In this document: piece by piece, positions 1 through 39,417 of the stretch | Layout: every line of letters starts with the position of its first letter | How positions within the stretch are numbered: position 1 is the stretch's first letter | Assembly: GCA_902515395.1 (NCBI GenBank) | Contig: CABXUL010000012.1 | Coordinates: 1-39,417 of the forward strand | Length of the DNA: 39,417 bases | Origin: an uncultured Bacteroidota bacterium | GTDB taxonomy: Bacteria; Bacteroidota; Bacteroidia; Flavobacteriales; Flavobacteriaceae | Reading direction: 5' to 3' | Notes under the pieces: model-generated | Database searches by the model: none | What the model was told of the DNA's origin: nothing | What the model saw: the letters and a program-made list of their open reading frames with translations, nothing else | Made by a program: the position numbers and the translations under genes

Positions 1-1
1 C

Positions 2-1129
2 TTGAAGCGAAAATTTGGTTCAGATGATAATTTTGATATTATCATTAATCCTGATAAGGGAGACCTAGAAATATGGAGAAATAGAATTGTTGTAAAGGAT
101 GGTGAAGTTGAAGACCCTAATCAAGAAATTGAATTATTACAAGCACAAAAAATTGAACCAGATTTTGAAGTCGGTGAGGATGTTTCAGAGGAAGTTAAAC
201 TTATTGACCTTGGAAGAAGGTCTATTCAGACGTTACGGCAAAATCTTGTTTCAAAAATCTTTGAACATGATAGCACAAATACCTACAATCAGTTCAAGGA
301 TCGAACAGGAGATCTTTTTACTGCAGAAGTTCATCATATCAGGAATAGAGAGGTTATTCTTTTAGATGACGATGGAAATGAAATTATACTCCCAAAGGAT
401 AGACAGATTCCAAATGATTTTTTCAGAAAAGGAGACAATGTTAGGGGAATTATTGAAATTGTTGAATTAAGAGGCAATAAACCAAGAATTATTTTATCAA
501 GAACTTCACCTATTTTTCTTGAGAAGTTATTTGAACAAGAGATCCCTGAGGTTTTTGATGGATTAATTACTATAAAAAAAGCCGTTAGGATACCTGGGGA
601 AAAAGCTAAAGTAGCAGTGGATTCATACGATGACCGAATTGATCCTGTTGGAGCATGTGTGGGGATGAAAGGATCTCGCATTCATGGAATAGTTCGTGAG
701 TTAGGCAACGAAAACATAGATGTAATTAATTATACCAATAATTTGCAGTTATTTATCACACGAGCTTTAAGCCCAGCAAAAATAAACTCTCTTAAAATTG
801 ATGAAGAGACCAAAAGAGTACAAGTTTTTCTAAACCCAGATGAGGTCTCCAAGGCCATTGGTAGGGGTGGTCACAATATTAGATTAGCCGGAAAACTTAC
901 TGGATACGAAATTGATGTTTACAGAGAGGGTGTTGAGGAAGATGTAGAATTAACTGAATTCAGCGATGAAATTGATTCTTGGGTAATTGATGAATTCAAG
1001 AAAGTTGGATTAGATACAGCGAAGAGTATTATAGAACTTGAAAAAGAAGATTTGATTAAACGAACTGACCTAGAGGAGGAAACCGTTAATGAGGTAATAA
1101 GGATTTTGAAAGCAGAATTTGAGGAGTAA
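2..1129 (+). CDS. nusA: Transcription termination/antitermination factor NusA (5' truncated by window)
   Basis: NusA binds RNA polymerase and nascent RNA and controls pausing, termination and antitermination. The visible 375 residues contain the end of the N-terminal polymerase-binding domain, an S1 domain, and two KH domains: the first around GACVGMKGSRIHGIVRELGN, the second with KAIGRGGHNIRLAG. A short acidic C-terminal tail follows. The reading frame is open to the window edge and the first visible residues (LKRKFGSDDNFDI) match the interior of NusA, so the TTG at base 2 is not the start; from memory of the family roughly 35-40 residues lie upstream. It is followed by infB, the usual nusA-infB order. 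Identification is very secure. Confidence 0.97.
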   Translation: MKRKFGSDDNFDIIINPDKGDLEIWRNRIVVKDGEVEDPNQEIELLQAQKIEPDFEVGEDVSEEVKLIDLGRRSIQTLRQNLVSKIFEHDSTNTYNQFKDRTGDLFTAEVHHIRNREVILLDDDGNEIILPKDRQIPNDFFRKGDNVRGIIEIVELRGNKPRIILSRTSPIFLEKLFEQEIPEVFDGLITIKKAVRIPGEKAKVAVDSYDDRIDPVGACVGMKGSRIHGIVRELGNENIDVINYTNNLQLFITRALSPAKINSLKIDEETKRVQVFLNPDEVSKAIGRGGHNIRLAGKLTGYEIDVYREGVEEDVELTEFSDEIDSWVIDEFKKVGLDTAKSIIELEKEDLIKRTDLEEETVNEVIRILKAEFEE

Positions 1130-1174
1130 AAGTTGGTATTTTACTACTTTTTAATTTTAAATGAAATTGTAATT

Positions 1175-3838
1175 ATGACAGAAACATCTAAAGTAAGATT
1201 AAATGTTGCCCTAAGGGAGTTAAATATTTCTTTGGATCGCGCTGTTGAATTCCTTTCCTTCAAAAAAATTGAAATTGAAGCTCGCCCAACCGCAAAAATT
1301 TCCAGAGATGTTTATCAATTATTGTTAGATGAATTTGAAACAGATAAATCTAAAAAAGATGCTTCACACGAAATAAGTGAAGAAAAGAAAAAAGAAAAGG
1401 AATCAATAAGAGTTCTTCAGGAAAAAAAAGAAAAAGAACGTTTAGAGCAACAACAAAAACGCCAAGAGGTAATTAAGGCTAAGGGAAATATTAATAAACC
1501 GGTCACATTAGGAAAAATTGATTTGGATACTGCGAAATTCAAAAAACCAGAATCTCCTAAAAACAACAATAAGACTCAAGACCTTAAAAAGGTTGAGAAA
1601 GATGTTGACAAAAAAAATATTGAAATAATAAAAGAAAATAACACTGAAGAAATAAAAAGTTCTCCGGCTTCAAACCAAGTTGAGAATGATGTTGATGCAT
1701 CAATTAAGACTAAATATACAACCTTATCCGGGCCAAAAATGACTGGTCAAACAATTGATTTAGATGAATTCAAGAAAAAAGAAAAGACTGTTGAAGACGC
1801 TAGGAAAAGAAAAAGAAAAAGAATAAGCAAGGATACGAACAATAAGTCTGAAGTCGAAAAAAAGACTCAAAATAATATTAAAAAGGGCTTACCCAACCAA
1901 AAGCCTAGGCAGGATCAGTCTATAAAAGCCGAACCAACTGACGAGGAAGTACAAAAGCAAATTCGTGAAACATTAGAAAAACTTCAAGGCAATACCAACA
2001 AGTCTAAAGGTGCAAAATACAGGAGAGATAAGAGAGATCAGCATAGACAAAAATCTGAGGATGAATTGGCAGAAATTGAAGCTAGTAGTAAAATCTTAAA
2101 GGTAACTGAATTTATAACAGTAGGAGAAATTGCTACCTTAATGGAGATTAGTTCAACTGAAATTATTTCCGTTTGTATGTCATTAGGGATAATGGTTACA
2201 ATGAATCAGAGATTGGATGCAGAGACTCTTACTATTGTTGCTGACGAATTTGGTTATCAGGTCGAGTTTGTAAAAACTGAGCTTGAGGAAAGTATTGATG
2301 AGATAGAAGATGAAGATGAAGATTTAGAATCAAGGGCTCCAATTGTAACTGTGATGGGTCACGTTGATCATGGGAAAACATCTTTGCTTGATTATATCAG
2401 AGAAGAAAATGTAATTGCTGGTGAGTCTGGCGGAATCACGCAGCACATTGGCGCTTACTCTGTGACTCTAAAAAAGAATGAAAAAATTACATTTTTAGAC
2501 ACACCGGGACACGAAGCTTTCACCGCTATGAGAGCAAGGGGCGCACAAGCAACTGATATAGCAATAATTGTTATAGCTGCAGACGATGACATAATGCCAC
2601 AAACTAAAGAAGCAATTAGTCATGCGCAAGCAGCAGGAGTACCAATAATTTTTGCAATTAATAAAATTGATAAACCTAATTCAAACCCTGATAAAATTAA
2701 GGAAGCACTTGCTGGAATGAATTTAATGGTCGAAGAATGGGGAGGTAAAATTCAGTCTCAAGATATATCAGCACTCAATGGAACCGGAGTAAATGAACTT
2801 TTAGAAAAAGTACTTTTAGAAGCAGAATTATTAGAATTAAAAGCAAATCCAAACCGTAAATCTAAGGGAACAGTTGTTGAGGCTTTCTTAGATAAAGGCC
2901 GTGGCTATGTTTCTACTATTTTGGTTCAAACAGGGACACTTAAAATAGGGGACTACATTCTGGCAGGAAAACATAGTGGCAAAGTAAAGGCAATGTTTGA
3001 TGAAAGAGGAAATCCCCTAGAAAAATCCCCTCCCTCCACCCCTGTTTCCATCCTAGGTTTAGATGGTGCACCCCAGGCGGGGGATAATTTTAATGTTTTA
3101 CAAGACGAAAAAGAAGCTAAACAAATTGCTGCAAAAAGAACTCAACTACTAAGAGAACAAAATGTAAGAACTCAAAGGCATATTACACTTGACGAAATTG
3201 GAAGAAGAATCGCCCTAGGAGAGTTCAAGGAATTAAATATGATACTTAAAGGAGATGTTGATGGTTCAGTTGAAGCCCTAACTGATTCACTTCAAAAGCT
3301 ATCTACTGAAGAAATTCAAGTGAATATTATTCATAAAGCGGTTGGAGCTATTACAGAATCAGATGTATTATTGGCCTCTGCCTCCGATGCGATCGTAATT
3401 GGATTTAACGTAAGACCCATGGGAAATGCTAGGCAAATAGCAGAAAAAGAAGAAATTGACATTAGATCTTATTCGATTATTTATGATGCTATAAATGATG
3501 TTAAAGATGCCATGGAAGGAATGCTTTCTCCTGAAATGAAAGAAGAGATTACTGGGACTGCCGAAATCCGAGAAACGTATAAAATATCTAAAGTAGGAAC
3601 CATTGCAGGATGTATGGTGACTACTGGGAAAATATTCAGAAATAGTGGAATCCGTATTATTCGCGACGGAGTAGTTGTTTTTTCAGGAAATCTAGCCTCA
3701 TTAAAGCGATTTAAAGACGATGTTAAAGAGGTAGCAAAAGGATACGATTGTGGTCTTCAAATTCAAAATTATAATGATATTCAAGAAGGTGATGTAGTTG
3801 AATGTTTCCAAGAAATTGCAATTAAGAAAAAACTTTAA
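1175..3838 (+). CDS. infB: Translation initiation factor IF-2
   Basis: IF-2 is the GTPase that places initiator tRNA on the 30S subunit and promotes subunit joining. The 887-residue product has an N-terminal IF2_N-type segment (about residues 5-50), a long Lys/Glu-rich low-complexity linker, a second IF2_N-like segment (about 310-370), then the GTPase domain with G1 GHVDHGKT (395-402), G3 DTPGHEAF (from 442) and G4 NKID (496-499), followed by domains II-IV. The frame extends upstream to a TTG at 1133, but the ATG at 1175 ([18 protein letters not shown]) gives the normal IF-2 N terminus and is chosen. It sits 45 bases after nusA, presumably in the same operon. Its stop overlaps the convergent gene downstream by four bases. 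Confidence 0.97.
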
Positions 3839-4221
3839 TTCTTTATTTCTAGAAGAAAGGCTGAAGGGTAAGTACTTTTAATTTCTCTTAGTTTACTCAT
3901 ACCAAAATAATAGTCTTTGTAATTACCAACTTGAACCTTATAATTTGGAGTTTCAAAGCTTAATTCTGCCTTCCATTCCGGAAAATTTTCTTTGAATTTT
4001 TCGAAAACTTTCTCTGCTTCTATAAAGTTCCCATAATACAATTGAATAGTAAAAAATTGTGACTCATATGAATCCCTGTCAATTTCTTTTTTTACCGACA
4101 TTAACTTTGAAATTAGAGAATCTTCTATCACAATTAGATTTTCTGATTGTGCATATGTTAAAGCGCAATTAATCAAGGACAATGATAATATTAGTCTATT
4201 TAATATTTTAAAATTAATCAT
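3835..4221 (-). CDS. Small secreted SPOR-like domain protein
   Basis: A 128-residue protein with an N-terminal hydrophobic signal segment ending near TYAQ. The C-terminal 36 residues (from [19 protein letters not shown]) have the alternating pattern of a SPOR repeat, a peptidoglycan-binding fold that often recognises denuded glycan strands at division sites. The middle contains [10 protein letters not shown], possibly a second degenerate SPOR-type strand. The ATG at 4221 is chosen over an in-frame TTG at 4236. It converges on infB, the stop codons overlapping, with no terminator visible between them. Small SPOR proteins next to infB and ahead of the act operon are familiar in Flavobacteriia, but that is from memory. 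The domain call is moderate and the exact role is unknown. Confidence 0.7.
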
Positions 4222-4324
4222 AAGACAAATGAACAAAAAAAGAAATTATTACGCCCATAATCAATAGATAAATTAAACAACTATTTAGAATCGATATAAA
4301 TTATCAAATTGTTAAATTGTAGGC

Positions 4325-4355
4325 TTTAAGATAACAAGTCTATGACTTAAATTTG
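4325..4355 (+). promoter_or_regulatory. Putative Bacteroidetes-type promoter of the act-cox operon
   Basis: A -7 element TAAATTTG (4348-4355) fits the Bacteroidetes consensus TAnnTTTG. TTTA at 4325-4328 lies 19 bases upstream, one base off the TTTG expected at -33. Transcription would begin about 40-45 bases before the actA ATG at 4408. The 186-base gap between the divergent SPOR gene and actA holds nothing else that I recognise. Confidence 0.45.
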
Positions 4356-4407
4356 TAATGGATTTAGAAACGATAATTTGCTGGCCCTTCCAAATTTTTT
4401 TAATCGA

Positions 4408-5682
4408 ATGAAATTTAAAAGACTCAATCTACTGAGTTTTAGTTTTTCTTTTATTTTGTTTTTTTCTTTTTTTAATCCCCTTGTTGGTCAAGAATTTGAT
4501 GTCCAAGCAGGCAAAAAGTTGTTTAATGCAAATTGTGCAGCCTGTCATAAGCTAAATAAAAAAGCTGTAGGTCCCGCTCTAAGGGGTGTTTCTGCAAAAT
4601 ACGATCGCGAATGGCTTTATAGCTGGATTAAAAATAGTTCTGCCATGATTAAAGCCGGGGACCCTCAGGCAGTTGCCATTTGGGAGGAGTACAATAAGGT
4701 TGCTATGAATGCCTATCCCCAATTTTCTAATTCAGATATTGATAACATACTTGCCTACACCGATTACACTCCGCCTGCTCCTGTTTCAACTGTCGCTGCT
4801 CCAGTGGTTGCAAGCTCTGCCACTTCATCTGGATTTTCTAATAGTATCATTTTAGCTGCATTATCACTTGTTTTTTCTTTGCTAGTGGTAATGTTGTTTT
4901 TAGTACAAAAAACTTTAAAACGCATAGCTATTGCTTCTGGGGTTGATGTCACTCCTCCTGTAAAAGAAAAACGCCCTCCAATATGGCTAGTAATTGCGAA
5001 AAATCAATTTTTAATCTTTCTAATGGTCATTGGCTTTTTGTTGAGCAGCGCCTATTTTGTTTATGGTTATTTAATGCAAATTGGAATTGACCAGGGGTAT
5101 ATGCCAGTTCAGCCAATTCATTATTCTCATAAAATTCACTCGGGGGCGAATCAAATAGAATGTAAGTATTGTCATTCATCGGCAAGAGCCTCAAAGCATT
5201 CAGGAATACCTTCCTTAAATGTTTGTATGAATTGTCATAAAAATATTGCAGAATACAACGGAGAAGAAGATTTAGAAAATGGTTATACTAAGGAATTTTA
5301 CACCAAGCAAATTAAAAAACTTTATGCTGCAGTTGGTTGGGACGAAGATAACCAAATTTATACTGGCAAGTCACAACCTGTCAAGTGGGTGAGGATTCAT
5401 AACCTACCGGATTTTGTTTATTTTAATCATGCTCAGCACGTACAGGTAGGAGGGGTTGATTGTCAAACTTGTCATGGCCCGGTTGAAGAAATGGAAGTGA
5501 TGTACCAACACTCAAGTTTGACAATGGGCTGGTGTATCAATTGTCACAGAGAAACAAATCTGAAAGTCGAAGACAACGAATATTACGCTAAAATACATGA
5601 ACAGCTATCAAAAAAATATGGTGTAGAAAAACTTACTGTTGCCCAGATGGGTGGACTTGAGTGTGGAAAATGTCATTATTAA
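4408..5682 (+). CDS. actA: Alternative complex III subunit ActA: monoheme plus pentaheme cytochrome c
   Basis: ActA carries the c-type hemes of alternative complex III, which oxidises quinol and reduces periplasmic cytochrome c or an oxidase directly. The 424-residue product has a signal segment (to about residue 28), a class I cytochrome c domain with CAACH (43-47), a hydrophobic helix near 155-175, another near 195-225, and then five CxxCH motifs: CKYCH (252), CMNCH (273), CQTCH (352), CINCH (376) and CGKCH (419). Thus six hemes are expected. ActA of the family is usually described as pentaheme, so the N-terminal monoheme domain is an addition; I believe it is common in Flavobacteriia. The ATG at 4408 is preferred to a TTG at 4378 because it starts the signal sequence (MKFKRLNLLS). 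First gene of the operon. Confidence 0.93.
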   Translation: MKFKRLNLLSFSFSFILFFSFFNPLVGQEFDVQAGKKLFNANCAACHKLNKKAVGPALRGVSAKYDREWLYSWIKNSSAMIKAGDPQAVAIWEEYNKVAMNAYPQFSNSDIDNILAYTDYTPPAPVSTVAAPVVASSATSSGFSNSIILAALSLVFSLLVVMLFLVQKTLKRIAIASGVDVTPPVKEKRPPIWLVIAKNQFLIFLMVIGFLLSSAYFVYGYLMQIGIDQGYMPVQPIHYSHKIHSGANQIECKYCHSSARASKHSGIPSLNVCMNCHKNIAEYNGEEDLENGYTKEFYTKQIKKLYAAVGWDEDNQIYTGKSQPVKWVRIHNLPDFVYFNHAQHVQVGGVDCQTCHGPVEEMEVMYQHSSLTMGWCINCHRETNLKVEDNEYYAKIHEQLSKKYGVEKLTVAQMGGLECGKCHY

Positions 5683-5700
5683 AAATTATTATATAACCTT

Positions 5701-8700
5701 ATGTCATCAAAAAAAGTTTATTGGAAAAGCGTAGCTCAATTAGATGAGAGCAACGAGATGGTACATAAGCTTGAGAATAACGAGTTTGTCGAAAAAATTC
5801 CTGTTGATGAATTTCTCGGGGACGAAGATTCGATGAACCAGTCCAGTACCAATAGGAGAGACTTTTTGAAATATGTTGGGTTTAGCACTGCAGCTGCAAC
5901 ATTAGCCGCATGTGAGGGACCAGTGATAAAATCTGTTCCATATGTGGTGCAGCCCGAACAAATTATCCCTGGAATTGCTAACTATTACGCTACTGCAATA
6001 GCAGATGGATTCGATTTCGCAAGTATTTTGATAAAGACCAGGGAGGGTAGACCTATTAAGGTTGAAAGTAATTCAGACGCCCCCTCAATGGGATGTGCTA
6101 ATGCTAGAGTTCACGCCTCTGTTTTGTCACTCTATGACATAAAAAGATTGCAGGGTCCGAAAGTGGAAGGGAAAGATGTGAGTTGGAATGATTTTTACAG
6201 TCAACTTGGAGCTAAGCTTAAGGCGATGGGTAATTCAGGTAAACCTGTAGTTATGTTAACTCAGACCTTTGCCAGCCCAACAACCCAAAGTATTTTGAAA
6301 AAATTTATCAAGCAGTTTCCTAATATTCGTCATGTAACTTATGACGCAATTTCCTCAAGTGCTGCATTAGACGCATTTGAAAATATTTATGGCGTTAGAG
6401 CATTAGCTGATTACGATTTTTCTAAGGCTGAAACCATCGTTTCAATTGCTGCTGATATTCTAGGTGATTGGCAAGGAGGGGGTTACGACGCGGGTTATGC
6501 AAAGGGAAGAGTACCCAAAAAAGACCACGGAAAATCTATCATGTCCTATCATGCTCAGTTCGAGTCTAATTTATCTCTTTCAGGAGCAAATGCAGATCAT
6601 CGTTTTCCTATCGATCCTGCTTCTCAAAAAAAAGTAATAGCTCAAATTTATGCTGGACTAACTGGTGTGTCTTTAAAAAGTAATTTAAACGCAGAATTAA
6701 CCAAGACAGTAGCCGAAATTGTTGAAAGGTTAAAAACTGCTGGTGAGAAGGGAGTAGTTGTTTCTGGGATTGATGATATCGCTGTTCAGAAGGTTATATT
6801 GGCAATTAATAATCATTTAGGTTCAAAAGCAATCAATATCGCTCAGCCTAAACTAATCCGTAAGGGAAATAACTCAGAAATCATTAAGTTGGTGTCTGAT
6901 ATTAAAAGTGGAGAAGTTAAAGGGTTGATAACGGCGGGAATAAATCCTGGATTTACCCTTCCAAATGCCGATGAATTCCTTGAAGCTTTTGAAAAATTAG
7001 AATTATCTGCTGCATTTGCTATTAAAGAAGATGAGACTGCAGCTGCAGCTCAATTTCTAGGGGCTACCTCTCATTACCTTGAAAGTTGGGGAGATTATGA
7101 ATTCAAAAAAGGTCACTTTGCATTAGCACAACCTACTATTAAACCGCTATTTGATACTAGTCAATTTCAAGATGTACTATTGAAATTAATGAAGACAAAA
7201 ACTAATTACCATCAAGAGATTAAATCTTTCTGGAAGGAAAATGTATTATTAGAAAAAACTTGGAATCAATCTCTTCACGATGGTTTTTTAACTACTGATT
7301 CAAGTATAGAATTTAATTCACCTAAAATTGATGTCAGTGATCAGATTAATAAATTGTCTCTATCAGCTTCTAATGCTTTGTCATTAGTACTTTATACGAA
7401 AACTGGAATGGGAGACGGTCAACAAGCTAACAATCCATGGTTACAGGAATTCCCCGACCCTATATCTAGAATCTCCTGGGATAACTATTTAACGGTTTCC
7501 GCTATTGATGCAAAGGAAATAGGACTTAAAAATATTAACGTTTCTAATGGAGCTTTAAATGGAAGTTATGCTCAAGTCTCTGTTGGAGATAAGACAATTA
7601 CTGCTCCAGTGTTGATTCAGCCGGGTCAAGCCAAAGGCACTATTGGGCTTGCATTTGGTTATGGCGATAGAAAGGGGTTACAAGAGGAAATGCAAGTTGG
7701 AGTTAATGCCTACCCATTTTACAATAACTTCGATTCTGTTCAAGATGTGAGTATTAAACCAGCTGATGGACATCATGAGTTTGCTTGTGTTCAGTTACAT
7801 AATACATTAATGGGCAGAGGTGATATTATAAAAGAGACCACTTTGGAAATTTTTAATACAAAAGAAAAAGAATATTGGAACCCAGTTCCAAAAGTTTCTA
7901 AAAACCACATGGAATATGAAGTTACCTCTTCAGAGGTAGACATGTGGCAATCTTTTGACCGATCTATAGGACATCATTTTAACCTTTCAATAGATTTAAA
8001 TTCGTGTACAGGTTGCGGAGCTTGTGTCATTGCATGTCATGCTGAAAATAATGTTCCAGTAGTTGGAAAAGATGAAGTAAGAAAATCAAGAGATATGCAC
8101 TGGTTAAGAATTGATCGCTATTACTCATCTGGTGAAACCTTCAAAGCAGATGATCAAACTAAAGAAGATATTGATGGGTTAGGAGATTCTCTTTCTACAT
8201 TTGGAAAAATGGAACAAGCCTCTGAGAACCCTCAAGTCGCTTTTCAGCCTGTGATGTGTCAGCATTGTAACCACGCTCCATGTGAAACAGTTTGCCCTGT
8301 GGCGGCATCTTCTCATGGACGTCAAGGACAAAACCACATGGCATATAATAGATGCGTTGGAACGCGCTATTGTGCTAATAACTGTCCTTATAAAGTCAGA
8401 AGATTTAACTGGTTCTTGTATAACAAAAATGATGAGTTTGACTATCACATGAATAATGATCTAGGTCGAATGGTATTAAACCCTGATGTAGTTGTAAGAT
8501 CAAGAGGAGTAATGGAAAAATGCTCTTTTTGTATTCAAATGACTCAAAAGGCAATCCTAGATGCTAAACTAGAGGGGAGACAAATTAAGGATGGAGACTT
8601 CAAATGCGCTTGCTCAGATGCATGTTCCACTGGAGCTATGGTATTTGGAGATATTAACGATAAATCTAGTAAAATTGCTGCTCTAAAAGAGGATGAAAGA

Positions 8701-8781
8701 ATGTATCATTTACTAGAACAAGTAGGTACAAAACCTAATGTTATGTATCAGACCAAAGTTAGAAATACAGAGCAAACCTAA
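5701..8781 (+). CDS. actB: Alternative complex III subunit ActB: iron-sulfur / molybdopterin-oxidoreductase-like protein
   Basis: A 1026-residue periplasmic subunit that fuses a molybdopterin-oxidoreductase-like domain (about 60-750) to a ferredoxin-like domain carrying the iron-sulfur wire. In characterised complexes the first domain holds no molybdenum cofactor (family knowledge). A Tat signal is visible: NRRDFLK (51-57), followed by a hydrophobic stretch ending in LAAC, which may also be a lipobox. Cysteines for clusters are seen at CTGCGACVIAC (from 769), CQHCNHAPCETVC (from 853), CVGTRYCANNC (from 885), CSFC (941) and CACSDAC (969-975), enough for four clusters. The start ATG lies 18 bases after actA, and actC begins 19 bases downstream. 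Confidence 0.95.
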   Translation: MSSKKVYWKSVAQLDESNEMVHKLENNEFVEKIPVDEFLGDEDSMNQSSTNRRDFLKYVGFSTAAATLAACEGPVIKSVPYVVQPEQIIPGIANYYATAIADGFDFASILIKTREGRPIKVESNSDAPSMGCANARVHASVLSLYDIKRLQGPKVEGKDVSWNDFYSQLGAKLKAMGNSGKPVVMLTQTFASPTTQSILKKFIKQFPNIRHVTYDAISSSAALDAFENIYGVRALADYDFSKAETIVSIAADILGDWQGGGYDAGYAKGRVPKKDHGKSIMSYHAQFESNLSLSGANADHRFPIDPASQKKVIAQIYAGLTGVSLKSNLNAELTKTVAEIVERLKTAGEKGVVVSGIDDIAVQKVILAINNHLGSKAINIAQPKLIRKGNNSEIIKLVSDIKSGEVKGLITAGINPGFTLPNADEFLEAFEKLELSAAFAIKEDETAAAAQFLGATSHYLESWGDYEFKKGHFALAQPTIKPLFDTSQFQDVLLKLMKTKTNYHQEIKSFWKENVLLEKTWNQSLHDGFLTTDSSIEFNSPKIDVSDQINKLSLSASNALSLVLYTKTGMGDGQQANNPWLQEFPDPISRISWDNYLTVSAIDAKEIGLKNINVSNGALNGSYAQVSVGDKTITAPVLIQPGQAKGTIGLAFGYGDRKGLQEEMQVGVNAYPFYNNFDSVQDVSIKPADGHHEFACVQLHNTLMGRGDIIKETTLEIFNTKEKEYWNPVPKVSKNHMEYEVTSSEVDMWQSFDRSIGHHFNLSIDLNSCTGCGACVIACHAENNVPVVGKDEVRKSRDMHWLRIDRYYSSGETFKADDQTKEDIDGLGDSLSTFGKMEQASENPQVAFQPVMCQHCNHAPCETVCPVAASSHGRQGQNHMAYNRCVGTRYCANNCPYKVRRFNWFLYNKNDEFDYHMNNDLGRMVLNPDVVVRSRGVMEKCSFCIQMTQKAILDAKLEGRQIKDGDFKCACSDACSTGAMVFGDINDKSSKIAALKEDERMYHLLEQVGTKPNVMYQTKVRNTEQT

Positions 8782-8800
8782 GAATTAGAAAAACAATCGT

Positions 8801-10186
8801 ATGGCATCTCATTACGAAGCACCTTTAAGAAAACCATTAGTAACTGGTGATAAGTCCTATCACGATGTTACTGTGGATGTGGCTGCACCGGTAGAAGGTA
8901 AAGCCAATAGACAATGGTGGATTGTTTTCGGTATTTCACTCACTGCATTCCTATGGGGATTAGGGTGTATTACCTATACTATTGGTACTGGGATTGGAAC
9001 TTGGGGATTAAATAAAACAGTTGGTTGGGCCTGGGATATCACCAACTTTGTTTGGTGGGTAGGGATTGGTCACGCAGGGACCTTAATCTCTGCAGTCCTT
9101 TTGATTTTTCGACAAAAATGGAGAATGGCGATTAACCGTTCTGCTGAGGCTATGACTATTTTTTCTGTAATTCAGGCAGGATTATTTCCTATAATTCACA
9201 TGGGTCGACCTTGGTTGGCTTATTGGGTTTTACCCATTCCGAATACTTTTGGCTCACTTTGGGTAAATTTCAATTCCCCATTACTTTGGGATGTTTTTGC
9301 GATCTCAACTTATTTGTCTGTATCACTGGTTTTTTGGTGGACGGGACTATTACCTGATTTTGCAATGATTCGAGATAGAGCCATTAAGCCATTTAAAAAG
9401 AAAATATACAGTCTATTGAGTTTTGGCTGGTCAGGAAGGGCAAAGGATTGGCAAAGATTTGAAGAAGTCTCATTAGTTTTGGCGGGGTTGGCGACGCCTC
9501 TTGTACTATCTGTTCATACCATTGTATCATTTGACTTTGCCACTTCTGTTATTCCTGGATGGCATACTACTATTTTCCCTCCTTACTTTGTAGCTGGAGC
9601 AATTTTCTCTGGTTTCGCAATGGTTAATACCCTTCTAATAATAATGAGAAAAGTATCCCATCTGGAAGATTATATTACTATACAGCATATTGAATTGATG
9701 AATATTGTTATTATGATTACAGGTTCAATTGTTGGTGTTGCCTACATAACTGAGTTGTTTATAGCTTGGTATTCAGGAGTGGAGTACGAACAATATGCGT
9801 TTTTAAATAGAGCTACTGGACCCTATTGGTGGGCTTATTGGTCGATGATGACCTGTAATGTCTTTTCACCTCAGTTTATGTGGTTCAAGAAGCTTAGAAC
9901 TAGTATTGTTTTTTCATTCATTATATCTATTGTTGTTAATATTGGTATGTGGTTTGAGCGATTTGTAATTATTGTCACTTCCTTGCACCGAGATTATCTT
10001 CCATCTTCTTGGACGATGTTTTCTCCAACTTTTGTAGATATAGGCATTTTTATAGGGACAATTGGGTTTTTCTTTGTACTCTTTTTACTTTATGCTAGAA
10101 ATTTTCCTGTGATTGCTCAGGCAGAAGTAAAGAGTATACTGAAGTCCTCTGGAGAAAAATATAAAAAATTAAGAGACAATAAATGA
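8801..10186 (+). CDS. actC: Alternative complex III subunit ActC, NrfD-type quinol-binding membrane protein
   Basis: A 461-residue NrfD/PsrC-family integral membrane protein with about ten hydrophobic helices from residue 40 onward. ActC is one of the two large membrane subunits of alternative complex III and is considered to bind menaquinol and take part in energy coupling. Recognisable segments include WWVGIGHAGTLISAVLL and MGRPWLAYW early in the protein. The stop overlaps the actD start by four bases (ATGA), indicating translational coupling. Paralogous to ActF, encoded three genes downstream. Confidence 0.95.
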   Translation: MASHYEAPLRKPLVTGDKSYHDVTVDVAAPVEGKANRQWWIVFGISLTAFLWGLGCITYTIGTGIGTWGLNKTVGWAWDITNFVWWVGIGHAGTLISAVLLIFRQKWRMAINRSAEAMTIFSVIQAGLFPIIHMGRPWLAYWVLPIPNTFGSLWVNFNSPLLWDVFAISTYLSVSLVFWWTGLLPDFAMIRDRAIKPFKKKIYSLLSFGWSGRAKDWQRFEEVSLVLAGLATPLVLSVHTIVSFDFATSVIPGWHTTIFPPYFVAGAIFSGFAMVNTLLIIMRKVSHLEDYITIQHIELMNIVIMITGSIVGVAYITELFIAWYSGVEYEQYAFLNRATGPYWWAYWSMMTCNVFSPQFMWFKKLRTSIVFSFIISIVVNIGMWFERFVIIVTSLHRDYLPSSWTMFSPTFVDIGIFIGTIGFFFVLFLLYARNFPVIAQAEVKSILKSSGEKYKKLRDNK

Positions 10187-10722
10187 GCAGTAATAAGGTA
10201 ATACACGCTTTATATGATGATGATGACATATTGTTATCTGCGGTCAAATCAATCAAAGAGGGTAAATACCATATTGAAGAAGTTTACACTCCTTTTCCTG
10301 TCCATGGACTTGATAAAGTATTGGGACTCGCTGAGACAAGAATCTCTATTATGGCTTTTATTTATGGTTGCATTGGATTTTCTGTCTCAATTTTGATGAT
10401 GAATTATATAATGATAGAGGATTGGCCACAAAATATAGGGGGGAAACCTAGTTTTTCATATATCGAGAATATGCCAGCATTTGTTCCAATTATGTTTGAA
10501 TTGACTGTGTTTTTTGCAGCTCACTTAATGGTGATTACTTTTTACTTAAGAAGCAAACTGTGGCCTTTTAAGGAAGCTGAAAATCCGAATCCTTTAACTA
10601 CTGACGATAAGTTCTTAGTTGAAATTGAATTACTTAATAACGAAAAAGAGCTAAAGGCATTGCTAAAAAAAACAGGAGCAATTGATATTAATATTATACA
10701 GAAACAGGACGATCATGAATAG
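10183..10722 (+). CDS. actD: Alternative complex III subunit ActD (DUF3341)
   Basis: A 179-residue protein with a soluble N-terminal part that includes YTPFPVHGLDKVLG, typical of the DUF3341/ActD family, followed by two transmembrane helices (about 60-80 and 105-128) and an acidic cytoplasmic tail. ActD is a small accessory membrane subunit of alternative complex III. It overlaps actC by four bases and actE by eight bases, so the three genes are tightly coupled. Confidence 0.93.
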   Translation: MSSNKVIHALYDDDDILLSAVKSIKEGKYHIEEVYTPFPVHGLDKVLGLAETRISIMAFIYGCIGFSVSILMMNYIMIEDWPQNIGGKPSFSYIENMPAFVPIMFELTVFFAAHLMVITFYLRSKLWPFKEAENPNPLTTDDKFLVEIELLNNEKELKALLKKTGAIDINIIQKQDDHE

Positions 10723-11269
10723 AATTACCTACTTATCGATTTTGATTATTATTCTATTGGGAGTTCAATCCTGTTATAATCCTTCAAAACCAAACTATCA
10801 GTATTTTCCTAATATGTATGAGCCTGTAGGTTATGAGACCTACGCAGACTCAGATGCGTTTGCCAATGGTATAGAGGCTCAGCTTCCCGTTGAGGGGACC
10901 ATTAATAGAGGTTGGCAACCATATGATTTTCCAGATAGTAATGAGGGCTATGAGGCTGCTAAAGCCAACTTAATTTCCCCTTTAGAAGTCAGTGTTGATC
11001 ATCAAAAACAAGGTAAGGACCTTTATGGAATTTATTGTGCCGTATGTCATGGAGACAAAGGAGATGGCCAGGGAATATTGATGACAAGAGAAAAATATTT
11101 AGGAGTACCAAGCTATGCGGATCGAGAAATAAATCCAGGAAGCATCTATCACGTTTTAATGTATGGTAAAAATGCAATGGGTTCTCATGCGGGTCAAGTT
11201 AACGCAACGGAAAGATGGCAAATTGCTCAACATGTAATGCAATTGAGACAAAACCTTATAAAAAAATAA
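10715..11269 (+). CDS. actE: Alternative complex III subunit ActE, monoheme cytochrome c lipoprotein
   Basis: A 184-residue periplasmic lipoprotein. The signal peptide ends in a lipobox, LGVQSC, with Cys20 as the predicted lipidated residue. A class I cytochrome c domain carries CAVCH (108-112) in YCAVCHGDKGDGQG, and Met in YGKNAMGSH is a plausible distal ligand. ActE hands electrons from the ActA hemes towards the acceptor. The ATG at 10715 is chosen because it begins the signal peptide (MNRITYLSIL); an in-frame TTG upstream at 10682 would add eleven residues inside actD and is unlikely. Confidence 0.94.
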   Translation: MNRITYLSILIIILLGVQSCYNPSKPNYQYFPNMYEPVGYETYADSDAFANGIEAQLPVEGTINRGWQPYDFPDSNEGYEAAKANLISPLEVSVDHQKQGKDLYGIYCAVCHGDKGDGQGILMTREKYLGVPSYADREINPGSIYHVLMYGKNAMGSHAGQVNATERWQIAQHVMQLRQNLIKK

Positions 11270-11281
11270 TTTATTAACGGT

Positions 11282-12667
11282 ATGTATAAATTCACAAATA
11301 AATTAAGAAACCTTTCCATCATTCTGATGGTAGCTGGATTTTTGGGTTTGACTTATGGGTTTTTAACTGCTCCAAAAACTATAAAAGATGCGCAGGCTGT
11401 GGTTGATGATAAGCATCATGGAGATGGACATGGAGCAAGTCATGGAGAAGCTACTCCTGATAGTGATCATAAAGAATCTCATACAGATGATAAACATCAT
11501 CATCAGGCTTCAGCTCACGGAGAACAAGATGGTAATGATCATAGTCAAGAACATGGTGGTGATCACCATGGTGAACATTTATTACACCAATTACAAAATA
11601 AGCCATGGGCTGCCCTTTACGTTGCGGCTTTCTTTTTTATGATGATCGCTCTTGGAACACTTGCATTCTATGCCGTAAATCGTGCAGCTCAAGCAGGATG
11701 GTCTCCCGCGCTCTTTAGGGTAATGGAAGGAATTACCGCATACTTATTACCAGGTGCATTGATTGTATTTGTTATTTTAGGGCTATCCGGAATGCACTTC
11801 AATCACTTATTTATCTGGATGGATCCAGAGGTCGTAGCTCATGATAAATTAATTCAAGGGAAAGTGGGTTTCCTTAACGTTCCAGGCTTTTTGATTCGAT
11901 CACTAATCTATATTTCAGGATGGGTAACTTACCGTTATTTTTCTAGAAAATTCTCTCTGGCTCAAGATAAGGCTCAAGATATTTCTAATCACAAAAAAAA
12001 CTTTAGAATCTCCGCTGGATTTCTGGTATTTTTCATTGTAACTGAATCCATGATGTCATGGGACTGGATAATGTCAATTGATCCCCACTGGTTTAGTACT
12101 TTATTTGGTTGGTATGTTTTTGCTAGTATGTTTGTATCTGGAATCACGACCATTGCATTGATAGCTATATATCTTAAGTCTAAAGGATATCTTGAGAAGG
12201 TTAATGACAGTCATATTCACGACCTGGGAAAATTTATGTTCGGGGTGAGTATTTTTTGGACGTATTTGTGGTTTTCACAATTTATGCTGATATGGTATTC
12301 GAATATTCCTGAAGAGGTAACTTATTTTATTACAAGGATTGAGGACTATAAAATTCCTTTCTTTGGAATGGTAGTTATGAACTTCATTTTCCCCCTATTG
12401 ATTTTGATGAATAGTGACTATAAGAGAGTAAATTATATCATTGTGATGACTGGTATTGTCGTTTTATTGGGTCACTATATTGACGTTTTCAATATGATTA
12501 TGCCCTCAGCAGTAGGGGATCAGTGGTTTATTGGAATAGCTGAGATAGGAGGATTTTTATTCTTCTTGGGCCTATTTATTTTTATTGTATTTAAAGAAAT
12601 TTCGAAAGCACCTCTTCATGCTGTTGGAGATCCACTCATGGGTGAGAGTGAGCGCTTTCATTATTAA
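11282..12667 (+). CDS. actF: Alternative complex III subunit ActF, quinol:cytochrome c oxidoreductase membrane subunit
   Basis: A 461-residue polytopic membrane protein of the NrfD-like fold, paralogous to ActC. After the first helix (about 10-30) there is a strikingly His/Asp/Gly-rich hydrophilic loop (about residues 42-102) before the second helix. Later landmarks are WDWIMSIDPHWFSTLFGWYV and GHYIDVFNMIMP, shared by ActF proteins. It lies between actE (12-base gap) and coxB (19-base gap) in the operon. The His-rich loop is compositionally extreme and could bind metal, but no conserved metal-site pattern is recognisable. Confidence 0.93.
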   Translation: MYKFTNKLRNLSIILMVAGFLGLTYGFLTAPKTIKDAQAVVDDKHHGDGHGASHGEATPDSDHKESHTDDKHHHQASAHGEQDGNDHSQEHGGDHHGEHLLHQLQNKPWAALYVAAFFFMMIALGTLAFYAVNRAAQAGWSPALFRVMEGITAYLLPGALIVFVILGLSGMHFNHLFIWMDPEVVAHDKLIQGKVGFLNVPGFLIRSLIYISGWVTYRYFSRKFSLAQDKAQDISNHKKNFRISAGFLVFFIVTESMMSWDWIMSIDPHWFSTLFGWYVFASMFVSGITTIALIAIYLKSKGYLEKVNDSHIHDLGKFMFGVSIFWTYLWFSQFMLIWYSNIPEEVTYFITRIEDYKIPFFGMVVMNFIFPLLILMNSDYKRVNYIIVMTGIVVLLGHYIDVFNMIMPSAVGDQWFIGIAEIGGFLFFLGLFIFIVFKEISKAPLHAVGDPLMGESERFHY

Positions 12668-12686
12668 TAATTAATGGTTTAGATAA

Positions 12687-13751
12687 ATGACGATTTTATT
12701 GACAATTACGGTTTTGGTTTTAATTTCGATTTCCATTTGGCAAATCACTAAAATATTTGAGTTGTCTCAACCAAAAAAAGTCAACACACAAGTCGCCGAT
12801 GATAATGATAATCAATGGAATGGACAGCTGATGTTTGCCTTTTTAATCTTTATTTATGGCATTACATTGTTTTCTTTCTGGAGGTGGGGAGACGTAATGT
12901 TACCTAATTCCTCATCAGAACATGGTGTTGAATATGATAATCTTCTCTGGATTTCATTTGCTATTATCTTTTTTACTCAGACCATAACCCAAGGATTATT
13001 ACACTATTTTGCCTACAAGTATAGAGGAGAGAAAGGGAAAAAAGCACTATTTTACTCAGATAATGACCGTCTTGAAGCTATCTGGACTATTATTCCAGTT
13101 TTTGTGCTTGCAGGTTTAATTTTATATGGTTTATATACTTGGACGGACATAATGACGGTCGAAGAAAATGAAGAAGCTTTAGTCGTTGAACTGTATGCTC
13201 AGCAGTTCAATTGGAAAGCAAGATATGCTGGAGATGACGGGGTTTTGGGCGATGCTAATGTTCGGTTTTTACAAGACTTTGAAGGGAAGAATTTAGTTGG
13301 AATTGATGCGACCGATCCTAACGGATTTGACGATGTTGTAGTTCAGGAATTACATTTACCTGCAGGGAGAGAAGTAATTTTTAAAATGCGTTCTCAGGAT
13401 GTTCTCCATTCTGCTTACATGCCTCACTTTAGGGCACAGATGAACTGTGTTCCTGGAATGATTACTGAATTTGCTTTTACCCCAACAGTCACAACTGAGG
13501 AAATAAGACAAACTGATGCTATGAGAGCTAAGGTAAAAAAGATTAATAAAATTAGAAGAGAAAATAGTGAAGCATTACTTGCTAAAGGTGAAGAACCATT
13601 AGAACCATATGTTTTCGATTATTTGTTACTTTGTAATAAGATTTGTGGAGCATCCCATTACAATATGCAAATGAAAATAATTGTCGAGACTCCACAAGAA
13701 TTTGAAAAATGGATGACTGATCAGCAAACTTTTGCTGAGTTCATCCAATAA
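12687..13751 (+). CDS. coxB: Cytochrome c oxidase subunit II
   Basis: The CuA-carrying subunit that accepts electrons and passes them to CoxA. The 354-residue protein has four predicted helices (about 2-24, 48-67, 85-108, 131-151), two more than the classical two, then a periplasmic cupredoxin domain. CuA ligands are visible: His241 in VLHSAYMPHFRAQMN, then Cys316, Cys320, His324 and Met327 in CNKICGASHYNM. The residue usually Glu between the two Cys (its backbone carbonyl binds copper) is Lys here, which is tolerable. A charged insertion of about 35 residues (about 272-310) precedes the final CuA loop. Encoded directly after actF, so ACIII and the oxidase are co-expressed; the two form a supercomplex in Flavobacterium johnsoniae (family knowledge). 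Confidence 0.95.
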   Translation: MTILLTITVLVLISISIWQITKIFELSQPKKVNTQVADDNDNQWNGQLMFAFLIFIYGITLFSFWRWGDVMLPNSSSEHGVEYDNLLWISFAIIFFTQTITQGLLHYFAYKYRGEKGKKALFYSDNDRLEAIWTIIPVFVLAGLILYGLYTWTDIMTVEENEEALVVELYAQQFNWKARYAGDDGVLGDANVRFLQDFEGKNLVGIDATDPNGFDDVVVQELHLPAGREVIFKMRSQDVLHSAYMPHFRAQMNCVPGMITEFAFTPTVTTEEIRQTDAMRAKVKKINKIRRENSEALLAKGEEPLEPYVFDYLLLCNKICGASHYNMQMKIIVETPQEFEKWMTDQQTFAEFIQ

Positions 13752-13772
13752 TTAATTAAATAAATTTAGATT

Positions 13773-15563
13773 ATGTCAACAGCAGCAGCGCATTTAGATG
13801 AAGAGGATCACGGACATCATCACAAAGAAACTTTCATCACTAAATATGTATTCAGTCAAGATCATAAAATGATCTCCAAACAGTATCTTATTACTGGGCT
13901 TTTTATGGGGATTATTGGTATAGCAATGTCATTGTTATTCCGTATGCAACTTGCTTGGCCTGAACAACCTATGGGTATTATGTCAGCCCTTTTAGGTAAA
14001 TGGGCTCCAGATGGAGTTATGGATCCAAATGTGTATTTAGCATTGGTAACTATTCATGGTACTATCATGGTTTTCTTTGTATTAACAGCAGGATTGAGCG
14101 GTACTTTTAGTAACCTGTTAATCCCATTACAAATTGGAGCAAGAGACATGGCCTCTGGTTTATTGAACATGATTTCATATTGGTTATTTTTTATTTCCAG
14201 TGTTATTATGGTTGCATCCTTGTTTGTTGAAGCAGGACCTGCAGCTGCTGGGTGGACAATATATCCTCCGCTGAGTGCTTTGCCTCAAGCACAACCAGGA
14301 TCAGGATTAGGAATGACCTTGTGGCTAGTCTCAATGGCAATTTTTATTGCTTCCTCACTTTTGGGGTCACTAAATTATATTGTTACCGTATTAAACTTAA
14401 GAACTAAAGGTATGACTATGAGTCGTTTACCTTTAACAATATGGGCATTTTTTGTCACTGCAATTATTGGGGTAGTTTCTTTTCCAGTTTTATTATCCGC
14501 GGCACTTTTATTAATTATGGATAGAAGTTTTGGCACCTCTTTCTTCTTGTCCGATATTTTTATTCAAGGTGAGGTTTTACATTATCAGGGAGGATCACCT
14601 GTTTTATATGAACATTTATTTTGGTTCCTGGGCCATCCTGAGGTATATATAGTATTACTTCCAGCATTGGGAATTACATCCGAAATTATAGCTACTAATT
14701 CCAGAAAACCCATCTTCGGTTATCGCGCTATGGTTGCTTCGATTTTAGCAATTGCTTTTTTGTCTACAATTGTATGGGGACATCATATGTTTATATCTGG
14801 AATGAATCCATTCTTAGGCTCTGTATTTACATTTACTACATTATTGATTGCGATTCCTTCGGCTGTAAAAGCCTTTAATTATATTACCACGCTTTGGAAA
14901 GGAAATTTACAACTTAATCCTGCAATGTTATTTTCTATTGGCCTTGTTTCTACCTTCATATCTGGAGGATTAACAGGTATTATTCTTGGTGATAGTACTT
15001 TAGATATAAATGTACATGATACATATTTTGTCGTAGCACATTTTCATTTAGTAATGGGAATTTCAGCTCTTTATGGACTATTTGCTGGTGTTTATCATTG
15101 GTTTCCTAAGATGTTTAAACGTATGATGAATAAAAATCTAGGCTATTTACATTTTTGGGTTACTGCTATTTGTGCTTATGGGGTATTTTTCCCCATGCAT
15201 TTTATAGGCATGGCAGGATTGCCCCGAAGGTATTACACTAACACGGCTTTTCCTTATTTTGACGATTTAGCAAATATAAATATTGTGATAACCGTTTTTG
15301 CACTAATTGCTGGAGCTGCGCAATTGGTTTTCCTTTATAATTTCATTCATAGTATTTTCTATGGTAGACCAACTGAGCAAAATCCATGGCGCTCTAATAC
15401 GCTTGAATGGACTGCACCTATCGAGCACATACATGGAAATTGGGAAGGCAAAATTCCTGAAGTTCATCGTTGGGCTTATGACTATTCAAAACCCGGACAA
15501 GAAGAAGATTTTGTTCCTCAGCATATTCCTTTAAAAGAAGGCGAAGAAGAACTTCAGCATTAA
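13773..15563 (+). CDS. coxA: Cytochrome c oxidase subunit I
   Basis: The catalytic heme-copper subunit reducing O2 to water and pumping protons. The 596-residue protein has twelve core helices. Ligands are visible: His95 (VTIHGTIM, low-spin heme a), His288 in GHPEVY with Glu290 and Tyr292 (CuB and the cross-linked Tyr), His337-His338 (WGHHMF, CuB), and His423/His425 in AHFHL (heme a3 and heme a). The Glu in HPEVY identifies an A1-type oxidase; PSAVKAFNY supplies the K-channel Lys. The N terminus is His-rich (DHGHHHKET). Last gene of the operon, followed by a hairpin terminator. Confidence 0.97.
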   Translation: MSTAAAHLDEEDHGHHHKETFITKYVFSQDHKMISKQYLITGLFMGIIGIAMSLLFRMQLAWPEQPMGIMSALLGKWAPDGVMDPNVYLALVTIHGTIMVFFVLTAGLSGTFSNLLIPLQIGARDMASGLLNMISYWLFFISSVIMVASLFVEAGPAAAGWTIYPPLSALPQAQPGSGLGMTLWLVSMAIFIASSLLGSLNYIVTVLNLRTKGMTMSRLPLTIWAFFVTAIIGVVSFPVLLSAALLLIMDRSFGTSFFLSDIFIQGEVLHYQGGSPVLYEHLFWFLGHPEVYIVLLPALGITSEIIATNSRKPIFGYRAMVASILAIAFLSTIVWGHHMFISGMNPFLGSVFTFTTLLIAIPSAVKAFNYITTLWKGNLQLNPAMLFSIGLVSTFISGGLTGIILGDSTLDINVHDTYFVVAHFHLVMGISALYGLFAGVYHWFPKMFKRMMNKNLGYLHFWVTAICAYGVFFPMHFIGMAGLPRRYYTNTAFPYFDDLANINIVITVFALIAGAAQLVFLYNFIHSIFYGRPTEQNPWRSNTLEWTAPIEHIHGNWEGKIPEVHRWAYDYSKPGQEEDFVPQHIPLKEGEEELQH

Positions 15564-15582
15564 CTCTATATTTATTTAAAAG

Positions 15583-15616
15583 AAAGAGCTACTGTTTGGT
15601 AGCTCTTTTTGTTTTT
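15583..15616 (+). terminator. Intrinsic terminator of the act-cox operon
   Basis: A perfect 10-bp stem (AAAGAGCTAC / GTAGCTCTTT, 15583-15592 and 15599-15608) with a 6-base loop is followed by TTGTTTTT-like T-rich sequence. It lies 20 bases after the coxA stop, ending the eight-gene respiratory operon before ruvB. Confidence 0.85.
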
Positions 15617-15636
15617 AGACTAAAGTAAGAATCATT

Positions 15637-15644
15637 TATCTTTG
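15637..15644 (+). promoter_or_regulatory. Putative -7 promoter element of ruvB
   Basis: TATCTTTG fits the Bacteroidetes -7 consensus TAnnTTTG and lies only six bases before the ruvB ATG at 15651. No TTTG sits at the ideal 19-21 base distance; the nearest (15608-15611) is 25 bases upstream. If used, the transcript would start at or next to the start codon (leaderless). Confidence 0.4.
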
Positions 15645-15650
15645 TTTGAG

Positions 15651-16670
15651 ATGAACGAATTTTTAGACCCTTCTGGAAATGAACAAACACCAGAAGAAAA
15701 GGACATAGATAGAGCATTACGCCCAATAAGTTTTGATGATTTTTCAGGTCAAGAAAGTATTTTAGAAAATCTTAAGGTTTTTGTAGCTGCGGCTAATCAA
15801 AGAGAGGAAGCACTTGACCACACTCTTTTTCACGGCCCACCTGGATTAGGGAAAACAACGTTAGCTTATATCTTAGCCGGTGAATTAGATGTTGGAATCA
15901 AAATGACTTCTGGTCCAGTGCTTGATAAACCAGGAGACTTGGCAGGACTTTTAACAAATCTCCAATCCAGAGATATTCTATTCATTGATGAAATCCATCG
16001 ATTAAGCCCTATAGTCGAGGAATACCTGTATTCAGCTATGGAGGATTATAAAATTGATATTATGATTGAAACAGGGCCCAATGCACGGACTGTTCAGATA
16101 AATTTAAATCCTTTTACCTTAGTTGGTGCAACTACTCGTTCTGGCTTATTAACTGCTCCCATGAGAGCGCGTTTTGGTATAACAAATCGATTAGAATATT
16201 ACAATACCGAACTTCTTTCTGCTATTGTTGAAAGAAGTGCTTCAATCCTGGATGTTAAAATTAAAAATGATGCTGCCATCGAAATAGCTGGTAGAAGTAG
16301 AGGCACTCCAAGAATCGCTAATGGACTTTTAAGAAGAGTTAGAGACTTTGCTCAGATTAAAGGAGATGGTAAAATTGATATTGATATTACAAAGTATTCA
16401 TTAAAAGCTTTGAACGTTGATGCATTTGGACTAGATGAAATGGACAATAAAATTTTGACTACTCTTATAGACAAATTTAAGGGAGGTCCAGTGGGTATAA
16501 CTACTCTAGCTACTGCAGTGTCCGAAAATGGGGAAACGATTGAGGAGGTCTATGAGCCTTTTTTAATTCAGGAGGGCTTTATTGTAAGAACACCAAGAGG
16601 AAGAGAGGTTACCGAGCTTGCATATAAACATTTGGGAAGGATTAGAGGCAATCAGGAGGGATTATTTTAA
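15651..16670 (+). CDS. ruvB: Holliday junction branch migration ATPase RuvB
   Basis: RuvB is the hexameric AAA+ motor that drives branch migration of Holliday junctions with RuvA. The 339-residue product has normal length, Walker A GPPGLGKT (62-69), Walker B DEIH (from 113), sensor segment VGATTRSG and the C-terminal winged helix with TPRGREVTE. The ATG at 15651 (MNEFLDPSG) is chosen over a TTG three codons upstream. ruvA is encoded about 3.3 kb downstream on the same strand. It begins a run ruvB-queG-maeB-ruvA-sprA that I recall as common in Flavobacteriia. Confidence 0.97.
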
Positions 16671-16679
16671 AATGAATCT

Positions 16680-17588
16680 ATGGATTACTCTCAATTAATT
16701 AAGACTGAAGCTAAAAAGTTAGGTTTCCTTTCTTGTGGTATTTCCAAAGCTGAATTTTTAGAAGATGAGGCTCCTCGTTTGGAACGTTGGTTAAAAGATG
16801 GTAAACATGGCAAAATGGCTTATATGGAAAACCATTTTGATAAACGCCTTGATCCACGTTTACTTGTTCCAGATGCTAAAAGCATAATTTCTCTGTTGTT
16901 AAATTACTACAATCCTTTGGACCAATTAGATGGTGCTCCTAAGATATCTAAGTATGCTTATGGTAAAGATTACCACCATGTCATTAAGGATAAACTCAAA
17001 CAACTTTTTCAAATCATCAATAATGAAATTGGTGAGGTTAGTGGAAGGGTATTTGTAGATTCTGCTCCTGTAATGGAAAAATCTTGGGCTGTAAGAAGCG
17101 GGTTAGGTTGGCAAGGAAAAAATACCAATCTTATTTCGAAAAAGGCTGGATCTTTTTTCTTTATAGCAGAATTGATTGTTGATTTAGAACTGGAATATGA
17201 TACTCCTGTAACTGATCATTGTGGAACCTGTACGGCATGTATAGATGCTTGCCCTACGGAGGCGTTGACTCCTTATCATATTGATGCAAGTAAGTGTATC
17301 TCATATCTGACTATTGAGCTAAAAGATCAAATTCCAACCGCGTTTAAAAACAAAATGGATGATTGGGCTTTTGGTTGCGATGTTTGTCAGGATGTATGTC
17401 CATGGAACCGTTTTTCAAAGCAACATAATGAACCTCTTTTTAGTCCAAATTCTGAGGTAATAAACTATACTAAAAAGAATTGGGAGGAAATTACACAAGA
17501 AACTTTCAATATTATTTTTAAAAATAGTGCAATCAAAAGAACTGGTTTCAACGGGTTTAAAAGAAATATTTCTTTTTTAAAGGAATGA
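16680..17588 (+). CDS. queG: Epoxyqueuosine reductase QueG
   Basis: QueG is the cobalamin-dependent iron-sulfur enzyme that reduces epoxyqueuosine to queuosine in tRNA. The 302-residue product has the N-terminal domain with a conserved [13 protein letters not shown] segment and [10 protein letters not shown], then two ferredoxin-like 4Fe-4S motifs: [11 protein letters not shown] (181-191) and [11 protein letters not shown] (from 233), with Cys206 between them. It is shorter than the Escherichia coli enzyme (about 380 residues) because the C-terminal HEAT-like extension is absent, as in many Bacteroidetes. It starts 9 bases after the ruvB stop, so the two are probably cotranscribed. Confidence 0.93.
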
Positions 17589-17634
17589 TTTTTTAGTCTT
17601 TTATAATTCAAGGGATAAATAAATGCTGTTTTAC

Positions 17635-17642
17635 TACTTTTG
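17635..17642 (+). promoter_or_regulatory. Putative -7 promoter element of maeB
   Basis: TACTTTTG matches TAnnTTTG and lies 18 bases before the maeB ATG in a 72-base intergenic gap. No convincing TTTG -33 element is present at 19-21 bases upstream, so this is only a candidate. Confidence 0.3.
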
Positions 17643-17660
17643 AACTAGAAGAATTTATCA

Positions 17661-19946
17661 ATGAACAAAAACCAGCGAAGACGTCAAGCTTTAGTATATC
17701 ATGCCAAACCCCAACCTGGAAAAATTGAAGTTATTCCTACTAAGAGTTATAGAACTCAGCGTGATCTTGCGTTGGCATATTCCCCTGGAGTTGCGATTCC
17801 TTGTCAGGAAATTGACAAAAAAGTTGATAATATTTATAAATATACTAATAAAGGAAATTTAGTAGCCGTTATTTCAAATGGAACTGCTGTTTTAGGGCTT
17901 GGAGATATTGGTCCAGAGGCATCTAAGCCAGTAATGGAAGGTAAAGCTTTATTATTCAAAATCTTTGCAGACATTGATGTTTTTGATATTGAAATCAACG
18001 AAAAAGACCCAAAAAAATTTATTGAAGTAGTAAAAGCTATTGCCCCTACTTTTGGAGGAATCAACCTTGAAGACATCAAGGCCCCTGAGGCATTTGAAAT
18101 TGAGGATTGCCTTAAGAAGGAATTGGACATTCCCTTGATGCATGATGATCAACATGGAACAGCTATAATTTCCTGTGCCGCACTTATTAACGCTCTTGAA
18201 CTAACCAATAAAAAAATTTCGAAAGTTAAAATAGTCATTTCTGGTGCTGGTGCTGCAGCAATTTCATGCACTAGGCTTTACCAATCCTTTGGAGTGGCAA
18301 AAGAAAATATTGTTATGTTAGATAGTAAAGGGGTAATTAAGAAATCTAGGAAGAATCTAACTCCTCAGAAAGCAGAATTCGCTACCGACAGAAATATTGA
18401 CACACTCTCTGAAGCCATGAAGGGAGCAGATGTCTTTGTTGGATTGTCCCAACCCAATATTGTTGATCAATCCATGCTATTATCTATGGCAAATGATCCT
18501 ATTGTGTTTGCAATGGCTAACCCTAACCCTGAGATTGATTATAATCTGGCTTGTCAAACACGAGCCGATATTATTATGGCAACAGGCAGGTCAGATCATC
18601 CCAATCAAGTAAATAATGTGTTAGGTTTTCCTTTCATCTTTAGAGGAGCTTTAGATGTCAAAGCTACAAAGATCAATGAGGCCATGAAGATGGCAGCGGT
18701 CAAGGCGCTAGCAGCCTTAGCTAAAGAATCTGTTCCTGAACAAGTCAATATTGCTTATGAGGAAACTAAGCTTAACTTTGGTAAAGATTATATTATTCCA
18801 AAACCATTTGACCCCCGACTAATTGTCGAGATACCGCCATCTGTAGCCAAAGCAGCTATTGCCTCTGGAGTTGCTAGAGAGGAAATCAAGGATTGGGAAG
18901 AATATAAGGGCAGATTAGCAGAGCGACTTGGGGGTCACCAGAAAATCTTGAGGATGATTCACGATCGAGCCAAATCAGCTCCAAAAAGAATAGTATTTGC
19001 TGAGGCAGACCAATTAGATGTTATTAAAGCAGCCCAAATCATTTATGAAGAGGGTATTGGAATCCCCGTTTTACTTGGTAATAAGGAGGTTATTTTGAAT
19101 CTTATGGAGTCTATCGATTTCATGGATAAAATTACTATAATTGACCCTAAAACCGACGAATACAAAGAAAGCAGAGAGGAGTATGCAAATGCTTTTTGGG
19201 AAAGTCAAAAAAGAAGGGGTAAAACCCTATATGAATGCAATAGTCTTCTTCGTGAACGCAACTACTATGCAGCAATGATGGTAAGAGAAGGAGAAGCAGA
19301 TGCAATGCTCTCAGGGTTTTCCAGGAAATATCCTGCTGTAGTAAAGCCAATTTTTGAAGTGATGGGAAAGTTTAAAGGTGTTAACCGTGTCGCAGCTACC
19401 AACTTGATGCTTACCAAAAGAGGGATGTTATTTTTATCTGATACTTCAATCAATGTAAATCCAACTGCAAAGCAATTAGCCAGAATAGCCCATATGACCT
19501 CTCAAGCTGTAAAACTGTTTGGTGTTGAACCCGTAATTGCACTTTTATCGTATAACAATTTTGGTTCATCCCCTTTCCCAGAGGCAAAAAAGGTTTCTGA
19601 AGCAGTTGAATATTTACACCGAATGCACCCTGACTTGATTGTAGATGGACCAGTACAATCTGATTTTGCTTTAAATAACGAAATGCTGGAAGAACGATTC
19701 CCTTTTTCTATTCTCAATAAAAGAAGAGTAAATACTTTGATCTTTCCAAATCTAGATTCTGCTAATATTACTTATAAAATCATTAAGGAATTAGACAACA
19801 CTCTCTCTATTGGACCAATTTTAATGGGGCTAAAGCACCCTGCTCACATTCTTCAATTGGGTGCTTCAGTTGATGAAATCGTTAATATGTCTGCTATTGC
19901 AGTAATTGATGCACAAGAAAAACAAAAAATGAAATACAGTAAATGA
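17661..19946 (+). CDS. maeB: NADP-dependent malic enzyme (malic enzyme - phosphotransacetylase-like fusion)
   Basis: Decarboxylates malate to pyruvate with reduction of NADP, supplying NADPH and pyruvate. The 761-residue protein has a malic enzyme part (about 1-425) with [40 protein letters not shown], the substrate/metal segment HDDQHGTAI, and a Rossmann [11 protein letters not shown]-terminal phosphotransacetylase-like domain (about 430-755) follows; in MaeB proteins it is regulatory (acetyl-CoA sensing in characterised members). The length is normal for MaeB. The stop overlaps the ruvA start by four bases (ATGA). Confidence 0.95.
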
Positions 19947-20524
19947 TAACACAAATTAAAGGAAGACTTTTAGAAAAAACACCCACCTATCTAGTGATCG
20001 ATTGCAATGGCATTGGTTATGAAGTTAATATATCACTTAATACTTTTTCTAGTTTATCGTCTGAGGAAAATATTCAACTCTTTACACATTTACAAATTAG
20101 GGAGGATGCACATATTTTATATGGATTTTTTACAGCTATTGAAAGGGCAGTTTTTAGGCTACTTATTGGTGTTTCTGGGATCGGAGCTAGTACTGCAAGA
20201 ACGATGCTCTCCTCGTTAACACCCTCTGAAATTCAAGAAGCTATTCTTTCAGAAGATGTACCTAAAATTCAAGGAGTTAAAGGGATTGGACTTAAAACTG
20301 CACAGCGAGTTATTATCGAGTTGAAAGATAAGATAAAAACTTTATATGGGATTGAGGAAATTCCTGTTATGAAGAGCAATACAATTAAAGAAGAAACGTT
20401 ATCAGCATTGGAGGTTCTTGGTTATTCGAGAAAATCCTCTCAAAAAGTTGTTGATAATCTCATTCAAGGGAATCCTGATAGTACAATTGAAGATCTAATC
20501 AAAGGTGCCTTGAATAAACTTTAA
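19943..20524 (+). CDS. ruvA: Holliday junction DNA helicase subunit RuvA
   Basis: RuvA binds the four-way junction and loads RuvB. The 193-residue product has the N-terminal OB-fold ([20 protein letters not shown]), two helix-hairpin-helix motifs (LLIGVSGIGASTARTMLSSL and IQGVKGIGLKTAQRVIIELK) and the C-terminal RuvB-interacting domain (ETLSALEVLGYSRKSSQKVV). It overlaps maeB by four bases and is followed after six bases by sprA, suggesting one transcript. Confidence 0.97.
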   Translation: MITQIKGRLLEKTPTYLVIDCNGIGYEVNISLNTFSSLSSEENIQLFTHLQIREDAHILYGFFTAIERAVFRLLIGVSGIGASTARTMLSSLTPSEIQEAILSEDVPKIQGVKGIGLKTAQRVIIELKDKIKTLYGIEEIPVMKSNTIKEETLSALEVLGYSRKSSQKVVDNLIQGNPDSTIEDLIKGALNKL

Positions 20525-20530
20525 GACCCT

Positions 20531-23500
20531 TTGATTTGTAGGAAAGAAAGTAAATATATTTTATTCAAATTTCAACTTCTTTTCCTGTTTTTGGCCTCTA
20601 CAGTCAATGTAGCAAAAGCTCAGGATGAGTCAAGCTATGATTTGTCCAAAATAAAAATAACAACTTCATCTAGCATTGTTTCCAAATACACTTATGATCC
20701 TGAAACTGGGATGTATATCTATATTCAGTCTATAGATGATTATCCTATAAATGCACCCTTGGTATTATCTCCAAAAGAGTTTCAAGCTATGGCACTAAGT
20801 CAACAGATGAAAGGTTATTTTCAAGAAAAAATAGCGACTTTGTCAGGGAATTCAGCTAACCTCAGCGAAAGTCAAAAAAATCTGCTTCCAGAGGTATATG
20901 TAAACAGTAAATTTTTTCAATCAATTTTTGGTGGCAACACAATAGATATTGTTCCTCAGGGTTCTGTTGGAATTGATTTGGGAGTACGTTTCCAAAAAAA
21001 TGATAACCCAGCCGCATCTCCAAGAAATAGAAGAAGTTTCGGCTTTGATTTTGATCAAAGAATCAGCTTAAGTCTACTGGGTAAAATAGGAGAGCGCCTT
21101 CAGATTACCGCCAATTATGATACAGAATCTACTTTCGATTTTCAGAATTTGGTAAAAATTGAATTCAACCCCCCTAGATTGGCTGATACTTCTGAGATTA
21201 TTCCGGATATAAATAACCCTAGTTTATCTGCTGCAGCTAATAAAATTATAGATCTCGGTCAAAAGATATCCAATACTAAACAAAAGATAGGTGACTATCA
21301 AAGTACTTTAAACGATGCCAAACGAAAGATAATGGATTTAAAATCCAAAGCAGACAGTTTTTCAAAGGAGGGCTTAATGGGGGTAGGAGATAATGTAACT
21401 GACTTCTTGAACGGAAAAGTAACTGAGGATGCCATACTTCAAAATATTAGTATTGGAAATATTAGTATGCCACTAAATAGTAACCTTATAAGAGGCGCGC
21501 AAAGTTTATTTGGCGTGAGGACAGATTTAAAATTTGGAAGAACCAATATAACAGGGGTTTTCTCTGAGCAACGCTCTCAATCTCAAAATGTCATTGCTCA
21601 AGGGGGTGGGACACTTCAAGAATTTAATATTTTCGCACTTGATTATGAGGAGGACCGACACTACTTTTTAGCGCAATATTTCCGGGACAATTATGATAAA
21701 TTTCTTCAGAACTACCCTTACATCAATTCTCCCATTCAAATTACTAGAATTGAGATTTGGATTACCAATCGTGGTTCTCAAACAACTAATATCCGAAATA
21801 TTGTTGGCTTTCAAGACCTTGGAGAAAGTGACCCCTCTAAAACATTACTGGACGATGAAATACAAAACTTCTTTACAGGAAAAATTCCGTTATCCCCTCC
21901 CTCAAATGATAATAATTATCTTAATCCAGAGGCTATTGACAAGGAGGGAATTCTCAAAGCAGCAATCCGAGACATTGCTGGTGTATCCAATGCTTTTGGT
22001 GTTTACAAAAAATATTTTGATGAAGGTTTTGATTATGCAGTATTAGAAAGTGCCAGGAAACTAAATGCAAATGAATTTAAATTCCATCCACAGTTAGGAT
22101 ATATTTCATTAAATCAACGTTTGAGTAATGATGAGGTTTTGGGAGTTGCATTTCAATATACTTTCAGAGGAAAAGTCTATCAAGTAGGAGAGTTTGCAAA
22201 TGGTGGGGTATCAGGAACTAACTTAGTACAAAACCAGACCACTCAGTCTCAGGTGGTTAATAGCAATAATTTGGTTGTAAAATTATTAAAGAGTAATATC
22301 ACTGATGTACGTCAGCCCATATGGGATCTGATGATGAAAAATATATATAATACGGGGGCATATCAATTGGCTCAGGAGGATTTTAGACTTAATATTTTAT
22401 ACTCAGATCCTTCACCGATAAATTATTTAACCCCGGTTGATAAAGCCATATGGCCTGAGCAGATGAAGGATCGCATCCTGCTAAATACATTTAACTTAGA
22501 CAAACTAAATTTTTATCAAGACCCACTACCGGAGGGGGATGGTTTTTTTGATTATATACCTGGGGTGACTATCGAACCCCAATATGGAAGAATTATTTTC
22601 CCTTCAGTTGAACCGTTTGGAGAATTCCTTTTTGAATTATTAGATGATCCCAATTCTCAAAAGGAAAATTATGGAAATATTACAACTTATAACTCCAATC
22701 AAAAGCGCTATGTTTTTACTGAGATGTACACCAAAACTAAAGCAGCAGCACTAGAAGATACCGAGAAAAATAAGTTTCTATTAAAAGGACGTTATAAATC
22801 AGAAGGTGGAGATGGAATCCCAATTGGAGCTTTTAATGTCCCCAGAGGTTCTGTTAAAGTTACCGCAGGAGGAAGGGTATTGAGAGAGGGCATTGATTAT
22901 ACTGTAAATTATGCTATTGGACGTGTAAAAATTATTGACCCTGCTATACAAGCATCCAATATTCCTATAAACATATCAGTGGAAAATAACTCATTTTTTA
23001 ATCAACAGAATAAAAGATTTTCTGGTATGAATGTCATCCACAAATTAAACGATAAGGTTGTTATTGGTGGAACTCTACTAAATTTAAGTGAAAATCCACT
23101 AACACAAAAAGCAAATTATGGAACTGAGCCAGTTAACAATACCATGATTGGATTCAATACTAATTTTTCAACTGAAATCCCATTATTTACCCGCTTAGTC
23201 AATAAAATTCCCACTATTAAGACCAATGTACCTTCTTTGCTTTCTTTCCGAGGTGAACTAGCTCATTTAATTGCTGGAAAACCAAAAAATACTCAGCTTA
23301 ATGGGGAAACAAATGTATATATCGACGACTTTGAAGGGGCGCAAACCAATATTGACATTAAAGGTTTTAACTCCTGGAAACTTTCCAGTGTCCCTTTTAA
23401 AAACTTTAAAGGTTCTGAAATAAAAGAAAACGATCTAAAATCTGGTTATGGAAGAGCAAAAATGGCTTGGTACTCGATAGATCCTATTTTCTATGCAGGA

Positions 23501-26500
23501 GGAAGACCGTCAGGAATTAATAATGATGATGTGTCACTAAACACTACACGTAGAATATTTATTAAAGAAATTTTTCCAGAGCAAGACTTGGTCCAAGGAA
23601 CAACTACTGTCCAAAATACTCTCGATTTGGCCTATTTTCCCCTAGAAAAGGGTCCCTATAATAATGCCACAAATGAAGAATTTGAGGGTTCGATAGCTGA
23701 AAATTGGGCGGGAATTATGCGTCCAATTAATTCTACCAATTTTGAGATGTCTAATGTAGAGTTTATTGAATTTTGGTTGTTGGATACCTTTAGTGATTTG
23801 GAAACCCAAGAAGATGATTTAGGGGACCTTTATTTTCATTTGGGAAACATATCAGAGGATATACTCAAAGACGGACGCAAACAGTTCGAAAATGGTTTGC
23901 CAGGAAATAATGGCCAGAATCTAGTTTATTCAACACCTTGGGGAGAAGTTCCCTCCACTCAGTCATTGCTTTACGCATTTAATACTGTTCCTGAGGATAG
24001 GGCAGCTCAGGATTTGGGTTTTGATGGGCTTAATGATCAAGAAGAACGTTTAATATATAATAATGGACCTCTAGAAGATCCTGCAGGGGACAACTACGAA
24101 TTCTTTGTTTCGTCAAAAGGAGGAGTCTTAGATCGATATAAGAATTATAATGGGTCCCAAGGAAACTCCCCTGTTTCTTTCTCAGATACTAACAGAGGGA
24201 ATACCACTGAACCTGATTCTGAGGACATAAATCGAGATCAGAGTATGAATACCATTGATAGCTATTTCGAATACCGCATTCCTATTTCAAAAAAAATGGG
24301 TGTTGGAAATCATCCATTTATAACTGATGTTCGCGAAAATGTTAAAGTTAAAGTGCCGAATGGGGACGAAATAACTACCCGATGGATTCAATTCAAGATT
24401 CCCGTCCAAAAAGGGTATTATGAAGACACCCAGTTTAGTGATTATTTTGAGGCGATTAATTCTATAGAGGATTTAAGATCTATAAGGTTTATGAGAATGA
24501 TCTTAAAAGGTTTTTCTAAGCCTACTGTATTGCGGTTTGGTACTTTAGACTTGGTTAGAGGAGATTGGCGTAGGTATAATCAAAATCTAAATGATGATCT
24601 TCCTAAAAATAAAAATACAACCGTTGACATCAGTACAGTAAACATTTTAGAAAATGAAAATCGAATCCCTGTAAATTATATTTTACCACCAGACATTGAG
24701 AGAGAACAAGTGAATAACAACAATACAATCGTAAGGCAAAATGAACAATCTATGTCATTTAGGGTTTGTGATTTACAGCCTAAGGATTATCGTGCAGTTT
24801 ATAAAAACGTTAATGTTGATATTCGACAATATCAAAAACTTAAGATGTTCATCCATGCTGAGTCAATCCCTGGTCAAGAGTCCCTTCCTGGAGAAGGATC
24901 AGCTGACGAATTCGATCGACGACTGGTTGCATTTATAAGACTAGGGACTGATTTTAAAGATAATTTTTACCAAATTGAAGTTCCGCTTAAGCCAACTGAG
25001 TACTCTGAAAGTAATGGAAACAGACTAACTGCACAGGCTGTTTGGCAGCCAGAATCTAACTCCATAGATGTACCCATAAAACTTCTCGCTAAGCTAAAGG
25101 CAGCCGCTATAAACAATGGAAGTATTGGTCGCCTATCCTATTTTGATGAAGAACTAAATCCAGTTGGAGAATTCTCACCAATTAATAGTTTACCCGGTTT
25201 TAAAAAATACAAATTTGCAGTGAGAGGGAATCCATCCCTTGGATCTATTAAAACTCTAATGGTAGGGGTAAAAAATCCCTCTCAAAAATTAGGGGACGAA
25301 CTATGTGGTGAGGTCTGGTTTAATGAATTGCGGATAGCTGGAATTGATTCTCAAGGAGGGTGGGCTGCAATTGGAGCTTTAGACGCTAATCTGGCTGATT
25401 TTGCAAATGTGGCTGCCACTGCAGGAATGTCAACGATTGGATTTGGTTCAATTGACCAAAATCCCAATCAAAGTAATCGGGAGGACATGAAACAATATGA
25501 TGTGATTACCAATGTTAATGCTGGTCAATTATTACCCGAAAAATGGGGATTACAAATCCCTGTAAGTTTTAATATTGGGGAAACCTTTATTACCCCTGAA
25601 TACGACCCTTTCTATCAAGATATTTTACTTCAAGATCGATTAGATGCGTCAAAAAGAAGTTCTCAAAGAGACTCAATTAACCAACAAGCAATTGATTATA
25701 CCAAGCGAAAAAGCATCAGTTTGATCGGTGTGAGAAAAAATAAAACTGGGGAACGTCCAACACGATTTTACAGCCCAGAGAATTTCGATTTTTCTTATGC
25801 CTTCAATCAAATGTTACACCACGATTACGAGATAGAAAGTCAAAAGGATCAAAACCTTCAGTTAGGTGCTAACTATGGCCACTCCTTTAAACCAATCGAA
25901 ATCAATCCACTACGAAAAGTTCAGTTTTTAAGCCGAAAAAAATATTGGCAATGGCTTAAAGAAATTAATTTTAATGTAATGCCTAGTAGTTTGGAAATAA
26001 CTTCCAATATTAACCGAAATTTTAGCAGTCAGCGTTTTAGACAAGTTTATCTAGAGGGAATAAATAGTGATGAGCAACTTCCTTTACCAGATTTACAACT
26101 GCGAAATTATTTATTTGATTGGTCTTATGCTATAAATCATAATCTTACCCGATCCATGAGATTTACTTTTACAGCAACTAACAATAATATTGTCAGAAAT
26201 TTTCTAGTGGATGAACCTGGCAATGGATTTGGACGTGTAAATAAAAGTCTCGGTATATGGGATGGGATTTGGGACACCGGTCAGTCTGATCGTCACTTTC
26301 AATCTCTATCATTGAATTATAAAATTCCATTACGATTGATTCCATTTTTGAGTTTTATTGATGCAAATTATAATTATACAGGAGATTTCAGTTGGCAAAG
26401 AGGATCTAATGCTATGGCAGCGGTTACCAATGAGAATAGTCAACGGCTGGGGCAAATTAATACCATTCAAAATGCTAACACGAAAACACTTACAGGTTCA

Positions 26501-27985
26501 ATTTCATTTAATAGGTTATACAAAATATTAGGGTTAAAATCCAATTCTAATTTACCTAATTCCTTTACCAGAACTCGAACTTTTCCAGGAAATGAAAAGT
26601 CTGAAGAAATCGAAAAAACTAAAAAAAATAATGCTTTCAAAAAGGGGACTACTATGGTTGTCGACTTACTTTCTTCAGTCAAAAGGGTACAATTCAATTA
26701 TTCTGAAAACAATGGAAAGGTAATTCCAGGTTACTTGCCGAATATTGGTTTTTTCGGAACTTTGGACCCTTCATTTGGATTTACATTGGGAAGTCAAGCC
26801 GATATTAGATATGAGATCGCTAAAAGAGGTTGGTTGACGAATTTCCCTAATTTTTACGAACCTTTTGTCCAAATTAGCAATGACAAACTAAATTTATCGG
26901 CACAAATTAATCCTCTTAAAGATCTCACAATTGACCTAAATGCCGAGCGAAACCATTCCAATAATTTATCCGAAAACTACAGGATAGAGGATCAGAATTA
27001 TATCTCAATGAATACCAATGAATATGGTAATTTTGGAATGTCTACTATTCTAATAAAAACAGCCTTCTCAGGTGGGACAGGAATTGTAAATAAAAACTTT
27101 CAAAAGTTTAGGGATAATCGATTGATTATTGCAAAAAGAATCGCTCAGAAAAACCTAAATGGGACGATTTTATATGATGAAGACGGATTTCCTGAAGGGT
27201 ATAATAAAAATCATCAGACGATAATTGTTGCATCCTTTTTGTCAGCATATACTGGAACAAGCCCCAATAAAATTTCCTTAAACCCAATTCAATCTGCGCC
27301 ATTACCAAATTGGAACCTCACTTACACTGGATTAACAAAAATTAAATCTATAGGTCGAATTTTTAACCGTTTTTCAATTTCACATGGATATCGATCCAGT
27401 TATACATTAACCAATTATCAAACAAATTTAGAATTTGATTCCTCCCAGCCATTTCAAAAAGACCGCGTTGGAAACTATATGACTTCTCGATTTTATTCTA
27501 ATATTAACTTGGCAGAGCAATTCAATCCCTTAATTCGTCTGGATATTGAGCTTAAAAACTCTTTTAAAATTTTAGCTGAGTTAAGAAAAGATCGGAGCCT
27601 TTCACTTAGTTTAGACAATAGCTTGTTAACACAGCAAACAGGGAATGAATATGTAGTTGGTATGGGATATCGATTGAAAGACCTTAGAATTAGAACTCGT
27701 CTGGGCGGTAATAGAGTTACCCTTAGTGGTGATCTTAATCTCAAAGCAGATTTCTCCTACAGAAAAAATATAACACTACTTAGAAATTTGGAATACGATA
27801 ACAATCAGGTTACTGCTGGACAAACACTTATGTCGATTAAATTTTCTGCGGGGTACAACTTGTCGAAAAATTTAACAAGCTTATTGTTCTATGATCATAA
27901 TTTCTCAGAATTTGCTATATCGACTGCTTTTCCCCAAACATCAATTCGCTCTGGAATAACCATTCGATATAATTTTGGAAACTAA
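20531..27985 (+). CDS. sprA: Gliding motility / type IX secretion outer membrane translocon SprA
   Basis: SprA (Sov in Porphyromonas) is the giant 36-strand outer membrane beta-barrel through which type IX substrates leave the cell; in flavobacteria it is needed for gliding and adhesin export. The 2484-residue frame begins with a signal peptide (hydrophobic run, cleavage expected after VAKA, before QDESS), followed by the SprA N-terminal region with FGFDFDQRISLSLLGKIGERL and long plug/barrel segments with alternating aromatic strands up to the last residues, SIRSGITIRYNFGN, a typical barrel end. Length agrees with the family (about 2400). No ATG or GTG precedes the signal peptide: the only standard start available is TTG at 20531, six bases after the ruvA stop. 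Upstream gene maeB-ruvA and downstream gcvH fit the usual flavobacterial neighbourhood. Confidence 0.95.
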   Translation: MICRKESKYILFKFQLLFLFLASTVNVAKAQDESSYDLSKIKITTSSSIVSKYTYDPETGMYIYIQSIDDYPINAPLVLSPKEFQAMALSQQMKGYFQEKIATLSGNSANLSESQKNLLPEVYVNSKFFQSIFGGNTIDIVPQGSVGIDLGVRFQKNDNPAASPRNRRSFGFDFDQRISLSLLGKIGERLQITANYDTESTFDFQNLVKIEFNPPRLADTSEIIPDINNPSLSAAANKIIDLGQKISNTKQKIGDYQSTLNDAKRKIMDLKSKADSFSKEGLMGVGDNVTDFLNGKVTEDAILQNISIGNISMPLNSNLIRGAQSLFGVRTDLKFGRTNITGVFSEQRSQSQNVIAQGGGTLQEFNIFALDYEEDRHYFLAQYFRDNYDKFLQNYPYINSPIQITRIEIWITNRGSQTTNIRNIVGFQDLGESDPSKTLLDDEIQNFFTGKIPLSPPSNDNNYLNPEAIDKEGILKAAIRDIAGVSNAFGVYKKYFDEGFDYAVLESARKLNANEFKFHPQLGYISLNQRLSNDEVLGVAFQYTFRGKVYQVGEFANGGVSGTNLVQNQTTQSQVVNSNNLVVKLLKSNITDVRQPIWDLMMKNIYNTGAYQLAQEDFRLNILYSDPSPINYLTPVDKAIWPEQMKDRILLNTFNLDKLNFYQDPLPEGDGFFDYIPGVTIEPQYGRIIFPSVEPFGEFLFELLDDPNSQKENYGNITTYNSNQKRYVFTEMYTKTKAAALEDTEKNKFLLKGRYKSEGGDGIPIGAFNVPRGSVKVTAGGRVLREGIDYTVNYAIGRVKIIDPAIQASNIPINISVENNSFFNQQNKRFSGMNVIHKLNDKVVIGGTLLNLSENPLTQKANYGTEPVNNTMIGFNTNFSTEIPLFTRLVNKIPTIKTNVPSLLSFRGELAHLIAGKPKNTQLNGETNVYIDDFEGAQTNIDIKGFNSWKLSSVPFKNFKGSEIKENDLKSGYGRAKMAWYSIDPIFYAGGRPSGINNDDVSLNTTRRIFIKEIFPEQDLVQGTTTVQNTLDLAYFPLEKGPYNNATNEEFEGSIAENWAGIMRPINSTNFEMSNVEFIEFWLLDTFSDLETQEDDLGDLYFHLGNISEDILKDGRKQFENGLPGNNGQNLVYSTPWGEVPSTQSLLYAFNTVPEDRAAQDLGFDGLNDQEERLIYNNGPLEDPAGDNYEFFVSSKGGVLDRYKNYNGSQGNSPVSFSDTNRGNTTEPDSEDINRDQSMNTIDSYFEYRIPISKKMGVGNHPFITDVRENVKVKVPNGDEITTRWIQFKIPVQKGYYEDTQFSDYFEAINSIEDLRSIRFMRMILKGFSKPTVLRFGTLDLVRGDWRRYNQNLNDDLPKNKNTTVDISTVNILENENRIPVNYILPPDIEREQVNNNNTIVRQNEQSMSFRVCDLQPKDYRAVYKNVNVDIRQYQKLKMFIHAESIPGQESLPGEGSADEFDRRLVAFIRLGTDFKDNFYQIEVPLKPTEYSESNGNRLTAQAVWQPESNSIDVPIKLLAKLKAAAINNGSIGRLSYFDEELNPVGEFSPINSLPGFKKYKFAVRGNPSLGSIKTLMVGVKNPSQKLGDELCGEVWFNELRIAGIDSQGGWAAIGALDANLADFANVAATAGMSTIGFGSIDQNPNQSNREDMKQYDVITNVNAGQLLPEKWGLQIPVSFNIGETFITPEYDPFYQDILLQDRLDASKRSSQRDSINQQAIDYTKRKSISLIGVRKNKTGERPTRFYSPENFDFSYAFNQMLHHDYEIESQKDQNLQLGANYGHSFKPIEINPLRKVQFLSRKKYWQWLKEINFNVMPSSLEITSNINRNFSSQRFRQVYLEGINSDEQLPLPDLQLRNYLFDWSYAINHNLTRSMRFTFTATNNNIVRNFLVDEPGNGFGRVNKSLGIWDGIWDTGQSDRHFQSLSLNYKIPLRLIPFLSFIDANYNYTGDFSWQRGSNAMAAVTNENSQRLGQINTIQNANTKTLTGSISFNRLYKILGLKSNSNLPNSFTRTRTFPGNEKSEEIEKTKKNNAFKKGTTMVVDLLSSVKRVQFNYSENNGKVIPGYLPNIGFFGTLDPSFGFTLGSQADIRYEIAKRGWLTNFPNFYEPFVQISNDKLNLSAQINPLKDLTIDLNAERNHSNNLSENYRIEDQNYISMNTNEYGNFGMSTILIKTAFSGGTGIVNKNFQKFRDNRLIIAKRIAQKNLNGTILYDEDGFPEGYNKNHQTIIVASFLSAYTGTSPNKISLNPIQSAPLPNWNLTYTGLTKIKSIGRIFNRFSISHGYRSSYTLTNYQTNLEFDSSQPFQKDRVGNYMTSRFYSNINLAEQFNPLIRLDIELKNSFKILAELRKDRSLSLSLDNSLLTQQTGNEYVVGMGYRLKDLRIRTRLGGNRVTLSGDLNLKADFSYRKNITLLRNLEYDNNQVTAGQTLMSIKFSAGYNLSKNLTSLLFYDHNFSEFAISTAFPQTSIRSGITIRYNFGN

Positions 27986-28012
27986 AAGTGAATTACATTA
28001 CTTTGTCAAATC

Positions 28013-28020
28013 TAATTTTG
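28013..28020 (+). promoter_or_regulatory. Putative -7 promoter element of gcvH
   Basis: TAATTTTG matches TAnnTTTG and ends four bases before the gcvH ATG at 28025. No TTTG is found at 19-21 bases upstream. If used, the transcript would be leaderless or start within the first codon. Confidence 0.3.
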
Positions 28021-28024
28021 GTAA

Positions 28025-28405
28025 ATGAATATTCCTACAGAACTAAAGTACACTAAAGACCATGAATGGGTAAAAATAGATGGTGAAATAGCTACAATTG
28101 GTATTACTGATTTTGCTCAACAAGAATTAGGTGACATTGTTTATATTGAAATTGAATCAATTGGAGAGACATTGGATGCAGAAGAAGTTTTTGGCACTGT
28201 TGAAGCAGTTAAAACCGTTTCTGACCTTTTTATGCCATTAAGTGGAGAGGTATTAGAATTTAATACCGATTTAGAAGATACACCCGAATCTGTTAATGAT
28301 GACCCTTACAAATCTGGTTGGATGATTAAAGTTAAAATTGAAGATCCAAGTCAAATATCTGACTTACTTGACTTTGATGCCTACAAACAATTAATCAAAG
28401 CTTAG
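28025..28405 (+). CDS. gcvH: Glycine cleavage system H protein
   Basis: The lipoylated shuttle protein of the glycine cleavage complex, moving the aminomethyl group between the P, T and L proteins. The 126-residue product has normal length, begins [20 protein letters not shown], and has the lipoylation lysine Lys63 within [10 protein letters not shown]. Only H is encoded here; P, T and L are not in the window, as usual for Bacteroidetes, where gcvH stands alone after sprA. Confidence 0.97.
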
Positions 28406-28426
28406 AAATAAAAATCTATATCATTA

Positions 28427-28458
28427 AAAAAACCTTGTTTTTTATTGTTTTTTTTTTA
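28427..28458 (+). terminator. Probable weak intrinsic terminator after gcvH
   Basis: A 7-bp hairpin, AAAAAAC / GTTTTTT (28427-28433 and 28437-28443) with a 3-base loop, is followed by ATTG and a run of about ten T. The stem is almost all A-T, so termination may be inefficient. It lies 21 bases after the gcvH stop and before the TonB-like gene. Confidence 0.5.
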
Positions 28459-28484
28459 GTTTAGCAAACTATATTTAACCCTCC

Positions 28485-29189
28485 ATGCAGCCAAAAAAAA
28501 ATGAAAAAGCCGATTTGTCCAAGAATAGTAGCTTATATTTTATTATAGGCTTATCAACTATTTTACTTTTCACATGGATAGCCATTGAATGGAAAACATA
28601 TGATCGAAGTGGATATGGATATGAGGCATTGAATGTTGATGATGATGATGATGAGGATGTTCCTATAACTGAACAAATTAAAGTCCCACCACCCCCACCA
28701 CCTCCACCACCTGCTCCAGAGATAATTGAAGTAGTTGAAGATGAGGAAGAGGTTGAGGAAACGGTGATTGAATCTACTGAAACAGATCAAGAAGAAATAG
28801 TTGAAATAGTTGAAGTTGAGGAAGAATTTGAAGATGTAGATGTTCCATTTGCTGTGATAGAGGATGTTCCTATTTACCCTGGCTGTGAAAGAGTTGCTAA
28901 ATCAAAAAGAAGACAGTGTTTTCAAGAACAAATTAATAAGCATATTCGAAAAAATTTCAGATACCCTGAAATAGCCCAAGAAATGGGAATACAAGGCAGG
29001 GTTTATGTTAATTTTATTATTTCAAAGAACGGCTCTATTACTAATATAAGAATGCGGGGTCCAGATAAAAATCTTGAAAAAGAAGCTGCTCGAATTATAG
29101 GTAGATTACCAAAAATGACTCCAGGAAAGCAAAGAGGAAGACCTGTTCGAGTTCCATTCAGTATCCCTATTACTTTCAGACTTCAGTAA
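28485..29189 (+). CDS. Energy transducer TonB-like protein
   Basis: A 234-residue inner-membrane protein of the TonB family: short cytoplasmic N terminus, one helix (about 17-34), an Asp-rich run, nine consecutive prolines (about 69-77), a long Glu/Val-rich acidic linker (about 80-120), and a C-terminal TonB domain (about 145-234) with YPEIAQEMGIQGRVYVNFII and the closing VPFSIPITFRL. TonB proteins transmit proton-motive force to outer-membrane receptors. The linker is acidic (Glu/Asp/Val) rather than the Lys/Pro-rich spacer of enterobacterial TonB; this form is frequent in Bacteroidetes. No exbB/exbD neighbours here. Which receptor it serves cannot be told. Confidence 0.9.
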   Translation: MQPKKNEKADLSKNSSLYFIIGLSTILLFTWIAIEWKTYDRSGYGYEALNVDDDDDEDVPITEQIKVPPPPPPPPPAPEIIEVVEDEEEVEETVIESTETDQEEIVEIVEVEEEFEDVDVPFAVIEDVPIYPGCERVAKSKRRQCFQEQINKHIRKNFRYPEIAQEMGIQGRVYVNFIISKNGSITNIRMRGPDKNLEKEAARIIGRLPKMTPGKQRGRPVRVPFSIPITFRLQ

Positions 29190-29224
29190 CATCAACTTAT
29201 TATTTTTAAAATTACATTATGGTC

Positions 29225-29256
29225 TTTGGTCAATGATAATTTGTAAACTATCTTTG
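29225..29256 (+). promoter_or_regulatory. Bacteroidetes-type promoter upstream of cyoE
   Basis: TTTG at 29225-29228 and TATCTTTG at 29249-29256 are separated by 20 bases, matching the Bacteroidetes consensus TTTG-N19-21-TAnnTTTG. This is the best full promoter match I found in the window. Transcription would start near 29260-29263, about ten bases before the cyoE ATG at 29271, and would drive the second oxidase gene cluster. Confidence 0.65.
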
Positions 29257-29270
29257 TCTATGGAAAAACG

Positions 29271-30179
29271 ATGATGAAGTTTTATTCTAATAGTTTACAA
29301 TCTACAACCCTTAATATTGGACTGATAGTTACTGATTTTTTTCAGTTAACAAAGTTTCGTCTTGCAATTAGTGTTGTTTTTTCTTCATTAGCTGGATATT
29401 TACTAGCTGTAGATAAAATCGAAACTAATATTTTATTGGGTTTATCCTTTGGAGGCTATGCCATGGTAGGTGCGTCCAATGCTTTTAATCAATTGATTGA
29501 AAAGAATAAAGACTCATTAATGTTAAGGACACAAAATCGGCCCCTTCCTGGTGGGAGGATGACAAATACTGTTGCTATCACAATCGCCATGTTCTTGGCT
29601 GTTATAGGAGTTATAATTTTACACTATATCAATTATAAGACTGCAATTTTTGGAGCTTTATCTATATTTCTATATACCTGTGTTTACACCCCATTAAAGT
29701 CGAAAACTTCTCTAGCAGTATTTGTTGGTGCATTTCCAGGTGCCATTCCCTTCATGTTGGGTTGGGTTGCAGCTAAAGGAAGCTTTGGAATTGAACCTGG
29801 GATTCTCTTTATGATTCAATTTTTTTGGCAGTTTCCACACTTTTGGGCAATCGGTTGGATGGTGGATGAAGATTATAAAAAGGCAGGATTTAAGATGTTA
29901 CCAACAGGAAGTCCAGATAAAACCACAGCATTTCTAATTGTTTTTTATTCTTTTTGGACTATTGTTGTTTCGATTTTACCCTACACTAGATACTCAGGAG
30001 ATTTAAATCTATCTATCCAAGCTACTTTTGCCTTACTTACAATAGGTATTTATTTTCTCTACTTTGCTTTTAAGTTAATGCAAGAAAAAACTAAAAGTGC
30101 AGCTAGAAAACTAATGTATGCTAGTATTTTATATATCAGTTTTCTACAAATTATTTATGTTATTGATAAATGGATTTAG
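29271..30179 (+). CDS. cyoE: Protoheme IX farnesyltransferase (heme O synthase)
   Basis: A UbiA-family membrane prenyltransferase that attaches a farnesyl group to heme B to make heme O, the precursor of heme A for CoxA. The 302-residue product has about eight to nine helices and the signature NAFNQLIEKNKDSLM followed by RTQNRPLPGG (about 70-95), the substrate/Mg-binding region. A second loop contains YTPLKSKTSLAVFVGAFPGA. The start could be ATG 29271 or 29274 (MM). Its stop is overlapped by the next gene, a subunit III homologue, fitting a dedicated oxidase assembly operon. The name ctaB is also used. Confidence 0.95.
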   Translation: MMKFYSNSLQSTTLNIGLIVTDFFQLTKFRLAISVVFSSLAGYLLAVDKIETNILLGLSFGGYAMVGASNAFNQLIEKNKDSLMLRTQNRPLPGGRMTNTVAITIAMFLAVIGVIILHYINYKTAIFGALSIFLYTCVYTPLKSKTSLAVFVGAFPGAIPFMLGWVAAKGSFGIEPGILFMIQFFWQFPHFWAIGWMVDEDYKKAGFKMLPTGSPDKTTAFLIVFYSFWTIVVSILPYTRYSGDLNLSIQATFALLTIGIYFLYFAFKLMQEKTKSAARKLMYASILYISFLQIIYVIDKWI

Positions 30180-30751
30180 GAATGAGTGAGTTACAAATAA
30201 AACAAGAAAGGGCAAAAAAAATGATGCTTTGGGTAGGAATGATAAGTATGTCTATGACATTTGCTGGGTTGACAAGTGCATATGTTGTAAGTAGCACAAG
30301 AGCTGATTGGCTTTCCAAATTCGATCTACCAAGCGCTTTTACAATTAGTACTTTTTTAATTGCAACCAGCAGTTTGACGTTTTTTTTGGCTAAACAATCT
30401 CTCAATAATGGAAATAAAAAAAGAACCAAGTTATTAATATTAAGTACTCTAGGATTGGCTCTTCTTTTTGTTTATTTTCAATTTAAAGGTTTTGGAGATA
30501 TTATTGATCAAGGATACTACTTTACTGGAGCAGAAAGTTCAATTACTACATCCTTTTTGTATGTATTAATTTTACTTCACTTGGCTCACCTATTTTCCGG
30601 ATTAATTGTATTAATGGTTGTTTATTATCAATTGCAAAAAGGGCGCTATTTTGGATCAAATACTTTAGGTTTTGAATTGGCTCATTTGTTTTGGCATTTT
30701 CTAGATTTGTTGTGGATTTATTTGTATCTATTTATTATACTATACAGGTAA
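30170..30751 (+). CDS. Cytochrome c oxidase subunit III-like protein (first copy)
   Basis: A 193-residue heme-copper oxidase subunit III family protein with five predicted helices: MMLWVGMISMSMTFAGLTSA at about 15-37, then around 48-65, 78-96, 120-150 and 165-192, ending HLFWHFLDLLWIYLYLF as in CoxC. It stabilises the CoxA core. The ATG at 30170 (MDLGMSELQ) overlaps cyoE by ten bases and is preferred because flavobacterial homologues begin MDL; ATG at 30182 is the alternative. A second, longer subunit III homologue follows. Confidence 0.9.
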   Translation: MDLGMSELQIKQERAKKMMLWVGMISMSMTFAGLTSAYVVSSTRADWLSKFDLPSAFTISTFLIATSSLTFFLAKQSLNNGNKKRTKLLILSTLGLALLFVYFQFKGFGDIIDQGYYFTGAESSITTSFLYVLILLHLAHLFSGLIVLMVVYYQLQKGRYFGSNTLGFELAHLFWHFLDLLWIYLYLFIILYR

Positions 30752-30757
30752 AATATA

Positions 30758-30765
30758 TAAATTTG
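30758..30765 (+). promoter_or_regulatory. Possible internal -7 element before the second subunit III gene
   Basis: TAAATTTG fits TAnnTTTG and lies 24 bases before the ATG at 30790 in a 38-base gap. There is no TTTG at the expected distance, so it may be a chance match in AT-rich sequence. Confidence 0.2.
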
Positions 30766-30789
30766 TAATAAATAATTTGAATTATATCT

Positions 30790-31764
30790 ATGGAATTGAC
30801 TGCAGCTGAAAAGGAGGCAAATCTTTGGTCTGGGGGCCAAAGACCCCTTAACGCGAGCTATGGAAAATTAATGATGTGGTTTTTCATTGTTTCTGATGCC
30901 TTGACTTTCTCAGGCTTCTTGGTTTCATATGGATTTTCAAGATTTAAAAACATCGACTCTTGGCCCATTGCAGACGAAGTTTTTACTCATTTCCCATTTT
31001 TACATGGTATAGACGCTCCTATGTACTATGTTGCTTTGATGACATTTATATTAATTTTTTCCTCTGTTACAATGGTTTTAGCTGTTGACGCTGGACATCA
31101 TATGAATAAATCCAAAGTAACATTTTATATGCTTTTAACAATTATTGGTGGTGCAGTTTTTGTAGGTTCACAGGCTTGGGAATGGAAAAATTTTATAAAG
31201 GGAGAATATGGTGCTCTTGAAACAAAAGGAGGTCAGATTCTTCAATTTATTAATGCTGATAATGGTGAAAGAGTTTCCATTGCAGATTTTTCGATTTCAA
31301 TTCCCACAGAAAGAAGTGCTCACAAAGGCAGTAATGGAGTATGGTATAAAAGTGAAGGTACTTTACCATCTTACTCTGTCAACGAAGTAGTCGAGGGATT
31401 CCAGGGGAATAAAAATCTGGTAATCAGAATTGAGAAGCTTGATACAAATGGTCAAAAAATTATTCTTTCTAGAGATGATTCTCTAGATAAAGTTGAAAAT
31501 GCTGTTGCTGTAGTCGAAGGGGCTAATTTAGTTCATAATGAGTATGGAAATCGCTTATTTGCAGATTTCTTTTTCTTCATTACTGGGTTTCATGGATTTC
31601 ATGTGTTTTCAGGTGTTGTAATTAATTTAATTATATTTTTCAATGTGATAATTGGAACTTATGAAAGAAGAGGGCACTATGAAATGGTTGAAAAAGTTGG
31701 TTTATATTGGCATTTTGTCGATTTAGTGTGGGTATTTGTTTTCACATTTTTCTATTTAGTTTAA
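30790..31764 (+). CDS. Cytochrome c oxidase subunit III (second copy, with large extramembrane insertion)
   Basis: A 324-residue subunit III protein. Helices in the first part (about 28-48, 76-98, 108-132) and last part (about 256-285, 300-322) give the five-helix core, ending YWHFVDLVWVFVFTFFYLV, the canonical CoxC terminus. Between them, about residues 138-253 form a hydrophilic, mostly beta-like insertion absent from classical CoxC and from the shorter copy just upstream. The early segment KLMMWFFIVSDALTFSGFLVSYG is typical of the family. Two subunit III-like genes in tandem is common in Bacteroidetes; which one packs against CoxA cannot be told from sequence alone. Confidence 0.92.
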   Translation: MELTAAEKEANLWSGGQRPLNASYGKLMMWFFIVSDALTFSGFLVSYGFSRFKNIDSWPIADEVFTHFPFLHGIDAPMYYVALMTFILIFSSVTMVLAVDAGHHMNKSKVTFYMLLTIIGGAVFVGSQAWEWKNFIKGEYGALETKGGQILQFINADNGERVSIADFSISIPTERSAHKGSNGVWYKSEGTLPSYSVNEVVEGFQGNKNLVIRIEKLDTNGQKIILSRDDSLDKVENAVAVVEGANLVHNEYGNRLFADFFFFITGFHGFHVFSGVVINLIIFFNVIIGTYERRGHYEMVEKVGLYWHFVDLVWVFVFTFFYLV

Positions 31765-31780
31765 TAATAAATTTTTGCTT

Positions 31781-32164
31781 ATGGCTGAAGACTTACACAA
31801 ATTAGCTATTTTTAGAGGACTGTTAAAATTTAAATCAAACGTTCAAAAAATTTGGGGGGTTTTGATTTTTCTATCAATCGTAACTACAATTGAGGTCGTT
31901 CTTGGGATTTTAAAACCTGAGTTTCTACTTTCTTATTTCTTAAATATGAAATTATTGAATTGGATATTCATTATATTAACCTTGGTTAAAGCATATTACA
32001 TAGCTTGGGATTTCATGCATATAAGAGATGAAAAGGGAAGTCTTCAAGGTTCTATTGTTCTTCCACTAATTATATTGATACCTTATTTAATATTCATATT
32101 AGTATTAGAGGCAGACTATATTTTTGATGTCATGAATACTGGTTTTCAAAGTTGGAACTTCTAA
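31781..32164 (+). CDS. Cytochrome c oxidase subunit IV-like membrane protein
   Basis: A 127-residue protein with three hydrophobic helices (about 26-46, 62-84, 95-117), matching the prokaryotic cytochrome oxidase subunit IV family found after coxC in Bacteroidetes. YYIAWDFMHIRDEKG lies after the second helix, a conserved feature of the family. The start is ATG 31781 (MAEDLHKLA) rather than the in-frame TTG at 31775. Lies 16 bases after the second subunit III gene. Confidence 0.85.
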   Translation: MAEDLHKLAIFRGLLKFKSNVQKIWGVLIFLSIVTTIEVVLGILKPEFLLSYFLNMKLLNWIFIILTLVKAYYIAWDFMHIRDEKGSLQGSIVLPLIILIPYLIFILVLEADYIFDVMNTGFQSWNF

Positions 32165-32194
32165 TACGAATCTTTAACTAGCAAAAGACTTTTC

Positions 32195-32644
32195 ATGAGT
32201 CAAAAAACAAAAAAATATTTTGTTCTCTGCATTCTTTTTATATTCCCAATAGTCATTTACCTGTTTTTTGCATCTGGTAAAAATAATTTCGCATTACTTC
32301 CAGTTTTAACTAAGAATGTCAACGAGATCAAAAACTTCAAAACTCTTTCTGGAGAAAGGATTCAATTGGAAGATAAAATTTCTATTTTAGGTTTTTGGGG
32401 AGAAGATCTTTCAGAAAAAAAAGGTGATGCTCTAAACCTCAATCAAAAGATTTATAAACGTTTTTATCAATTTAATGATTTCCAATTTGTGATGGTTTTA
32501 GAAAACGGTCAACAGAATCAGGTTAATATTTTGAAAGAAGAGCTACAAGAGGGAGTTGGGACAGATTTAGTTAAGTGGAGATTTATTTTTGGCTCTCCAG
32601 ACGAAATACAAGATTTATTTGACAGTCTGAGAACTAATCAATAG
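32195..32644 (+). pseudogene. Membrane-anchored thioredoxin/Sco-like protein, C-terminally truncated by an inverted repeat
   Basis: 149 codons remain: an N-terminal transmembrane/signal segment (about 7-26) and a soluble part with QLEDKISILGFWG and NLNQKIYKRFYQFNDFQFVM, resembling a thioredoxin-fold protein that lacks the CxxC. Homologues lie between the subunit IV and Sco genes in Flavobacteriia; from memory they are about 210-220 residues and end in a segment like SVAELxxKMxxDVxxLLAEYR. Here the frame runs into the left arm of a 133-bp inverted repeat at 32633 and stops at once (last residues TNQ). A matching C-terminal end (SVAEINNKMVDDVKVILAEY) is found further downstream in another frame. 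The gene therefore looks broken, or the sequence here is wrong. Function unknown; position suggests oxidase assembly. Confidence 0.7.
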
Positions 32645-32765
32645 GCTATCTTGATTATACATTAAAAAATCAGGAACCCTTTTAGCTTCTCCATTAAGTT
32701 TTATATACGCCAAAGGCTTTGCGGGAGCTGATCGGTTATCCTGAACGGCGGTATCACTTCTCAAT
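32633..32765 (+). repeat. Left arm of perfect 133-bp inverted repeat (inverted copy of sco codons 28-72)
   Basis: Every base is the reverse complement of 32949-33081. This arm contains no plus-strand gene except the last codons of the truncated upstream gene. Read on the minus strand it encodes the same peptide as sco (including PAKPLAYIKLNGEAKRVPDF). It sits where the middle-to-late part of the upstream gene would be expected, so it is the displaced copy. Outside the arm the similarity ends abruptly on both sides. Confidence 0.97.
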
Positions 32766-32864
32766 TCTCAGTCAGTTGCTGAAATAAACAATAAGATGGT
32801 GGACGATGTAAAGGTAATTTTAGCAGAATACCGAAGAGCTTGGAAAAAGTACAACCAGAATTAA
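32766..32864 (+). pseudogene. Detached C-terminal remnant of the truncated upstream gene
   Basis: In the frame with codons starting at 32766 the sequence reads SQSVAEINNKMVDDVKVI then LAEYRRAWKKYNQN and stops at 32862-32864, one base before the sco ATG. This fits the expected C terminus of the 32195 gene family (recalled pattern SVAELxxKMxxDVxxLLAEYR). It is shifted by one frame relative to the 5' part and separated from it by the inverted-repeat arm. It has no plausible start of its own. Confidence 0.6.
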
Positions 32865-32865
32865 T

Positions 32866-33564
32866 ATGAGGAAAAATTATAAATATCTTGGATTGATCGT
32901 TATCATTATTGTCTTTGCTCTTCTTTTTATTCCAAAGATTATTGAGAGATTGAGAAGTGATACCGCCGTTCAGGATAACCGATCAGCTCCCGCAAAGCCT
33001 TTGGCGTATATAAAACTTAATGGAGAAGCTAAAAGGGTTCCTGATTTTTTAATGTATAATCAAGATAGCCTATTGATTAGTAATGAAGATTATTTAGGTA
33101 AGGTATATTTAGCAGAGTTTTTCTTTAGTCGTTGTCCTACTATTTGTCCAATAATGAATAGAAATATGAAAATTTTGGATGATAGATTTTGGAAAAGACA
33201 AGATTTTGGGATAGCCTCTTTTACTATTGACCCTGCTCATGATACTCCGATAATTTTAAAAGAATACGCTGAGAGTTATAAAGTAAAATCTAAAAATTGG
33301 CATTTTCTTAATGATAATAAAGATCAGGTGTATGAGCTAGCAAATTCAGGATTTAGTATCTTTGCAAGTATAAATCCATCACTAGCAGGCGGTTTTGAGC
33401 ACCAAGGGTATTTTGCCTTGATTGATAAAAAGGGATATATAAGATCCAGAGTCGATCGCTTTGACAACCCGATCGTATATTATTCAGGAATTGACAGAGA
33501 TGATCAAGAAACCCAGGGGGTAGATATGCTACTAGAGGATATTGAGCTGCTCTTAAAGGAATAA
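32866..33564 (+). CDS. SCO1/SenC-type copper chaperone
   Basis: A 232-residue membrane-anchored thioredoxin-fold protein that delivers copper to, or reduces, the CuA site of CoxB. Visible features are an N-terminal anchor (about 6-22), the copper-binding CPTIC (Cys90, Cys94) in FFFSRCPTICPIMN, ASFTIDPAHDTP, and the third ligand His179 in GGFEHQGYFALIDKKG. The length is normal and the protein is intact. Its codons 28-72 form the right arm of a perfect inverted repeat whose other arm lies just upstream, so its mRNA, if cotranscribed with that arm, could fold into a 133-bp duplex covering the start of the soluble domain. Confidence 0.95.
   Translation: MRKNYKYLGLIVIIIVFALLFIPKIIERLRSDTAVQDNRSAPAKPLAYIKLNGEAKRVPDFLMYNQDSLLISNEDYLGKVYLAEFFFSRCPTICPIMNRNMKILDDRFWKRQDFGIASFTIDPAHDTPIILKEYAESYKVKSKNWHFLNDNKDQVYELANSGFSIFASINPSLAGGFEHQGYFALIDKKGYIRSRVDRFDNPIVYYSGIDRDDQETQGVDMLLEDIELLLKE
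32949..33081 (+). repeat. Right arm of perfect 133-bp inverted repeat (native sco coding sequence)
   Basis: Exact reverse complement of 32633-32765; the spacer is 183 bp (32766-32948). This arm is in frame within the intact sco gene and encodes residues that fit the family (including NQDSLLISNEDY at its end), so it is the original and the left arm the copy. Confidence 0.97.
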
Positions 33565-33575
33565 AAGTTTAGAAA

Positions 33576-34109
33576 ATGAAAATTAATAAAGAGATTCAAG
33601 AGTCCCAAAAGTACACCAAACTAATTACCCTAATCTCAATTGCGGTTCCGGTATTGGTGGCAGTTCTTTTTACGGTAAGAATTCCCAATGTTGCATCTTT
33701 TGACTTTTTACCACCCATTTATGCTACCATTAATGCATTAACTGCGGTAATTTTAATCATAGCCTATATAGCTATAAGAAATAAAAAAATTAAACTTCAC
33801 GAAAGGTTGATGAAAATTTCGATTGGTCTATCTCTGGCTTTCCTAGCCATGTATGTTGCATATCATATGACCTCCGACTCAACCCCATACGGAGGTCAAG
33901 GAATGATAAGGAACGTCTACTATTTTATTTTGATTTCTCATATCATTCTTTCGATCGGAATCATTCCAATGGTTCTTGTCACCTATGTACGTGCCATTTC
34001 AAAAAGGTTTGTACACCATAAAAAAATTGCTGTGATTACCTTTCCAATTTGGCTGTATATTGCTGTCACTGGAGTGATTGTTTATCTTATGATCTCACCC
34101 TATTATTAA
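33576..34109 (+). CDS. DUF420 family membrane protein
   Basis: A 177-residue protein with five predicted helices (about 16-34, 42-62, 78-97, 115-138, 150-172). The DUF420 pattern is visible in NKKIKLHERLMKISIGLS, MYVAYHMT and RFVHHKKIAVITFPIWLY, with conserved histidines near helix ends. The family is regularly found beside oxidase and Sco genes and is thought to help assemble the oxidase; biochemical role not established to my knowledge. Starts 11 bases after sco and is followed 4 bases later by a tiny membrane protein gene. Confidence 0.9.
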   Translation: MKINKEIQESQKYTKLITLISIAVPVLVAVLFTVRIPNVASFDFLPPIYATINALTAVILIIAYIAIRNKKIKLHERLMKISIGLSLAFLAMYVAYHMTSDSTPYGGQGMIRNVYYFILISHIILSIGIIPMVLVTYVRAISKRFVHHKKIAVITFPIWLYIAVTGVIVYLMISPYY

Positions 34110-34113
34110 TATT

Positions 34114-34320
34114 ATGAGGATTCTTTTATTTTTATTTGTAAGTCTATTGCTTTTGGGAGAAGCTTCAGCCCAGTGCTCAATGTGTAGAGCTGTATTAGAA
34201 TCTGGAGATGCTCAAGAAACTGCAAAAGGAATAAATAATGGAATAATTTATTTGATGGCCATCCCCTATGTATTAGTTGCTTTTGTTGGGTATCAAATTT
34301 TTAAACTCATCAAAAAATAA
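34114..34320 (+). CDS. Small secreted/membrane protein with CxxC motif
   Basis: A 68-residue protein: signal peptide (cleavage expected after EASA, before QCSMC), a short extracytoplasmic part containing CSMCRAVLESG, and a C-terminal transmembrane helix (about 43-64) ending in basic residues. The CSMC pair right after the signal peptide would lie in the periplasm and could be a redox or copper site. It closes the oxidase accessory cluster, four bases after the DUF420 gene. I recall similar short proteins at this position in other Flavobacteriia, but know of no assigned function. Real gene status is well supported by spacing and architecture. Confidence 0.8.
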   Translation: MRILLFLFVSLLLLGEASAQCSMCRAVLESGDAQETAKGINNGIIYLMAIPYVLVAFVGYQIFKLIKK

Positions 34321-34432
34321 TGTTTAGCTAATTAAAATAAATACTGTTTCCTTTTTTAATTCAAATAAAACCTTTTGATTTTTATACAGTCAAAAAAAGG
34401 GTAATGGTATATTTTATTTAAAATACAAATCA

Positions 34433-35122
34433 ATGATTCAAATCAGCAACCTTCATAAATCCTATAAAATGGGTTCTAATTCCTTACATGTATTAAAGGG
34501 AATTAATTTTAAAATTGATGAGGGGGAATTGGTTGCTATAATGGGCTCTTCAGGATCAGGAAAGTCAACGTTACTTAATATACTTGGGATGCTAGATATT
34601 GCTGATGAAGGTAATTACTTGCTTGATAATGTATTAATAAAAGACTTAACGGAAACTATAGCTGCCAATTACCGCAACCGATTTTTAGGCTTCGTTTTTC
34701 AATCTTTTAATCTGATCAATTATAAAAATGCATTGGAAAATGTTGCTTTGCCATTATACTATCAGGGTTTAAGAAGAAAAATCCGACAACAAAAAGCTTT
34801 AGAGTACCTCAAAAAAGTTGGCTTATTAGATTGGGCTAAGCATTTACCCAGTGAGCTTTCTGGAGGCCAAAAGCAACGCGTTGCTATTGCCAGAGCAATG
34901 GCATCAGAACCGAAAGTACTTCTTGCTGATGAGCCAACGGGTGCATTGGACTCCAATACCTCTCGTGAGGTAATGAGTCTAATTCAAAAAATCAATGACG
35001 AGGGAAAGACCATTTTAGTTGTAACCCATGAAATTGATATTGCTAAGATGTGTAAAAGAATCATAACCCTTAAAGATGGGGTCATTGTAGAAGATAAAAA
35101 AACAGATCAAATTTTATTATAA
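34433..35122 (+). CDS. ABC transporter ATP-binding protein (MacB/LolD type)
   Basis: A 229-residue ATPase with Walker A GSSGSGKST (38-46), Q-loop in FVFQSFNLI, signature LSGGQKQRV (from 142), Walker B VLLADEP (Asp166-Glu167) and the H-loop VVTHEID. The sequence belongs to the FtsE/LolD/MacB-ATPase group that works with FtsX-fold permeases. It is followed five bases later by two such permeases, an adaptor and an outer membrane factor, so it powers a MacAB-TolC-like machine. The 112-base gap upstream is AT-rich with no promoter I can support. Confidence 0.95.
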   Translation: MIQISNLHKSYKMGSNSLHVLKGINFKIDEGELVAIMGSSGSGKSTLLNILGMLDIADEGNYLLDNVLIKDLTETIAANYRNRFLGFVFQSFNLINYKNALENVALPLYYQGLRRKIRQQKALEYLKKVGLLDWAKHLPSELSGGQKQRVAIARAMASEPKVLLADEPTGALDSNTSREVMSLIQKINDEGKTILVVTHEIDIAKMCKRIITLKDGVIVEDKKTDQILL

Positions 35123-35126
35123 GATT

Positions 35127-36356
35127 ATGTTTAGTAGAGACCAATGGCAGGAAATATTTGAAACTATTCGTAAGAATAAGCTTAGAACCATTCTATCTGG
35201 TTTTACCGTAGCCTTAGGGATTTTTATTTTCATTATTCTATTTGGATTTGGCAATGGATTAAAAAATAGTTTTGAACAATTTTTTCTTGACGATGCCACT
35301 AATACCCTTTGGCTATATCCGGGGGTAACTTCAAAAGCCTACCAAGGATTTAAAGACAATAGAAGAATTGAATTTGAAAATAGCGATTTAATTGATATTA
35401 AAGAAAACTTTACTTTTTTTTTAGAAAACATTACCCCAAGAATAAATAGAAGGGAGGTTTTGAGTTATAAAGGTCAATCTAATATTTATAATATGAGAGC
35501 TGTAGCTCCAGATCATCAGTATGTAGAGAAAACCATTATAATGAAAGGACGGTTTATTAATCAAAAAGATATAGACGAAAGAACTAAGAACATTACAATT
35601 GGTAGGCTAGTTGCACAAGATATATTTAAAAAGGAAGATCCTGTAGGAAAGTATATCGAAATGGGAGAAAGCGCCTTTAAAGTAGTGGGTATTTTTCAAG
35701 ATAAAAGTGGAGATAGAGAGGAGCGACTCGTTTACTTGCCCTATACAACCCGACAATTAATGGAAAAAAATAATGATAAAATTGACCAGATAATTGTAAG
35801 CTATAAGCCAGAGTTAGGTTATGTTGGTGCATTGGCCTTTGAAAAACAGCTAGGTGATTTTTTTAAAAGTAAAAAAGTTATAGATCCAACAGATAAGAGT
35901 GGATTATACATAAGAAATACTACTGAAAGAGTGAGACAAAATCAGCGATTTGCTTCCACGCTTCAGATTATTGTTGCCTTTGTAGGCATTGGAACATTGA
36001 TCGCAGGGATTATAGGTATTTCCAATATTATGGTTTTTGTAGTTAAGGAGAGAACTAAAGAGTTAGGTGTAAGAAAAGCCTTGGGAGCCACTCCAATTAG
36101 CATTGTTGCAATGATCTTAAACGAATCAATTTTAATTACCACACTATCTGGAATTTTTGGTTTACTTACAGGTATTTTTATGCTCAGCAGGCTGGATGAT
36201 CAGTTAGAGCAATATTTTATATTAGATCCTTATGTTGATTCCCTAACGGCATTAATAGCTACTTTTCTACTCATTTTTTTTGGAGCCATTGCCGGATATA
36301 TTCCCGCCAAAAGAGCAGCAAGTATCAAACCCATAGTAGCCTTGAGAGATGAATAA
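35127..36356 (+). CDS. MacB/FtsX-type ABC permease (first)
   Basis: A 409-residue permease: N-terminal amphipathic start and first helix (about 18-40), a large periplasmic MacB_PCD domain (about 45-275), and three C-terminal helices (about 285-310, 328-355, 370-395) forming the FtsX domain with VVKERTKELGVRKALGATP, the coupling-helix region of the family, and PAKRAASIKPIVALRDE at the end. In MacB the mechanotransmission permease drives efflux of periplasmic substrates. It overlaps the second permease by eight bases. The ATPase is a separate protein here, unlike the fused Escherichia coli MacB. Confidence 0.92.
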   Translation: MFSRDQWQEIFETIRKNKLRTILSGFTVALGIFIFIILFGFGNGLKNSFEQFFLDDATNTLWLYPGVTSKAYQGFKDNRRIEFENSDLIDIKENFTFFLENITPRINRREVLSYKGQSNIYNMRAVAPDHQYVEKTIIMKGRFINQKDIDERTKNITIGRLVAQDIFKKEDPVGKYIEMGESAFKVVGIFQDKSGDREERLVYLPYTTRQLMEKNNDKIDQIIVSYKPELGYVGALAFEKQLGDFFKSKKVIDPTDKSGLYIRNTTERVRQNQRFASTLQIIVAFVGIGTLIAGIIGISNIMVFVVKERTKELGVRKALGATPISIVAMILNESILITTLSGIFGLLTGIFMLSRLDDQLEQYFILDPYVDSLTALIATFLLIFFGAIAGYIPAKRAASIKPIVALRDE

Positions 36357-37623
36357 CTTAAAAATTATTTTTGACTACGACACTTGGCAAGAGATTTATA
36401 GCTCTATCGCGAAGAACAAAACCCGAACAGTTGTTACTGTAATTGGGGTGCTATGGGGGATATTTATTTATATCACTCTCTCGGGCTCTGCAAAAGGATT
36501 GGACAATGGATTTGACCGCGAATTTCAGGATATGGCAATGAATTCGATGTTTGTTTGGCCTCAAAGCACAAGCATACCGTATGCTGGGTTTAAAATTGGC
36601 AGATCGCCACGTTTAACCATTCAAAATGTCAAAACGCTCAAGCAACAAGTTCCTGAGATTGAATATATCGCTCCAAGAAATGCCCGTGGGGTAAGGAGCG
36701 GTTCACAAGCAAGTGTAGTTTATGGTGATATTTTGAGAACTTATAATATTTATGGAGATTATCCAGAATACACTGAAATTTCCACAAAGAAAATTTATAA
36801 AGGGGGCAGGTTTATCAATAATTCTGATATAACGAACCAACGTAAAGTTTGTGTAATTGGGGAAAGGACAAAAAAAGAATTATTTGAAGAGGATGATAAT
36901 CCAGTAGGGAAATTTATTAGAATAGATAACGTATATTTTAAAGTGGTTGGAGTACATAAATATAATCCAGGTGGAGGTTTTGAAACTGGTGGAGATATCT
37001 TTATTCCTTTTGAAACCTTTAGAAATCTATACAATACAGGAGACAAGGTCAATTGGTTTGTCATTGCCGCATACGATAACGCTGACGTAATTGCGGTAGA
37101 AAAAAAGGTTAAAAAGGTACTTAAGAGAATTCATAATGTATCTCCTGATGATGAAAGGGCTTTTGGTTCATTTAATTTAGGAGAACTTTATAATCGCATT
37201 AAAGGATTCGCCGATGGAATGACCTTCTTGTCTCTAGTGGTAGGAATGGCAACTATTATTGCTGGTGTGATCGGTATAGGTAATATCCTTTTAATATCCG
37301 TTAAGGAAAGAACTAAAGAGCTGGGAGTCAGACGAGCACTAGGGGCTACGCCAGGAGAGGTGAGGATTCAGATTGTTTTAGAATCTATTTTCTTGACATT
37401 GATTGCAGGAGTTTTAGGGATAATTTTAGGCGCAGTTACTTTGGCGACTATCAATTTTTTTACTCAAGACTTAGCTGATTTTCCATATACTAATCCAACC
37501 GTTCCAACTCCATTGGTTTTGGGAGCGCTATTGATCATGACTGTCATGGGAACACTAATAGGGTTAATTCCTGCACAGCAAGCGGTAAGTATAAAACCTA
37601 TAGATGCACTTAGAGAAGAATAA
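36349..37623 (+). CDS. MacB/FtsX-type ABC permease (second)
   Basis: A 424-residue paralogue of the preceding permease with the same layout: first helix (about 24-45), periplasmic MacB_PCD domain (about 50-290), three C-terminal helices, the coupling segment SVKERTKELGVRRALGATPG and an end AQQAVSIKPIDALREE. The two permeases presumably form a heterodimer energised by the single ATPase; tandem MacB-like permeases are usual in Bacteroidetes. Substrate unknown. Confidence 0.92.
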   Translation: MNNLKIIFDYDTWQEIYSSIAKNKTRTVVTVIGVLWGIFIYITLSGSAKGLDNGFDREFQDMAMNSMFVWPQSTSIPYAGFKIGRSPRLTIQNVKTLKQQVPEIEYIAPRNARGVRSGSQASVVYGDILRTYNIYGDYPEYTEISTKKIYKGGRFINNSDITNQRKVCVIGERTKKELFEEDDNPVGKFIRIDNVYFKVVGVHKYNPGGGFETGGDIFIPFETFRNLYNTGDKVNWFVIAAYDNADVIAVEKKVKKVLKRIHNVSPDDERAFGSFNLGELYNRIKGFADGMTFLSLVVGMATIIAGVIGIGNILLISVKERTKELGVRRALGATPGEVRIQIVLESIFLTLIAGVLGIILGAVTLATINFFTQDLADFPYTNPTVPTPLVLGALLIMTVMGTLIGLIPAQQAVSIKPIDALREE

Positions 37624-37638
37624 TTAATAACACCTAAT

Positions 37639-38763
37639 ATGAAAATTTTAAAAAATACAGCAATTGCATTCTTGTTTTTTGGAATGGCATTTGCTATGGG
37701 ATACTTTATCAAAACCAATGCTATATCACTAATTGAATATGAAACCAAAACTCCCGAAATTTTATCTATTGAAAATAAAACAGTAGTAACTGGAAAGGTT
37801 ATTCCTGAAGATGAGGTTGAGATTAAACCTCAAATATCAGGTATTATCGAAAAACTTTTTGTCGAAGAAGGAGATTTAGTTGTTAATGGAGCCCTTTTAG
37901 CCAAGGTGAAAGTCGTTCCAAATGAACAATCACTAAATTCTGCTAAAGGGAGACTTTCAAACGCTAAGCTTGTTTTGAGAAACGCTGAGGTCGAATACAA
38001 TAGAAATAAGCTACTTTTTGATAAAGAGATTATTTCAAGACAAAATTTTGATAATGTAGAACTAAGTTATAACCAAGCAAAACAAAATGTTGAAAATGCA
38101 AAATCTGATCTTGAGATTATTCAATTGGGTTCTACTGGGGGTTCTAAAATTGCAAATACAAACATTAGGGCGATTGTTCCAGGAACTATTTTAGAAATAC
38201 CAGTTAAAGAAGGAGACCAAGTAATTGAGAGTAATACTTTTAACGCAGGAACAACGATCGCGACCGTCGCGGATCTTAATAAAATGATTTTTGAAGGAAA
38301 AGTAGATGAGGCTGAAGTTGCCAAATTGAAAATTGATATGCCTCTTAAAGTCACACTTGGAGCAATAGAGAATAAAGAGTTTGATGCCCAATTAAAATTT
38401 ATTGCCCCGAAGGGAAATGAGGAGCAAGGGACAGTTCAGTTTAAGGTTGAAGGAGAAGTATTTCTTGATGATTCGGTTTTTGTTCGAGCAGGTTATAGTG
38501 CAAATGCCTCTTTACTTCTTGAGAAAAAAGACAGCGTCATGAGTATTCCAGAGGCACTTCTGCAATTTGACAGGGAGACAAATAAACCCTATGTTGAAAT
38601 CAAAGATGAAAAAGGAAAGTTTGTTCGAAAAAAAATAAAAACTGGAATTTCGGATGGTATAAATGTTGAAATTTTGTCAGGTCTTGAACTGGATGATAAG
38701 ATTAAGGTTTGGAATAAAACTGAGCCTTACAAACTCGATGAAGAAGAGGAAGACAAAAATTAA
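37639..38763 (+). CDS. Periplasmic adaptor (membrane fusion) protein, HlyD/MacA-like
   Basis: A 374-residue adaptor with an N-terminal membrane anchor (about 5-24), a beta-barrel/lipoyl half-motif starting VVTGKVIPEDEVEIKPQISG, a short alpha-hairpin (about 95-155), the returning lipoyl half with IRAIVPGTILEIPVKEGDQV, and a C-terminal barrel and membrane-proximal domain ending in a charged EEEEDKN tail. It links the inner-membrane ABC permeases to the outer membrane channel encoded next. Confidence 0.93.
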   Translation: MKILKNTAIAFLFFGMAFAMGYFIKTNAISLIEYETKTPEILSIENKTVVTGKVIPEDEVEIKPQISGIIEKLFVEEGDLVVNGALLAKVKVVPNEQSLNSAKGRLSNAKLVLRNAEVEYNRNKLLFDKEIISRQNFDNVELSYNQAKQNVENAKSDLEIIQLGSTGGSKIANTNIRAIVPGTILEIPVKEGDQVIESNTFNAGTTIATVADLNKMIFEGKVDEAEVAKLKIDMPLKVTLGAIENKEFDAQLKFIAPKGNEEQGTVQFKVEGEVFLDDSVFVRAGYSANASLLLEKKDSVMSIPEALLQFDRETNKPYVEIKDEKGKFVRKKIKTGISDGINVEILSGLELDDKIKVWNKTEPYKLDEEEEDKN

Positions 38764-38769
38764 TTTAAT

Positions 38770-39417
38770 ATGAAAAACCTCAGAGTTGTTTTATCGATTT
38801 ATTTCTTGTTTACAATTTACAGCCTTCACTCCCAAAAGGTTAAGATGAACCTAATGGAGTGCGTAGAAATGGCGGTGAAAAAAAATATTTCCGTTAAGCA
38901 AATTGAACTTAGAGGTCTTGAGGCAGCAATTGATAAAAATGATGCTAAGGGAAATTTTTTACCATCGATCAACGCTCAGGCCAATCACTCTTGGAATATA
39001 GGTTTAAACCAAGATATTACAAGAGGGACACTTGAGAATATAACTACCCAATATACATCTATGGGGGCTAACTTAAGCGTCGATCTATACCGTGGATTAC
39101 GAAACTTAAATCAAATGTACCGTGCTAATTTAGCGATATTGGCGAGTCAGCTGCAGCTCGATGATGTGAAGGATGATATTCGTCTTATGGTAGCCAATTC
39201 CTATCTTCAGATTATGTTTAATATCGAAATACTGGATGTTCAAAAATCCCAATTGGAGGTTACCAAAGCAGATGCTGATAGAACTCAAAAAATGATTGAA
39301 TCTGGAATCCGTATAAAAGCTGATTTACTTGAGATTGAAGCAACTATTGCATCGCAAGAGCAGGCTGTTGTAACCGCCGAAAATAATTTGAGATTATCAA
39401 AAATTAATTTAGCACAG
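38770..39417 (+). CDS. TolC-like outer membrane efflux protein (3' truncated by window)
   Basis: The first 216 residues of an outer membrane factor: signal peptide (MKNLRVVLSIYFLFTIYSLH then SQ), then ECVEMAVKKNISVKQIEL, the usual TolC opening helix, FLPSINAQANHSWNIGLNQD with barrel-strand character, and long coiled-coil helices (about 120-216). It begins seven bases after the adaptor gene and is open at the window end, so stop and second half are not visible. It completes the MacAB-TolC-like export operon. Confidence 0.92.
   Translation, partial: MKNLRVVLSIYFLFTIYSLHSQKVKMNLMECVEMAVKKNISVKQIELRGLEAAIDKNDAKGNFLPSINAQANHSWNIGLNQDITRGTLENITTQYTSMGANLSVDLYRGLRNLNQMYRANLAILASQLQLDDVKDDIRLMVANSYLQIMFNIEILDVQKSQLEVTKADADRTQKMIESGIRIKADLLEIEATIASQEQAVVTAENNLRLSKINLAQ

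Follow-up and report, generated by a model that had tools for sequence, protein, structure and literature searches.

The 39,417-bp stretch of DNA analyzed here (the window) carries a perfect inverted repeat, joining sco to its upstream neighbor, in which 133 bp of sco coding sequence have been copied in reverse orientation over 117 bp of the neighboring gene. The repeat has the look of a scar of a familiar type rather than of a working element, and its origin was very probably one template switch with two junctions as DNA was being synthesized, if synthesis in an amplification tube and in a cell are taken together. This confidence is the sum of those attached to the two settings separately, and all of our weightings of origin are judgements, not computed values. 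The event is a clean two-junction switch, all four switch points of which can be read from close relatives, and with either origin it advises caution over gene loss, hairpin regulation or gene conversion inferred from a single assembly.

The inverted repeat and the sequence it replaced

The surrounding genes form a cytochrome c oxidase cluster that runs from COX4_pro (31775-32164) through a gene without a Pfam match (32195-32644) and sco (32866-33564, plus strand) to DUF420 (33576-34109). The sco gene, which is the donor of the copy, is intact and colinear with that of relatives, and it encodes a 232-residue protein of the SCO1/SenC family (PF02630, E 3.3e-21). Bases 32633-32765 are the exact reverse complement of 32949-33081, and the perfect arms and 183-bp spacer described in an earlier note on this DNA were borne out at 133/133 positions; because of its length alone, with 133 matching bases, chance is excluded. 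No second inverted repeat in the window reaches 30 bp. The right arm (32949-33081, plus strand) is native sco coding sequence and the template of the copy, and it occupies the same position in relatives, in agreement with what had been proposed from the window itself. This arm differs from its counterparts in the two nearest relatives, G006 and G019, at 3/133 and 6/133 positions, respectively, and the left arm matches the window's own version exactly.

The comparison with close relatives that the earlier note had suggested shows the unrearranged gene in both G006 and G019, with the arm absent. In a DNA search of 40 genomes, 26 gave some match, the closest being G019, G006 and G003. G006 aligns with the window over 20 kb in one stretch that includes the locus (96.6% identity, with 661 mismatches and 29 gap positions), and for G019 the alignment covers 12 kb as two stretches (96.6 and 96.8%), with the repeat locus as the only break. 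The upstream gene is uninterrupted in the DNA alignments of G006, G019, G003 and four further relatives (n = 7), and matches to the left arm in ten genomes of the genus all fall within their sco copies. Between the motifs ACTAAT and TCAAT there are 133 bp in the window versus 117 bp of unrelated coding sequence in G006 and G019, while TCAAT and the right arm lie 183 bp apart in all three, and both flanks are colinear. The exchange of 117 bp for 133 bp, the colinear flanks and the constant spacer therefore mean that the left arm (32633-32765, minus strand) took the place of 117 bp in the upstream gene and that all else stayed in position, where the unrearranged sequence of the window's species is taken from the two relatives G006 and G019. 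The left arm is thus an inverted copy that requires two breakpoints, as had been recognized, although instead of being inserted outside sco it swaps out 117 bp within the upstream gene, with a net gain of 16 bp. The displaced 117 bp gave just short, weak matches elsewhere in the 95% of the window's own genome that was searched, and a whole-genome search returned nothing apart from this locus and the two arms.

Each edge of the left arm coincides with a short homology, and these homologies become visible only in a comparison of the window with the unrearranged sequence of its two nearest relatives. At the outer junction the unrearranged gene of G006 and G019 has ACTAAT (6 bp, 32633-32638, plus strand) in common with the reverse complement of 33076-33081, and at the inner junction it has TCAAT (5 bp, 32761-32765, plus strand) in common with that of 32949-32953. 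These are the relevant microhomologies, and they are longer than the offset TCTCA that had been put forward in their place; the suggestion of microhomology-mediated template switching itself fits. When inverted jumps of 150-600 bp were drawn from the sequence of three relatives (about 360,000 jumps each), a microhomology of at least 6 bp arose in 0.31% (P about 0.003) and one of at least 5 bp in about 0.9% (P about 0.009), and the two junctions jointly would be expected at about 3 in 100,000 if they are independent. The 6-bp outer figure depends on the two nearest relatives, because the more distant G003 reads ACAAAT at that site.

Truncation of the upstream gene

A stop codon inside the left arm shortens the upstream protein to 149 residues, the open reading frame found at 32195-32644 (plus strand), from the 217 residues of the nearest relatives. 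The orphaned 3' end of the gene is still present, undecayed, at 32766-32864 (plus strand), where it encodes ..SQSVAEINNKMVDDVKVILAEYRRAWKKYNQN followed by a stop codon. In tblastn, residues 184-217 match 32760-32861 at 94% identity and free of stops, and the remnant 32766-32865 differs from G006 at 3/100 positions and from G019 at 6/100.

The gene between COX4_pro and sco belongs to a conserved family of about 217 residues in marine Flavobacteriaceae, as seen in the window and in loci L021-L100. Judged by the best tblastn match, its protein is full length in 79/80 sco loci, where full length means a match from residue 30 or earlier to residue 205 or later without a stop and 80 of 164 relatives were kept; the remaining locus is cut by a contig end. 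Within the genus, the gene is stop-free at 18/19 loci, some genomes being common to both sets. The exception, L016 (G018, 950-1593), carries a frameshifted upstream gene that is split over two frames with stops, is colinear and lacks the inverted copy; it is either a sequencing indel or a second broken allele, and it is a result that counts against the argument from conservation.

Neither Pfam at curated cut-offs (three relatives and the truncated copy) nor NCBIfam (one relative and the truncated copy) gave a match for the upstream protein. The AlphaFold model of an intact relative has a thioredoxin-like order of strands and helices, with a mean pLDDT of 65 and values below 50 over the last 48 residues, and its best PDB matches in Foldseek are Sco and ResA structures, among them yeast Sco1 (2b7j, E 2.2e-5) and BsSco (1xzo, E 4.1e-5), with TM-scores of 0.41-0.58 for both. 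An alignment of 24 sequences (23 relatives and the window) contains no conserved cysteine, and from the predicted fold the protein may be a cysteine-less Sco-like assembly factor. In that model the truncation takes away the strand at 156-164 and everything beyond it, and in the alignment two conserved parts are lost, namely the LRGR(D/N)DDE motif, which is highly conserved, and a region at the C-terminus.

The proposed template switch

From the replacement, the two microhomologies, the constant spacer and the intact relatives, all of which are observed, we infer the following steps of synthesis. A growing strand would have switched at one microhomology to nearby sco, where it extended by 133 nt in the opposite orientation before rejoining its own template at the second microhomology, thereby overwriting 117 bp and truncating the upstream gene. 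During minus-strand synthesis the nascent strand could fold on itself into a hairpin primed at ATTGA/TCAAT, with a loop of 183 nt, whereas in plus-strand synthesis the other parental strand would have to serve as template. On the unrearranged sequence, the four switch points lie in the order 1-4-3-2, or in the mirror order 3-2-1-4 for the other strand. These two orders make up the majority of rearrangement patterns reported from great ape genomes, where they give single inverted repeats, and an intra-strand switch is described there as requiring point 2 to lie before point 1 (PMC7954356). It is by this intra-strand rule that the fold-back of the nascent strand is possible only with minus-strand synthesis.

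The event resembles the four-point template-switch mutations of that account, in which the reverse complement of sequence close by is written over the DNA between two switch points and leaves a perfect inverted repeat between colinear flanks (PMC7954356). The window likewise has a nearby reverse-complement tract, one replaced segment with colinear flanks and short homologies at the switch points, the last being expected for primed switching and not strictly required. It differs in its 133-nt tract and 183-bp spacer, in being bacterial and in being known from one assembly. A bacterial parallel is the quasipalindrome template switch of Escherichia coli, in which a newly made strand mispairs with an inverted complement close by and uses it as template; in the reporters described, an 18-bp imperfect repeat is perfected (PMC6357072), whereas the unrearranged sequence at this locus offered just 5-6 bp of prior complementarity at the points of switching. 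The points against a template switch are accordingly that the 133-nt tract is far longer than the 18-bp reporter quasipalindrome (PMC6357072), that the unrearranged sequence provides just 5-6 bp of pairing at the switch points and that the intermediate is one that cannot be observed.

The event is likely to be young. With a terminal branch of about 1.5% for the window in this region, the two arms would be expected to differ at about 4 positions over the full branch, and zero differences place the event, with a 95% upper bound and at average rates, within about 0.76 of the branch. The earlier note had read zero divergence as a recent event, conversion or an artefact; the identity stands, but it carries less weight than was given to it, with only about 4 differences expected, and it fits a recent mutation and an artefact alike.

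In the tube, in the cell or in the assembler

We give a nearly even chance to a switch in vitro, in which phi29 polymerase would have made two successive switches in one amplicon during multiple displacement amplification (MDA) of a single cell; with few template molecules at the locus, the chimera could be carried into the consensus. The two nearest relatives, G019 and G006, appear from their AG- style names to be single amplified genomes, a naming style shared by AG-410-O08, which is listed as a GORG-Tropics single amplified genome (PMC11247762). The window's genome is similar in profile (1,673,978 bases in 70 contigs, 68% complete and 0% contamination) and is plausibly a single amplified genome as well, though some other AG- records are titled MAG. 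Chimeras of the kind described from MDA are mostly inverted (406/475), 337 of those joining segments within 10 kb, with 2-21 complementary nucleotides at most junctions (PMC1855051). Taken singly, each junction in the window is likewise an inverted join over less than 10 kb with complementarity in this range. What is unlike is that the described chimeras have one junction and two segments (PMC1855051), whereas the window's event has two junctions and returns colinearly 117 bp further on. The two breakpoints had been held to tell against amplification; the breakpoints are real, but the weight placed on them is too great, since each junction is MDA-like and a second switch is unusual and not impossible. 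For the single-cell workflow, 1.5 misassemblies per 100 kb are reported on benchmarks (PMC11247762), and the account of its two amplification chemistries reports no difference between them in read-level chimeras (PMC5519541). An origin in the tube is also favored by the undecayed remnant and by the fact that nearly all relatives examined have the broken gene at full length.

The scan of the window's own genome bears on both settings. It covered 1,587,834 of 1,673,978 bases as 101 pieces, each taken singly and with spans up to 20 kb, so that repeats at the edges of pieces were missed, and it found no other perfect inverted repeat of at least 40 bp in the bases scanned. The same scan gave no pairs in 400,000 bases of G006 and G019 or in 333,362 bases of G014 and G010. 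An amplification that generates chimeras might have left more such repeats in the 1.59 Mb scanned, or in the 400 kb of G006 and G019; this is, however, weaker counter-evidence than it appears, because an assembler may drop single-junction chimeras, and a double switch resembles a bubble. If the repeat did come from amplification, it would represent a kind of artefact, namely a double switch that is near length-neutral and truncates a gene, which an assembler could accept and a reader take for a pseudogene.

It is a serious possibility, which we place somewhat short of even, that replication went wrong in an ancestor of the sequenced cell and that the product is now segregating or fixed in the strain. 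The repeat is unique among perfect inverted repeats of at least 40 bp in the 1.59 Mb scanned, its two junctions, with 5-6 bp microhomologies and a colinear return, agree with the four-point pattern of template switching in replication, the arm length of 133 is not known as a k-mer size of the common assemblers, and there is no sign of scaffold gap filling. Such a mutation would have destroyed the last third of a Sco-like protein that is full length in 79/80 sco loci and stop-free at 18/19 genus loci; it must also be young, as the remnant and arms are undecayed, and the arm is seen in one genome, the nearest relatives being without it. An in-cell event would be a very recent, probably deleterious mutation. 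We give slightly less weight again to the more specific claim of a genuine 133-nt switch in a cell of a wild marine Flavobacteriaceae, through a fold-back of about 180 nt primed by five or six bases. If the event did take place in a cell, it would have been caught before its removal by selection or by hairpin-cleaving nucleases, it would have joined two adjoining genes for cytochrome-oxidase assembly in a single long hairpin transcript, with loss of the upstream Sco-like factor, and it would extend bacterial template-switch tracts well beyond the 18-bp reporter repeats.

An error of the assembler or of gap filling, with no chimeric DNA molecule behind it, is improbable. In an assembly graph, two paths of 117 and 133 bp that link the same flanks would resemble a bubble, but edges lying exactly on 5-6 bp of microhomology would not be expected from an assembler alone. 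Nor is the arm length known as one of the usual k-mer sizes. Short runs of N, which would betray gap filling, are lacking, the only two N runs in the genome sequence covered being long (2,500 and 1,545 bp, for 4,045 N bases) and presumably due to masking.

It is very improbable that the repeat has a function, either as a long mRNA hairpin controlling sco or as arms kept identical by conversion, seated as it is on the ruin of a conserved gene and absent from the relatives examined, whose upstream gene carries no such interruption. The RNA would fold into a 133-bp stem at -287 kcal/mol, compared with a mean of -108 for 100 shuffles (z -27.7), but this z-score is no evidence of function, because any perfect stem folds well; such a stem in the sco message would be a likely RNase III substrate. 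Paired changes conserved among relatives, by which a functional RNA hairpin would be recognized, were not found, the arm being absent from them. A maintained element or regulator was also considered and rejected, with no Rfam match up to E 1, no terminator-like site and no counterpart in the relatives examined; promoter-like sites in the region number 1, against 2.1 expected.

The own-genome scan listed 10 other inverted pairs, six of them short and four of 68-135 bp. The short pairs are of 19-24 bp at 96-100% identity or, in one form, 39 bp and perfect with a 5.3-kb spacer, and include three perfect pairs of 19-20 bp with spacers of 0.9-2.8 kb; the longer ones have 85-96% identity and spacers of 2.3-8.5 kb. 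Three pairs on contig C23 (134, 39 and 135 bp) are parts of a diverged inverted gene pair (73-78%): locus L165 there carries, at 1-1337 and 6339-7626, facing inverted copies of a serine-hydrolase-like gene and a small membrane-protein gene, as named from their translations, and these are older paralogues and no recent event. Locus L169 has an inverted pair of 111 bp at 85%, and L194, on the 4.2-kb contig C52, has a 68-bp inverted repeat at 93% (486-553 and 2832-2899) with a 2.3-kb spacer. Across the 80 sco loci (510,295 bases) there are two inverted pairs, one of 17 bp and one of 81 bp. The latter, in L046 (1456-1536 and 3823-3903, 95% identity, 2.3 kb apart), has its second arm ending at the contig end and is either an assembly end artefact or a repeat.
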